Below are positions 1 to 64,000 of a stretch of 64,000 nucleotides of DNA, in pieces. The stretch is from Burkholderiaceae bacterium. GTDB taxonomy: Bacteria > Pseudomonadota > Gammaproteobacteria > Burkholderiales > Burkholderiaceae_C. Position 1 is the stretch's first letter. Every line of letters starts with the position of its first letter. The DNA lies in the NCBI GenBank assembly GCA_030654805.1, contig JAURWR010000069.1:1-64000 (forward strand), given 5' to 3'. Under the pieces are notes generated by a model, which worked only from the letters and a program-made list of their open reading frames with translations, was not told the DNA's origin and did not search any database. The position numbers and the translations under genes were made by a program.

Positions 1-90
1 CGCTTTGATTTTCGCGCAGCGGGTTGCGCCTGCTTTCGGTAGACCACGTCGGGTTCTGCCCAGACAGGTGGGGTTTGCCTTGCTGGCACC

Positions 91-542
91 GCGCCGGGTT
101 TCGGCCCGGCGGCCGAGTAACTTTCTTCTGCTGGCACAGAAGAAAGTCACCAAAGAAGAGTGCCTGAACACCAGCCGATTTGGGTGTCACGCTGCGGCCA
201 GAAGGCTGACGGCAGAGGCTCTGGCACGAGAACGGTCACCGGGCTATGGCCTCGCGTTCCTCGCTAACGCCAATCCGCTTGTTCTCGTTACGGCTCGACC
301 CTGCGGGTCATCGTCGCGATGACCCGCAGGGTCGAGCTGTGTCGATACCGAGTCGTCTGAATGTGAGCGAGGAAACCGCTGAAGTAGCTCGGAGAGTGTT
401 CTCGAGCCAGAGCCTTTGGAGGAGGTGTGTAGCCGAAGCGAGCCGATCAAATGGCTGGTGTTCGGGCCCTCTTTTTTGGTTACGTTTTTCTGGGCCGGCA
501 GAAAAAAGTAACTCGGCAGCCGGGCCGAAACCCGGCGGGCTG
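91..542. repeat. Dispersed inverted-arm repeat element, copy 1 (~95-nt imperfect inverted arms, internal hairpins)
   Basis: Left arm gcgccgggtttcggcccggcggccgagtaactttcttctgctggcacagaagaaagt...gaacaccagcc is the imperfect reverse complement of right arm ggctggtgttcgg...cagaaaaaagtaactcggcagccgggccgaaacccggcgggc; a second copy is at 39526-39918. Confidence 0.85.
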
Positions 543-559
543 CAACGCAAAAAGCCCCA

Positions 560-966
560 TCAAGCAGTAGCTCGACCCTGCAAGACAAGCGAACCAAACT
601 CCGAATCGGTAAACAACAACGACCGAGTCAAAAACCGCAACCCCAGCGACCCTTCGAGAGAGAACATCCCACCCCGTCCCGGCACCACGTCGATGATCAG
701 CTGCGTGTGCTTCCAGTACTCGAACTGCGACGCGCTGATGTAGAACGGCATGCTGCCGATGTACCCGAGCAGCTTGTCCTGATCGCCGATCAGGAACTCG
801 CCAGCCGGATAGCACATCGGCGCGCTGCCATCGCAGCAACCACCCGACTGGTGAAACATCACCGGGCCGTGCAGCGCCACGATGCGCCCGAGCAGTTCGA
901 GCGTCGCTGCAGTCGCGGTGACCTGCAGCGGCGCTTCGGCCAGCGCGGCCTGATCGAGCAAGACGC

Positions 967-970
<4 letters not shown>
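560..970 (-). CDS. DUF779 domain-containing protein (probable TTG start overlapping the ALDH stop)
   Basis: Translation [39 protein letters not shown]...[21 protein letters not shown] matches DUF779; sits directly downstream of ALDH, its usual neighbour. Confidence 0.85.
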
Positions 971-2487
<1,517 letters not shown>

Positions 2488-2781
2488 GTCGTGTCTCCAA
2501 AGGTGAGGTTGATCGCTGGCGAGGGTCGGAGGATCGCGCGCCGACAGCGGCGCACAGGTCCCCGAAATCATCGGGCCGGGAGAGCATTGTTCGGCGCTGC
2601 GATCGGCCTGCGTAGCGCAGGCGATCCCTTATGACCTGGCGTGCATAGCGACGCGGGCGGTGCTGATTTCGGGATCAAACCGACCCTTCTGTGGCGCGCT
2701 GCCACACCCCTGGGCGGCAGGGGTCTTGGGATGCAGGGCGTGTGCGCTGTTTTGGACCAGCCGCCCCGGCACGATCGCCGC

Positions 2782-3615
2782 TCAGGGCTTCGCGTTGGCG
2801 TTCGGGAAGAACAGCTGCTCGCCGCCGATCTTGTAGCCGGCGATCGCGGCCTGCCCGTCGGTCGACACGACCCAGTCGGCGAAGGCCTGCGCCAGCTCGG
2901 TCTTCGTGTGAGGGTGCTTGGCCGGGTTGACGACGATCACGCCGTACTGGTTGAAGAGCTTGGTGTCGCCCGCGACGAGGATGGCCAGGTCGCCGCGGTT
3001 CTTGAAGTTGAGCCAGGTGCCACGGTCGGTCAGCGCGTAGGCATTCGTCGACGACGCGATGTTGAGCGCCGGGCCCATGCCGCAGCCGCACTCCTTGTAG
3101 CCTGGCACCTTGCCTGCAGGCGGATCGATGCCGACCGCTTTCCAGAAGCGCAGCTCGGCGGCGTGCGTGCCGCTCTTGTCGCCGCGCGACACGAAGGACG
3201 CGCCCTGGGCCGTCGACAGCTTGCGCAGCGCCTCGGCCACGTCCTTGCCCTTGACGCCGGCGGGATCGTCCTTCGGTCCGACCACGACGAAATCGTTGTA
3301 CATGACCGGCATTCGCTTGAGGCCGAATCCTTCGGCGACGAATTTCTCCTCGGCGACCTGGTCGTGCACGAACAGCACGTCGGCATCGCCGCGTCGGCCC
3401 AGGTCGAGCGCCTGTCCGGTGCCCAGGGCGACGACCTTGATGTCGATGTTGCGCGCCGCCTTGAAGGCCGGCAGCAGGTGCGCGAACAGCCCCGACTGCT
3501 CGGTGCTGGTGGTCGAAGCCATCACGATGCTGCGTTCCTGCGCGTTGGCGGCCCATCCACAGACGGCAATGAATGCACCGAGCAGCACTCGTCGCGGGAA
3601 GCTCTTCAAACCCAT
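2782..3615 (-). CDS. tupA: Tungstate-type ABC transporter substrate-binding protein
   Basis: Signal peptide then SIVMASTTSTEQSGLFAHLLPAFKA, the TTTS-type motif of TupA; followed by ATPase and permease genes. Confidence 0.85.
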   Translation of the reverse strand: MGLKSFPRRVLLGAFIAVCGWAANAQERSIVMASTTSTEQSGLFAHLLPAFKAARNIDIKVVALGTGQALDLGRRGDADVLFVHDQVAEEKFVAEGFGLKRMPVMYNDFVVVGPKDDPAGVKGKDVAEALRKLSTAQGASFVSRGDKSGTHAAELRFWKAVGIDPPAGKVPGYKECGCGMGPALNIASSTNAYALTDRGTWLNFKNRGDLAILVAGDTKLFNQYGVIVVNPAKHPHTKTELAQAFADWVVSTDGQAAIAGYKIGGEQLFFPNANAKP

Positions 3616-4313
3616 GGCAGTTCTCCTTTCAAAAACAGAGCGGCTTCCGCCGGCAGGGTGCCGTGGAAGAAGTGATCGGTGGCGACATCGGCCAGCACGC
3701 GGCCGGTCTCGACGTACAGCACGCGGCAACTGAGGCGCTTGACCTGGCCGAGGTTGTGCGAGCTCATCACGACGGTGATGCCCTGCGCCGCAAAGCCGGC
3801 GATCAGGTCCTCGACCTCGCGCTTGGCGCTCGGGTCGAGGCTGGCGGTCGGCTCGTCGAGCAGCAGCAGCTGCGGCTTCAGCGCCCAGGCCCGGGCCAGC
3901 GCGGCGCGCTGCTGCTGCCCGCCCGACAGCGTGCGACCGGGCCGTTGCGCCTGCGCCGCCAGACCGACCTGCTCCAGCGCATGCATCGCGATCTCGCGGC
4001 GCTCGGCCGCCGAGCGTCCCTGCAAACGCAGCCCGAGTTCGATGTTGGCCAGCAAGCTGTCGCGCAGCATGAAGGGGCGCTGGAACACCATCGCGATGCG
4101 CGGCGCGTCGGCATCGGCCGCGATCGTGCGCAGGCCAGCGGTCAACGGCACCAGCCCGTGCAAGGCACGCAGCAGCGTCGTCTTGCCGGCGCCGTTGGCA
4201 CCGACCAGCGCGATGCGCTCGCCAGGCCGCACCGCCAAGTCGATGCGATCGAGCACCGTGCGACCGCCCAGAACGACCGTGCCTCCCCGCAACTCGACGA
4301 GCGGCGCACTCAT
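3606..4313 (-). CDS. tupC: ABC transporter ATP-binding protein (tungstate/molybdate-type)
   Basis: Walker A GANGAGKTTLLRAL, signature LSGGQQQRAALARAW, Walker B LLLLDEPTASLDP; operon with tupA-like. Confidence 0.85.
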   Translation of the reverse strand: MSAPLVELRGGTVVLGGRTVLDRIDLAVRPGERIALVGANGAGKTTLLRALHGLVPLTAGLRTIAADADAPRIAMVFQRPFMLRDSLLANIELGLRLQGRSAAERREIAMHALEQVGLAAQAQRPGRTLSGGQQQRAALARAWALKPQLLLLDEPTASLDPSAKREVEDLIAGFAAQGITVVMSSHNLGQVKRLSCRVLYVETGRVLADVATDHFFHGTLPAEAALFLKGELPWV

Positions 4314-5029
4314 GCGCGTGCCACCCGCACGTCGGCACGAACGCGCCAGTCACGCAGCACCGCGACCAGCGCGTTCATCAGCAACACGACCGTCAGCAAC
4401 ACGAAGCCCAGCGCCAGCGCCAGCGGCAGGTCGCCCTTGCTGGTCTCGAGCGCGATCGCGGTGGTCATCACGCGCGTCACGCCGTCGATGTTGCCGCCGA
4501 CGATCATCACCGCGCCGACCTCCGACACCGCGCGGCCGAACGCCACCAGCGCCAGCGTGAACAGCACCATGCGCTCGTCCCACGCGATGATCAGCGCGCA
4601 GGCGAAGCGGCTCGCACCCAGCGATTGCAGTTGCTCGCCGTGGTCGCGCATCGCATCCTCGATGGTCTGGCGCGCCAGCGCCGCCACGATCGGCGTCACC
4701 AGGATGGCCTGCGCGACCACCATCGCCGACGGCGTGAACAGGATACCCATCGAGCCCAGCGGACCGGCGCGCGACAGCAGCAGATAGACCAGCAGCCCGA
4801 CCACCACCGACGGCAGCGCAAGCAGCGTGTTCATCAGCACCAGCACCGCGCGACGCCCGCGAAACTGCCCGACCGCGACGGCCGCACCGAGCAGCAGGCC
4901 GACGGTGGTCGCGATCACGCAGGCCGCCGCACTGACGCCCAGCGACAGGCCGACGATCTTCCACAGCTGGGGGTCCCCACTGGTCACCAACTGGAGGATG
5001 CCGAGCAGGCTGTCGAAAAACGCGGTCAT
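4310..5029 (-). CDS. tupB: ABC transporter permease (tungstate-type)
   Basis: Polytopic protein; EAA-like region FACALIIAWDERMVLFTLALVAFGRAVSEVGAVMIVGGNIDGVTRVMTTAIALE typical of TupB/ModB. Confidence 0.85.
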   Translation of the reverse strand: MTAFFDSLLGILQLVTSGDPQLWKIVGLSLGVSAAACVIATTVGLLLGAAVAVGQFRGRRAVLVLMNTLLALPSVVVGLLVYLLLSRAGPLGSMGILFTPSAMVVAQAILVTPIVAALARQTIEDAMRDHGEQLQSLGASRFACALIIAWDERMVLFTLALVAFGRAVSEVGAVMIVGGNIDGVTRVMTTAIALETSKGDLPLALALGFVLLTVVLLMNALVAVLRDWRVRADVRVARA

Positions 5030-5108
5030 GGAATCGAAGGGAGAAACGCAGTGCGGGAGGCGACGCTTATCCTAGGTCCCAACGACCCGCCCGACCCTAT
5101 GAAGTCGA

Positions 5109-6242
5109 ATGCATAAGATTTCGCTCAACTACGCGCTGGTCGGTGACCGCACGACGCCTTCGACGTCCGCTGCCACGGACTCGAACCCCGGCGCGCAGGA
5201 CCTGCATCACCCGCTGATGACCCTGCTCGATGCGATCCATCGCAGCGGGTCGATCTCGGGCGCGGCCCGCCTGCTCGGTCTGTCGTATCGGCATGTCTGG
5301 GGCGAGCTCAAGCGCTGGGAGATCGAACTCGGCCACACACTGGTCGTCTGGGCCAAGGGGCAACCGGCGACGCTGTCGCCGTTCGGCGCCAAGCTGCTGT
5401 GGGCCGAGCGCCACGCACAGGCCCGCCTGGCGCCGCAGATCGAGGCGATGCGCGTCGAACTGCAGCGCGCGTTTGCGATCGCCTTCGACGAGAGCGCCGG
5501 CGTGATCCCGATGTACGCCAGCCACGACCACGCGCTGCCGCGCCTGCGCGAGTGGGTGCAGGCCCGGCACCGGCTGCACCTCGACATCCAGTTCACCGGC
5601 AGCGTCGACGCGCTGGCCGCCCTCAACGAAGGCCGCTGCCTGCTGGCCGGCTTCCACGCGCTGACGGCAGCGCCGCTGCGCTCGCCGACGGCCCGCGTCT
5701 ACCGGCCGATGCTGAAGCCGGGGCGACACAAGCTGATCGGCTTCGCGCAGCGCAATCAGGGGTTGATGGTCGCGGCGGGCAACCCGCTCGACATCCATTC
5801 ACTCCACGATCTGACGCGCCCCGGGCTGCGCTTCGTGCACCGCCCGCGCGGCACCGGAACGCGCGTGGTGCTGGAAGAACTGCTGGCGGCGCAGCACCTC
5901 AAGCCGGAGCAGATCGGCGGCTTCGACCGCACCGAGCCCTCGCACCAGGCGGCCGCAGTCGTGGTCGCCAGCGGCAACGCCGATGCCGCCTTCGGCATCG
6001 AAGTCGCAGCGCTCGACAACGGCCTCGACTTCGTGCCGCTGGCACGCGAGAACTATTTCCTGGTAACCCTGGCCGCGCAACTCGAACACCCACATGTTGC
6101 GGCGCTGCTGCGCGCGCTGCGCGAACCGGCGTGGCAATCGATCATCGAAAGCATCCCCGGCTACAGCGCGACCGGCAGCGGCGAGGTGCTGTCGCTGCGT
6201 GCGGTGCTGCCGTGGTGGACCTACCGCAAGCCGAAGACGTAG
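5109..6242 (+). CDS. ModE-type winged-helix regulator fused to a periplasmic-binding-like (TupA/PBP-type) domain
   Basis: N-term LLDAIHRSGSISGAARLLGLSYRHVWGELKRWE (ModE-like HTH); C-term GLMVAAGNPLDIHSLHDLTRPGLRFVHRPRGTGTRVVLEELL (PBP-like). Divergent from tupBCA. Confidence 0.82.
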   Translation: MHKISLNYALVGDRTTPSTSAATDSNPGAQDLHHPLMTLLDAIHRSGSISGAARLLGLSYRHVWGELKRWEIELGHTLVVWAKGQPATLSPFGAKLLWAERHAQARLAPQIEAMRVELQRAFAIAFDESAGVIPMYASHDHALPRLREWVQARHRLHLDIQFTGSVDALAALNEGRCLLAGFHALTAAPLRSPTARVYRPMLKPGRHKLIGFAQRNQGLMVAAGNPLDIHSLHDLTRPGLRFVHRPRGTGTRVVLEELLAAQHLKPEQIGGFDRTEPSHQAAAVVVASGNADAAFGIEVAALDNGLDFVPLARENYFLVTLAAQLEHPHVAALLRALREPAWQSIIESIPGYSATGSGEVLSLRAVLPWWTYRKPKT

Positions 6243-6250
6243 CCGAAGGC

Positions 6251-9223
6251 TCAGCGACGCTGCGCCGATTCGGCCACCGCTTCTTCGCCCACCAGCGACG
6301 GCGAGAGCAACGCCTCCTGCACCCGCTGCGACACCAGCGCGCGGGCACGCTGCACGCCATCGACATCACCGAAGCGCAAGGCAGCGTCGAGCGATGCCGC
6401 CGCATCGGCGAGCGTGTTCGCACCGATGCGTTCCGCGATGGCTTGCAGATCGTGCACCAGGCGCAGCGCGGGAGCCACATCGGTGGCATTCAGCGCGCTG
6501 CCGATGTCCTGGTTCCACGAGCCCATGAACACCTTGGCATGCGCCAGCAGGCGTTGGTAAAGCGCATGGTCTTCGTTCAAGGCCGACAAGGCTGCGGACG
6601 TGTCGATGGCATCCAACGGAGCCGGGACACTTTCCGCCACGGCCCCCGTCACCACCGCAACAGGCGGCGGCAGGTCGCGGTCGACCCAGGGGCTGGCGAC
6701 CGACGGCTTCACCGCAGACTGCGCACCCGGCCGCCCCCGAACCGTCGTCAGAGCCATGACCGCATCGATCAGCCGCTGACGACTCAGGGGCTTGGTCAGG
6801 TGGGCATCGCAGCCGGCGTCGAGGCTGCGTTGCTCGTCGCTGTCGAAGGCGTTCGCGGTGAGCGCCACCACCGGGGTGCGCGCGCGACCGTCCTCGGATT
6901 CGATGCGACGGATTTCGCGTGTCGCTGCGAGGCCGTCCATGCCGGGCATCTGCACATCCATCATGACCAAGCTGTAGCGGCCGCTCTCGAACTTGCCGAT
7001 CGCCGCCTCGCCGCTGCGGGCCATTTCGACCGTGAAACCGGTGTCGCGCAGCAGCGCCTCGGTCACGATCAGGTTCACGTCGTTGTCGTCGACCAGCAGG
7101 ATCGGCGGCGCCGGGGCATCGTCATCACGAGGCAGGTTCACCTCACCCATCAGTGACCGCTGTGCGGGTGGTTCGGTCGACAACGGTGTTTCATAGCGCA
7201 CCTCGGCGTCCTCGGAAACCGACGGTGCCTCGATCGTGAAGCTGAAGGTCGAACCCAGACCGGGTCGGCTTTCGACCCGGATGGTTCCACCCATCAGCTC
7301 GACCAGGCTCTTGGTGATGGACAGCCCGAGGCCGGTGCCGCCGTATGAACGCGTCACACCCCCATTGGCCTGCACGAAAGGCTGGAATATGAGCTCGAAC
7401 TTGCTGCTCACGATGCCGATCCCGGTGTCGGCGACATCGAAGCGCAGCAGACCGTTCGGCTCGCGATGCACCTCGATCGACACGCCGCCCTGCTGGGTGA
7501 ACTTGATCGCGTTGCCGACGAGGTTGACGATCGCCTGCCCCAGCCGCTGCCGGTCGCCTTCGATGCGCGGGCCGACCGCGTCATCGATTCGCCAGCTCAA
7601 CGCGAGGTGCCTGGCCTCGGCCAGCGGCTTCAGCAGCGCCATCTGCTCAGCGAGCAGGTCGCGCAGCGAAAACGCCGCGCGGTCGAGTTCGAGCTTGCCG
7701 GCCTCGATTTTCGACAGATCGAGCAGATCGTTGATCAGGTTGCAAAGCGTCGCACCGGAGCTGCGAAACACATCGACGTAACGCCGTTGCTCGGTCGACA
7801 ACTCGGTGCGCGACAGCACCTCGGCGATGCCGAGCACCGCATTGAGCGGGGTGCGGATCTCGTGGCTGACGCTGGCGAGGAATTCGCTCTTGGCCTGGTT
7901 GGCCGCTTCGGCCACGGCGCGTTCATGCGTCAACCGGAGATTGGCCTGAATCGTCCGGCGCCACTGCGTCGCTGCGGACAGCACGAACACCAGCGCCACC
8001 ACGCAGGCGGGCGTCACGACATCGATCCACTGCCAGCCGCGCGCCAGCCAGAGCAGGCTGATGGCAAGGATCGCTGCGAGCGTCAGCAGCGCCCACGCAC
8101 CGTCGAGCGCCAGCACCGGCCGGCCCCGGCGCCAGAGCGCAGCGCACGGCAGCAGTGCCACAGCGATCAACAGCGCCTGCACCGGCGCACTGACCGGTTG
8201 CAGCACCTGATCGCGGGCCAGCGCGCCCTGGAACATCGCCAGCAGGGCGGTGCCCGAGCGCGGACCGAGCGGCGTGATCACGTCGTCACCGAGGAAGGCG
8301 CTGCTGCCGACGTACACCGTGCGTCCCTTGATCGCAGCGCGCAGCTTCGGGGTGTCCTCGGCACCGAGCGCGGCAGCCATCACGGACTCGAAGCTGAGCG
8401 TGCGCACCGCGTCGGCGTTGGTCGGCAGCACGACATGCGCCGTTCCCTGCTCATCGACCGGCCAGCGGTGCTCGCCCACGAGCACGTCGCTGCGTGTGTG
8501 ACTGAACACGCGCGCCGCCTCGTCCATCCCGACCAGCACGCCCGCCACCGGCAAGGAAGGCAGCACGCGCGTGTCGACCTGCTGCACCAACGGCAACCGG
8601 CGCATCCGGCCATCGGCATCGAGCGGGGTGCTGATGACGCCCAGGGCGCCGGGCTGCGCCAGCGCAGACAGCAGTGGCTGCGACGGCAGCGACATCGCCG
8701 GCCAGCGCGTCGAGTCGCTGTTCGGCGGGGCGCTCATCGACAGGCGGTCGATGTCGATGGAGGTCGTCGCGCTGTCCTCGATCGCCTGCTTCATGCCCGA
8801 GGCAGCCAGCACCACGTCGGCACGCTGGTTGATGGCCCGCGCCAGCAGATCGTCTCCCTGACGCGGGCCGCCGAAGACGATGTCGAACACGACCGCGCGG
8901 GCTCCGGCGTCGCGCAGGTAATCGAGCATCAGCGCGTAGGCGTCGCGCCGAAACGGCCAGTCGCCGAGCTGCGGCGCCATCGCCTGCAGCGAGGCGTCAT
9001 CGATGTCCACGATGACGAGTTCGTCGAACTGCTGAGCAGACGCGATCCAGCGCATTCCCACGTCGCCGATCGCATCGGTGAGCCTTTCGTGCAGGGAACT
9101 TTGCGCCACCAGCCAGGCAAGAAGCAGTGCCACCACCGGCACCCAGGCCAGGCCATACCAACACTCGGCCGTCGCACTGGAGGGGACGGAGCTCAACCTG
9201 GTTGGGGCAGTCGCCATGGCCAT
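6251..9223 (-). CDS. CHASE2-domain hybrid histidine kinase with receiver and Hpt-like C-terminus
   Basis: N-term CHASE2-like ([45 protein letters not shown]), H-box [34 protein letters not shown], receiver [10 protein letters not shown]...[13 protein letters not shown]. Confidence 0.9.
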
Positions 9224-9231
9224 GCGGTCTC

Positions 9232-10950
9232 TCAGAGCAGCAAAAGCATCAGGCCACCCGGCACCAGCCACCACCAGGGCGAGCGAGGGACATCGATCTG
9301 CTGTGGCGTACCGAACGGGCCCTCGAACCCATCGGACTCGATGGTGCGTGCTCGCAGGTAGTAGGTGCCCGGGGCCGGGTATTTGAGCAACGTCTGCGCG
9401 GCATCGGTCGTCTCGTCGAGCACGACCTGAGCGAAGTCGCCGTCCGTGGCGACCTGGAAGCGCACCTTTCGGCCGGCCTCGGGGCGTTGCCAGCGCAACA
9501 ACAGTCCATCCGCGCCCGGTTCCGGTGGGTCCAGCGCCGGGCTGACAGGCTCGGGCTTCTGCGTGTATGACTGAACATCGCCGAACGGCCCGAGATCACC
9601 GTCGGCCGCGATGCTGGCGACACGCCAGTGGTAGCGGCCGGGCGGCAAGGACATGCTGCGCGAGGTCTCAGTCAGATCGCTGCTGTCGAACAGCGCGCTC
9701 TTGAAGTCGGGATCGGTGGCCACCTGCAGGCGAAAACGGGCGGCCGCCATCGGACGCGCCCAGCGCAGTTCGGCGGCCTCACCGTAAGCGTTACCGCCGT
9801 TCGCCGGTGCGCTCGTGAACGGGGGCTCGGGCCGGGCGTTCAGCACGAAAGTCGCACTGGCATCCAGTCCTTCGAGCGACTGCGCATCGAGCGCCCTCGC
9901 CCGCAGCCGATAGCGCCCATCGGGCAGATCGGCCCAGCGCGCCGAGGCGTCTGTGAACACCCCGTCGAGCAGAAGTTGGTCGCTTGAATCTGCCGCGTAG
10001 ATTTGCGCACGGTAGCCCCTTGCTCCCGGCATCGCCGGCCAGGACAGGCGCAGTGGTACACGTTCGAGCAGCGGTTCCACCGCGCTCAGGTCCGGCGCAC
10101 CGATCAGACGTTGCGGCGCCGCGATCGGTCGGCCCGCCTCGGCCACGATGCCGAGACCGGCATCGACGGTGACCCCGTTCTGGGTCCTGTTGTCTGCGAC
10201 TTTGACGGCCCCGATCCCGGTGGCCACCACACTGCCTACCAGCACCTCGGCGCGCGTCACCGACGGGTTCGGATCGACGCGGGCGCGGAACTCGGTGCCG
10301 CGCACCCCGAGGTTGACCGCCGGGGTGCGGATCTCGAAACGGGTGTCGCGCGCTGGGCGCGGCACCACCAGGGCATCGGCGCTGCCGCGCTCCAGTCGCA
10401 CCTTCAGGCTGGGCCGGGCCGCCCGACCGACCGCGAGCAGTTCCACGATCGCGACCTCGCTGTCGGGCACCACCAGCAGCCGCGATCCATCCGCAAAGCG
10501 CAATGTCAATGAGGAATCGGCTGCGGTGCGCACGACATCGCCGGCGCGCAGCGTGGCGCCGATCGGCACGGTGACCGCCGGCTCGGATGGGGAGTGCCGC
10601 ACCATCACGTCGCCCCGCACGAACACGGCCTCTGCCACGGTGACCATCTGGCGCAGCCAATCGGTCGGGATGCGCACCTCGCTGCCCGGCACCAACCGCA
10701 GCGGATCGGCGATCCGGTTCAGCCGTTGCAGTCGCGGCCAGTCCGCAGGGCGAACCATGTACTCATCGGAAATACCGATCAGCGTGTCGCCCGGAACAAT
10801 GCGGTAGGACCACGCATCGATGGCGGCAGTGGTTTCTGAGGTCTGTGCGCGTGCCGCCATCGGGGCAGCAAGAGCAAACGCCAGGACACCGCACCAGAGC
10901 GTCGCGATCGCGGCGCACGGCATTCGACGAGGCGTACAACGGATGTTCAT
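9232..10950 (-). CDS. FecR domain-containing protein with LysM and Fn3-like repeats
   Basis: Signal peptide; LysM YRIVPGDTLIGISDEYMVRPADWPRLQRLNRI; FecR-type VRTAADSSLTLRFADGSRLLVVPDSEVAI...VNLGVRGTEFRA; C-terminal hydrophobic tail SPWWWLVPGGLMLLLL. Confidence 0.88.
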   Translation of the reverse strand: MNIRCTPRRMPCAAIATLWCGVLAFALAAPMAARAQTSETTAAIDAWSYRIVPGDTLIGISDEYMVRPADWPRLQRLNRIADPLRLVPGSEVRIPTDWLRQMVTVAEAVFVRGDVMVRHSPSEPAVTVPIGATLRAGDVVRTAADSSLTLRFADGSRLLVVPDSEVAIVELLAVGRAARPSLKVRLERGSADALVVPRPARDTRFEIRTPAVNLGVRGTEFRARVDPNPSVTRAEVLVGSVVATGIGAVKVADNRTQNGVTVDAGLGIVAEAGRPIAAPQRLIGAPDLSAVEPLLERVPLRLSWPAMPGARGYRAQIYAADSSDQLLLDGVFTDASARWADLPDGRYRLRARALDAQSLEGLDASATFVLNARPEPPFTSAPANGGNAYGEAAELRWARPMAAARFRLQVATDPDFKSALFDSSDLTETSRSMSLPPGRYHWRVASIAADGDLGPFGDVQSYTQKPEPVSPALDPPEPGADGLLLRWQRPEAGRKVRFQVATDGDFAQVVLDETTDAAQTLLKYPAPGTYYLRARTIESDGFEGPFGTPQQIDVPRSPWWWLVPGGLMLLLL

Positions 10951-11070
10951 GGTGGGGCCTCGCTGGTTTCAGTGCCGTCCGGCAGCTCGGGCCCCCGGGC
11001 CTTGCAGCTGTGTCGTTCAGAGCACACCGTTCCCATACCGGATGCGGCCAGCAGGATACCGCGCCAAGGG

Positions 11071-11100
11071 AAAAACAGCCCCCCCATGAAGGGGCATGTT
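11071..11100 (-). terminator. Probable rho-independent terminator downstream of senA
   Basis: Minus strand: aacatGCCCCttcatgGGGGggctgtttttccc, GC stem followed by T5, just after the 11111 stop. Confidence 0.6.
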
Positions 11101-11110
11101 CAGAGGCGAC

Positions 11111-12403
11111 TCAGGCGGTGCAACTGCGGAAGCCGCAGAACGGGTCGTCACGCTCGGGACGGTAGAAATTGCGGAATTTCGAGTGACGCAGGCGAGCACT
11201 GGTGGCGAACGACGCACCGCGCAGCACCTTGTGCGTGCCGAACCACGGCTGCGAATAGTCGCGGTACGGGTCGGCATTGAACCCGGGGTAGGCGCGAAAG
11301 GTGGTGGCAGTCCACTCCCAGACATCGCCCCAGCGGAATCCCCGCGCGGCGCCAGCATGCGCAGCGGCTTCCCACTCGACCTCGGTCGGCAGCCGACGCC
11401 CGGCCCAGCGGCACCAGGCGTCGGCCTCGTACCAGCTGACGTGAACCACCGGTCGATGCATCGGCAGATTGACCAGCGCACCGAAGCGCCGCTGCAGCAC
11501 GCCCTGACGCAGCTGGTCGACGTGGCGCGGCACGCGCCGACCCTCGCGCTGCACCCACTGCCATCCAGCAGCCGACCACCATCGCTCGTCGTCATAACCA
11601 CCGTCCTCGACGAACTCGGCGTACTGCGCCCAGGTCACGGCCTGCGCGTCGATCTCGAACTCGGGCAATGCCACCTCGTGTGCCGAAGCTTCGTTGTCGA
11701 AAACGAAACCGTCGCCGCGTGCCAGACCCAAGGTCCAGCGCATCGGCAGAAAAGTCAGCGGTGGACGCTGGGCCGCATGGACCCGGCCTGCTGCGGGCGC
11801 CAGCAGATCTGATCCGCAGCCATCGCCAGTGGGAACCTTCAGGCCCAACGTCTGCGCCATCATTGCGAAGGCTTCGCCGTGCATGTCTTCGTGAAACAGC
11901 GCAAGCCGGTGGAAATACAGCGCCGCATCCGGATCGTCGACGTCGGCATCGATCGCATCCAGCAGATCGAGCGTGATCTCCATCGTCTCGGCCAGGTAGT
12001 CCTTGGTGTGCTGCAGTCCGGGCAGATCGAGGAGCCAGCGGCTGTCGTGCGGCACGGCCGACGAGTCGTACCAGCTGTCGGCCTGCGGTTCGATCGATGC
12101 AAGCCGGACACCGGTCGGATCACACGCGGTGCCGCGCTGGCGCTGCACATGGCGACCGATCCAGTATTCCTGGAACCAGCCGATGTGGCCGGCCTCCCAG
12201 AGCGGCGGATTCAGTTCGGGACGCATCGGCACGCGCCAGCCCATGGCGTCGAGGCCGGCTTCGTAGACCGACAGCCAGCGCAACGTATGATTTCTGGCAT
12301 CCATCAGCGCCAGCGACAGCAGATCCTTGCTGGCGGTGCGCAACCAGGGCGAACGGGCATTGCCGGCGTCTCCACCGCATTTTTCCGACGCCTTCTTGTT
12401 CAA
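11111..12403 (-). CDS. senA: Selenoneine synthase SenA (EgtB-like DinB_2 + FGE-sulfatase fold); start TTG 12403 or ATG 12424
   Basis: LLSLALMDARNHTLRWLSVYEAG, PLWEAGHIGWFQEYW, LALFHEDMHGEAFAMMAQTLGL, C-term GDVWEWTATTFRAYPGF..LRGASFATSARLRHSKFRNFYRPERDDPFCGFRSC; divergent from a senB-like gene and selD. TTG at 12403 is preceded by GGAG at 5-nt spacing. Confidence 0.85.
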   Translation of the reverse strand: MNKKASEKCGGDAGNARSPWLRTASKDLLSLALMDARNHTLRWLSVYEAGLDAMGWRVPMRPELNPPLWEAGHIGWFQEYWIGRHVQRQRGTACDPTGVRLASIEPQADSWYDSSAVPHDSRWLLDLPGLQHTKDYLAETMEITLDLLDAIDADVDDPDAALYFHRLALFHEDMHGEAFAMMAQTLGLKVPTGDGCGSDLLAPAAGRVHAAQRPPLTFLPMRWTLGLARGDGFVFDNEASAHEVALPEFEIDAQAVTWAQYAEFVEDGGYDDERWWSAAGWQWVQREGRRVPRHVDQLRQGVLQRRFGALVNLPMHRPVVHVSWYEADAWCRWAGRRLPTEVEWEAAAHAGAARGFRWGDVWEWTATTFRAYPGFNADPYRDYSQPWFGTHKVLRGASFATSARLRHSKFRNFYRPERDDPFCGFRSCTA

Positions 12404-12439
12404 GTCATCTCCAGCTTCCGGCATGCCCACGTGACCACC

Positions 12440-13438
12440 ATGACCCGCCGGCCCACCGTGCTGATCGCAAGCCCCGCGCTTGCAGCGGCCAACAACGGCA
12501 ACTGGCAGACCGCATCGCGATGGTCCCGAATGTTGCGACCCGATTTTCACACCGAGGTGATCGGAGGCTGGCACGGCCAACCTTGTGACGTGCTGATCGC
12601 GCTCCATGCAAGACGTTCAGCCGACTCAGTCGCAGCCTACGTCGCCGCGCACCCGACGCGACCCTGCATCGTCGCGCTGACCGGCACCGACCTGTACCGT
12701 GACATACGCGACGACGCCTCGGCGCAGGACACGCTGCGGCGCGCCACGCACCTGGTGGTGCTGCAGGATCAGGGGCTCGCGGCCCTGCCACCGACATGCA
12801 GAGACAAAGCGTGTGTGATCTTTCAATCGGCGCCGCCACGCCAGCCGGTCCCACCGCCGAAGCGTGCGCTGCACGTGATTTTCGTCGGTCACCTGCGAGC
12901 CGAAAAGGACCCGCTGACGCTGTTGCGGGCCGCCGGACGGCTGGCGAACCGGAACGACATCCGCATCGACCTGATCGGAGACTCGCTGGACGACTCACTC
13001 GCCGAAGCAATTCGAGGCGGGCAGGCCTCGCTGCCCACCTTTCGCTGGCTCGGCGCACGCCCCCACGCAGACACTCGACGCCGCATTCAGTGTGCTCATC
13101 TGCTGGTCAACAGCAGCAGGATGGAAGGCGGCGCACACGTCGTTCTGGAGGCCGTGCAAAGCGGTACCGCCGTCTTGGCCTCGCGCATCCCCGGAAACAT
13201 CGGCATGCTGGGCTCCGCACATCAAGGCTATTTCGAGGTGGGCGATGATGCGAGCCTGGCTGCGCTGATCGAGCGAGCCCGCGACGATGCACCCTTCCTG
13301 GCGCGTCTGCGCGCCCAGGGCGAACAACGCTCTGCATTGTTTTCACCGGCAGCCGAACGACACCGGCTGCATCAACTGATCACTGCGGCGATGCAACGCA
13401 CGGCCATGCACGCCGAAGCCCCACAGGACAACCGATGA
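12440..13438 (+). CDS. senB: Selenosugar synthase SenB (glycosyltransferase); alternative GTG start 12431
   Basis: TVLIASPALAAANNGNWQTASRWSRMLRPDFHTEVIGGWHGQPCDVLIALHARRSADSV, characteristic SenB N-terminus; GT4-like C-term HLLVNSSRMEGGAHVVLEAVQSGTAVLASRIPGNIGMLG; ATGA overlap with selD. Confidence 0.85.
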   Translation: MTRRPTVLIASPALAAANNGNWQTASRWSRMLRPDFHTEVIGGWHGQPCDVLIALHARRSADSVAAYVAAHPTRPCIVALTGTDLYRDIRDDASAQDTLRRATHLVVLQDQGLAALPPTCRDKACVIFQSAPPRQPVPPPKRALHVIFVGHLRAEKDPLTLLRAAGRLANRNDIRIDLIGDSLDDSLAEAIRGGQASLPTFRWLGARPHADTRRRIQCAHLLVNSSRMEGGAHVVLEAVQSGTAVLASRIPGNIGMLGSAHQGYFEVGDDASLAALIERARDDAPFLARLRAQGEQRSALFSPAAERHRLHQLITAAMQRTAMHAEAPQDNR

Positions 13439-14502
13439 CTACCACCACACCCTCCGATCGCCCCGCCGCCCCGCGTCTGACATCGCTAGCCCATGGCGGA
13501 GGCTGCGGCTGCAAGATCGCTCCCGGCGTGCTCTCGCAAATCCTGAAGAGCAGCTCGGGATTTCCGATTCCGAAGGAGTTGCTGGTCGGCATAGAGACCG
13601 CCGACGACGCGGCGGTTTACCAGCTCAACGACGAGCAGGCATTGATCGCGACCACGGATTTCTTCATGCCGATCGTCGATGACCCGCGCGACTTCGGACG
13701 CATCGCCGCGACCAATGCCATCAGCGATGTCTACGCGATGGGCGGCACCCCGATCTTCGCGCTCGCACTCGTCGGCATGCCGATCAACGTGCTGCCGATC
13801 GAGACCATCGCCGCCATCCTGGAGGGAGGCCAAAGCATCTGCGCTGAAGCCGGCATCCCGATCGCTGGCGGGCACACGATCGATTCGGTCGAGCCGATCT
13901 ATGGCCTGGTCGTGCTGGGGCTGGTGCATCCAAGCCGCGTCAAGCGCAACGCGGATGCGAGACCCGGAGACAAGCTGGTGCTGGGCAAGCCGCTGGGCAT
14001 CGGCGTGCTGTCGGCAGCGCTGAAGAAGAACGCGCTCGGTCTGGAAGGCTACGCACAGATGATCGCCAGCACGACAAAGCTGAACACGCCCGGCGTCGAG
14101 CTGGCCCGGCTGGATGGCGTGCACGCGCTCACCGACGTCACCGGCTTCGGGCTTGCCGGCCATGCACTCGAACTGGCTCGCGGCGCAGGCGTGCGGGCGA
14201 TCATCGACTGGGACCAGGTGCCTCTGCTGGTGGGCGTGCGCGAACTCGCGGCCCAGGGCATGGTGACCGGCGCATCCGGGCGCAACTGGGTCAGCCACGG
14301 CCCACATGTCAACCTGCCGGCCGGTTTCGCCGACATCGATATCGCGCTGCTCAATGACCCGCAGACCAGCGGCGGCCTCCTGGTGTCGTGCCGCGCAGAC
14401 AAGGTGGACGAAGTGCTGTCGATTTTCAGGCGACAAGGGTTCGCGACGGCGGCCGTGATCGGCGAGGTGACAGACGGACCCGCGGGCTTGACCGTGCGCT
14501 GA
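13435..14502 (+). CDS. selD: Selenide, water dikinase SelD (SenC role in this cluster; Cys-type)
   Basis: LTSLAHGGGCGCKIAPGVLSQIL (catalytic Cys/Lys), TTDFFMPIVDDPRDFGRIAATNAISDVYAMGG; C-term LNDPQTSGGLLVSC. Confidence 0.95.
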   Translation: MTTTTPSDRPAAPRLTSLAHGGGCGCKIAPGVLSQILKSSSGFPIPKELLVGIETADDAAVYQLNDEQALIATTDFFMPIVDDPRDFGRIAATNAISDVYAMGGTPIFALALVGMPINVLPIETIAAILEGGQSICAEAGIPIAGGHTIDSVEPIYGLVVLGLVHPSRVKRNADARPGDKLVLGKPLGIGVLSAALKKNALGLEGYAQMIASTTKLNTPGVELARLDGVHALTDVTGFGLAGHALELARGAGVRAIIDWDQVPLLVGVRELAAQGMVTGASGRNWVSHGPHVNLPAGFADIDIALLNDPQTSGGLLVSCRADKVDEVLSIFRRQGFATAAVIGEVTDGPAGLTVR

Positions 14503-14601
14503 GCGGTGCACTCGCCACACCGTAACGAGCCCCCACCCGAGCCAGGCGACCACGAAGCGATCACCGCATTGACGAACGGCGATTGATGCAAAGCCAACGC
14601 T

Positions 14602-15264
14602 TCAAGCCGACAGCAAATCCAGGACGTCCATCGCTGCATCGACGGTGTGATGGGCACCCCAGGATTCGACGGGCTCGCCCACACCCAGATAGCCCCAGGT
14701 GACCGCCACCGTGCGCATGCCGGCGGCATGCCCGGCCTGCACGTCCCGCAGGTCGTCGCCGATGTAGAGGCAACGAGCAGGGTCGACTCGCATGCGTCTC
14801 GCAGCCTCGAGCAGTGGCGCCGGATGCGGCTTGGAATGAGGCGTGGTGTCTCCAGCGATCACCACCGCAGCCCGATCGTAGAGACCGAGCGCCCGTGCCA
14901 GCGGGTCGGCAAATCGCATGGCCTTGTTGGTGACGATGCCCCACGGCAGCGACCTCGCATCCAGCGCATCGAGCAACGGCTCGACCTGCTCGAACACGCG
15001 TGTCTGTTGGGTCATCCGCGACTCGTAGCGAGCCAGGAATTCGTCGCGCAGCTCGATGAAGGTCTCGTCGCCCGGCCCCACGCCGAAGGCCTCGCCGACC
15101 AGGCCCCGCGCACCGGAACCGACCATCGCGCGCAAGCGGTCGTATGAGACATCGGTCATTCCGCGAGCGCGGCGCATCTCGTTGGCCGCGCCGGCCAGAT
15201 CGGGCGCACTGTCGACGACCGTGCCGTCCAGATCGAACAGAACCGCGAGGATGCTTCGCGTCAT
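14602..15264 (-). CDS. gph: Phosphoglycolate phosphatase-like HAD hydrolase
   Basis: AVLFDLDGTVVDSAPDLAGAANEMR, IVTNKAMRFADPLARALGL, YIGDDLRDVQAGHAAGMRTVAVTWGYLG. Confidence 0.85.
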   Translation of the reverse strand: MTRSILAVLFDLDGTVVDSAPDLAGAANEMRRARGMTDVSYDRLRAMVGSGARGLVGEAFGVGPGDETFIELRDEFLARYESRMTQQTRVFEQVEPLLDALDARSLPWGIVTNKAMRFADPLARALGLYDRAAVVIAGDTTPHSKPHPAPLLEAARRMRVDPARCLYIGDDLRDVQAGHAAGMRTVAVTWGYLGVGEPVESWGAHHTVDAAMDVLDLLSA

Positions 15265-15334
15265 CGACTTACGGTCGAACCGGGACGCAGCCCTGAGGGG
15301 CTGCAACGTGAAAGCTCGGCATGGCCCTGCGATT

Positions 15335-16039
15335 TCATGCAGGCTTGCGGCAAGCGAACATGTAATTGACGCTGGTGTTGTCGGACAACCAGTAGCGGCG
15401 GGTGATCGGGTTGTATTCGAGTCCGCTTGACTCCGTTACATCCAGCCCCGCTGCGCGACAGTGATTCGCCAGCTCACTCGGCTTGATGAACTTGGCATAT
15501 TCGTGCGTGCCCTTGGGCAGCAGCTTCAGCACATGCTCCGCGCCGACGATCGCGAACAGGAAGGACTTGAGATTGCGGTTCAGGGTAGAGAAGAACAGCC
15601 AACCGCCGGGCTGGCACATCGTGGCGCAGGCCTGCACCACGGACGCGGGATCGGGCACGTGCTCCAGCATCTCCATGCAGGTCACGACATCGAACTGCTC
15701 TGGCATCTCGTCGGCAAGCGCTTCGGCAGACACCTCGCGGTAGTCGATCGACGGCGTGCTGGCTTCCAGCGCGTGCAGGGTGGCCACCCGCAGCGCCTTG
15801 GTCGACAGGTCGATGCCCAGTACCTGGGCACCTCGACGCGCCATCGCGTCAGACAGGATGCCACCGCCGCATCCGACATCCAGGGCGCGCTTGCCAGAGA
15901 TACGAGCACGCTGATCGATCCAGTCCAGGCGCAGTGGGTTGATCTGGTGCAGCGGTCGGAACTCGCTTTCGGTATCCCACCAGCGGTGGGCCAGGTCACT
16001 GAATTTGGCGAGTTCCTGGGGGTCGGCGTTCAAGGTCAT
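15335..16039 (-). CDS. ubiG: Bifunctional 3-demethylubiquinol 3-O-methyltransferase / 2-polyprenyl-6-hydroxyphenol methylase
   Basis: [60 protein letters not shown]-term [12 protein letters not shown]. Confidence 0.93.
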
Positions 16040-16055
16040 CGATGGATGGTACCCA

Positions 16056-16083
16056 AAGAAAAACCCCGCCGAAGCGGGGTTTC
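16056..16083 (-). terminator. Rho-independent terminator (ompA-like gene)
   Basis: aaagaaaaACCCCGCcgaaGCGGGGTttct; on the minus strand the stem is followed by a T-rich tail. Confidence 0.8.
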
Positions 16084-16106
16084 TGGATAGCAGCAAGCGC
16101 TTGGGC

Positions 16107-16781
16107 TTACTTGGTCTTCGTACCGACAACCTCGATCTCGACGCGGCGGTTCTTGGCGCGTCCGTCGGAGGACTTGTTGTCTGCAACAGGCTGCTTCTCG
16201 CCCTTGCCTTCGGTGTAGACGCGATTCTTTTCGACGCCCTTGCCGACCAGATAGGCCTTGACGGCTTCGGAGCGACGCACCGACAGTGCCTGATTGTAGG
16301 CGTCGGAGCCGACCGCGTCGGTGTGACCGACGGCGATGATCACTTCAAGGTTGATGGAACCGAGCTTGCTGACGACGTCGTCGAGCTTGGCCTTGCCCTC
16401 ATCCTTCAACACCGACTTGTCGAAGTCGAAGAATGCGTCAGCGGCGAAAGTGACCTTCTCGCTGGCTGGTGCAGCTGCAGCGGCCACGACTGGAGCAGCT
16501 GCTGCTGCCTTCGCTGGCGCCGCAGCAGGTGCGGGGGCAGCCGGCGCCGGAGCGGCCGCAGCCTTGGCCGCAGGCTTGAGGGCGCCATCACATTCAGCCA
16601 GCGCAGTAGCAGGCGTCCAGTTGGCATCACGCCAGCACAGTTCATTCGTACCGTTTTTCCACGGCAGACCGGTCACGTTGACCCAGTTATCCACAGCGGT
16701 TTGTTGCGCAAATGCGCCGGTCACCACCAACGTCATAGCGGCAGCAGCAAACGACGATGCCACCTTGTTCAACTTAATCAT
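16107..16781 (-). CDS. OmpA family outer membrane protein
   Basis: Signal peptide [26 protein letters not shown]; Ala/Pro linker; OmpA C-term [20 protein letters not shown]...[29 protein letters not shown]...NRRVEIEV. Confidence 0.9.
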
Positions 16782-17054
16782 GGTTTTCCTCTCGAGGGAC
16801 AGTGCAATCAAATGTGCAAAAAAGGTTCCGAACTGAGGCCGGAATTCGAGCGGCAATCGATATCTCTGCCTTAATTTGCCAGCGAAATCATTGTGCCATA
16901 GGGTATTCACGATGGCGCGCATCGCTAGGAATGCTCGTTTTTGGGGCGCCGTATGTTGCTGCGTCACCACAGCGACCGACACCTACAATCAGTGTTGATG
17001 GTCACGCGCCACCAACACCCCGCTTCATTCAGCGCACAGCGCCCCTTCACCAGC

Positions 17055-19703
17055 ATGAGCCAGTTCGCCAAGGAAACCCTCCCGATCAGTCTCGAGGAGG
17101 AGATGCGGCGGTCGTACCTCGATTACGCAATGAGCGTGATCGTCGGGCGCGCACTACCAGACGCGCGTGATGGACTCAAGCCGGTCCACAGGCGTGTGCT
17201 CTTCGCGATGCACGAGTTGAACAACGACTGGAACCGGCCTTACAAGAAGTCGGCTCGCATCGTGGGCGATGTGATCGGCAAGTACCACCCTCACGGTGAC
17301 CAGTCGGTCTACGACACCATCGTGCGGATGGCGCAGGATTTCTCGCTGCGCCACATGCTGGTCGATGGCCAGGGCAACTTCGGTTCGGTCGACGGCGACA
17401 ACGCGGCGGCGATGCGGTACACCGAAATCCGGCTGGCGAAGATCGCCCACGAAATGCTCGCCGATCTGGACAAGGAAACCGTCGATTTCGGGCCCAACTA
17501 CGACGGCAGCGAGAAAGAGCCGCTCGTCATGCCGAGCAGGCTTCCGAACCTGCTGGTCAATGGTTCGGGCGGCATCGCGGTCGGAATGGCGACCAACATC
17601 CCGCCGCACAACCTCAACGAGGTCGTCGACGCCTGCCTGCACCTGCTGAAGAACCCGGCCGCCACCATCGACGAGCTGATGGAGATCATCCCGGCGCCGG
17701 ATTTTCCGACGGCCGGCATCATTTACGGACTGAACGGCGTGCGCGACGGTTACCGCACCGGCCGCGGCCGTGTGGTGATGCGCGCCAAGTGCCATTTCGA
17801 GGACATCGACAAGGGCCAGCGGCAGTCGATCATCGTCGACGAGATCCCGTATCAGGTGAACAAGAAGAACCTGCTCGAGCGAATGGCCGAGCTGGTGCAT
17901 GAGAAGAAGCTGGAAGGCATCAGCCACATCCAGGACGAGTCCGACAAGGACGGCATGCGAGTCGTCATCGAACTCAAGCGGGGCGAAGTCCCCGAAGTGG
18001 TCCTGAACAACCTCTACAAGCAAACGCAGCTCCAGGACACCTTCGGCATCAACATGGTCGCGCTGGTCGACAACCAGCCCAAGCTGTGCAACCTGAAGGA
18101 TCTGATCGCCGTCTTCCTGGAGCATCGCCGCGAAGTCGTCACGCGCCGCACGGTCTATGAACTGCGCAAGGCCCGCGAACGCGGCCACGTGCTCGAAGGT
18201 CTGGCGGTTGCTCTGGCGAACATCGATGAATTCATCGAGACCATCAAGGCATCGCCAACGCCACCGGTCGCCAAGGCGGCGCTGATGAGCAAGAGCTGGG
18301 ATTCGTCGATGGTGCGCGAGATGCTCGCTCGTGCAGAAAGCGAAGCACCCGGGGGTCGCGAGTCCTTCCGCCCCGAAGGACTGCCGAAGAGCTTCGGCAT
18401 GCAGGCAGATGGCCTGTACCGTCTGAGCGACGATCAGGCCGGTGAAATCCTTCAGATGCGCCTGCAACGCCTGACCGGACTGGAGCAGGACAAGATCATC
18501 GGTGAATACAAGGAGGTGATGACCACCATCGCCGACTTGCTGAACATCCTGGCCACGCCCGAGCGTGTGACCTCGATCATTTCGGACGAACTGGCGGCGA
18601 TCAAGCAGGAGTTCGGGCAGACCAAGGTCGGCGTGCGACGCAGCAAGATAGAGCACAACGCGCAAGATCTGGGCACTGAAGACCTGATCACGCCGACCGA
18701 CATGGTCGTGACGCTCAGCCACACCGGCTACTTCAAGAGCCAGCCGCTGGCCGAGTACAGCGCGCAACGACGTGGCGGCCGCGGCAAGCAGGCCACGCAG
18801 ACCAAGGAAGACGACTGGATCGAGCAGCTGTTCATCGCGAACACGCACGACTACATCCTGTGCTTCACCAACAAGGGCCGCGTCTACTGGCTCAAGGTCT
18901 GGGAAGTGCCGCAGGGCTCGCGCAACTCGCGCGGCAAGCCGATCGTCAACATGTTTCCGCTGCTGCCCGGCGAGAAGGTCAATGTCGTGCTGCCGCTGAC
19001 CGGCGAGGCGCGTACTTTCCCGGCCGAGCGCTACGTCTTCATGGCGACCGCCAAGGGCACGGTCAAGAAGACCTCGCTCGATGAATTCAGCAACCCGCGC
19101 AAGGCCGGGATCATCGCCGTCGATCTGGACGAAGGCGATTTCCTGATCGGTGCAGCGATCACCGATGGCCAGCACGACGTGATGCTGTTCAGCGACGCCG
19201 GGAAGGCAGTGCGCTTCGACGAGAACGACGTGCGCCCGATGGGCCGCAACACCCGCGGCGTGCGCGGCATGATGCTGGAAGAGGCGCACAGCGTCATCGC
19301 CATGCTGGTCGCCGAAGACGAAACGCAGAGCGTGCTCACAGCGACGGTTAACGGATTTGGCAAGCGCACCAGCATCGTCGAGTACACCCGACACGGCCGC
19401 GGCACCAAAGGCATGATCGCGATCCAGCAAAGCGATCGCAACGGCAAGGTCGTTGCGGCCACGCTGGTTCGACCCGACGACGAGATCATGCTGATCACCG
19501 ACAAGGGCGTGCTGGTGCGCACCCGCGTCTCGGAAATTCGTGAGCTCGGCCGCGCCACGCAAGGCGTGACGCTGATCGCACTCGACACCGGTTCCACCTT
19601 GAGCGGCCTGCAGCGCATCGTCGAGAACGATGTCAGCGCCGAAGGCAGCACCGACACCCCTCCCGGCGACGACAACAGCGCGCCTCCCACCGAGACAACT
19701 TGA
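17055..19703 (+). CDS. gyrA: DNA gyrase subunit A
   Basis: [69 protein letters not shown] GyrA box. Confidence 0.97.
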
Positions 19704-20335
19704 TGAAACGATTCCTTGCACTCACCGCCCTGTGTTTCACCATGCAGGCACAGGCTCAGACGACCGCGGCACCCGCTGCCGCACCGGTCTCGCAAGCAAA
19801 AAAGGACCTCGTTCAGAAGCTGCTGGCCCTGCAACAACCGGTCTTCGAGAACATCGCCCGCAACGTCGTGGAGCGTCCGGCAGTGCAGTTGATGCAGGCA
19901 GCCGGGCAGGCCCTGCAGACGCAGATCCCTGTGGAAAAGCGGGAGTCCACCGGAAAGACCATCGAAACCGACGTGAAGAAGTTCGTCGAAGAATCGGTGC
20001 CCGTGCTGCGCGACCGTGCCGTCAAACTCGCGCCGTCAACCTTCGGCACGGTGTTCGAAGAGAAATTCACCGAGGACGAGCTCAAACAGCTGATCGCCTG
20101 GACCGAATCGCCGGTGAACAAGAAGTTCAAGCAGACCCTGCCTGAGGTTGAAACCGGCTTCGTCAAGAAGCTCATCGCTGAAGCCGGTCCCATGCTCGAC
20201 CCCAAGCTGCAAGAACTGCAGCAGAAGGTCCGGGCGACCTTGGCCGCCAATGCGGCTTCGGCACCGGCAACGGCTGCCTCGGCACCCGCTCCTGCGCGCG
20301 CCGCCAAGCCTCCGGCAAAGGCTGCCAGCAAGTAA
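19703..20335 (+). CDS. DUF2059 domain-containing protein, signal-peptide bearing
   Basis: [44 protein letters not shown] is DUF2059-like; start overlaps gyrA stop; conserved gyrA-serC interval. Confidence 0.8.
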
Positions 20336-20342
20336 TCGGTTC

Positions 20343-21458
20343 ATGCCTCGACCGTTCAATTTTTCGGCGGGTCCAGCCACCCTTCCTCAGGAGGTTCTGG
20401 AGCAGGCGGCGGCCGAGATGCTGGACTGGCATGGCTGCGGCGTCAGCGTGATGGAAATGAGCCATCGCGGACGCGAGTTCATGTCGATCTGCGCGCAGGC
20501 CGAGCTCGATCTGCGCGAGTTGCTGGCGGTGCCAGCAAACTTTCGCATCCTCTTCATGCAGGGCGGCGGCCTGGGCCAGAACGCGATCGTTCCGATGAAC
20601 CTGATCGGCCGTTCGGCCAGCCGGACGGCCGACTTCGTGTTGACGGGATCGTGGTCGATCAAGTCTCATGCCGAGGCGCGGCGCTACGGCGAGGCACACA
20701 TCGCGGCCGGCTCGGCCACCGGGCGCCAGGCTCAGCTGCCAGCGCCGTCGAGTTGGCGCCTGAGCCCGAATCCGTCGTACGTTCACCTGTGCAGCAACGA
20801 AACCATCGATGGCATCGAGTTCCAGGAGTTGCCCGACCTGCGAACGCTGGGTTGCGACGCACCGCTGGTGATCGACTGTTCGTCGCACATCGCCTCGCGC
20901 CCCATCGACTGGAGCCGGCTCGGCCTGGCCTACGCCGGTGCGCAAAAGAACATCGGCCCTGCCGGGCTGACGCTGGTGTTCGTGCGCGATGACCTGCTGG
21001 ACCATGCGCTGCCGATTTGCCCTGCGGCCTTCAACTACCGCACCGTGGCGGATCAGGGATCGATGTTCAACACACCGCCGACGTACGCGATTTACATCGC
21101 CGGCCTCGTGTTCCAGTGGCTCAAGCGCCAGACAGAATCCGGACTCACCTGCATCGCGGCCATCGAAGCACGCAATCGGGCCAAGGCACAGTTGCTCTAC
21201 GACTGCATCGATGGATCGACGCTGTACCGCAACGAAGTCGATCCGACCTGCCGCTCGCGGATGAACATTCCGTTCTTTCTTGCCGACGAGTCGCTGACCG
21301 ATGCGTTCCTAGCGCAGGCGCGCGAGGCCGGTTTGCTGCAGCTGAAGGGGCACAAGTCGGTCGGTGGGTTGCGCGCAAGCCTTTACAACGCGATGCCGCT
21401 GGAAGGCGTGCAGGCACTCGTCAAACACATGCAAGCGTTCGAGGCAACACATGGCTGA
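20343..21458 (+). CDS. serC: 3-phosphoserine/phosphohydroxythreonine aminotransferase
   Basis: [57 protein letters not shown] (PLP Lys). Confidence 0.96.
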
Positions 21459-22557
21459 CCAGCCCCCCGCACCGAATTCCGATCTGCTGGCCCTGCGCAT
21501 GCAGATCGATGCGCTCGATCGCGACCTGCTCGCACTGCTGAATCAGCGGGCCGCGCTGGCGCTGCAGGTCGGCGAGGTCAAGAAGAAGGAAGGCTCGGTC
21601 GCTTTCCGGCCGGAGCGAGAAGCCCAGGTGATCGACGGGCTCAAAGCAAAGAACGGCGGTCCGCTTTCATCCGACAGCGTTGCGCCGATCTGGCGCGAGA
21701 TCATGTCGGCCTGCCGCGCGCTGGAGACACCGACGCGGGTCGCCTACCTCGGCCCGGCTGGCACGTTCAGCGAATCGGCTGCGCTCGGCTTCTTCGGTTC
21801 GTCGATCGTGAAGGTTCCCTGCGCCAGCATTGACGAGGTGTTTCGTGCAACGACAGCCGGGGCCGCCGATTTCGGCGTGGTGCCAGTCGAGAACTCGACC
21901 GAAGGTGTGGTCGCGCGTTCGCTCGATCTGTTCCTGACGACGCCGCTGTTCATCATCGGCGAGACCAGCATCTTCGTGCGGCACAACCTGCTGCGTCGCG
22001 AAAACACCCTCGACGGAATCGAGGCGGTATGCGCCCATCCGCAGGCGTTGGCGCAATGCCACAACTGGCTCAGCAACCACCTGCCGAATGTCGAGCGGCG
22101 ACCGGTGTCGAGCAACGCCGAAGGCGCGCGACTGGCCAGCCTCGATCCGCGCCTGGCCGCCGTGGCGAGCGAACGCGCCAGCAGCGAATTCGGCCTGCAC
22201 ATCGTGTCTCCAGCGATCCAGGACGACGCCCACAACCGCACCCGTTTTGCTGTGGTCGCCAATCCGCAGCGCCATCCGCAACCGCAGGCCTCCGGGCACG
22301 ACTGCACGAGTCTGGTGGTGTCGGTCGCGAATCGGCCCGGGGCCGTCTACGACATGCTGATGCCGCTGAAGACCCATGGCGTGTCGATGAGCCGGTTCGA
22401 GTCGCGCCCCGCCCGTTCGGGCCAGTGGGAGTACTACTTCTACATCGACGTGCAGGGCCATCCGAGCCAGCCCGAGATGGCGCAGGCCCTGAAAGAGTTG
22501 CGCGGCGTGTGCGCATTCTTCAAGCTGCTCGGCACGTACCCGATCGACGTGCATTGA
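21451..22557 (+). CDS. pheA: P-protein: chorismate mutase / prephenate dehydratase
   Basis: [55 protein letters not shown] domain [27 protein letters not shown]. Confidence 0.95.
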
Positions 22558-22599
22558 TCCCCTGAGACCGTGAGCGCTCTTCGGCAACAAACGCTTGGA

Positions 22600-22702
22600 C
22601 TCCCTCGCCCCTTTGGGGAGAGGGTGGGGGTGAGGGGCAGCAGAACACACACCGGCTCTTCGCAGGCCCTCACCCCTGCCCTCTCCCAAAGGGAGAGGGA
22701 GC
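22600..22702. repeat. REP/BIME-like pair of inverted palindromic units between pheA and tyrA
   Basis: ctccctcgcccctttggggagagggtgggggtgagggg and its imperfect reverse complement ccctcacccctgccctctcccaaagggagagggag; each arm is itself a hairpin. Confidence 0.85.
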
Positions 22703-22730
22703 AGATGCCAGAAACACGGAAGCCGACGTG

Positions 22731-23615
22731 ATGTTCAATCAACTCGGCGTGATCGGCTGTGGCCTGATGGGCGGATCGTTCGCGCTTGCGCTGCGCCGCG
22801 CGGGCTTGGTCAAGCGCGTCGTCGGATACAGCAAGTCGCCATCGACGACAGAGAAGGCCAGGCAGATGGGCGTGATCGACCAGGCCGCCGAGTCGGCGCT
22901 GCTGGCCGTGTCCGGGTCGGACATCGTGCTGATGGCGGTGCCGGTGGCGGCCAGCGAAGCGACGTTCCGCGCGATCCGCAACCTGATCGAGCCCGGCGTG
23001 CTGCTGATGGACGTCGGTTCGACCAAGCGTGATGTCGTCGATGCGGCGCGGCGGGTGCTGAAGGACCGGCTGCCGAACTTCGTGCCAGCGCATCCGATCG
23101 CCGGCAAGGAGGTCGCCGGCATCGAACACGCCGACGCGACGCTGTACCAGGGCCGCCAGGTCATCCTGACGCCGCTGCCGCAGACCCTGCCCGACCTGAT
23201 CCAGAAAGCGACCGACGCCTGGGCGGCGGTCGGCTCGCAGGTGCTGCGCATGACACCCGAGAACCACGACGCCGCCTTCGCCGCGATCAGCCACCTGCCG
23301 CACCTGCTGGCCTTCGCCTACTTCAACGGCGTGGCCGGGCAGCCGGCGGGGCGCGATTTCCTGTCGCTGGCCGGCCCGGGCTTCCGCGATTTCACGCGCA
23401 TCGCCGCGAGCGACCCGACGGTGTGGCGCGACATCCTGCTGGCCAACCGCGAGGAGCTGCTGAAGCAATCGAAACAGTTCCGGCAGGCCCTCGATGCGAT
23501 GGAGTACGTGATGACCAGCGGCAACGCCGACGCACTGGAAGAATTGATCCGCGCGGCATCGACTGCGCGTTCTGGCTGGGCGATGAACTCCGGCAAGAGC
23601 GGCCCACCGCGCTGA
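22731..23615 (+). CDS. tyrA: Prephenate dehydrogenase
   Basis: [61 protein letters not shown]. Confidence 0.92.
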
Positions 23616-23689
23616 CGCGCCATCCACGCTCGCGGACACGGCCCTGGCGCCGCGCTGCAAACTCAGACAGATCTTTCCCTCGCCCCACG

Positions 23690-25708
23690 ATGTACGCCAT
23701 TCCCTTCCTTGATATTCCCCCGCTGCTGCATGCCGGCGGCACCGTGCGCCTGCCTGGCTCGAAGAGCATCTCGAACCGCGTGCTGCTGCTCGCCGGGCTC
23801 AGCGAGGGCACGACGACGATCCACGATCTGCTCGATTCGGACGACACGCAGGTGATGCTGACGGCGCTGCGCACGCTGGGCTGCGGCATCGAATCCGTCG
23901 CTGGCAGCCTGCGCATCACCGGACTCGGCGGTCGGCTTCAGGGCAAGGAAGCCGCACTGTTTCTCGGCAACGCGGGCACCGCGATGCGCCCGCTGACCGC
24001 CGCGCTGGCGATGCTTGCCGCCACCCAGGGCGGTACGTTCGAGCTGAGCGGTGTGCCGAGGATGCACGAACGGCCGATCGCCGACTTGGTCGACGCGCTG
24101 CGCCCGCTGGGCTGCCGCATCGATTACCTGGGTCAGACGGGCTACCCGCCGCTGCGGTTGCTGCCGGGTTCCGGTGCGCTCGACCTGTCGGCCCCCATCC
24201 GCGTGCGTGGCGACGTGTCCAGCCAGTTTCTGACGGCGATGCTGCTGGCCTTGCCGCTGCTGACTGAGCATCAAGAGGCCGTCATCGACATCGACGGCGA
24301 GTTGATCTCGAAGCCCTACATCGAGATCACGCTGAACCTGCTGGCGCGCTTCGGCATTTCGGTGCAGCGCGACGGCTGGCAGCGCTTCGTCGTCCCGGCC
24401 GGCAGCCGCTACCGGTCACCGGGCAGCATCCATGTCGAGGGCGATGCCTCGTCGGCCTCGTACTTCATCGCGCTCGGCGCGATCGCCTCGACCGACTCCC
24501 CGTTGCGAATCGAGGGGGTCGGCACCGACTCGATCCAGGGTGACATCCGCTTCGTCGAAGCGGCGCAAGCGATGGGTGCGCAGGTCACCGGCGGCGCCGG
24601 CTGGATCGAGGTACGCCGAGGCCGCTGGCCGCTGGCCGCGATCGACCTCGACTGCAACCACATTCCCGACGCAGCGATGACGCTGGCGGTGATGGCGCTG
24701 TACGCCGATGGCCCCAGCCGCCTGACCAACATTGCCAGTTGGCGCGTCAAGGAGACCGACCGCATCGCGGCGATGGCGATCGAGTTGCGCAAGCTCGGCG
24801 CCACCGTGGTCGAAGGGCCGGATTTCATCGAGATCACCCCACCGCTGCGCTGGACACCGGCGGTGATCCACACCTACGACGACCATCGCGTGGCGATGTG
24901 CTTCTCACTGGCGGCCTACAACGCGCTGGCTGAGCCCACGCCGGCGAATCCCGTCGCCGTGCGGATCCTTGACCCGAAATGCGTCGGAAAGACCTTTCCC
25001 GACTACTTCGAAACGCTTTTCTCGGTGGCCGGCACCAAGCCGGAGTGGATCCCCGTGATCACTGTCGACGGACCGACCGCCTCGGGCAAGGGCACGGTCG
25101 CGAGCGCCCTGTCGGACCGACTGGGCTACCACGTCCTCGACTCGGGCGTTCTGTACCGGGCCACGGCCCTGGCGGCGATCCGCAGCGGCGTCCAGGCCGA
25201 CGATGCATCCGGGCTGGCCGCGCTGGCCGAGGCGCTCGACCTCGGTTTCGACTCCGGGAAGATCCGTCTGGGTGGTGCCGATGTCACCGCACTGCTGCGC
25301 GACGAAGAGGTCGGGGCGCTGGCCTCACGGATTTCTGCCCTGCCGGAGGTGCGCCAGGCGCTGCTCAGACTGCAGTTCTCGTTCCGGCGCCTGCCGGGGC
25401 TGGTGGCCGACGGCCGCGTCATGGGCACGGTTGTCTTTCCCGACGCCGATCTCAAGATCTACCTGACGGCCAGCGCCGAAGCACGCGCCCAGAGACGGCA
25501 GCAGCAGTTGGAGGCAGCAGGCGTTTCGACTACACTCGCGGGCTTGCTTGCAGGTTTGCGGGAGCGTGACGCGCGGGATCAAAACCGTGTCATCGCCCCT
25601 CTGAAACCAGCGGCAGATGCGGTGCTTCTGGACAACTCGGCGCTGACCATCGAATCGACGGTGGACGCGGTGAAAGACCTCTGGGAGCAACGCCGACCGT
25701 TCGCCTGA
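23690..25708 (+). CDS. aroA-cmk: Fused 3-phosphoshikimate 1-carboxyvinyltransferase (AroA) / cytidylate kinase (Cmk)
   Basis: N-term EPSPS motifs ([56 protein letters not shown]) continue in the same frame into Cmk ([73 protein letters not shown]). Confidence 0.95.
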
Positions 25709-25816
25709 CGGCGAACAACCCCGACCCAGCGCCTTCCCTCCGTGCCGTTCCAGGCACACCGAGGCACTGGATTCGACAACTCAACCCCGCAGCCCCGGCT
25801 GCACCGGAAACACCCC

Positions 25817-27538
25817 ATGTCACAACCCCAAACTGCCATCACCGAAGGCGGCGAATCGTTCGCCGACATGTTCAACGAATCGCTGACGCGCTCTGAGATG
25901 CGCATGGGCGAGGTCATCACTGCCGAAGTGGTGCGCGTCGAACACAGCTTCGTGGTGGTGAACGCAGGCCTCAAGTCCGAAGCCTACGTGCCGATCGAGG
26001 AATTCAAGAACGACCACGGCGAGCTCGAAGTCCAGGTCGGCGATTTCGTCTCGGTCGCGATCGACGCGGTCGAGAACGGCTACGGCGACACCATCCTGTC
26101 GCGCGACAAGGCCAAGCGCCTCGCGTCGTGGCTTTCCTTGGAAACCTCGCTGGAATCGGGCGAGTTCGTCACCGGCACGGTGAACGGCAAGGTCAAGGGT
26201 GGCCTGACGGTGCTGGTCAACGGCATCCGCGCCTTCCTGCCGGGCTCGCTGCTCGACACGCGTCCGGTCAAGGACATGAGCCCGTACGAGGGCAAGACGA
26301 TGGAGTTCAAGGTCATCAAGCTCGACCGCAAGCGCAACAACGTCGTGTTGTCGCGCCGCGCTGTGGTCGAAGCCTCGATGGGCGAGGAACGCGCCAAGCT
26401 GCTGGGCACGCTGGCCGAAGGCGCCATCGTGACCGGCGTGGTCAAGAACATCACCGAATACGGTGCGTTCGTCGACCTCGGCGGCATCGATGGCCTGCTG
26501 CACATCACCGACATGGCCTGGCGTCGCGTGCGTCACCCGAGCGAAGTGGTGCAGGTCGGCCAGGAACTGCAGGCCAAGATCCTCAAGTTCGACGCCGAGA
26601 AGAACCGTGTCTCGCTGGGCATCAAGCAGCTGGGCGACGATCCTTGGCACGGCGTGTCGCGCCGCTACCCGAACAGCACCCGCCTGTTCGGCAAGATCAC
26701 CAACATCGCCGACTACGGTGCGTTCGTCGAGATCGAGCCGGGCATCGAAGGCCTGGTGCACGTCTCGGAAATGGACTGGACCAACAAGAACGTGGCTCCC
26801 TCGAAGATCGTTGCCCTGGGCGACGAGGTCGAAGTCATGGTTCTGGAAATCGACGAAGACAAGCGCCGCATCAGCCTCGGCATGAAGCAGTGCAAGGCCA
26901 ACCCGTGGGAAGAGTTCTCGACCACCGTGCAGCGCGGCGACCGCGTCAAGGGCCCCGTCAAGTCGATCACCGACTTCGGCGTGTTCGTCGGCCTGGCTGC
27001 CGGCATCGACGGCTTGGTGCACCTGTCCGACCTGTCCTGGCACGAGCCGGGCGAAGCGGCCGTGCGCAACTTCAAGAAGGGCCAGGAAGTCGAAGCGATC
27101 GTGCTGGCGGTGGACGTCGAACGCGAGCGCATTTCGCTCGGCATCAAGCAACTCGACAGCGATCCGTTCACCACCTACACCTCGGTCAACGACCGCGGCA
27201 TGATCGTGACCGGCCAGGTCAAGACGGTCGATGCGCGTGGCGCTGAGGTGCAGTTGGCCGACGACGTGACGGCTTATCTGCGCGCTTCTGAAATCAGCCG
27301 CGACCGCGTCGAAGACGCACGCAACATGCTGAAGGAAGGCGACGAAGTCAACGCCCTGATCATCAACGTCGACCGCAAGACGCGCTCGATCCAGTTGTCG
27401 ATCAAGGCCAAGGACAACGCCGACAACCAGGAAGCCATGACGCGCCTGTCGCAGACCAGCGAGCGTGAGAACGCTGGAACGACGAGCCTGGGCGCCCTGC
27501 TGCGTGCCAAGCTCGACAACCAGGGCGGCAACCCCTGA
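25817..27538 (+). CDS. rpsA: 30S ribosomal protein S1
   Basis: [39 protein letters not shown]; multiple S1 repeats. Confidence 0.97.
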
Positions 27539-27579
27539 GCCTGGGAGCGGCCGTCGCCATGGATGGAATGAAGGATGGC

Positions 27580-27930
27580 ATGACGCGCTCGGACCTGGTG
27601 AGCCGGCTGGCTGAACGTTTCAGTCAACTGACCCACCGGGACACCGAGTCGGCAGTCAAGATCGTTCTCGATGCGATGTCCGATGCGCTGGCGCGCGGAC
27701 ACCGCATCGAAATCCGTGGCTTCGGCAGCTTCTCGATCAATCGCCGCCCGCCCCGTGTGGGCCGCAACCCACGCTCCGGCGAGCAGGTGGTGGTCCCGGA
27801 AAAACTGGTGCCTCACTTCAAGCCCGGCAAGGCCTTGCGCGAGGCAGTGGACATGCACCTGCCCGCCGACGGATCCCCGCCGGCCGCACCAGGCGCGACC
27901 CGAACCGGACACGGCGGCGAAATCCGATAG
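27580..27930 (+). CDS. ihfB: Integration host factor subunit beta
   Basis: [75 protein letters not shown]; downstream of rpsA as usual. Confidence 0.95.
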
Positions 27931-28011
27931 GCTGGCGCCCGGAAGCCGCGATGTCGCGGTTTCGCCCGATGGGCCGATTCACGCCGTGGGCCCTGTTGTT
28001 GCGGAGACGTC

Positions 28012-28320
28012 ATGCGCGTGATCACCTGGGTTTTCAGAGTCTTCGTCTTCTTCGCACTGTTCGCGTTCGCGCTGAACAACAAGCAGGAGGCCGGTGTGAA
28101 CTGGTTCTTCGGCTACGAGTGGCGCGCGCCGATGGTGTTCATCGTGCTGGCTGCCTTCGGTGTGGGCTGCGCGTTTGGCGTGATCGCCATGGTGCCGGGT
28201 TGGTGGAAACATCGCCGCATCGCGAAGCGCATGCCTTCGCTGCCCGCTGACCGGGACGCGCAAAATCCGCTGGCGGCTGTGCCTCCGATCCCCGAGCACC
28301 CGCCTCGCGATGGACTTTGA
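28012..28320 (+). CDS. lapA: LapA family (DUF1049) membrane protein
   Basis: Two TM segments, FALNNKQEAGVNWFFGYEWRAPMVFIVLAAFGVGCAFG; upstream of lapB. Confidence 0.85.
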   Translation: MRVITWVFRVFVFFALFAFALNNKQEAGVNWFFGYEWRAPMVFIVLAAFGVGCAFGVIAMVPGWWKHRRIAKRMPSLPADRDAQNPLAAVPPIPEHPPRDGL

Positions 28321-29467
28321 CATTCAGTGGTTGCTGCTAGGCCTGCCCGTCGCGTTCGCGCTGGGCTGGCTGGCCTCGCGCTTCGACTTCCGCCAGCTCA
28401 AGCGCGAACAGCGCGATGCGCCGAAGGCCTATTTCAAGGGTCTGAACCTGCTGCTCAACGAGCAGCACGACAAGGCAATCGATGCCTTCATCGAGGCCGT
28501 CCAGCAAGACCCCGACACCAGCGACCTGCACTTCGCGCTGGGCAACCTGTTTCGCCGTCGCGGGGAGTACGAGCGCGCAGTGCGCGTGCATCAACACCTG
28601 CTGAACCGCGCCGATCTGCCACCAGCCGAGCGCGATCGGGCGCAGCACGGCCTGGCCCAGGACTTCATGCAGGCCGGCCTGTTCGACCGCGCCGAGACCG
28701 CGTGGCGCGCACTGGAAGGCACCGCCTACGACACCGATGCGCGCCTCGCGCTGCTGACGCTGCACGAGCGGTCGCGCGACTGGCGCTCCGCCGTCGACGA
28801 CGCGCAGAAGCTCGAACGCGGCAGCACCGGCTCGTACGCGTCGCGCATCGCGCACTACTGGTGCGAGCTCGCCCTCGAAGCCGACGCGAGACAGCAGCCG
28901 GGCGACGCCGACGACGCGCTGCGGCGCGCCCATGAAGCAGCGCCGCAGGCCGCGCGGCCGATGGTGATGGCCGGCCGCCGGCTGGCCCGGCAAGGGCGCC
29001 ATGCCGAAGCCATCGAGGTGTGGAACGAGCTGCTGGCGACCCATCCGGCCAGCTTCAATCTGGTTGCCGCGGACTACGCGACCAGCGCCATCGCCTGCGC
29101 AGCGCAGGACACCGCCCGGCTGAGGCTGCTGGCGCTGCACCAGAAGAAGCCGAGCATCGACCTGCTGAACGCGATCGGCGCGCTCGACACCGACCCGGCT
29201 TCGCGGCGCGATCGCATCCGCACCCAGCTGTCGCTGCTGCCCACGCTGTCGGCGGCGCAGGCGGTGCTGCGCGAGCACGAGGCGTCAGCGGCGCCGCTGC
29301 TGCCTGCCGACCTCCAGGCGGTCAACGAGGTCATCGGCCGGGCCGCCAAGGCCGGCCAGCGCTACCGTTGCGCGGCCTGCGGTTTCGAGGCGCAGCACCA
29401 CCACTGGCAATGCCCCGGCTGCCTGGGTTGGGACACCTACCCGCCACAGCGTCTCGAAGAGCTCTGA
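28310..29467 (+). CDS. lapB: LPS assembly protein LapB (YciM), TPR + rubredoxin-like Zn domain
   Basis: N-term TM anchor, TPRs (YFKGLNLLLNEQHDKAIDAFIEAVQQDPDTSDLHFALGNLFRRRGEYERA), C-term YRCAACGFEAQHHHWQCPGCLGWDTYPP. Confidence 0.95.
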   Translation: MDFDIQWLLLGLPVAFALGWLASRFDFRQLKREQRDAPKAYFKGLNLLLNEQHDKAIDAFIEAVQQDPDTSDLHFALGNLFRRRGEYERAVRVHQHLLNRADLPPAERDRAQHGLAQDFMQAGLFDRAETAWRALEGTAYDTDARLALLTLHERSRDWRSAVDDAQKLERGSTGSYASRIAHYWCELALEADARQQPGDADDALRRAHEAAPQAARPMVMAGRRLARQGRHAEAIEVWNELLATHPASFNLVAADYATSAIACAAQDTARLRLLALHQKKPSIDLLNAIGALDTDPASRRDRIRTQLSLLPTLSAAQAVLREHEASAAPLLPADLQAVNEVIGRAAKAGQRYRCAACGFEAQHHHWQCPGCLGWDTYPPQRLEEL

Positions 29468-29481
29468 CCGCACCGCGCCCG

Positions 29482-31272
29482 ATGGCCCGCCACGCGTCGA
29501 ACGACCTCTACCTGCGGCTGATCAGGCGCATCCGACCGCATTGGCGGACCTTCGCGCTCGGCATCCTCGCGATGGTCGGCTACGCCGCGACCGAGACCGC
29601 GCTGCCGGCACTGCTGAAGGAATTGCTCGACGGCAGCTTCGTCAACCGCGATCCGGCATCGATCCACGCGATGCCGGTGCTCATCGTGCTGCTGTTCCTC
29701 GCGCGCGGCCTGACCGATTTCGTGCATGTGGCGGCGCTCAACGCGGTGGCCAGCAAGGTGGTGCTCGAACTGCGCACCGACATGTTCGACAAGTTGCTGC
29801 ACCTGCCGGCCAGTCACTTCGACCGCGAGCCGAGCGCGGCGCTGATGTCGAAGTTGACCTACAACGCGCAGCAGGTCAGCCCGATCATCACGGTGTCGCT
29901 GATCACCATCGTCAAGGACAGCCTGATCGTCGTCGGCCTGCTCGGCTACATGCTGTACCTGAACTGGCAGCTGTCGCTGGCGTTCTTCACCGTGCTGCCG
30001 GTCATCGCCTGGGTGATCCGCTCGGTCAGCCGGCGCCTGCGCAGCCTGAGCCACGGGCAGCAGACGTCGATGGGGACCATGTCGCACGTGGTCGACGAGG
30101 TCATCGGCGGACACCGCGAGATCAAGATCTTCGCCGGCGAAGCCTACGAGTCGAAGCGCTTCCACCAGGTCGCCAACGCGCTGCGCCGCTACACGATGAA
30201 GGCGGTGACGACCTCGGCGGCCAACGGCCCGATCGTGCAGGCCATCGCGGTGCTGGCGCTGGCGGTGATCATCTATTACGCGTCGATCCAGTCGAGCCAG
30301 AACCAGCTCACGGTCGGTGGTTTCGTGTCGTTCTTCAGCGCGATGGCCTTGCTGCTGGCGCCGCTGAAGCGCTTGTCCAACGTCAACGAGGTGCTGCAGC
30401 GCGGTCTGGCGGCGGCCAGCAGCGTGTTCGAGGTCATCGACACGCCGAACGAGCCCGACGAAGGCGCCCGCACGCTGGGCCGATCGACCGGCCACCTGCA
30501 GTTCGAGGCGGCAGGCTTTCGCTATCCACAAGCCGAGCGCGATGCGCTGATCGACATCACGCTGGACATCCGACCCGGTGAGTCGGTGGCGCTGGTCGGC
30601 TCGTCGGGCAGCGGCAAGTCGACGCTGATGTCGACGATCCCGCGCTTCCATGCGCTGGACCGCGGGGCGATCCGCCTCGACGGCATCGACATCCGCGAAC
30701 TGACGCTGGCCGATCTGCGCGCCAACATCGCGCTGGTGACCCAGCACGTGGTTCTGTTCAACGACACGGTGGCCGCCAACATCGCCTACGGCCTGAAGAA
30801 CACGGCCTCCGAAGCCGACATCGTCGCGGCCGCCGAGGCCGCGCACGCGATGGACTTCATCCGCGAACTGCCCCAGGGCCTGGCGACGCCGATCGGCGAG
30901 AACGGTGCGCGCTTGTCCGGCGGACAGCGTCAGCGCATCTCGATCGCCCGCGCGCTGCTGAAGGACGCGCCGATCCTGCTGCTCGACGAGGCCACCTCGG
31001 CGCTCGACACCGAATCGGAGCGCCTGGTGCAGGTCGCCATCGACAACCTGAAGCGCGGCCGCACCACGCTGACGATCGCGCACCGGTTGTCGACGATCGC
31101 GAACGCCGACCGCGTGGTGGTGATGGACCAAGGCCGCATCGCCGAGGTCGGCACGCACGCCGAGTTGCTGGCACAGGGCGGCATCTACTGCCGGCTGCAT
31201 CGCATGCAGTTCGGCACCGCCGAGACCTCGGCAACGCCGTCGGCGCCGACCGTCGCCGATGTGCTGAGCTGA
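29482..31272 (+). CDS. msbA: Lipid A export ATP-binding/permease protein MsbA
   Basis: ABC exporter: VALVGSSGSGKSTLMSTIPRF, LSGGQRQRISIARALLKDAPILLLDEATSALDTESE; genomic context next to lapB. Confidence 0.9.
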   Translation: MARHASNDLYLRLIRRIRPHWRTFALGILAMVGYAATETALPALLKELLDGSFVNRDPASIHAMPVLIVLLFLARGLTDFVHVAALNAVASKVVLELRTDMFDKLLHLPASHFDREPSAALMSKLTYNAQQVSPIITVSLITIVKDSLIVVGLLGYMLYLNWQLSLAFFTVLPVIAWVIRSVSRRLRSLSHGQQTSMGTMSHVVDEVIGGHREIKIFAGEAYESKRFHQVANALRRYTMKAVTTSAANGPIVQAIAVLALAVIIYYASIQSSQNQLTVGGFVSFFSAMALLLAPLKRLSNVNEVLQRGLAAASSVFEVIDTPNEPDEGARTLGRSTGHLQFEAAGFRYPQAERDALIDITLDIRPGESVALVGSSGSGKSTLMSTIPRFHALDRGAIRLDGIDIRELTLADLRANIALVTQHVVLFNDTVAANIAYGLKNTASEADIVAAAEAAHAMDFIRELPQGLATPIGENGARLSGGQRQRISIARALLKDAPILLLDEATSALDTESERLVQVAIDNLKRGRTTLTIAHRLSTIANADRVVVMDQGRIAEVGTHAELLAQGGIYCRLHRMQFGTAETSATPSAPTVADVLS

Positions 31273-31303
31273 TGGCGGCAGCGCCCCTCCCTCACCCGGT
31301 GGC

Positions 31304-32401
31304 ATGACCGAGCCTTCCAGCGAACGACCGCGCATCCTGATCGTCCGGCTCAGCGCCATCGGCGACGTGGTGATGGCCAGCGGCCTGATCCCGGCCCTGC
31401 GCGCCCGCTGGCCGCAGGCGCATCTGGCCTGGCTGGTCGAGCCGGCGGCCGCGCCGCTGCTGACGCACAACCCGCGGCTCGACGAGCTGATCGTCTGGCC
31501 GCGCGGCGAATGGCGGCAGCTGTGGCGCATGCATCGCTACGCGACGCTGCTGATGCGTTTTCGTGAATTTCGCAGCCGCCTGCGCGCCGGCCGCTTCGAT
31601 ATCGCACTCGACACGCAGGGCCTGCTGAAGAGCGGCCTCTGGGGCTGGCTCAGCGGCGCACCCCGGCGCATCAGCCTGATCGGTCGTGAGGGCAGCCAGC
31701 ACCTGGCGACCGAGCGGGTCCGGCGACCCGACGAGACCGGCGTGCCGCGGCGCCTGGGTTCCGAGTACCGCGTGCTGGCCCGCCATCTCGGTGCGGCGGA
31801 CGACGCGTTCCAGCCCGACCTCGCGATCGGTGCGGCAGCGCGCGAGGTGGCCCGCGCGGCGCTTCGCGCGGGGTCGGCAGGCCTCACCACCAGCGGCCGG
31901 TATGCGGTGCTGTGCCCGTTCACCACCCGCCCGCAGAAGCACTGGTTCGAGGACCGCTGGATCGCACTGGCCAGGCGCTGCCGCGACGGCGGGCTGGTGC
32001 CGGTGCTGCTCGGCGGACCGGGCGACCGCAACGCCGCAGCCCGCATCGCCGCCGGCGTTCCCGGACTCGTCAACCTGACCGGCGCGCTGAAGCTCGACGA
32101 GAGCGTGGCGGTCGTCGCCGAAGCGGCGCTGCTGGTCGGCGTCGACACCGGCCTCACCCACATGGGCAGCGCGCTGAACGTGCCGACGGTCGCGCTGTTC
32201 GGCTCGACCTGCCCGTACCTCGACCCGGGTGCGCCGCGCAGCAGCGTGCTGTACGAGCAGCTCGCGTGCTCGCCGTGCCGCCGCAACCCGACCTGCGGTG
32301 GCCGCTACGACTGCATGCGCGCGCTCGACGTCGATCGGGTCCACGCCGAAGCGCTGCGGGTGATGGCGCTGCCGGCGCCGCGGGCGGAGGGCGCACGGTG
32401 A
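31304..32401 (+). CDS. Glycosyltransferase family 9 (heptosyltransferase-like)
   Basis: ILIVRLSAIGDVVMASGLIPALRARWPQAHLAWLVEP; LLVGVDTGLTHMGSALNVPTVALFGST. Confidence 0.9.
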   Translation: MTEPSSERPRILIVRLSAIGDVVMASGLIPALRARWPQAHLAWLVEPAAAPLLTHNPRLDELIVWPRGEWRQLWRMHRYATLLMRFREFRSRLRAGRFDIALDTQGLLKSGLWGWLSGAPRRISLIGREGSQHLATERVRRPDETGVPRRLGSEYRVLARHLGAADDAFQPDLAIGAAAREVARAALRAGSAGLTTSGRYAVLCPFTTRPQKHWFEDRWIALARRCRDGGLVPVLLGGPGDRNAAARIAAGVPGLVNLTGALKLDESVAVVAEAALLVGVDTGLTHMGSALNVPTVALFGSTCPYLDPGAPRSSVLYEQLACSPCRRNPTCGGRYDCMRALDVDRVHAEALRVMALPAPRAEGAR

Positions 32402-33423
32402 GCACCGTGGCGGTGTACTTCGTCGCGTCGCCGCTGCAGTTGCTGGCTGCGCAGCAGATCACGCGCACGCACGAGGCCGGGTCGCGGCAGGTGCTGGTCT
32501 GGTACCAGCCGGGTGTCGGCACCTGCGTCCGCGCGTCCGACTGGGATGCCAGCAGCTACATGCCGTGGCCGCGCTGGAAACCGCTGCCGGGCTGGTTCGG
32601 CCGCCACCGCCGGTTGCTCGCCAACATCGATCTGGTCGCCGGACTGATCGGCCGCTGCGACACGCTGCACCTGCACAGCGCGGTGTTCGACACCGAGGCG
32701 ATCAACTACTTCCTGCGCGCGCTGCCGACGCGCTGCGGTGCGCGCGAGGTGCGCGGGCGCATCCTGCCCGACGGGCTGATCAGCATCCGGCGCTACCCGC
32801 TGTCGCTGATCCGCCGCTGGACGCCCTGGTTTCGCAAGCTGCGCCGACTGGTGTCGCCGGAGCTGAACTACTGGCTGTTCACCGGCGACCGCATCGGCTC
32901 CGATGCAACGTTCTGCGACCGCATCTACGTGCTGTCCGACTGGCCGCATGAGTACGACCCCGCCAAGGTCGTGGTGCTGGCGCCGCTGTCGCAGCGAGCA
33001 ACCGGCGATGCGGGCACCGCCCTTCCCTCGCGCGCGCTCGTCATCGGACAGCCGCTGGTCGGTGCGGGTCTGATGAGCGCAGCAGATCGCGATGCGGTCG
33101 CGCGGCAGATCGAGCAGTGGTTGACCTCCAGGGGTATCGAGCACGTCGACTACAAGCGCCATCCGAAGGATCCGCAGAGCGAGCTGTGCCAGCCGGGATA
33201 CCACGTGCTCGATCTCGACGAGCCGCTGGAGATCTGGCTCGGCCACACGCGCTACCAGGCCGTGGTCGGCGTGCGCTCGACCGCGCTGTTGTTCGCCCGT
33301 CAGCTGTGCGAACCACAGACCGAGGTCGTCGCCTTCGGCTGGGAGCGCACCCGCTTCAAATCGGTACAGGAACTCGCCGACATGCGCGCGGTGTTCGATC
33401 GCGTCGGCGTGCTGCAGGCATGA
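32398..33423 (+). CDS. Uncharacterised glycosyltransferase-like protein (possible GT52/polysialyltransferase-type)
   Basis: GTG start overlapping GT9 stop. TVAVYFVASPLQLLAAQQ at the N-terminus and LVIGQPLVGAGLMS...HVDYKRHPKDPQSELC...VVGVRSTALLFAR near the C-terminus resemble that fold; flanked by GT9 and an O-antigen ligase-like gene. Confidence 0.55.
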   Translation: MSTVAVYFVASPLQLLAAQQITRTHEAGSRQVLVWYQPGVGTCVRASDWDASSYMPWPRWKPLPGWFGRHRRLLANIDLVAGLIGRCDTLHLHSAVFDTEAINYFLRALPTRCGAREVRGRILPDGLISIRRYPLSLIRRWTPWFRKLRRLVSPELNYWLFTGDRIGSDATFCDRIYVLSDWPHEYDPAKVVVLAPLSQRATGDAGTALPSRALVIGQPLVGAGLMSAADRDAVARQIEQWLTSRGIEHVDYKRHPKDPQSELCQPGYHVLDLDEPLEIWLGHTRYQAVVGVRSTALLFARQLCEPQTEVVAFGWERTRFKSVQELADMRAVFDRVGVLQA

Positions 33424-34667
33424 GCCTCCCGGCCTGGCGAGCACGCATCCCCGCCGTCAACTCGGCCCTGCTGGCCGCGCTGTTCTTCCTCGTCCCGACA
33501 CAGATTGCACCCGCCTATGTGCTGACGGCGGTGATGCTTGCGTTGTGGATCATCGAGGGACAGCTGAAGTCCAAGTGGCAGGCGCTGCGCACCAACCCGG
33601 TGTTCTGGATCTTCCAGGCCTACTTCGGGTGGTTCGTCGTGTCGCTGGCCTGGACCGACGACATGACTGCCGGGCGGAGCATGGTGTCGCGCCACCTGTT
33701 CTTCCTGCTGGCGGCGCTGTACTTCACGGTGGCGCGGCGCGAGCACACCGTGCGCTACCTCATTGCATTCACCACGGGTGTGCTGATGTGCGAGGTCCTG
33801 GCCAGCTACAACTGGCTGCAGTTGAACCTCTACCCGCAGTGGCCGGCGAGTCTGCGTGCGGCCAAGGACGCCATGGAGACCGCGCCCTTCGTCGACCGCA
33901 TCATGTTCGGTCCGACCCTCGCGTTCGCCGGCTACATCGCGGCCTGGCAAGCCCTGGCGTGTCGCCGGGCCGGCCGCCGCAGCGCAGCGCTGGCTTGGGC
34001 GTCGAGCTGGCTGGTCACCATCGGCGTGCTGAGCTTCTCGGGCAGCCGCACCGGCATGCTCGGCTTCTCGCTGATGATGGCCGTGCTGACCCTGCAGACA
34101 GGGTCCCGGCATCGCTGCTGGGCCGCTGCGGGTGCCGTGGTGGTGCTGGTCGGTAGCGTCGGGGGGCTCTATGCAATCAGCGACAGCATCACCCGCCAGC
34201 GGGTGCTCGACGGCTTCGCAGAGGCGCGCAATCTCGAAGGTGCCGTCAACTTGTCGGTTTCACTGCGCTACACGATGGCCGTCAACACGCTGCACGTCAT
34301 CTCCGAGCATCCCTGGCTGGGCGTGGGTGCGGGTGATTTCGTGACCGCCTACCGGGAGGTAAACACGCGCCGCTCGCCGGCCTGGAACGTGCCACGAAAC
34401 CCGCACAACCAGCTGCTGTTCACCATGGCCACCACCGGCATCCTCGGCGGTGTGCTGCTGCTTGCGGTGTGGTTCGCACCGCCGTGGCTCAACCGCCGCA
34501 GGCCGGACGGTCTCAACGCGTTGCGCGTCGGCCTGCCGGTGTTCTTCTTCACGATCTGCCTCGCCGAGTCGTACCTGTGGCGCACCAACACCGCGTTGAT
34601 GTTCGCGTTGTTCTCGGCGCTGCTTTACGGGCCCGTCTGCAAGCCCGCGCCGCCGACCGGGCCCTGA
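33420..34667 (+). CDS. O-antigen ligase family (WaaL-type) membrane protein
   Basis: Polytopic; Wzy/WaaL-like NTLHVISEHPWLGVGAGDFVTAYREVN...NPHNQLLFTMATTGILGGVLLLAVW. Confidence 0.85.
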   Translation: MSLPAWRARIPAVNSALLAALFFLVPTQIAPAYVLTAVMLALWIIEGQLKSKWQALRTNPVFWIFQAYFGWFVVSLAWTDDMTAGRSMVSRHLFFLLAALYFTVARREHTVRYLIAFTTGVLMCEVLASYNWLQLNLYPQWPASLRAAKDAMETAPFVDRIMFGPTLAFAGYIAAWQALACRRAGRRSAALAWASSWLVTIGVLSFSGSRTGMLGFSLMMAVLTLQTGSRHRCWAAAGAVVVLVGSVGGLYAISDSITRQRVLDGFAEARNLEGAVNLSVSLRYTMAVNTLHVISEHPWLGVGAGDFVTAYREVNTRRSPAWNVPRNPHNQLLFTMATTGILGGVLLLAVWFAPPWLNRRRPDGLNALRVGLPVFFFTICLAESYLWRTNTALMFALFSALLYGPVCKPAPPTGP

Positions 34668-34729
34668 GCAGTGCACGAGCCCGAACCGACTGATCTGGCG
34701 GCAGGGGCCGATCCGCGATCGATGCAGCG

Positions 34730-34746
34730 TTTACACCGCATTTACG
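34730..34746 (+). promoter_or_regulatory. Candidate KdpE operator upstream of kdpFABC
   Basis: TTTACA-ccgca-TTTACG direct repeat at 11-bp periodicity ~80 bp before the first kdp start codon. Confidence 0.5.
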
Positions 34747-34823
34747 CCCGCACCCGACATTTTTAGACCGTTTTTTCGTCGCCCTCCTTACGCTCTGTGA
34801 AACAGGCATGAAGGAGGTTCGCG

Positions 34824-34931
34824 ATGGAATGGCTCTGGTGGATTCTGTTTGCCGCGCTGTGCGCCAGCATCGGCGCGCTGGTGGCGGTTTGCTCGCGAGT
34901 CGCTGCACGACCCGAGGGTCTGCGGCCATGA
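34824..34931 (+). CDS. kdpF: KdpF-like 35-aa membrane peptide ([35 protein letters not shown])
   Basis: Strong RBS aaggagg upstream, single hydrophobic helix, TGA overlapping kdpA ATG (ATGA); absent from the supplied ORF track. Confidence 0.75.
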
Positions 34932-36712
34932 CATCACAGATGGTGATCCTGCTGGTGGCCTACGTCGCTGCCGTTTTGACACTCGCGGTGCCGATGGGCC
35001 GCTGGCTCGCGGCGGTGGCCGAAGGCCGACTCGCACGCCTGCAACGCCTCGACGGCGCGTTGCTGCGCATCTGCGGCGCCCGTGCCGACCGCGAGCAGGG
35101 CTGGCGCGACTACACGGTCGCGCTGCTCGCCTTCAACATCATCGGCGTGATCGTCGTCTACGCCCTGCAACGGCTCCAGGGCGCTCTGCCCTTGAACCCG
35201 CAGGAACTCGGTGCGATCGCTCCCGATTCGGCGTTCAACACCGCCGTCAGCTTCGTCACCAACACCAACTGGCAGGGATACAGCGGTGAGGTGACGATGG
35301 GCTACGGGGTGCAGATGCTCGGACTCGCAGTGCAGAACTTCCTGTCGGCGGCCACCGGCATGGCGGTCGCGTTCGCGCTGATTCGCGGCTTCGCGCGAGG
35401 ACAACCCCAGAGCGGCGCCGCGACGATCGGCAACTTCTGGGTCGATGTCACGCGCAGCACGCTGTACGTGCTGCTGCCCTTGAGTCTCGTCTTCGCCGTC
35501 GTGCTGTCCAGCCAGGGCGTGTTGCAGAACTTCAAGCCGTATACCGAGGTGTCGCTGATCGACCCGGTCGCCTACAGCGATGCCGGTCCGGCCGGCGCCG
35601 ACGGCCAGCCGACGCAGGTCGCCCAAACCGCGACCACGCAGACGCTGCCGATGGGCCCGATCGCATCGCAGGAGGCGATCAAGATGGTCGGCACCAACGG
35701 CGGTGGCTTCCTCAACGCGAACTCGGCACACCCGTTCGAGAACCCGACGCCGTGGGTCAACGTGATGCAGATGCTGGCGATCTTCCTGATTCCGGCCGGC
35801 CTGTGTCTCGCGTTCGGGCAGATGGTCGGCGACCGGCGCCAGGGCTGGGCGCTGCTGATCGCGATGACGGCGATCTTCGTCGCCGCCGTGGTCGCGATCA
35901 TGCTCGCCGAGCAGTCTGGCAACCCGAAGCTGGCGGCGCTGGGCGTCGACCAGGCCGCCAGCGTGTTGCAGAGCGGCGGCAACATGGAAGGCAAGGAGAC
36001 GCGCTTCGGCATCGCCCACAGTTCGCTGTTCGCCGCCGTCACCACCGCTGCGTCGTGCGGTGCGGTGAACGGCATGCACGGCTCGTTCACCCCGCTCGGC
36101 GGCGCGGTTCCGATGCTGCTGATGCAGCTCGGCGAGGTGGTGTTCGGCGGCGTCGGATCGGGCCTGTACGGCATGCTGATCTTCGCGGTGCTGGCGGTGT
36201 TTCTGGCGGGGCTGATGATCGGTCGCACGCCCGAGTACCTGGGCAAGAAAATCGAGCCGACCGAGATGAAGCTGGTCGCGATCGCGGTCCTGATGACGCC
36301 GATGCTGGTGCTGATCGGCACCGCGATCGCGGTCAGCACCGACGCGGGCCGCGCCGGTCCGCTGAATCCGGGCGCTGCGGGCTACTCGGAAATCCTCTAC
36401 GCGCTCTCGTCGGCGGCCAACAACAACGGCAGCGCGTTCGCCGGGCTGTCGGCCAACACACCGTTCTACAACGCGCTGCTCGGCATCGCGATGTGGATCG
36501 GCCGCTTCGGCGTCATCGTCCCGGTGCTCGCGATCGCCGGCACGCTGGCCGCAAAGAAGCGGGTGGAAGACGGCCGAACCGCTGCGATGCCGACGCACGG
36601 TCCTCTGTTCATCGTGCTGCTGGTGTCCACGGTGCTGCTGGTCGGCGCATTGACCTACCTGCCCTCGCTGGCACTCGGTCCGGTGGTCGAACAACTCAAC
36701 CTTTACAAGTAA
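34928..36712 (+). CDS. kdpA: Potassium-transporting ATPase subunit KdpA
   Basis: [51 protein letters not shown]. Confidence 0.96.
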
Positions 36713-36722
36713 GGAGGACGTG

Positions 36723-38900
<2,178 letters not shown>

Positions 38901-38910
38901 GGAGACTTCG

Positions 38911-39501
38911 ATGAATCTGTTACAGGACACTCTGCGTCCCGCCTTCTCTGTATTCATGCTGCTGACCGCGATCACCGGCATCGCGTATCCGCTGGCCGTG
39001 ACCGGCATCGCGCAGGGCGCGTTCCCGGCGGCGGCCAATGGCTCGCTGGTCGTGGTCGACGGCAAGGCGGTCGGCTCGTCGCTGATCAGCCAGGCCTTCA
39101 GCGCACCGAAGTATTTCTGGTCGCGACCGTCGGCGACCGGACCGATGCCGAACAACGCGGGGGCGTCGAGCGGGTCGAACCTGGGCACCAACAACCCGGC
39201 GCTGATCGACGCAGTGACCTCGCGCATCGCGGCGCTGCGGGCGGCCGATCCGGGCAACACGGCTGCGGTGCCGATCGACCTGGTCACGGCCTCTGGCAGC
39301 GGGCTCGATCCGGAGATCAGCCTCGCGGCTGCGGCCTATCAGGCACCTCGCGTGGCGCGTTCACGCGGGATGGATCCGGCAACGGTGCAGTCGTTGATCG
39401 AGCACCATGCGGTGCGACCGTGGCTGGGGGTGGTCGGCGAGCCACGCGTCAACGTGTTGGCGTTGAACTTGGCGTTGGACGCTGTCAGGGTGGCTCCTTG
39501 A
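38911..39501 (+). CDS. kdpC: Potassium-transporting ATPase subunit KdpC
   Basis: LRPAFSVFMLLTAITGIAYPLAVTG; SGLDPEISLAAAAYQAPRVARSRGM. Confidence 0.95.
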   Translation: MNLLQDTLRPAFSVFMLLTAITGIAYPLAVTGIAQGAFPAAANGSLVVVDGKAVGSSLISQAFSAPKYFWSRPSATGPMPNNAGASSGSNLGTNNPALIDAVTSRIAALRAADPGNTAAVPIDLVTASGSGLDPEISLAAAAYQAPRVARSRGMDPATVQSLIEHHAVRPWLGVVGEPRVNVLALNLALDAVRVAP

Positions 39502-39525
39502 ATGAGCTTTTTTCTTTGAGTGAGA

Positions 39526-39918
39526 CCGCGCCGGGATTTCGCCCCGGCAGGCGAGTTACCTTTTTCTGCTGGCCCAGAAAAAGGTAACCCAAAAAGAGGG
39601 CCTCGAACACCAGCCGATTTGGGTGTCACGCTGCGGCCAGAAGGCTGACGGCAGAGGCTCTGCATGAGAACAGTCACCGGACCCCGGCCACGGGCACCTC
39701 GCTAACGCCAATCCGCTTGTTCTCGTTTCGACTGAACGTTAGCGAGGAAACCGATGAAGTAGTTCAGCGTGTGTTCTCGAGCCAGAGCCTCTGAAGGAGG
39801 TGTGCAGCCGAAGCGCACCGCTCAAATGGCTGGTGTTCGGCCCCTCTTCTTTGGTTACGTTCTTCTGGGGCAGCAGAAGAAAGTGACTCGGCAGCCGGGC
39901 CGAAACCCGGCGGGCTGC
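39526..39918. repeat. Dispersed inverted-arm repeat element, copy 2, between kdpC and kdpD
   Basis: Long shared tracts with copy 1, e.g. gaacaccagccgatttgggtgtcacgctgcggccagaaggctgacggcagaggctctg and ctcgctaacgccaatccgcttgttctcgtt. Confidence 0.9.
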
Positions 39919-40000
39919 ATCGAAAGGCAAATCACGCCCGCCGGGGCGGACACCCGGCGCGGTCCACCGACAGCAAGCCACCTTGCATAGACTGCCATCA

Positions 40001-42790
40001 ATGACCGACGACCCGTCCCGTCCCAACCCCGACGTCTTGCTCGCCCGCGCACAAGCCGAAGAAGCCAAGGCCTCTCGCGGCAAGCTGAAGATCTTCTTCG
40101 GCGCATCGGCCGGCGTCGGCAAGACCTACGCGATGCTGAAAGCCGCGCAGCAGTTGCGTTCGCAGGGCGTCGACGTGGTGATCGGCCTGGTCGAGACGCA
40201 CGGCCGCAGCGAGACCGCAGCGCAGTTGCAGGGCCTGGAGGTGCTGCCCAGGCGCAGCGTCGAACGCAGCGACAAGAAGGCGGCTGCATCCATCGGCGAA
40301 TTCGACCTCGACGCCGCGCTGGCCCGCCACCCAGCCGTCCTGGTGGTCGACGAGCTGGCCCACAGCAACGCCGCCGGATCGCGTCACCCGAAGCGCTGGC
40401 AGGACATCGACGAGCTGCTCGTCGCCGGCATCGACGTCATCTCCGCTGTCAACGTGCAGCACATCGAGAGCCTGAACGACGTGGTCGGTGGCATCACCGG
40501 CATCCGGGTCTGGGAGACCGTGCCCGACCGGGTGTTCGACGAGGCGGACGAGGTGGTGCTGGTCGACCTGCCGACCGACGACCTGTTGCGACGGCTGCAG
40601 CAGGGCCAGGTCTATCTGCCAGAACAGGCCGAGCGCGCGGTACAGAACTTCTTTCGCAAGGGCAACCTGATGGCGCTGCGCGAACTGGCGCTGCGTCGCA
40701 CGGCCGAGCGCGTCGACGACGAGGTGCGCAGCTACCGGCGCAATATGGTGCATGGCGGCGAGCGCACGGTGTGGCAGACCAGCGATGCGCTGCTGGTGTG
40801 TCTGGGCCCGCAGGACGGGGCCGACAAGCTGGTGCGCGCAGCGAGCCGCCGCGCCTCGCGCAGCAACGCACCGTGGCATGCGGTGTATGTGGAAACGCCG
40901 ACGCTGCAGCGTCTGCCGGAATCCCGGCGCCGCACCATCCTGCGCACGCTCAAGCTGGCCGAGTCGCTGGGGGCGAGCACGGCCACCTTGACGGGTCAGA
41001 ACGCCGCCGATGCGGTGGTCGCCTACGCGCAAGAGCACAACCTGGGCACGCTGGTGGTCGGTCGCCCGAGCCGGGGCGGCGGGCCGATGGCAGCGTTGCT
41101 GCGTCGGTGGCGCGGTCCGCAGTTCGTCGAGCGGGTGGCGGCACTCGCGCCCGAGGTGGAGCTGATGGTGGTCACGCTGGACAGCACCGTTCGCCCGGCC
41201 GGTGCGGTGGCACGCGAAGACGCACCGCCGGGACGCGCGCCCCCCTGGAACGGCCTCGCCTGGGCACTCGCGTCCAGTGCACTGCTGACTGCACTGGCGA
41301 CGCCACTGGTTCCGTTCCTGGACCTCGCCAACATCATCATGCTGTTCCTGCTGGTGGTCGTCGGCGTGGCGGTGAAGTTCGGGCGGCGCGCCGCATTTGC
41401 GTCGGCGGTGCTGAACGTGATCGCGTTCGACTACTTCTTCGTGCAGCCGCGTTTCTCGTTCGCGGTCAGCGACGTGCAGTACCTGGTGACCTTCGCGGTG
41501 ATGATGATCGTCGGGCTGGTGGTGGGGCAGCTCACAGCCAGTCTGCGCTACCAGGCCCGCATCGCTCGGTATCGAGAGGACCGCGCGCGTTGCCTCTACG
41601 AAATGTCGCGCGAGCTCGGCGTGGTCCTGACGCAGGAGCAGGTGGCCGAGGTCAGCGACAAGTATGTCGAAATGGGCTTCCGCGCCAAGGCGTCGGTGCT
41701 GTGCCCCGACGCCAGTGGCCGCCTGGTCAACGCGTCGCCGCGTAGCGGTGACGCGCCGCAGCTCGATTTCGGCATCGCGCAATGGGCCTACGACCACGCC
41801 GAGGCGGCCGGAGCAGGCACCGACACACTGCCGGCAAGCCCGCTGCTCTACGTGCCGCTGAAGGCGCCGATGCGCACGCGCGGCGTGATCGCTGTCGAGC
41901 CGGCCAACCCGCGCCTGCTGATGATTCCAGAACAGCGGCAGCTGCTCGACACCTATGCTGCGCTGGTCGCGATCGCGATCGAACGGGTGCACTTCGTCAC
42001 CGTCGCGCAGGAGACCCTGGTGACGATGGAGTCCGAACGGCTGCGCAATTCGCTGCTGGCCGCGCTCTCGCACGATCTGCGCACGCCGCTGACATCGCTG
42101 GTCGGGCTGAGCGAGTCGCTGACCCATGCGCTGCGTCGCGATGGCTCTCCGCAAAGCACGGCAGCGCAGGCCATCCACACGCAAGCGCTGCGCACGGCTC
42201 AACTGGTCAACAACCTGCTCGACATGGCACGGCTGCAGGCCGGCGCCGTGACCCTGAGGCGAGACTGGCAGTCGCTCGAGGAGCTCGCCGGCAGCGCGAT
42301 CCGCTCGATCGAAGGCGCGCTGGCGGCGCACCCAGTGCGGGTGAATCTGCCAACCGACCTGCCGCTGCTGCATGGCGACGCGGTGCTGCTCGAGCGGGTG
42401 CTGGTCAACCTGCTCGAGAACGCTGCGAAATACACGCCGCCCGGCACAACGATCACGCTCGGCGCACGTCAGGAGGGCGAGCGGATCGCGGTCGAGGTCA
42501 GCGACGAAGGCCCCGGCCTGCCGGTCGATGTGACCCCGAGCCCTGAGGCCGGCACGCCCGCAGAGGCCAGCGAACGGTTGTTCGACAAGTTCACCCGCGG
42601 CGCGAAGGAGTCGAGCACGCCCGGTGTCGGCCTGGGCCTCGCCATTTGCCGTGCGATCGTGCAGGCACACGGCGGGAGCATCGGCGCGGCCAACCGCACG
42701 GCGCCGCAACACGGTGCGGTGTTCCGTTTCACGCTGCCGCACGTGCCCTCGCCGCCCCTCGCTGAGGGGTCGGCGATGATCCCGGACTGA
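40001..42790 (+). CDS. kdpD: Sensor histidine kinase KdpD
   Basis: GKLKIFFGASAGVGKTYAMLKAA, VDELAHSNAAGSRHPKRWQDIDELL, H-box LLAALSHDLRTPLTSLVGLSESL. Confidence 0.96.
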   Translation: MTDDPSRPNPDVLLARAQAEEAKASRGKLKIFFGASAGVGKTYAMLKAAQQLRSQGVDVVIGLVETHGRSETAAQLQGLEVLPRRSVERSDKKAAASIGEFDLDAALARHPAVLVVDELAHSNAAGSRHPKRWQDIDELLVAGIDVISAVNVQHIESLNDVVGGITGIRVWETVPDRVFDEADEVVLVDLPTDDLLRRLQQGQVYLPEQAERAVQNFFRKGNLMALRELALRRTAERVDDEVRSYRRNMVHGGERTVWQTSDALLVCLGPQDGADKLVRAASRRASRSNAPWHAVYVETPTLQRLPESRRRTILRTLKLAESLGASTATLTGQNAADAVVAYAQEHNLGTLVVGRPSRGGGPMAALLRRWRGPQFVERVAALAPEVELMVVTLDSTVRPAGAVAREDAPPGRAPPWNGLAWALASSALLTALATPLVPFLDLANIIMLFLLVVVGVAVKFGRRAAFASAVLNVIAFDYFFVQPRFSFAVSDVQYLVTFAVMMIVGLVVGQLTASLRYQARIARYREDRARCLYEMSRELGVVLTQEQVAEVSDKYVEMGFRAKASVLCPDASGRLVNASPRSGDAPQLDFGIAQWAYDHAEAAGAGTDTLPASPLLYVPLKAPMRTRGVIAVEPANPRLLMIPEQRQLLDTYAALVAIAIERVHFVTVAQETLVTMESERLRNSLLAALSHDLRTPLTSLVGLSESLTHALRRDGSPQSTAAQAIHTQALRTAQLVNNLLDMARLQAGAVTLRRDWQSLEELAGSAIRSIEGALAAHPVRVNLPTDLPLLHGDAVLLERVLVNLLENAAKYTPPGTTITLGARQEGERIAVEVSDEGPGLPVDVTPSPEAGTPAEASERLFDKFTRGAKESSTPGVGLGLAICRAIVQAHGGSIGAANRTAPQHGAVFRFTLPHVPSPPLAEGSAMIPD

Positions 42791-42824
42791 TCCACCGGAA
42801 TCTGCACGGTCACCCACGAACTGC

Positions 42825-43517
42825 ATGGACAGCGCCGCACGCATCCTGGTCGTCGAGGACGACGCCGATATTCGGCGCTTCGTGCGCCAGACGCTGGTCG
42901 CCGATGGCTACACCGTGCACGAGGCCGAGACGCAGCAACGCGGGTTGATCGAGGCCGGCACGCGCAAGCCCGACCTGCTGATCCTCGACCTGGGCCTGCC
43001 CGACGGCGATGGCATCGACCTGATCCGCGACCTGCGTGGCTGGAGCGCGATGCCGGTGATCGTGCTGTCGGCGCGGGTGGCCGAGGACGACAAGATCGCC
43101 GCGCTGGATGCGGGGGCCGACGACTACCTGACCAAGCCTTTCGGCGTCGGCGAGCTCTTGGCGCGCGTGCGTGCGGCGCTGCGCAGGCGGGCGACGCCCG
43201 AAGCGACGCCAACCACCATGGTGCGCTTCGGAGACATCGAGTTCAACCTGATCGACCGCCGCGTCACCCGCAGCGGCGAGCACGTGCATCTGACGCCGAT
43301 CGAATACAAGCTGGCGGCGCTGCTGGTGTCGAACGAAGGCAAGGTGCTGACGCAGCGGCAGCTGCTGCGCGAAGTGTGGGGGCCCGGCGCCACCCTGCAC
43401 AACCACTACCTGCGCATCTACATGGGCCACCTGCGCCAGAAGCTCGAAGCCGACCCGGCGCGGCCGAAGCACCTGATCACCGAGACAGGCATCGGCTACC
43501 GCTTCGTGTCCGACTGA
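42825..43517 (+). CDS. kdpE: Response regulator KdpE (OmpR family)
   Basis: ILVVEDDADIRRFVRQTL...LILDLGLPDGDGIDLI; C-term HLTPIEYKLAALLVSNEGKVLTQRQLLREVWGP. Confidence 0.95.
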   Translation: MDSAARILVVEDDADIRRFVRQTLVADGYTVHEAETQQRGLIEAGTRKPDLLILDLGLPDGDGIDLIRDLRGWSAMPVIVLSARVAEDDKIAALDAGADDYLTKPFGVGELLARVRAALRRRATPEATPTTMVRFGDIEFNLIDRRVTRSGEHVHLTPIEYKLAALLVSNEGKVLTQRQLLREVWGPGATLHNHYLRIYMGHLRQKLEADPARPKHLITETGIGYRFVSD

Positions 43518-43620
43518 GCAACTGCGCCCCGGCTGACGAGTCCGTCTTGCAAAGCCGATACGATCGGCCTCAGGCAGGCGTGCCTTCGCACGTCCCGGTT
43601 CCAACCCGAAAGGACAGCTC

Positions 43621-43968
43621 ATGCAAACCACTTCTTCCGGACTGCAATTTGAAGACACGATCGACGGCACCGGAGACGAGGCAGTGTCCGGTCAGCATGT
43701 CAGCGTGCACTACACAGGCTGGCTCTACAGCAATGGTGTCAAGGGTGCCAAGTTCGACAGCAGCAAGGACCGCGGCGATCCGTTCAAGTTCTATCTGGGT
43801 GCCGGTCAGGTGATCCGCGGCTGGGACGAGGGCGTGGTCGGCATGCGGGTCGGTGGCACCCGGGTGCTGGTGATTCCGCCCGATCTGGGCTACGGCGCAC
43901 GTGGTGCTGGTGGCGTGATCCCGCCTGACGCGACGCTGATGTTCGAGGTCGAGTTGCTCGACATCTGA
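43621..43968 (+). CDS. FKBP-type peptidyl-prolyl cis-trans isomerase
   Basis: [87 protein letters not shown]. Confidence 0.95.
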
Positions 43969-44006
43969 CCAAAGCGCAGGCGACGGCAAGGCACCACACA
44001 AACTCC

Positions 44007-44963
44007 ATGTCGATCCAGTACGACATCACGCACACCACGGTGTACCGCTACAAGGAGCCGGTGAGCTTCGGTGAGCACCGCGTGATGTTCCGCCCGCGCG
44101 ACAGCCACGATCTGCGCGTGCTCGCCACCGACCTGAAGGTCAGTCCCGAAGCGATCGTGCGGATGATCCAGGATCCGCACTCCAACTCGGTGGCGTTGGT
44201 TCAGCCACTGACCTCGGCGCTCGAATTGCGCATCGTCTGCTCGTTCTCGATCGAGCACGCACACACCAACAACCTGGAATTGCCGGTGTCGGGCACGGCC
44301 GAGTTCTTCCCGTTCTCGTACACGACGGACGAGCGATTCGATCTGGAGATGTACCTGCGCCCCCATCACGAGGACCCGCAGGGCAAGCTCATGGAATGGG
44401 CGCGCCAGTTCATCCGCACCGACGGCCCGACTCGCACGAGGGACATGTTGGTCGCGATGAACGAGCACATCCGCAACCGCATGGTCTACCGCGGACGGGA
44501 GGAAGAAGGCACCCAGTCTCCACTGGTCACGCTGAAGCTCGGCAGCGGCACCTGCCGCGACTTCGCGCTGCTGATGATGGAGGCCGCGCGAAGGTTGGGG
44601 GTGGCCGCCCGGTTCGTATCAGGCTATCTCTACGATCCGGCTCTGGACACGGCGGCCCCGGCAGACGAAGCCGGAACACCGAACTACACGCAGGGCGCTG
44701 GCAGTACCCATGCGTGGCTGCAGGCCTATCTTCCAGGTGCGGGCTGGGTGCCGTTCGACCCGACCAACAACCTGCTTGGTGGCAACCAGCTGATCCGCGT
44801 CGGCGTCGCGCGCGATCCCAGCCTGGCGGCACCGGTATCGGGTAGCTGGTACGGGGCAGCAGACGCCTACCTAGGCATGGAAGCGTCGGTGGTTGTCCAC
44901 CGCGTCTCGTCGGCAGACTGGCAACGAGAGCCGTCAAGCCAGGTCACTTCACCAGTCATGTAG
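44007..44963 (+). CDS. Transglutaminase-like family protein
   Basis: LKLGSGTCRDFALLMMEAARRLGVAARFVSGYLYD...STHAWLQAYLPGAGWVPFDPTNN (Cys/His/Asp triad pattern). Confidence 0.93.
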   Translation: MSIQYDITHTTVYRYKEPVSFGEHRVMFRPRDSHDLRVLATDLKVSPEAIVRMIQDPHSNSVALVQPLTSALELRIVCSFSIEHAHTNNLELPVSGTAEFFPFSYTTDERFDLEMYLRPHHEDPQGKLMEWARQFIRTDGPTRTRDMLVAMNEHIRNRMVYRGREEEGTQSPLVTLKLGSGTCRDFALLMMEAARRLGVAARFVSGYLYDPALDTAAPADEAGTPNYTQGAGSTHAWLQAYLPGAGWVPFDPTNNLLGGNQLIRVGVARDPSLAAPVSGSWYGAADAYLGMEASVVVHRVSSADWQREPSSQVTSPVM

Positions 44964-45114
44964 GAATCATCTGACGCACACTGCATGGGTCGGACGGCAA
45001 GACACGTCCGCAACGGTGGCGAGAATACAAACAGGTTCAATCAATGATCCCGCGCAGCGCACTCCACCCCTCAAGCACCACGCCCCACCGAAACCTCATC
45101 GCCAAGCAGCACGC

Positions 45115-45525
45115 ATGGGACACCTGAAAACCTACATCGTCGAAGACAGCCCGGTCATCCGCGAAAACCTGATCGCTGCGCTGGAGGAACTGGTGAGCGT
45201 CAACGTTGTCGGCACCGCCGCAGACGAGAACACGGCTGTGCAATGGCTGTCGACCGACATCAACGCCTGCGACCTGATGATCGTCGACGTTTTTCTGGCG
45301 CAGGGGTCCGGTCTCGGCGTTCTGAAGGCCGCGCGTCAGCAGGACAAGACGACGAAACTGGTGGTGCTGAGCAACTACGCCACGCCCGACATGCGGCGCA
45401 AGTGCATCGAGCTCGGTGCCGATCGCGTCTTCGACAAGTCGAACGAGATCGACGCCTTGATGGCCTACTGCCTGCGCCTGTCGACAGGCGATTCGGGCAA
45501 CAGCACCTTCAGTTCACTGTCCTGA
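45115..45525 (+). CDS. Stand-alone response regulator receiver protein
   Basis: TYIVEDSPVIRENLIAALEEL...CDLMIVDVFLAQGSGLGVLKAA...KLVVLSNYATPDMRRKCIELGADRVFDKSNEI; no output domain. Confidence 0.88.
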   Translation: MGHLKTYIVEDSPVIRENLIAALEELVSVNVVGTAADENTAVQWLSTDINACDLMIVDVFLAQGSGLGVLKAARQQDKTTKLVVLSNYATPDMRRKCIELGADRVFDKSNEIDALMAYCLRLSTGDSGNSTFSSLS

Positions 45526-45558
45526 GCAGGGCGGCCCCGCAGGCGCCTTGCGGCCGAT

Positions 45559-46191
45559 TTACTGGATCAAGCCGGCCTTCAGCGCGTAGTAGGTCAGGTC
45601 GCTGTTCGATTCGAGCTTCATCTTTTCCATCACGCGGGTGCGGTAGGTGCTCACCGTCTTCACGCTCAGCGACATGCTGACGGCCATCGTGCCGATCGCC
45701 TCTCCCTTCGCCAGCCGAAGGAAGACCTGCAACTCCCGTTCGGAGAGCAACTCATGCGGCATCTTCTCGCCACCACCCGCCAGCCCGTCGGCCAGCAGTT
45801 CGGCCACGCCCGAGGTGATGTACTTGCGCCCACGAAACACCGTTCGGATCGCTTTGGCGATCTCCTCGGGGTCGCAATCCTTGTTGAGATAACCGGCCGC
45901 CCCCTGCTTGAGCATCGTGGTCGCGTAATGCTGCTCGGGGAACCCGCTCAGGATCAGCACCGGCAGATCCGGCGCGCGAGCCTTGATCGCCGCCAGCACC
46001 TCGACCCCGCTCTGGTCGGGCATCGACAGATCGACCACCATCACATCGACGCCGCCGGCGCGCACGATGTCGAGCGCATCGCGCCCGTTGGCGGCTTCAG
46101 CCACGACCGTGAGGCCGATTTCTTCGGACAGAAACTGACGCAGTCCAGTGCGCACGATGGCGTGGTCGTCGACGATGGCAATGCGGATCAT
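45559..46191 (-). CDS. NarL/FixJ-type (LuxR HTH) response regulator
   Basis: MIRIAIVDDHAIVRTGLRQFLSEE...VMVVDLSMPDQSGVEVL; LLSERELQVFLRLAKGEAIGTMAVSMSLSVKTVSTYRTRVMEK. Confidence 0.93.
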   Translation of the reverse strand: MIRIAIVDDHAIVRTGLRQFLSEEIGLTVVAEAANGRDALDIVRAGGVDVMVVDLSMPDQSGVEVLAAIKARAPDLPVLILSGFPEQHYATTMLKQGAAGYLNKDCDPEEIAKAIRTVFRGRKYITSGVAELLADGLAGGGEKMPHELLSERELQVFLRLAKGEAIGTMAVSMSLSVKTVSTYRTRVMEKMKLESNSDLTYYALKAGLIQ

Positions 46192-46241
46192 GGTGACGAG
46201 ACTCGGGCCGGAACAGGATGCAACGAGTTTAGGGGCATGCG

Positions 46242-47591
46242 ATGCCATTGAAACGGTTCGACCGCTTCTGGAGAAGTGCCTTCGCGTTCCCGGTGGCCTG
46301 CCTCGCGGCGATGGCCTTGCTGGTGATCAGCGAAGTGTCGTTCCGGCGCGCGACGAATTCGATGAACCAGCTCGCGATGATGGCCACCGCGCGCACCGAC
46401 ATCCAGGCGCTCTGGCGTCAGCTTGTCGATGCCGAGACCGGCCAGCGCGGCTACCTGCTGACCCAGCGCAGCGAGTACCTGAAGCCTTACCGGGAGTCAC
46501 TCGAACGGATCGGCGCGTCGATCCGTTCGTTGACGACGTACTACCAAGGACACCCACAAGGCGAACCGTTGATGGGGCAGCTGTCCAGCCTGAGCAAGGA
46601 CAAGATCTCCGAACTGGCGACGACCCTGCGCCTGTACGACGAAGGCGGAGAAGCCTGGCGCGAGTTGCTGATGACCAACATCGGCCAGGAGAAGATGGAA
46701 TCGATACGCACCACCGCCCAGCAGCTGCTCGACCTCGAGACCCAGCGCGTTCTGGTGGGACGCGCCGACGTGCATCGCACGTTGATGATCAACCGGGTCG
46801 GCGTCGGCCTCACGACGCTGATCAGCCTGCTGGCGCTGTCGCTGTACTTCCGGCAGTCGACCTTGCTGGTGCGGGTGCAGCGGGAGCAGAAGCTGGCGGT
46901 GCAGGTCGAGCGCGACCGCCTCGATGCCGAGGTGAAGAGCCGCACCGCTCAACTGACCGAACTGGCCCAGCACCTGCAGACCGCGCGTGAGGACGAACGC
47001 AGCCGCCTGGCCCGCGAACTGCACGACGAACTGGGCGCGCTGCTGACCGCTGCCAAGCTCGATGCCGCGCGCCTGAAGGCGCGGCTCGGGACGATGACGC
47101 CTGAGGTCGCCGAGCGACTGCTGCACCTGAACAAGCTGCTCAACGATGGCATCGCGCTGAAGCGGCAGATCATCGAGAACCTGCGTCCCTCGTCGCTCAG
47201 CAACCTGGGCCTGGTGGCGGCGCTGGAGATCGTCACCAGCGAGTTCGCCACCGCCTCGGGGCTGCAGATCCACACCATGCTCGAGCCCGTTCAGCTCAGC
47301 AATTCGGGCGAACTGACCACCTACCGCCTGGTCCAGGAGGCGCTGACCAACATCGCGAAGTACGCGAAGGCCAGCGAGGTGTGGGTGGTGCTGTCGCAAC
47401 AGGGAGCGAACGCCACGATCTCGGTGCGCGACAACGGCTGCGGTTTCGACACGACGATTCCTCGCCAGGCGGCGCACGGCCTGCTCGGCATGCGCTACCG
47501 CGTCGAAGCCGAAGGCGGGCAGATGACGTTGTCCAGCGAGCCAGGGCACGGCACGCTGATCGAAGCCAGCCTCCCGGTTCGAAAGTCGTGA
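46242..47591 (+). CDS. CHASE3-domain sensor histidine kinase (HisKA_3 type)
   Basis: LVDAETGQRGYLLTQRSEYLKPY (CHASE3); ARELHDELGALLTAAKLDAARL (HisKA_3); TTYRLVQEALTNIAKYAKASEV; divergent from the LuxR-type RR. Confidence 0.92.
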   Translation: MPLKRFDRFWRSAFAFPVACLAAMALLVISEVSFRRATNSMNQLAMMATARTDIQALWRQLVDAETGQRGYLLTQRSEYLKPYRESLERIGASIRSLTTYYQGHPQGEPLMGQLSSLSKDKISELATTLRLYDEGGEAWRELLMTNIGQEKMESIRTTAQQLLDLETQRVLVGRADVHRTLMINRVGVGLTTLISLLALSLYFRQSTLLVRVQREQKLAVQVERDRLDAEVKSRTAQLTELAQHLQTAREDERSRLARELHDELGALLTAAKLDAARLKARLGTMTPEVAERLLHLNKLLNDGIALKRQIIENLRPSSLSNLGLVAALEIVTSEFATASGLQIHTMLEPVQLSNSGELTTYRLVQEALTNIAKYAKASEVWVVLSQQGANATISVRDNGCGFDTTIPRQAAHGLLGMRYRVEAEGGQMTLSSEPGHGTLIEASLPVRKS

Positions 47592-47867
47592 GCGCCACAG
47601 AGGCTTCCTGCCCTCTGTCTCGCGCACCGACGGTGTCCCCGTCGGTCTTCATCCTGCGGTAACCCAGGGCCCCGCCTGTCGAGACGCAGGCGGCGCCCTG
47701 GCACTCGCCTGCCTTGTGGGTTCGGTCCTACACGCATGGGCCGATTTGCCTGACGCCCGCTAAGCCGCGCGGACTATCGATCGCCGTCAGGGCTCGCCAC
47801 ACACTGGAATCCAGCGATGCCAGGACACAGTCCGCCGGTGCATCGCTCCACTTCCAAGGAGATTTCC

Positions 47868-48029
47868 ATGTTGCATTACGCGGTCGTGTTCTTCGTCATC
47901 GCGCTGGTGGCGGCGTTGTTCGGCTTCGGCGGCATCGCCGCGAGTGCCGTCGGCATCGCGAAGGTGCTGTTCGTGATCTTCCTGGTGCTGGCAATCGTCA
48001 GCTTCCTGTTCGGTCAGATGCGGAAGTAG
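47868..48029 (+). CDS. DUF1328 domain-containing small membrane protein
   Basis: [49 protein letters not shown] is characteristic of DUF1328. Confidence 0.92.
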
Positions 48030-48095
48030 TCCGCCTCGTTGCCCGTTGCCTCGTTTCAAAGCCGTATCCCTCATCACCCTTCAGGAGTCACCCCC

Positions 48096-48461
48096 ATGAG
48101 AGTCACCATGCCCAGCCAGTTCGTTGAAGGCGCCGCCAGCGGCGCCACGTCCGCCGTCGAACAGATCGACCGCGCTGAAGAAGCCCACCACCACCTCAAT
48201 GAAGCGGCGCACGATCTGGCCGACCGCGCACGACCGGCGATCGATCGCCTGGTCAAGAGCGCGGAGAACCTCGCACAGCGCGGCATCGATGGCGCCCGCG
48301 ATGGCTCGCAGCACCTGCGTGACCGCGCGGCCCGCGCCACCGACTGCACCGTCAACTACATCAAGGATGAGCCGGTCAAGTCGATGCTGATCGCAGCTGC
48401 CACCGGAGCCGCGCTGATGGCGCTGGTGGCCCTGCTGAACCGGTCGCGCCAGAACGCCTGA
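48096..48461 (+). CDS. DUF883/ElaB-YqjD-like membrane-anchored protein
   Basis: Amphipathic N-term; YIKDEPVKSMLIAAATGAALMALVALLNRSR tail. Confidence 0.75.
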   Translation: MRVTMPSQFVEGAASGATSAVEQIDRAEEAHHHLNEAAHDLADRARPAIDRLVKSAENLAQRGIDGARDGSQHLRDRAARATDCTVNYIKDEPVKSMLIAAATGAALMALVALLNRSRQNA

Positions 48462-48503
48462 TCCACCCGCCTCACAGCAGCCCCCGCTTCCGGAACACCC
48501 ATC

Positions 48504-48884
48504 GTGATTCACCCGCTTTTCAAACTGATGGCCGCGCACCCCACGGTGCTGACCGATCACGTCGAGGCTTATGCGTCGCTCGCGGCGCAGGAGTTCGGCA
48601 CCGCGGCGACGCAGTGGCGTTCGCGAGCGTTGAAGACGGGCATCGCGATGTGTTGCGCTGCTTCGGCAGCCGTTCTGGCCGGCGTGGCGGTGATGCTGTG
48701 GGCGGTGACACCAGCTGTCGATCTGCATGCGCCGTGGGCGCTGTGGGTCTCGCCCGGGCTGCCGGCTCTCGCCGCGGTGGCTTGCTGGTGGTCTGCCCAA
48801 GACGCGCCTGCGGAGGGTGCCTTCGCGATCCTGCGGCGGCAGCTTTCCGAAGACATGGCCTTGCTGCGCGAGGTGAACGCGTGA
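48504..48884 (+). CDS. Phage-holin-family / YqjE-like membrane protein
   Basis: Two TM helices after EAYASLAAQEFGTAATQWRSRAL; position after DUF883-like gene. Confidence 0.6.
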   Translation: MIHPLFKLMAAHPTVLTDHVEAYASLAAQEFGTAATQWRSRALKTGIAMCCAASAAVLAGVAVMLWAVTPAVDLHAPWALWVSPGLPALAAVACWWSAQDAPAEGAFAILRRQLSEDMALLREVNA

Positions 48885-49477
48885 ACGCTGCCGCGACCCC
48901 GATCGCCGATCGGGCGCTGATGGACGCTGGCACGGCACCGGTCGATGCGGTCGCGAGGCTCGAACAGTCTCGGCTGCGCCTGCGCCAGCACCTGATCGCG
49001 TTGAACGGGCGCGAAGCCGGTCCTGCCGGTTCGCACCCACCGAGCGGCTGGCTCGACTCGCTCAGATCGATCCCGCTGGTCGGCGTGGCGCTGGACACGG
49101 TATCGGGCTGGTGGTCGCAGCATCCGTTGCGCGTCGTCGTCACCCTGGTGGCGGCGTCGGCCGCGTCGGCGGCCCGGCCGGTGACGCAGCGGCATCCGGC
49201 ATGGACCATGTTCGGCGCGCTGGCCCTGGGCGGGCTGGTGATGTGGGCTCGGCCCTGGCGCTTTGCGCCGCTGAGGCGTGCGGTCTACGCCGGCTTGTTG
49301 CCCCAGCTCGTCTCGAAAGTGCTCTCGCACCTGCCCACCGATGGCTGGATGACCTTGGCCGAGTCGCTGCTGCGACGCGATCCACCCGCACCGGCCTCCG
49401 CCGGACCGGTGGCACCGGTCATACACCGAAATTTCCCACCCGGCAGCGATTCCGCAAGGACATCGCCGCTGCACTAG
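48881..49477 (+). CDS. Hypothetical membrane protein (GTG start, overlaps preceding stop)
   Basis: Overlapping GTGA start/stop; hydrophobic segments VVVTLVAASAASAARPV and WTMFGALALGGLVMW. Confidence 0.6.
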   Translation: MNAAATPIADRALMDAGTAPVDAVARLEQSRLRLRQHLIALNGREAGPAGSHPPSGWLDSLRSIPLVGVALDTVSGWWSQHPLRVVVTLVAASAASAARPVTQRHPAWTMFGALALGGLVMWARPWRFAPLRRAVYAGLLPQLVSKVLSHLPTDGWMTLAESLLRRDPPAPASAGPVAPVIHRNFPPGSDSARTSPLH

Positions 49478-49530
49478 CCGGCCTCCGTGCTTGCCTCCCC
49501 TTTTCATCATCCACACCAAGGATCTACACC

Positions 49531-49845
49531 ATGTTCACACGCACCACCCTCGCCGCACTCGTCGCTTCCGTCGCGCTCATCACGATGACCGGCTGTGCCG
49601 TGACGCGCGATCAATCGACCGTCGGCGCCTACATCGACGACACCGCGATCACCACCTCGGTGAAGGCCCGTTTCGTCGACAACAAGGACGTCGATGCCTC
49701 GGCAATCAGCGTCGAGACCCTGAACGGCACCGTCATGCTGTCGGGCTTCGCGAAGAACAGCACCGAGAAGATCAAAGCTGAAGAAATCACACGCGCCGTC
49801 AAGGGCGTGAAATCGGTCAAGAACGAAATCGCTGTGCGCAGCTGA
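49531..49845 (+). CDS. BON domain lipoprotein
   Basis: Lipobox LITMTGC; BON: DDTAITTSVKARFVDNKDVDASAISVETLNGTVMLSGFAKNSTEKIKAEEITRAVKGVKSVKNEI. Confidence 0.92.
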   Translation: MFTRTTLAALVASVALITMTGCAVTRDQSTVGAYIDDTAITTSVKARFVDNKDVDASAISVETLNGTVMLSGFAKNSTEKIKAEEITRAVKGVKSVKNEIAVRS

Positions 49846-50027
49846 TCGAGCCGGGTTCGATGACCGGAGTGCTGGGCGCCGTCACGAGCGGCGCCCACAC
49901 TTTTTGGGCCGCGCTGAATCGATACCTCGACGCCGATGGCATGCGCCAGGGTTGCTCGACGCACTCACTCGCCATCGGCGAGGTCGCCGTCGGATGAGCA
50001 TTCGATGAGAGCCCATCGTCAGGACGT

Positions 50028-50058
50028 AAAAAAGGCCCGCTTGCGCGGGCCTTTTTTG
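50028..50058. terminator. Bidirectional rho-independent terminator
   Basis: aaaaaaGGCCCGCttgcGCGGGCCtttttt between convergent BON and rhlE genes. Confidence 0.92.
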
Positions 50059-50086
50059 TCGAACAGAACAACGCAGCGTGGGACGC

Positions 50087-51535
50087 TCAGCGGGGGGTGA
50101 ACCCGCCGGTGCGCGGACGCGCCTTGAACGGTGCCTTGCTGGGCGCTGCACCGCCTTCGACGGGACGTCGCGGCGCACGGTCGAACGGGCCGGCCGAGCG
50201 GGGTGCGAAGTTGTCGTCGCGACGCGGCGCAAAACCGCCTTCTTCACGACGCGGCGCGAAAGACGGCTTGCTGAAGCGACTGTTCGACGGGGCACCCGAC
50301 CGGTTGCCGAAGCCACCAGGGCGACGCTCGGTGTCGGCACCGGGACGCGGTGCGTACATGCGCGGCTCAGGGCTCTTCGGCTCCAGACCGGCGATCGTGC
50401 TGACCGGGATGTTCTGCGTCGTGAACTGCTGAATGCGGCGGATCATGCCGGTGTCCATGCGTTCACCCAGCGTGATCGCCAGACCGTTTTTGCCGGCGCG
50501 GCCGGTACGGCCAATGCGGTGCACGTAGTCCTCGGCCTTCATCGGCAGACCGTAGTTGATGACGTGGCTGATGCTCGGCACGTCGATGCCGCGCGCGGCG
50601 ACGTCGGTCGCAACCAGCACCTTCAGCTGACGCGAGCGCAAGCCTTGCAGCACGCGATTGCGCCGGCCCTGCGGCATCCCGCCGTGCAGCGATGCGACGG
50701 CATGGCCCATCTCGGCCAGGCGATCGGCAAGCCAGTCGGCGTCACGCTGAGTGCTGGTGAAGACCAGCGCCTGTTCCATCTCGCGCTCGGTCAGGATGTG
50801 ATCGAGCAGCGCGTTCTTGTGGTTGTGGTTGTCGGCCCAGTGCAGGCGCTGTTCGATGTTTTCGTGCGTGTCGGTGTGCGAAGAGACATCGATGCGCTGC
50901 GGATCGCGCAACAGGTTCTGCGCCAGGCGGCCCACGTGGCCGGCGAAGGTGGCGCTGAACATCACCGTCTGGCGTGTGGCAGGCACATGGTCAGCGATGG
51001 TGTTGATGTCATCGATGAAGCCCATGTCGAGCATGCGGTCGGCTTCGTCGAGCACCAGCATGTCGACGTTTTCGAGCACGGCCTTGCCGGTCTGCAGGTG
51101 GTCGAGCAGGCGGCCCGGGGTCGAGATCAGGATGTCCAGCGGACCGCGCAGTGCCTTGATCTGCGCCGGGTAAGGAACACCGCCGACCACCGTGGCGACG
51201 CGCAGGCCCTGCACGTGGCGGCCGTAGGTCGAGGCAGCCTTGGCGACCTGCATCGCGAGTTCGCGCGTCGGCGTCAGCACCAGAATGCGTGGACCGTAGA
51301 CGGTGGCGCGATCGCGCTTTTGCGTGCTGTCGGCACGTGCCGCAATGATGCGTTCGAGCGCAGGCAGGATGAACGACGCGGTCTTGCCGCTGCCGGTGCT
51401 CGACGAGACCATCAGGTCCTTGCCGGCGAGGGCCAGCGGAATGGCCTTCATCTGGACTTCGGTGGCGGTTTCGTAGCCGGCGTCGGCCACGGCTTTGGTC
51501 AGGGCTTCTGTGAGGCCCAGGTTGGCAAATGTCAT
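50087..51535 (-). CDS. rhlE: DEAD-box ATP-dependent RNA helicase (RhlE-like)
   Basis: SSSTGSGKTASFILPAL, PTRELAMQV, LVLDEADRMLDMGF, HRIGRTGRAGKNG; Arg/Pro-rich C-tail. Confidence 0.9.
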   Translation of the reverse strand: MTFANLGLTEALTKAVADAGYETATEVQMKAIPLALAGKDLMVSSSTGSGKTASFILPALERIIAARADSTQKRDRATVYGPRILVLTPTRELAMQVAKAASTYGRHVQGLRVATVVGGVPYPAQIKALRGPLDILISTPGRLLDHLQTGKAVLENVDMLVLDEADRMLDMGFIDDINTIADHVPATRQTVMFSATFAGHVGRLAQNLLRDPQRIDVSSHTDTHENIEQRLHWADNHNHKNALLDHILTEREMEQALVFTSTQRDADWLADRLAEMGHAVASLHGGMPQGRRNRVLQGLRSRQLKVLVATDVAARGIDVPSISHVINYGLPMKAEDYVHRIGRTGRAGKNGLAITLGERMDTGMIRRIQQFTTQNIPVSTIAGLEPKSPEPRMYAPRPGADTERRPGGFGNRSGAPSNSRFSKPSFAPRREEGGFAPRRDDNFAPRSAGPFDRAPRRPVEGGAAPSKAPFKARPRTGGFTPR

Positions 51536-51991
51536 TTCGTACTTTCAAATGCGGTGCCGACGCTGCGCGATGCGCAACGCCAAGGCACCTACCGGTTCCG
51601 TGAACCGGCAAGGTCAGGTCGCTGGGAGAACGTTCGCTTTGGGAACAGTGAAGCGGAACAGTCAAGCGACGGCATCGCCGCCGACCGTTGCCTGCAGGTG
51701 CCGTCGAGTACGACACCGACTGAAGCGATATCGAGACCTGCCGCACTGAAGATCGTGGGCTGACTCGAAGGAGGTCAGAGGGGATGAACGAGATCGATCA
51801 CAACAACTGCGCAGAAGACTCTGCGTTGGATCGTCGATGCGAGCGAAGCCCTAGAGTTTACCCTGAATTCCTGAATTCCGAAAGCCCCCTCACGCTGACG
51901 CAGCGGCAGTCGCCTTTGCGGGACTGTCGCGCCGCGCCGGGTATCCTGCCCGTCCCCCAACATTCGCCCGAGTGCTGCCCCGCTCGTATTC

Positions 51992-52456
51992 ATGGCCGGC
52001 ATCCACATCACCGACATCGAGGCCGCCATCAACTGGTGGCGCGAGCGATCGCCGTCCCCCGATGGCATCACGGCATGCTGCGAGGTCCGAGCGCTCGCCG
52101 AGGTGTATGCGCTGATGGTGTACTACCGCGAGAGCGAGTGCGACGACGGCTACATGCCGGCCGCATCGCGCACCGCATGGCTGGCCTGGTACGCGACCAC
52201 GCCCGACGCGCCGTGCATCGCGATCTGCTCGACCAGCCAGGGAGACGACGTCTGCAAGGGCTGCGGCCGCAGCTTCGATGAAGTGCAGAACTGGCCAGGG
52301 ATGAGTCCGGCCGAAAAGCGCGCGACCTGGCGCCGAATCACGATGGACGGCACCGCCTTGCGGTTCAACCGCTATGCCGAGCGCGCAAGGGAAGCACAGA
52401 GCCTGCCCCCCGAGACGCCCGCGAAGCCGACTTCCGGCGAGCCGAGCCAAGCGTGA
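51992..52456 (+). CDS. DUF3717 + DUF1289 domain protein
   Basis: N-term ITDIEAAINWWRERSPSPDGITACCEVRALAEVYALMVY (DUF3717); C-term PCIAICSTSQGDDVCKGCGRSFDEVQNWPGMSPAEKRATWRRI (DUF1289). Confidence 0.85.
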   Translation: MAGIHITDIEAAINWWRERSPSPDGITACCEVRALAEVYALMVYYRESECDDGYMPAASRTAWLAWYATTPDAPCIAICSTSQGDDVCKGCGRSFDEVQNWPGMSPAEKRATWRRITMDGTALRFNRYAERAREAQSLPPETPAKPTSGEPSQA

Positions 52457-52463
52457 CCGCTGC

Positions 52464-53897
52464 GCCGTGACGCCTGGGCGGCGCTGGACCTCGAGCGCGG
52501 TGCGCATCCTGCCGCTGGCGTGGCCGGTCTTCATCGGCCAGTTGGCGGTGCTGGCCTTCGCCACCATCGACACGCTGCTGGTGGCGCGCTACTCGGCGAT
52601 CGACCTGGCCGCGCTGGCCGTCGGCAACGCGGTCTACGTTTCGGTGTTCATCGGCTTGACAGGGGTCGTGCAGGCCGTGGCACCGATCACCGGTCAACTG
52701 TTCGGCGCACGCCGCTTGCCGGAGGCCGGGCAGCAATTGCATCAGGCACTCTGGCTGGCGCTCGGGCTGTCGGTGCTCGGGTGCAGCTTTCTGGTCTTTC
52801 CAGCGCCGTTCCTGGCGCTGGCGCAGACGCCGCCCGACGTCGCCGACAAGGTGCGTGCCCACCTGGGCGCGCTGGCCTTCGCGTTGCCTTCGGCCTTGCT
52901 GTTCACCGCCTTTCGCGGCTTCAACACGGCCGTATCGCGCCCGAAGATGGTGATGGCCCTGCAGGTTGTCGGTCTGGCGCTGAAGGTGCCGCTGACCGCT
53001 CTGCTGGTGTTCGGCGCCGCACTGCCCTTGCCTGCCGGATGGCCGTGGAGCGAACTGAGCGTTCCCGCCCTCGGCACGCCGGGCTGCGGTATCGCGACGG
53101 CCATCGCGATGGCCGTGCAATTGCTGGCTGCCGCCGCAGTGCTGCTGCGCTCACCGTTCTACGCGCCCTTCGGACTGCACACGCGGCGACTGCAGCGTCC
53201 CGATCGCCACAAGCTGGCGGCCTTGCTGCGTCTGGGCGTACCGATGGGGCTGTCCATCGGGATCGAGGTCACCGGCTTCACCTTCATGGCCCTTTTCATC
53301 GCGAGGCTGGGCGCCACGCCGGTGGCGGGTCACCAGATCGCGGTCAACCTGATCTCGGTGATGTTCATGCTGCCTATCTCGCTGGGCAACGCCACCAGCA
53401 CGCTGGTGGCGCAGCGCATCGGCGCCGGCGATCCGTGCGACGCGCGGCGGCTCGGCTGGCACGGACTGCAACTGGCCATGCTGATCGCCGCTGCGCTGGG
53501 CGCCACGGTGTACGGCCTGCGCGACACGATCCTGCACGTGTACACCAGCGATGCGGTGATCGTCGCCGCCGCGCTGCCGCTGCTGGCGTGGGTGATGTTG
53601 TTCCACATCGCCGATGCGGCGCAGATCCACGTCGCCTACACACTGCGCGCCTACCGGGTGGCCACGGCGCCGCTGGTGATCTACGGCATCGCGATCTGGG
53701 GCGTGGGGCTGGGTGGCGGCTACACGCTGGCCTTCAATGTCACTGGTGCCACACCACCGGCCTTGCTCGGTGCGCCGGGGTTCTGGGCTGCATCCACGGC
53801 TGGGTTGACGCTGGCGGCGATCGGGCTCGTCGGCTTCCTTGCATGGATGCTGAAGGCACGGGCAGCGTCGGTAGCGACGGCGCCACAAAAACGTTGA
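52464..53897 (+). CDS. MATE family efflux transporter
   Basis: WPVFIGQLAVLAFATIDTLLVARYSAIDLAALAVGNAVYVSVFIGLTGVVQAVAPITGQLFGARR; 12-TM pattern. GTG start inferred. Confidence 0.9.
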   Translation, partial: AVTPGRRWTSSAVRILPLAWPVFIGQLAVLAFATIDTLLVARYSAIDLAALAVGNAVYVSVFIGLTGVVQAVAPITGQLFGARRLPEAGQQLHQALWLALGLSVLGCSFLVFPAPFLALAQTPPDVADKVRAHLGALAFALPSALLFTAFRGFNTAVSRPKMVMALQVVGLALKVPLTALLVFGAALPLPAGWPWSELSVPALGTPGCGIATAIAMAVQLLAAAAVLLRSPFYAPFGLHTRRLQRPDRHKLAALLRLGVPMGLSIGIEVTGFTFMALFIARLGATPVAGHQIAVNLISVMFMLPISLGNATSTLVAQRIGAGDPCDARRLGWHGLQLAMLIAAALGATVYGLRDTILHVYTSDAVIVAAALPLLAWVMLFHIADAAQIHVAYTLRAYRVATAPLVIYGIAIWGVGLGGGYTLAFNVTGATPPALLGAPGFWAASTAGLTLAAIGLVGFLAWMLKARAASVATAPQKR

Positions 53898-53962
53898 GCC
53901 GCCAAGGAGTTCGTTGCGTCGCCTCTTGAAACCGGGCGCACCGCAGCCACTTTCTGCTCATC

Positions 53963-53997
53963 GGGCCCGATCGTCGGGCCCCTTCACACGATGAAGG
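53963..53997 (+). promoter_or_regulatory. Two-hairpin 5' leader of hsp20; second hairpin sequesters the SD (possible RNA thermometer)
   Basis: GGGCCCGA-tcg-TCGGGCCC, then CCTTCA-cacga-TGAAGG where AAGG(A) is the SD 7 nt upstream of ATG 54006. Confidence 0.5.
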
Positions 53998-54005
53998 AAT
54001 TCGCC

Positions 54006-54482
54006 ATGCACGACTCGTTTGTGACCCTGACCCGCAGCCTCCCCGGCGACCTCGATCGCGTGCGCGCCGACCTCGACGCCATCTTCGGCCGCCGCCCTTC
54101 CCAACGCCTCGCCAGTCCCGTGAGTCGCGGCGCGTTTCCGGCGATCAACGTGCGTCAGAACGCGCAGGCCATCGACATTCAGGTGTTCGCACCAGGCATC
54201 GACGCGAGTCGCACGGAAGTGACGCTGGATCGCGGCATGCTGACCATCGTCGGTGAGCGTGCCAGCAGCCTGCCGGCCCGCCCTGACACAGACACCGAGT
54301 GCGGCGCCGAGCCGACCAGCGTGCGCAGCAACGAACGGTATGCCGGCCGATTCCGCCGCGCGGTGACGCTGCCGGACGACGCCGACCCGAACCAGGTGAC
54401 CGCCAACTACCGCGACGGCGTGCTGCACATCAACGTTCAGCGCCGCATTGCCACGCCACCGACGCGAATCGCGATCGGCTGA
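54006..54482 (+). CDS. Hsp20/alpha-crystallin family protein (first of tandem pair)
   Basis: FPAINVRQNAQAIDIQVFAPGIDASRTEVTLDRGMLTIVGER...RYAGRFRRAVTLPDDADPNQVTANYRDGVLHINVQR. Start at ATG 54006 preferred over 53991 on SD spacing. Confidence 0.93.
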   Translation: MHDSFVTLTRSLPGDLDRVRADLDAIFGRRPSQRLASPVSRGAFPAINVRQNAQAIDIQVFAPGIDASRTEVTLDRGMLTIVGERASSLPARPDTDTECGAEPTSVRSNERYAGRFRRAVTLPDDADPNQVTANYRDGVLHINVQRRIATPPTRIAIG

Positions 54483-54523
54483 AACCGACCGCATCCAACG
54501 TCCCTCACGACAGGAACCACGCC

Positions 54524-54892
54524 ATGAACTCCAACTCGACAAACACCGTTGCAGCATCCACCTTCTATCTGGTGCCCCGGGTCGATGTCTTCGAAGACAG
54601 CGCCGGCGTCACGCTGCTGGCCGACTTGCCCGGTGTCCGCAAGGACGCACTCGACATCCAGGTCGACGGCACGAACCTGCGCCTAGAAGGCCGCGTTTTC
54701 GACGGCACGCCGCAGCCAACCGACGCGGTGGCCTTCGAAATGAGCGCGTCGCACTACCGCCGCGCGTTCACGCTGAGCGAGCGGCTCGACACCAGCGCCA
54801 TCGATGCCCAGCTCAAAGACGGTGTGCTGCGACTGCGCATCCCCAAGCTTGCCGAGGCGCAACCCAAGCGTGTCGAAGTCCGCATCGGCTGA
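54524..54892 (+). CDS. Hsp20/alpha-crystallin family protein (second of tandem pair)
   Basis: PRVDVFEDSAGVTLLADLPGVRKDALDIQVDGTNLRLEGR...HYRRAFTLSERLDTSAIDAQLKDGVLRLRIPK. Confidence 0.93.
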   Translation: MNSNSTNTVAASTFYLVPRVDVFEDSAGVTLLADLPGVRKDALDIQVDGTNLRLEGRVFDGTPQPTDAVAFEMSASHYRRAFTLSERLDTSAIDAQLKDGVLRLRIPKLAEAQPKRVEVRIG

Positions 54893-55039
54893 TGGCGAAG
54901 AGGCGGCGGACCCGTGCGCTGTCGCCTCCAGCACAAGCACGCCCTCGACGAATTCGAAAGCAAGACCCGGAGTGCGGGCAGGTTCGATGAGGCCTAAATT
55001 CAGCCATCGATCTCGACCGGCTGAAATGGCACTTCCACC

Positions 55040-56128
55040 ATGCACACCAACGACACCGCCCTGCGGGCCCAAGCAACGCTGACCGACCCGCGCTGGGCGA
55101 TGATCGTCGCGCGCGATGCATCAGCCGACGGTCGGTTCTTTTATTCGGTTCGCACCACCGGCGTCTATTGCCGACCCTCGTGCGCATCGCGCTCGGCGAG
55201 GCCCGAGAACGTCGCGTTCCACGCGACGCGCGCCGATGCCGAGCATGCGGGCTATCGACCGTGCAAGCGCTGCACGCCCGACCAGCCGCCACGTACCCAT
55301 CAACAGGCCGAACTTGTCGCCGCGCTTTGCCGCCACATCGAAAGCGCAGAACAACAGCCCACCTTGAACGAACTGGCCGACCGGGCCGGTCTCAGCCCCC
55401 ACCACCTGCACCGCGTGTTCAAGACTGTCACCGGTGTGACGCCCAAGGCGTATGCGCAGGCACATCGCGCGCAGCGAGTGCGGCAGGAGCTGGCGCACAG
55501 CGGGTCGGTCACCGAGGCGATCCTGGACGCCGGCTATGCGTCGAGCAGCCGCTTCTACGAGGCTTCAGCGCAGGTGCTGGGCATGACGCCGACCGCATAC
55601 CGCGCGGGCGGGGCAGCAACGGAGATCCGCTTCGCGATCGGCTCGTGTTCGCTCGGCGCGATCCTGGTGGCGCAGAGCGCGCTCGGCGTCTGCGCGATCC
55701 TGATCGGCGACGACCCCGAGCTGCTGGCGCGCGACCTGCAGGACCGCTTTCCGAAGGCCGACCTGATCGGCGGTGACGCCGACTTCGAGCACCTGGTGGC
55801 ACAGGTCGTCGGCTTCGTCGAAGCACCGGCCATCGGCCTCGACCTGCCGCTCGACCTGCGCGGCACTGCGTTCCAGCAGCGGGTGTGGCAGGCGCTGCGC
55901 GAGATTCCGGCAGGCTGCACCGCGAGCTACACCGACATCGCTCAGCGTATCGGATCGCCAGCGTCGGTGCGCGCGGTGGCACAGGCCTGCGGCGCCAACC
56001 CGCTGGCGGTCGCGATCCCCTGTCACCGGGTGGTGCGCCTCGACGGCGGGCTGTCGGGGTACCGCTGGGGTGTCGAGCGCAAGCGCGAGTTGCTGAGTCG
56101 CGAGGCAATCACCCCCGAGAAATCATGA
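55040..56128 (+). CDS. ada: Ada: bifunctional transcriptional activator / O6-alkylguanine-DNA methyltransferase
   Basis: FFYSVRTTGVYCRPSCASRSARPENVAFHATRADAEHAGYRPCKRC; AraC HTH; active site NPLAVAIPCHRVVRLDGGLSGYRWG. Confidence 0.96.
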   Translation: MHTNDTALRAQATLTDPRWAMIVARDASADGRFFYSVRTTGVYCRPSCASRSARPENVAFHATRADAEHAGYRPCKRCTPDQPPRTHQQAELVAALCRHIESAEQQPTLNELADRAGLSPHHLHRVFKTVTGVTPKAYAQAHRAQRVRQELAHSGSVTEAILDAGYASSSRFYEASAQVLGMTPTAYRAGGAATEIRFAIGSCSLGAILVAQSALGVCAILIGDDPELLARDLQDRFPKADLIGGDADFEHLVAQVVGFVEAPAIGLDLPLDLRGTAFQQRVWQALREIPAGCTASYTDIAQRIGSPASVRAVAQACGANPLAVAIPCHRVVRLDGGLSGYRWGVERKRELLSREAITPEKS

Positions 56129-56799
56129 GCGCATCGGCGGTCGGCACCGGCGCCAATCTGGCGCTTTTCGACGATGACGATGCGCCACGGATCGAACCGC
56201 TGGGACCGGGTGCTGTGGTCTGGCGTGCCGGGGCGCGCGCGTTCGACACAGCCTTGCTGGTGGCGGTGGACCAGGTCACCGCACAGGCGCCCTGGCGACA
56301 CTTGATCACGCCGGGCGGCTTTCGGATGTCGGTCGCGATGACCAGTTGCGGGCCGCTGGGCTGGGTCAGCGACCGGCGCGGCTACCGCTACGACCCGATC
56401 GATCCCGACAGCGGAAGACCGTGGCCGCCGATGCCCGACATGTTCATGCCGTTGGCGCAGGCCGCCGCCACACAGGCAGGTTTCGACGGCTTCGAGCCCG
56501 ACGCCTGCCTGATCAACCGCTACGTGCCCGGCGCCCGGCTGACCCTGCACCAGGACCGCGACGAGCGCGACGCGCATTCGCCGATCGTGTCGGTGTCGCT
56601 GGGCCTGCCGGCGGTCTTCCAGTTCGGCGGACCGACGCGCCGCGACCCCAAGCAGCGCATCACGCTCGTGCACGGCGACGTCGTCGTCTGGGGTGGCCCG
56701 GCTCGCTTCTTCCACCACGGCGTGCTGCCGCTGAAAGCCGGCCGCCATCCGCTGACCGGTGAACAGCGCATCAATCTGACGTTTCGCCGGGCGCGCTGA
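56125..56799 (+). CDS. alkB: DNA oxidative demethylase AlkB
   Basis: CLINRYVPGARLTLHQDRDERDAHSPIVSVSLGLPAVFQFGG (HxD); ATGA overlap with ada. Confidence 0.95.
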   Translation: MSASAVGTGANLALFDDDDAPRIEPLGPGAVVWRAGARAFDTALLVAVDQVTAQAPWRHLITPGGFRMSVAMTSCGPLGWVSDRRGYRYDPIDPDSGRPWPPMPDMFMPLAQAAATQAGFDGFEPDACLINRYVPGARLTLHQDRDERDAHSPIVSVSLGLPAVFQFGGPTRRDPKQRITLVHGDVVVWGGPARFFHHGVLPLKAGRHPLTGEQRINLTFRRAR

Positions 56800-56821
56800 A
56801 TCGACGCGCCGGCAGCGCAGC

Positions 56822-57751
56822 TCAGCCGAACAGTTCGGCGTAGCTGACGCTCGCGGTGCCGAACTTGCCGACGACGATCCCGCCGGCGCGATTGGCATGC
56901 GGCATCGCTTCGCGTGCGTCCAGGCCCGCAGCCATCAGCGCCGTCATCGCCGCGATCACCGTGTCGCCCGCACCGGTGACGTCGAACACCTCGCGCGTCT
57001 GCGCCGGTTCGTTCGCCTCGCCGCGTTCGTCGAACAGCGTCATGCCGTCTTCCGATCGGGTCAAGAGCAGGGCCTGCACCCGCAGCTGGACTCGCAACGC
57101 CTGAGCGCGCTCGATGAGCTGCGCTTCAGTGCTCCAGGCGCCGACCACCTGCGCCAGTTCGCCGCGATTCGGCGTGATCACCGTGGCACCGGCGTAGCGG
57201 GCGTAGTCGCTGCCCTTCGGATCGACCAGCACCGGCTTGCCGGCCGCACGGGCCGATTCGATCATCCGGGTGATGTGCGTCAGGCCGCCCTTGCCGTAGT
57301 CGGAGAACAGCACCGCGTCGTGCAACGGCAGTTCGCGTTCGAACGCACCCCGCATCTGTTCGAGCACCTCGTGATCGGGCTCGTTCTCGAAGTCGATGCG
57401 CAGCAGCTGCTGCGACCGACCGATGACGCGCAGCTTGACGATGGTGCGCAGCCGTGCATCCTCGCCGAGCCGGGTTTCGATGCCATGCTGCTCCAGCAGC
57501 ACCCGCAGCCGCGTGGCCGCTTCGTCACTCCCGACCACCGTCAGCAGTGTCACCCGGGCACCCAGCGTCTTGATGTTCAGCGCCACGTTGGCCGCGCCGC
57601 CGAGCCGCTCTTCCTCGCGCGACACCCGCACCACAGGCACCGGTGCCTCGGGCGAGATGCGATCGACCGTACCGTGCCAGTAGCGGTCGAGCATCACGTC
57701 GCCCACCACCAGCACACGGCGCTGGGCGAGGGCCTCCGGGGTCGGGATCAT
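56822..57751 (-). CDS. rfaE1: D-glycero-beta-D-manno-heptose-7-phosphate kinase (RfaE1 / HldE kinase domain)
   Basis: VLVVGDVMLDRYWHGTVDRISPEAPVPVVRVSREEERLGGAANVALNIKTLGARVTLL; DVTGAGDTVIAAMTALMAAG. Confidence 0.92.
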   Translation of the reverse strand: MIPTPEALAQRRVLVVGDVMLDRYWHGTVDRISPEAPVPVVRVSREEERLGGAANVALNIKTLGARVTLLTVVGSDEAATRLRVLLEQHGIETRLGEDARLRTIVKLRVIGRSQQLLRIDFENEPDHEVLEQMRGAFERELPLHDAVLFSDYGKGGLTHITRMIESARAAGKPVLVDPKGSDYARYAGATVITPNRGELAQVVGAWSTEAQLIERAQALRVQLRVQALLLTRSEDGMTLFDERGEANEPAQTREVFDVTGAGDTVIAAMTALMAAGLDAREAMPHANRAGGIVVGKFGTASVSYAELFG

Positions 57752-58137
57752 GACGGCGCACCCGGAGCTTCAGGGACGCAGGCCCTGCACTTCGCACTCG
57801 GTGTGTTCGGGCAGATCAGGCAAGGGGCAGCAACAAGGCTCATGGTGTGCGAGGGGATCGGTACAGGCTCGGTTTATATCAAGTGCGCCTATCGGTACGT
57901 CTCCCAAGGCGGCCACAACGCAGCCTTCATCACCTGCAAGCATCTCCGCCCCACTTCAGAGGGAGCCTCGATGCCAGGCAATTTCGAGCAGCGCACGACG
58001 TGACACGGACACTCGCACCCGGCCGAGTGCCCTCGCGCAGGGGACAGTCAAACCGCACGCCGATCTCCAGAATTTCTTCCAGGTCGCAGCCCGCAGGCTG
58101 ACGACCGGTCACCTCAACCTACCGACTGGAGAACACC

Positions 58138-58497
58138 ATGATCCGCACCCTCGTCACACTTCTCATTGCCGCCCTCGCCTTCGCTGCCCACGCGGCGGTC
58201 GACGTCAACAAGGCCTCGCAGGCCGAACTCGAAACCATCAAGGGCATCGGCCCGAGCATGTCGGGCAAGATCCTCGACGAACGAAAGAAGGGCTCGTTCA
58301 GGGACTGGACCGATGTGGTGACCCGCATCAAGGGCGTCGGTCCCGCCAACGCCACCAAGTTCTCGTCCGACGGCCTGACCGTCAACGGAGCCGGCTTCAA
58401 GCCAGAACTGGTCGCGTCGAGCAAGCCGACGTCGCCAGCGGACAGAAGTCACTCGACCGAGGCCCAGAAGCAGCCTGCGGTGTCGCCAAAGAAGTGA
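58138..58497 (+). CDS. ComEA-like helix-hairpin-helix protein
   Basis: Signal peptide then VDVNKASQAELETIKGIGPSMSGKILDERKKGSFRDWTDVVTRIKGVGPANATKFSSDGLTVNG. Confidence 0.9.
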   Translation: MIRTLVTLLIAALAFAAHAAVDVNKASQAELETIKGIGPSMSGKILDERKKGSFRDWTDVVTRIKGVGPANATKFSSDGLTVNGAGFKPELVASSKPTSPADRSHSTEAQKQPAVSPKK

Positions 58498-58664
58498 GGT
58501 CCGGGCAGGCGCAGCATCACGCCCCGCCACAGCGGGACATTGAAATCTGGTGAAGCGTCTGCCCAATTCACCGCTGCGATGCCCAAGCCCACGCCAGACC
58601 CCGGACGGCAACGCCTTGCGCTAGGCCGATCGCTGCGGCCGCTTACGCTTACACACCAAGCAAA

Positions 58665-58690
58665 CGGGGTTCGTCTTTCGACGAACCCCG
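58665..58690. terminator. Terminator hairpin at the 3' end of clpA
   Basis: CGGGGTTCGTC-tttc-GACGAACCCCG perfect 11-bp stem 23 nt from the clpA stop. Confidence 0.8.
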
Positions 58691-58712
58691 GCGCAGGACA
58701 GTCGCTATCAGG

Positions 58713-61016
58713 TCAGGCCGTCGCGGACTCCGCCTTGGGCTTGTCGCTTTTCTTGACCGGCTGAATGTCCAGAACGGCCTTGCCGTCGGCATCCACATCG
58801 ACCGTCAGACGACCACCATCGACCAGACGACCGAACAACAGTTCATCCGCCAGCGCACGACGGATCGTGTCCTGGATCAGGCGCTGCATCGGACGCGCAC
58901 CCATCAGCGGATCGAAACCGTTCTTCGCGAGGTGCTTGCGCAAGGCGTCGGTGAACGTGGCATCGACCTTCTTCTCGGCCAGTTGACCTTCCAGTTGCAG
59001 CAGGAACTTGTCCACCACACGCAGGATGATTTCCTCGTCCAGCGCCCGGAAGCTGACGATCGCATCGAGACGATTGCGGAATTCCGGTGTGAACATCCGC
59101 TTCACGTCGCCCATCTCGTCGCCACGCTCGCGCGGATTCGTGAAGCCGATCGTGGCCTTGTTCATCGTCTCCGCGCCCGCGTTGGTGGTCATGACGATGA
59201 TCACGTTGCGGAAATCGGCCTTGCGCCCGTTGTTGTCGGTCAAGGTGCCGTGGTCCATGACCTGGAGGAGCACGTTGAATACATCCGGGTGTGCCTTCTC
59301 GATCTCGTCGAGCAACAGCACCGAGTGCGGCTTCTTGGTGATCGCCTCCGTCAGCAAACCGCCCTGATCGAAACCGACGTAGCCCGGAGGTGCACCGATC
59401 AGGCGGCTGACGGCGTGGCGCTCCATGTACTCGCTCATGTCGAAGCGGATCAGATCGATCCCCAGGATGAACGCGAGCTGTTTCGCAACCTCGGTCTTGC
59501 CCACGCCGGTGGGACCGGAGAAGAGAAACGAACCGATCGGCTTGTCGGGCTTGCCCAAGCCGGAGCGCGCCATCTTGATCGCGGATGCCAGCGCCTCGAT
59601 GGCCGGCTCTTGCCCGAACACCACGCTGTTGAGGTCGCGATCCAGGCTCTTCAGCTTCGACCGATCGTCGTTCGATACGCTGGCCGGCGGGATTCGCGCG
59701 ATCTTCGCGACGATCTCCTCGACCTCATTGCGAGTGATGGTCTTCTTCTGCTTGCTCTTGGGCAGGATGCGCTGCGCTGCACCGGCCTCGTCGATCACGT
59801 CGATCGCCTTGTCGGGCAGGTGGCGGTCATTGATGAACTTGGCGGACAACTCGGCAGCAGCTTGCAAGGCACCAAGCGCGTACTTGACGCTGTGGTGCTC
59901 TTCGAACCGCGACTTCAGCCCTTTGAGGATTTCAACCGTCTCCTCGACAGAAGGCTCGACGACATCGACTTTCTGGAACCGACGCGAGAGCGCTGCGTCC
60001 TTTTCGAAGATGCCGCGGTACTCGGTGAAAGTGGTCGCGCCGATGCACTTCATCGCACCCGAGCTCAACGCCGGCTTCAGCAGGTTGCTGGCGTCCAACG
60101 TGCCGCCGGAGGCCGCACCAGCACCGATCAGCGTGTGGATCTCATCGATGAACAGCACCGAGTTCGGCTGATCCTTCAGAACCTTCAACACACCCTTCAG
60201 GCGCTGCTCGAAGTCGCCGCGGTACTTGGTGCCGGCCAGCAACGCACCCATGTCCAGCGAGAAGACCGTGGCGTTGGCCAGAACCTCGGGTACATCGCCT
60301 TCGGTGATGCGCCACGCAAGACCTTCGGCGATGGCGGTCTTGCCAACGCCGGCTTCACCAACCAGCAGCGGATTGTTCTTGCGTCGACGGCACAGGATCT
60401 GGATGACGCGCTCGACCTCGTGTTCGCGACCGATCAGCGGATCGATCTTTCCATCGCGCGCCAACTGGTTGAGGTTCTGGGTGAACTGCTCGAGCGGCGA
60501 TCCCTTGCCGTCCGACTCATCCTTTTCGCTGTCACTCGAACTGGCGCTGTCGCTGGGCTTGGCAGCCTCGGGCGGATCGGATTTCTTGATGCCGTGCGCG
60601 ATGAAGTTGACGACATCCAGACGCGTCACCCCCTGCTGATGCAGGTAATAGACCGCATGGGAATCCTTCTCGCCGAAGATCGCAACCAGCACGTTGGCAC
60701 CGGTGACTTCCTTCTTGCCGCTTCCCGTGGACTGAACGTGCATGATCGCGCGTTGAATCACCCGCTGGAAGCCAAGCGTCGGCTGCGTGTCCACCTCGTC
60801 GGTACCACCGACGGTCGGGGTGTTTTCCTTGATGAACTGCGCCAGGCTCTTGCGCAGATCGTCGACGTTGGCCGAGCAGGCGCGAAGCACCTCGGCAGCC
60901 GACGGGTTGTCGAGCAACGCCATCAGCAGGTGCTCCACGGTGATGAATTCGTGACGCTGCTGACGCGCCTCAACGAACGCCATGTGCAGACTGACTTCGA
61001 GCTCTTGAGCGATCAT
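58713..61016 (-). CDS. clpA: ATP-dependent Clp protease ATP-binding subunit ClpA
   Basis: [74 protein letters not shown]. Confidence 0.97.
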
Positions 61017-61366
61017 GCGGCCTCCATAATGCATTGCAACGGGTGGCCACCGCGCCGTGCGGCAGCCAACACCAACTCAACCTTCGTGGCAGCGACATCC
61101 TTCGAATAGGTGCCGCAGACTCCACGGCCGTCATGGTGAATCTTCAACATGATTTGAGTTGCGGCCTCGAGGTCACGATTGAAATACTCCTGAAGCACCA
61201 TTACAACGAATTCCATCGGCGTGTAGTCATCGTTGAGCAGGATGACCTGGTACATCCGGGGTGGATCGGTCTTTTGGGCTTGCCGCTCGACAACAACGGC
61301 CCCTTGCCCGTCATCGAGCGGAGCCCCGATGGCAGGAGGCTTGGGCGCTGGTTTATCAGTAGGCAT
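61013..61366 (-). CDS. clpS: ATP-dependent Clp protease adaptor ClpS
   Basis: [62 protein letters not shown]. Confidence 0.97.
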
Positions 61367-61598
61367 GAGTTCATTCTATCGAGATGGGTGATTCAACTGG
61401 CACTGGAGGCATATTGACTCTGGCTATCTCGGTGTAAGGCAAAAATTGAGCCTTGCTAGGGGCTCATTTCTGTACCCGAAGCGGTGCAGAGCCTTCCCCA
61501 AGCTGGTTCAAATCAAGGCATCTTGTAGGTGTCTCGCCGCCTTGACACCACGATCAGCGCAGCCGGAAAATACGATCTGATTTCTCTGGGGGCGCAGC

Positions 61599-61871
61599 AT
61601 GGCCACAGGTACGGTGAAATGGTTCAACGACGCCAAGGGATTTGGATTCATTGAACCCGATGGCGGTGGAGACGACGTCTTTGCCCATTTCTCAGCCATC
61701 CAGATGGACGGTTTCAGGACGCTCAAGCAAGGCAGCAAGGTCACTTTTGAATTGGCGCAAGGCCCCAAAGGCCAGCTCGCGCAGAACATCGTTCCAGCCA
61801 ACAATCTGGGTGGACATGGGTCAGAAGCTGATGCAGAGCAAACTCACCCGGCCCAGTCGATGACCACCTGA
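61599..61871 (+). CDS. Cold shock protein (CspA family)
   Basis: [64 protein letters not shown]. Confidence 0.96.
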
Positions 61872-61894
61872 CCAGAAATAACTGATTTCCGACC

Positions 61895-61944
61895 GACACA
61901 CCAAAAGCAAACCCGCCATCTGGCGGGTTTGCTTTTGGTGTGTC
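61895..61944. terminator. Long perfect hairpin (24-bp arms, 2-nt centre), probable bidirectional terminator
   Basis: GACACACCAAAAGCAAACCCGCCA-tc-TGGCGGGTTTGCTTTTGGTGTGTC between convergent csp and the 61994-62323 gene. Confidence 0.85.
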
Positions 61945-61993
61945 CGACCTTCGGGTCAACGGGACGGGCCGAAACCGGCCCATAGACACCGGG

Positions 61994-62323
61994 TCAAGGC
62001 TGCCGGGTCTGCACATCGTGCTTCTGGCGGTGGATGCGCCGGCTGGCCACGTCCTGACGCTTTTCGAGCGCGATGGCTTCCTTCGGGGTCACCTTGCCAT
62101 CGGCTTCGGCACGCCCCTCGGCCCGCGTGAGGCGAGCCTGCTCGCGGCTGAGGCGACGCGCCTCGGGCTTTGTCAGAGCGCCGGACGCCACACCATTTTC
62201 GAGGCGTTGCTCCTGCCGATCCTGTCGGTTGTCGAACCGCTGTTCGGCCGGACTCTCGGCGTGGGCGCTGGCGGCAGCAACTAGGCAAATTCCGAGCAAG
62301 ACGTGCGAACGTAAGAACGACAT
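61994..62323 (-). CDS. Hypothetical secreted, highly charged protein
   Basis: MSFLRSHVLLGICLVAAASAHAESPAEQRFDNRQDRQEQRLENGVASGALTKPEARRLSREQARLTRAEGRAEADGKVTPKEAIALEKRQDVASRRIHRQKHD; clear signal peptide. Confidence 0.75.
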   Translation of the reverse strand: MSFLRSHVLLGICLVAAASAHAESPAEQRFDNRQDRQEQRLENGVASGALTKPEARRLSREQARLTRAEGRAEADGKVTPKEAIALEKRQDVASRRIHRQKHDVQTRQP

Positions 62324-62558
62324 GGTGGATCCTTGAAGTGGAAGAAGTGAGGCTGGGCGTGACCCGATGGCAGTCACGTAACCCTTGAACCGCGCGACCC
62401 GCCGCTTCCTTACGGCAGGCGATGCATACCCGACCTGAACGGTGGGAGTCAGCGTAAGAAGTGCCCGCATCAACGGTTCAAGCAAGCCGGACGCGAGAAA
62501 ACGGGCCGCCCTGCCCCTCGCGAGAGAGGCAGGGGCCACGCCACGGAAAGGAGCACAC

Positions 62559-62999
62559 ATGAAGTGGGGAATGCTTTGCCTTGTCTTTGTAATAGCGCTG
62601 TCGTCGCCACTGTGCGGGCGAGCGGCGGCGCCGGAGGTGCCCGATCCGAGCGCCTGGGCCAAGCTCAGCCCGGCGGAACAGGCTTCGCTCCGATCTGAGT
62701 TGAAGCAGCGCCTGCAACAGGCCACGCCGCAGGAGCGCGCGGCATTTCGCAGTCGACTGAGAGAACGCCTCGAAGAGATGACGCCCGAACAACGCCAGGC
62801 ACTCGCTGAAAAGACCCGCGATCGCTGGCAAAGGCTCGACCCGGAGGAGCGACAACGTCTGATTAAGGAACGTCGCGACCGCGTGAAGGCGATGTCGCCC
62901 GAAGAGCGCAGGCAACTGATCGAGCAGCGTCGTGAGATCCTCGGCAAGCTCAGCCCCGAAGAGCGCGCGCTGTTGCGCGAGAAACTGACCGAACGGTGA
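62559..62999 (+). CDS. DUF3106-like repetitive periplasmic protein
   Basis: SD aaaggag, signal peptide, repeats of LSPEER/MTPEQR/LDPEERQRL type. Confidence 0.8.
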   Translation: MKWGMLCLVFVIALSSPLCGRAAAPEVPDPSAWAKLSPAEQASLRSELKQRLQQATPQERAAFRSRLRERLEEMTPEQRQALAEKTRDRWQRLDPEERQRLIKERRDRVKAMSPEERRQLIEQRREILGKLSPEERALLREKLTER

Positions 63000-63030
63000 G
63001 GCGCTTGACCACCCTACGAACACCCTCCGG

Positions 63031-63672
63031 ATGCAGAACGTGTCCCGACTGACCGGTTGGCTGGAAGGTGCCGCCACGCGGATGCGCTCCGGCTCGCCGT
63101 CGCAGGCCGGCGACTGGGCGCTGTGGCGCGAAGCGTGCGCGGGCAACCCGCGCAGTGCTCAGAAACTGGTGCGCGAGTTGACGCCGTCCGCCTACGGTCT
63201 GGCACTTCAACTGCTGCGTCGCAACGAAGACGCAGAAGACGTGGTGCAGGATGCCTTTCTGAGGCTGTGGCGCAGCGACCCCAGCGACACGCGGGGAGCA
63301 ACGCTGTCGACCTACTTCAACACCATCGTGATCAACCGCTGCCGAAGCCACCTGACGGCACGACGCGAAGACGCCACCGACCCGGACGCGCTGGCCGATT
63401 TGCACGATGCGCAGCAAGCCTCGGAGCACAACGGCAGCGCGGCGAATCACCCCACCGGATTCGGTGGTGGCGGAGGCGGTGGCCAGGCGCTGGAGCGCGG
63501 CCTCGGACGTCTGCCGGTACGGCAACGCATGGCGATCGTGATGTGGGCTTATGCCGACGCCGGCGTTGCCGACATTGCCCGCGCACTCGACATCGACCCC
63601 AACGCGGCGCATCAACTCTTGCACCGCGCCAAGCATTCATTGCGAATGCATCTCGAAGGAGGCTCCCCGTGA
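63031..63672 (+). CDS. ECF-type RNA polymerase sigma factor with Gly-rich inter-domain linker
   Basis: NEDAEDVVQDAFLRLWRSDPSDTRGATLSTYFNTIVINRCRSH (sigma2); LPVRQRMAIVMWAYADAGVADIARALDIDPNAAHQLLHRAKHSLRMHL (sigma4). Confidence 0.9.
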   Translation: MQNVSRLTGWLEGAATRMRSGSPSQAGDWALWREACAGNPRSAQKLVRELTPSAYGLALQLLRRNEDAEDVVQDAFLRLWRSDPSDTRGATLSTYFNTIVINRCRSHLTARREDATDPDALADLHDAQQASEHNGSAANHPTGFGGGGGGGQALERGLGRLPVRQRMAIVMWAYADAGVADIARALDIDPNAAHQLLHRAKHSLRMHLEGGSP

Positions 63673-64000
63673 ACGACCGACCCACCCTCGACAACACAAC
63701 TTCATCCGCCCGCACCGACGACCGCCTGCGGTCGAGACTGCGCGCGCTGCAACCGCCGGCCAGCGCGGTCGATGCCCTCGGTGCCCGCGTGCTGGCGCAA
63801 TGGAGTGAGCGACAGGGGGGGCAGGATGGCTCACCGCAGTACTTGGGTGGGACGGCGGGAGCGGTTTCGGGGCTCGGTCTCGGCACTTCGCATCGACGAC
63901 TGCAGGCTGGCCTGGTCACCGGCCTGGTGGCCTGCGCAGTGATCACTGCCGTTGTGTGGGTACAGCGGCCGGACCCATCGCTCGACGAGTTGATGCAAGC
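63669..64000 (+). CDS. Probable DUF3619/anti-sigma-like membrane protein (partial, runs off the window)
   Basis: GTG start overlapping sigma-factor stop; single TM LQAGLVTGLVACAVITAVVWVQ followed by PSLDELMQA. Confidence 0.65.
   Translation, partial: MNDRPTLDNTTSSARTDDRLRSRLRALQPPASAVDALGARVLAQWSERQGGQDGSPQYLGGTAGAVSGLGLGTSHRRLQAGLVTGLVACAVITAVVWVQRPDPSLDELMQ

Follow-up and report, generated by a model that had tools for sequence, protein, structure and literature searches.

The three adjacent genes at 11111-14502 of this Burkholderiaceae contig raise the question of whether their host makes selenoneine by a dedicated pathway, as an earlier note made from the DNA letters had claimed. The window is the whole stretch of DNA that was analysed, 64,000 nucleotides in length. 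Judged from sequence, the three open reading frames (ORFs) very probably form a working selenoneine biosynthesis cluster. The cluster is real and correctly named, and it appears to encode a complete selenoneine pathway of an already known type. Chance is excluded, because three adjacent proteins each pass curated family cut-offs and the gene order senA, senB, selD (A/B/D) recurs in 27 of 80 related loci (GTDB). All three ORFs were found where the note had placed them, and the features of the locus are as follows.

11078-11095, minus strand: terminator-like hairpin and trailing T run, just 3' of the senA stop (site prediction)
11111-12403, minus strand: senA, selenoneine synthase, 430 aa, TTG start; predicted EgtB-fold iron enzyme
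12404-12439, no strand: intergenic gap of 36 bp between the divergent senA and senB starts (from coordinates)
12440-13438, plus strand: senB, selenosugar synthase, 332 aa; predicted GT-B Se-glycosyltransferase
13435-14502, plus strand: selD/senC, selenophosphate synthase, 355 aa, Cys form with GGGCGCK

The TTG start of senA is preceded by GGAG, 5 bases upstream. A longer senA ORF from the ATG at 12607 was considered and dropped; the start given in the earlier note is the better one, because close relatives in the genus start at an equivalent TTG or GTG. The overlap of the senB stop and the selD start (ATGA, 13435-13438) is present as described, with AGGA upstream of the selD start, and senB and selD are translationally coupled through it. 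The region holds seven terminator-like sites against 1.9 expected from shuffled sequence, and a single, weak promoter-like site on the plus strand (12264-12291) lies within senA.

The neighbours of the cluster are a FecR/LysM protein, an HAD phosphatase, a CHASE2-type hybrid histidine kinase (assigned by reading the sequence), and a UbiG-like methyltransferase, an OmpA-like protein and GyrA, whose names were assigned by eye. The GyrA-like and OmpA-like genes (16941-19703 and 16107-16982) lie approximately 2 kb past selD. The context is that of an ordinary chromosome, with no mobile element seen nearby. FecR-like and kinase genes likewise flank the sen cluster in genome G001. The GC content of senA, senB and selD equals that of the window (66%). 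No plasmid record spans the sen cluster; the matches are short and partial, the longest inside selD. Recent plasmid transfer was rejected on these two grounds.

Family calls for SenA, SenB, SelD, EgtB and GT4 were made with the curated NCBIfam cut-offs. The senA product scores 510.9 bits with the SenA model NF041186 (cut-off 420), and senB and selD are linked to its gene. Its best matches among solved structures are the SenA entries 8ryz and 8k5i (E 4e-114), with 50% identity to the crystallised SenA. The alignment shows that the iron ligands H73, H171 and H175 and the active-site Y380 are retained. These align with H51, H134, H138 and Y377 of the M. thermoresistibile EgtB, which we take to be the iron-site histidines and the tyrosine. 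This check is informative because relatives lacking the triad exist. The tree pairs the window SenA, with support, with that of G001, inside SenA and far from EgtB. The dN/dS between the two is 0.155, which shows purifying selection.

The senB product is likewise SenB and not a generic GT4, as the note had it. It scores 420.2 bits with TIGR04348 (cut-off 300), and its best solved structures are the SenB entries 8k5u, 8jjn and 8fbx. It is 53% identical to the Variovorax SenB and carries the same residues at N21, T24, H56, R59, T81, T83, K156, E229 and E237. Mutagenesis of the Variovorax enzyme has mapped the substitutions that abolish or strongly lower activity (PMC10891094); all of the residues concerned are conserved in the window except V157. 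Among the positions tested by mutation, the window protein differs at two, with glutamate (E155) for V157 and arginine (R207) for L209. Variants at V157 retain activity only partly (PMC10891094), and a glutamate at this position was found in every relative checked. The SenB signature N20/T23/E231 and K158 with the EGGAHV motif (PMC10891094) is present in the window SenB.

The third ORF is a Cys-type SelD, with 527.7 bits for NF002098 (cut-off 299), 422.4 bits for TIGR00476 (cut-off 125) and the motif GGGCGCK. The source genome is an assembly of 131 contigs, 100% complete with 3.87% contamination. A genome search found one selD; two further matches are weak and under the cut-off. The absence of selenocysteine machinery, first noted for the window, extends to the assembly: no selA was found and no selB match reaches the cut-off. 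A match to the tRNA-Sec model (48.1 bits, gathering threshold 47) was dropped, as ARAGORN gives tRNA-Ser(tga). The selenocysteine trait (selA, selB and tRNA-Sec) is thus missing from the genome. The suggestion that selD may serve the sen pathway alone was not supported. The genome encodes the tRNA 2-selenouridine synthase MnmH/SelU (contig C127, 11522-12430; 356 bits, cut-off 220) and so carries the selenouridine trait. Since there is no second selD, selenophosphate is probably shared with tRNA 2-selenouridine and has at least two users.

The search for egtD that the note had proposed located EgtD on the same contig, C127 (22766-23656; 371 bits, cut-off 291), as a source of hercynine. No more than about 10-14 kb separates egtD from mnmH, also in other genomes of the genus, and this recurrent pairing argues against contamination. 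Of the sequence outcomes named in advance as contrary to the pathway (clustering with EgtB, a generic GT4, a missing egtD), none was found.

In the proposed pathway, SelD would use selenide and ATP to form selenophosphate. SenB would then place the selenium onto a UDP-sugar (our best guess is UDP-GlcNAc) to give a selenosugar. The EgtB-related iron enzyme SenA would use oxygen to join the selenium of the selenosugar to C2 of hercynine, which EgtD, encoded on another contig, would supply. Selenoneine would result after loss of the sugar. Selenophosphate would also go to MnmH/SelU, which would put selenium on the wobble uridine of tRNA. The role of selenoneine is most likely redox protection. 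The three sen reactions are established for homologs (summarised in PMC9814287; see also PMC10891094). We infer that they occur in the source organism from what is seen directly, namely gene identity and order, active-site residues, the presence of egtD, egtB and mnmH and the absence of selA and selB. Three points count against this: V157E and L209R in SenB relative to Variovorax, the level of contamination, and the location of egtD and egtB on other contigs.

A related pathway to a different selenometabolite, in which SenB makes the selenosugar and SenA works on an acceptor other than hercynine, in the manner of OvsA in ovoselenol formation, is improbable. One scaffold is common to SenA, OvsA and EgtB, and genomes G005, G010 and G011 of the genus have SenB-SelD pairs (loci L076, L077 and L078), with the same three unrelated genes next to them in every case. 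No SenA was found in these genomes, where the best matches to the SenA model are pieces of EgtB or FGE-like proteins (G005 and G010 are incomplete). The route there may end at the selenosugar, or the selenosugar may feed something else. Set against an acceptor other than hercynine in the window are the high score with the SenA equivalog model, the availability of egtD and the greater distance of OvsA (173 bits, compared with 385 for SenA).

Solitary SenB proteins with all catalytic residues occur at L071 (G012, contig C14) and L072 (G008, contig C92). No SenA, EgtD or SelD over the cut-off was found in G008 (96% complete), so its SenB may use an acceptor other than selenophosphate. The protein at L088:2492-3808 (G027, contig C6) passes the SenA cut-off with 427 bits, yet its motif DMYPFMSTLQF is OvsA-like, and the protein is probably OvsA. 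The SenA model by itself does not separate SenA from OvsA.

Still less likely is that senA encodes a sulfoxide synthase of the EgtB type beside a generic GT4, with the locus serving ergothioneine or an unrelated sugar pathway. SenA and EgtB have a common fold and the EgtB model does match, but its score of 259.8 bits is below the cut-off of 360, whereas the SenA cut-off is passed. The SenB reaches 19-113 bits with generic GT4 models, whose cut-offs are 260-800. A separate EgtB (contig C123, 546 bits) is encoded in the genome, and the window SenA is 28% identical to it, far less than to the crystallised SenA. That the cluster is a decaying remnant, like those sister genomes whose SenA lost the metal site (six in the genus, some of them without senB), is barely credible given three intact ORFs in the window, the catalytic residues kept and the dN/dS against G001.

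The SenA homologs of those six genomes (G003, G004, G006, G009, G012 and, on contig C63, G014) are 71-78% identical to the window SenA. The proteins lacking the triad are encoded at the following positions.

L062:9917-11215, triad-less SenA (G003)
L063:8166-9461, triad-less SenA (G012)
L064:7804-9102, triad-less SenA (G014)
L065:7392-8678, triad-less SenA (G009)
L066:2443-3789, triad-less SenA (G004)
L067:2801-4003, triad-less SenA (G006)

All six pass the SenA cut-off with 465-474 bits (three were re-scored). The third histidine is replaced by leucine and the tyrosine by aspartate, and in four of the six the second histidine is replaced by arginine. They form one supported group in the tree, sister to the pair of the window and G001. 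Their pairwise dN/dS of 0.13-0.17 is the same as that between the window and G001, and they are therefore not drifting pseudogenes. An Azt/Znu-type metal ABC transporter adjoins the gene in all six genomes, in part or in full; its family scores in G003 are under the equivalog cut-offs, and contigs that end early show part of it. The gene is divergent from selD in G003, G012 and G004. No SenB over the cut-off was found in the genome of G003 (99% complete).

Beyond the genus the pattern recurs. A SenA homolog without the full residue set is present in 25 of the 80 GTDB loci, and nine or more changes are required to explain the loss of the triad or tyrosine across a 95-row tree. Such loci (L130, L138, L141, L142, L159, L169, L176, L183, L190, L193, L194, L195, L196, L198 and others) occur in Piscinibacter, Rhizobacter, Polaromonas, Caldimonas and Schlegelella, and senB is adjacent in none of them. 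The cultured species Piscinibacter defluvii and P. aquaticus are among the carriers. The gene next door is senB for 35 of the 63 intact SenA proteins, but for none of the 28 altered ones (Fisher p 5e-8, relatedness ignored). In phylogenetically independent pairs, senB adjacency and residue state agree in about six of seven and disagree in none (p 0.03). When whole genomes were searched for the loci without adjacent senB, SenB was present for 24 of 27 intact and 10 of 22 altered SenA (p 0.0016), with the caveat that absences at genome level may reflect incomplete assemblies. In several altered-SenA genomes there is a second sen cluster, whose SenA keeps the motif intact. For seven of the ten with SenB, a second SenA adjoins that SenB and its HE-M-H motif is intact; in the remaining three, two SenB matches hold a TGA and one SenB is without an adjacent SenA. 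Altered pairs from outside the genus give mixed dN/dS values, which are often higher (0.06-0.40), so some of these proteins may be decaying.

The altered homologs, which came out as SenA by score wherever this was tested, look like repurposed SenA proteins. On balance we lean slightly towards a history in which, once senB was lost or a second complete sen cluster was gained, SenA of this lineage repeatedly turned into a conserved protein that has neither the iron site nor the tyrosine. Binding or sensing of selenoneine, hercynine or a metal may then be its function in place of selenoneine synthesis, and the window would keep the ancestral catalytic state. Within the literature searched, no paper on SenA proteins without the iron site was found. 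These descendants are more surprising than the cluster itself, and they bear on the annotation of the SenA family. Used alone, the curated SenA score predicts too many selenoneine makers. Since it is passed by some close relatives that lack the iron site, a residue check and the presence of senB are needed when producers are counted. If the conversion is true, it can be studied inside one genus, with the catalytic form of the window beside converted relatives.

With this window, selenoneine synthesis is assigned to a group of Burkholderiales that seems to be little characterised and is represented here mostly by metagenome assemblies. The named relatives of its SenA are Burkholderiales, mostly metagenome-assembled; the closest are 'Pseudomonadota bacterium bin10', a Rubrivivax MAG, 'Burkholderiales bacterium PBB1' and Ga0077547, followed by Rhizobacter, Piscinibacter, Rhodoferax and Polaromonas. 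The genome also points to a selenium economy without selenocysteine, in which a single selD supplies an antioxidant and a tRNA modification.

MnmH/SelU and SelA are the other users of selenophosphate that depend on SelD; here MnmH is encoded elsewhere in the genome, and SelA and SelB are missing. OvsA (PDB 8ux5), the selenoxide synthase of ovoselenol biosynthesis, is a related selenium-using enzyme of the same superfamily as SenA, distant from the window protein by the bit scores given above. EgtB has in common with the window SenA the fold, the three-histidine iron site and the tyrosine aligned with Y377 of the M. thermoresistibile enzyme. It differs in that D416 of that enzyme, presumably a contact to gamma-Glu-Cys, is a tyrosine (Y414) in the window SenA, which scores under the EgtB cut-off in a genome with a separate EgtB. 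The closest known system is the senA, senB and senC cluster of Variovorax paradoxus DSM 30034 (Kayrouz et al. 2022, as summarised in PMC9814287). The window has the same three protein families with the catalytic residues kept; it differs in V157E and L209R of SenB, and its SenA sits outside the tree branch that holds the crystallised SenA.
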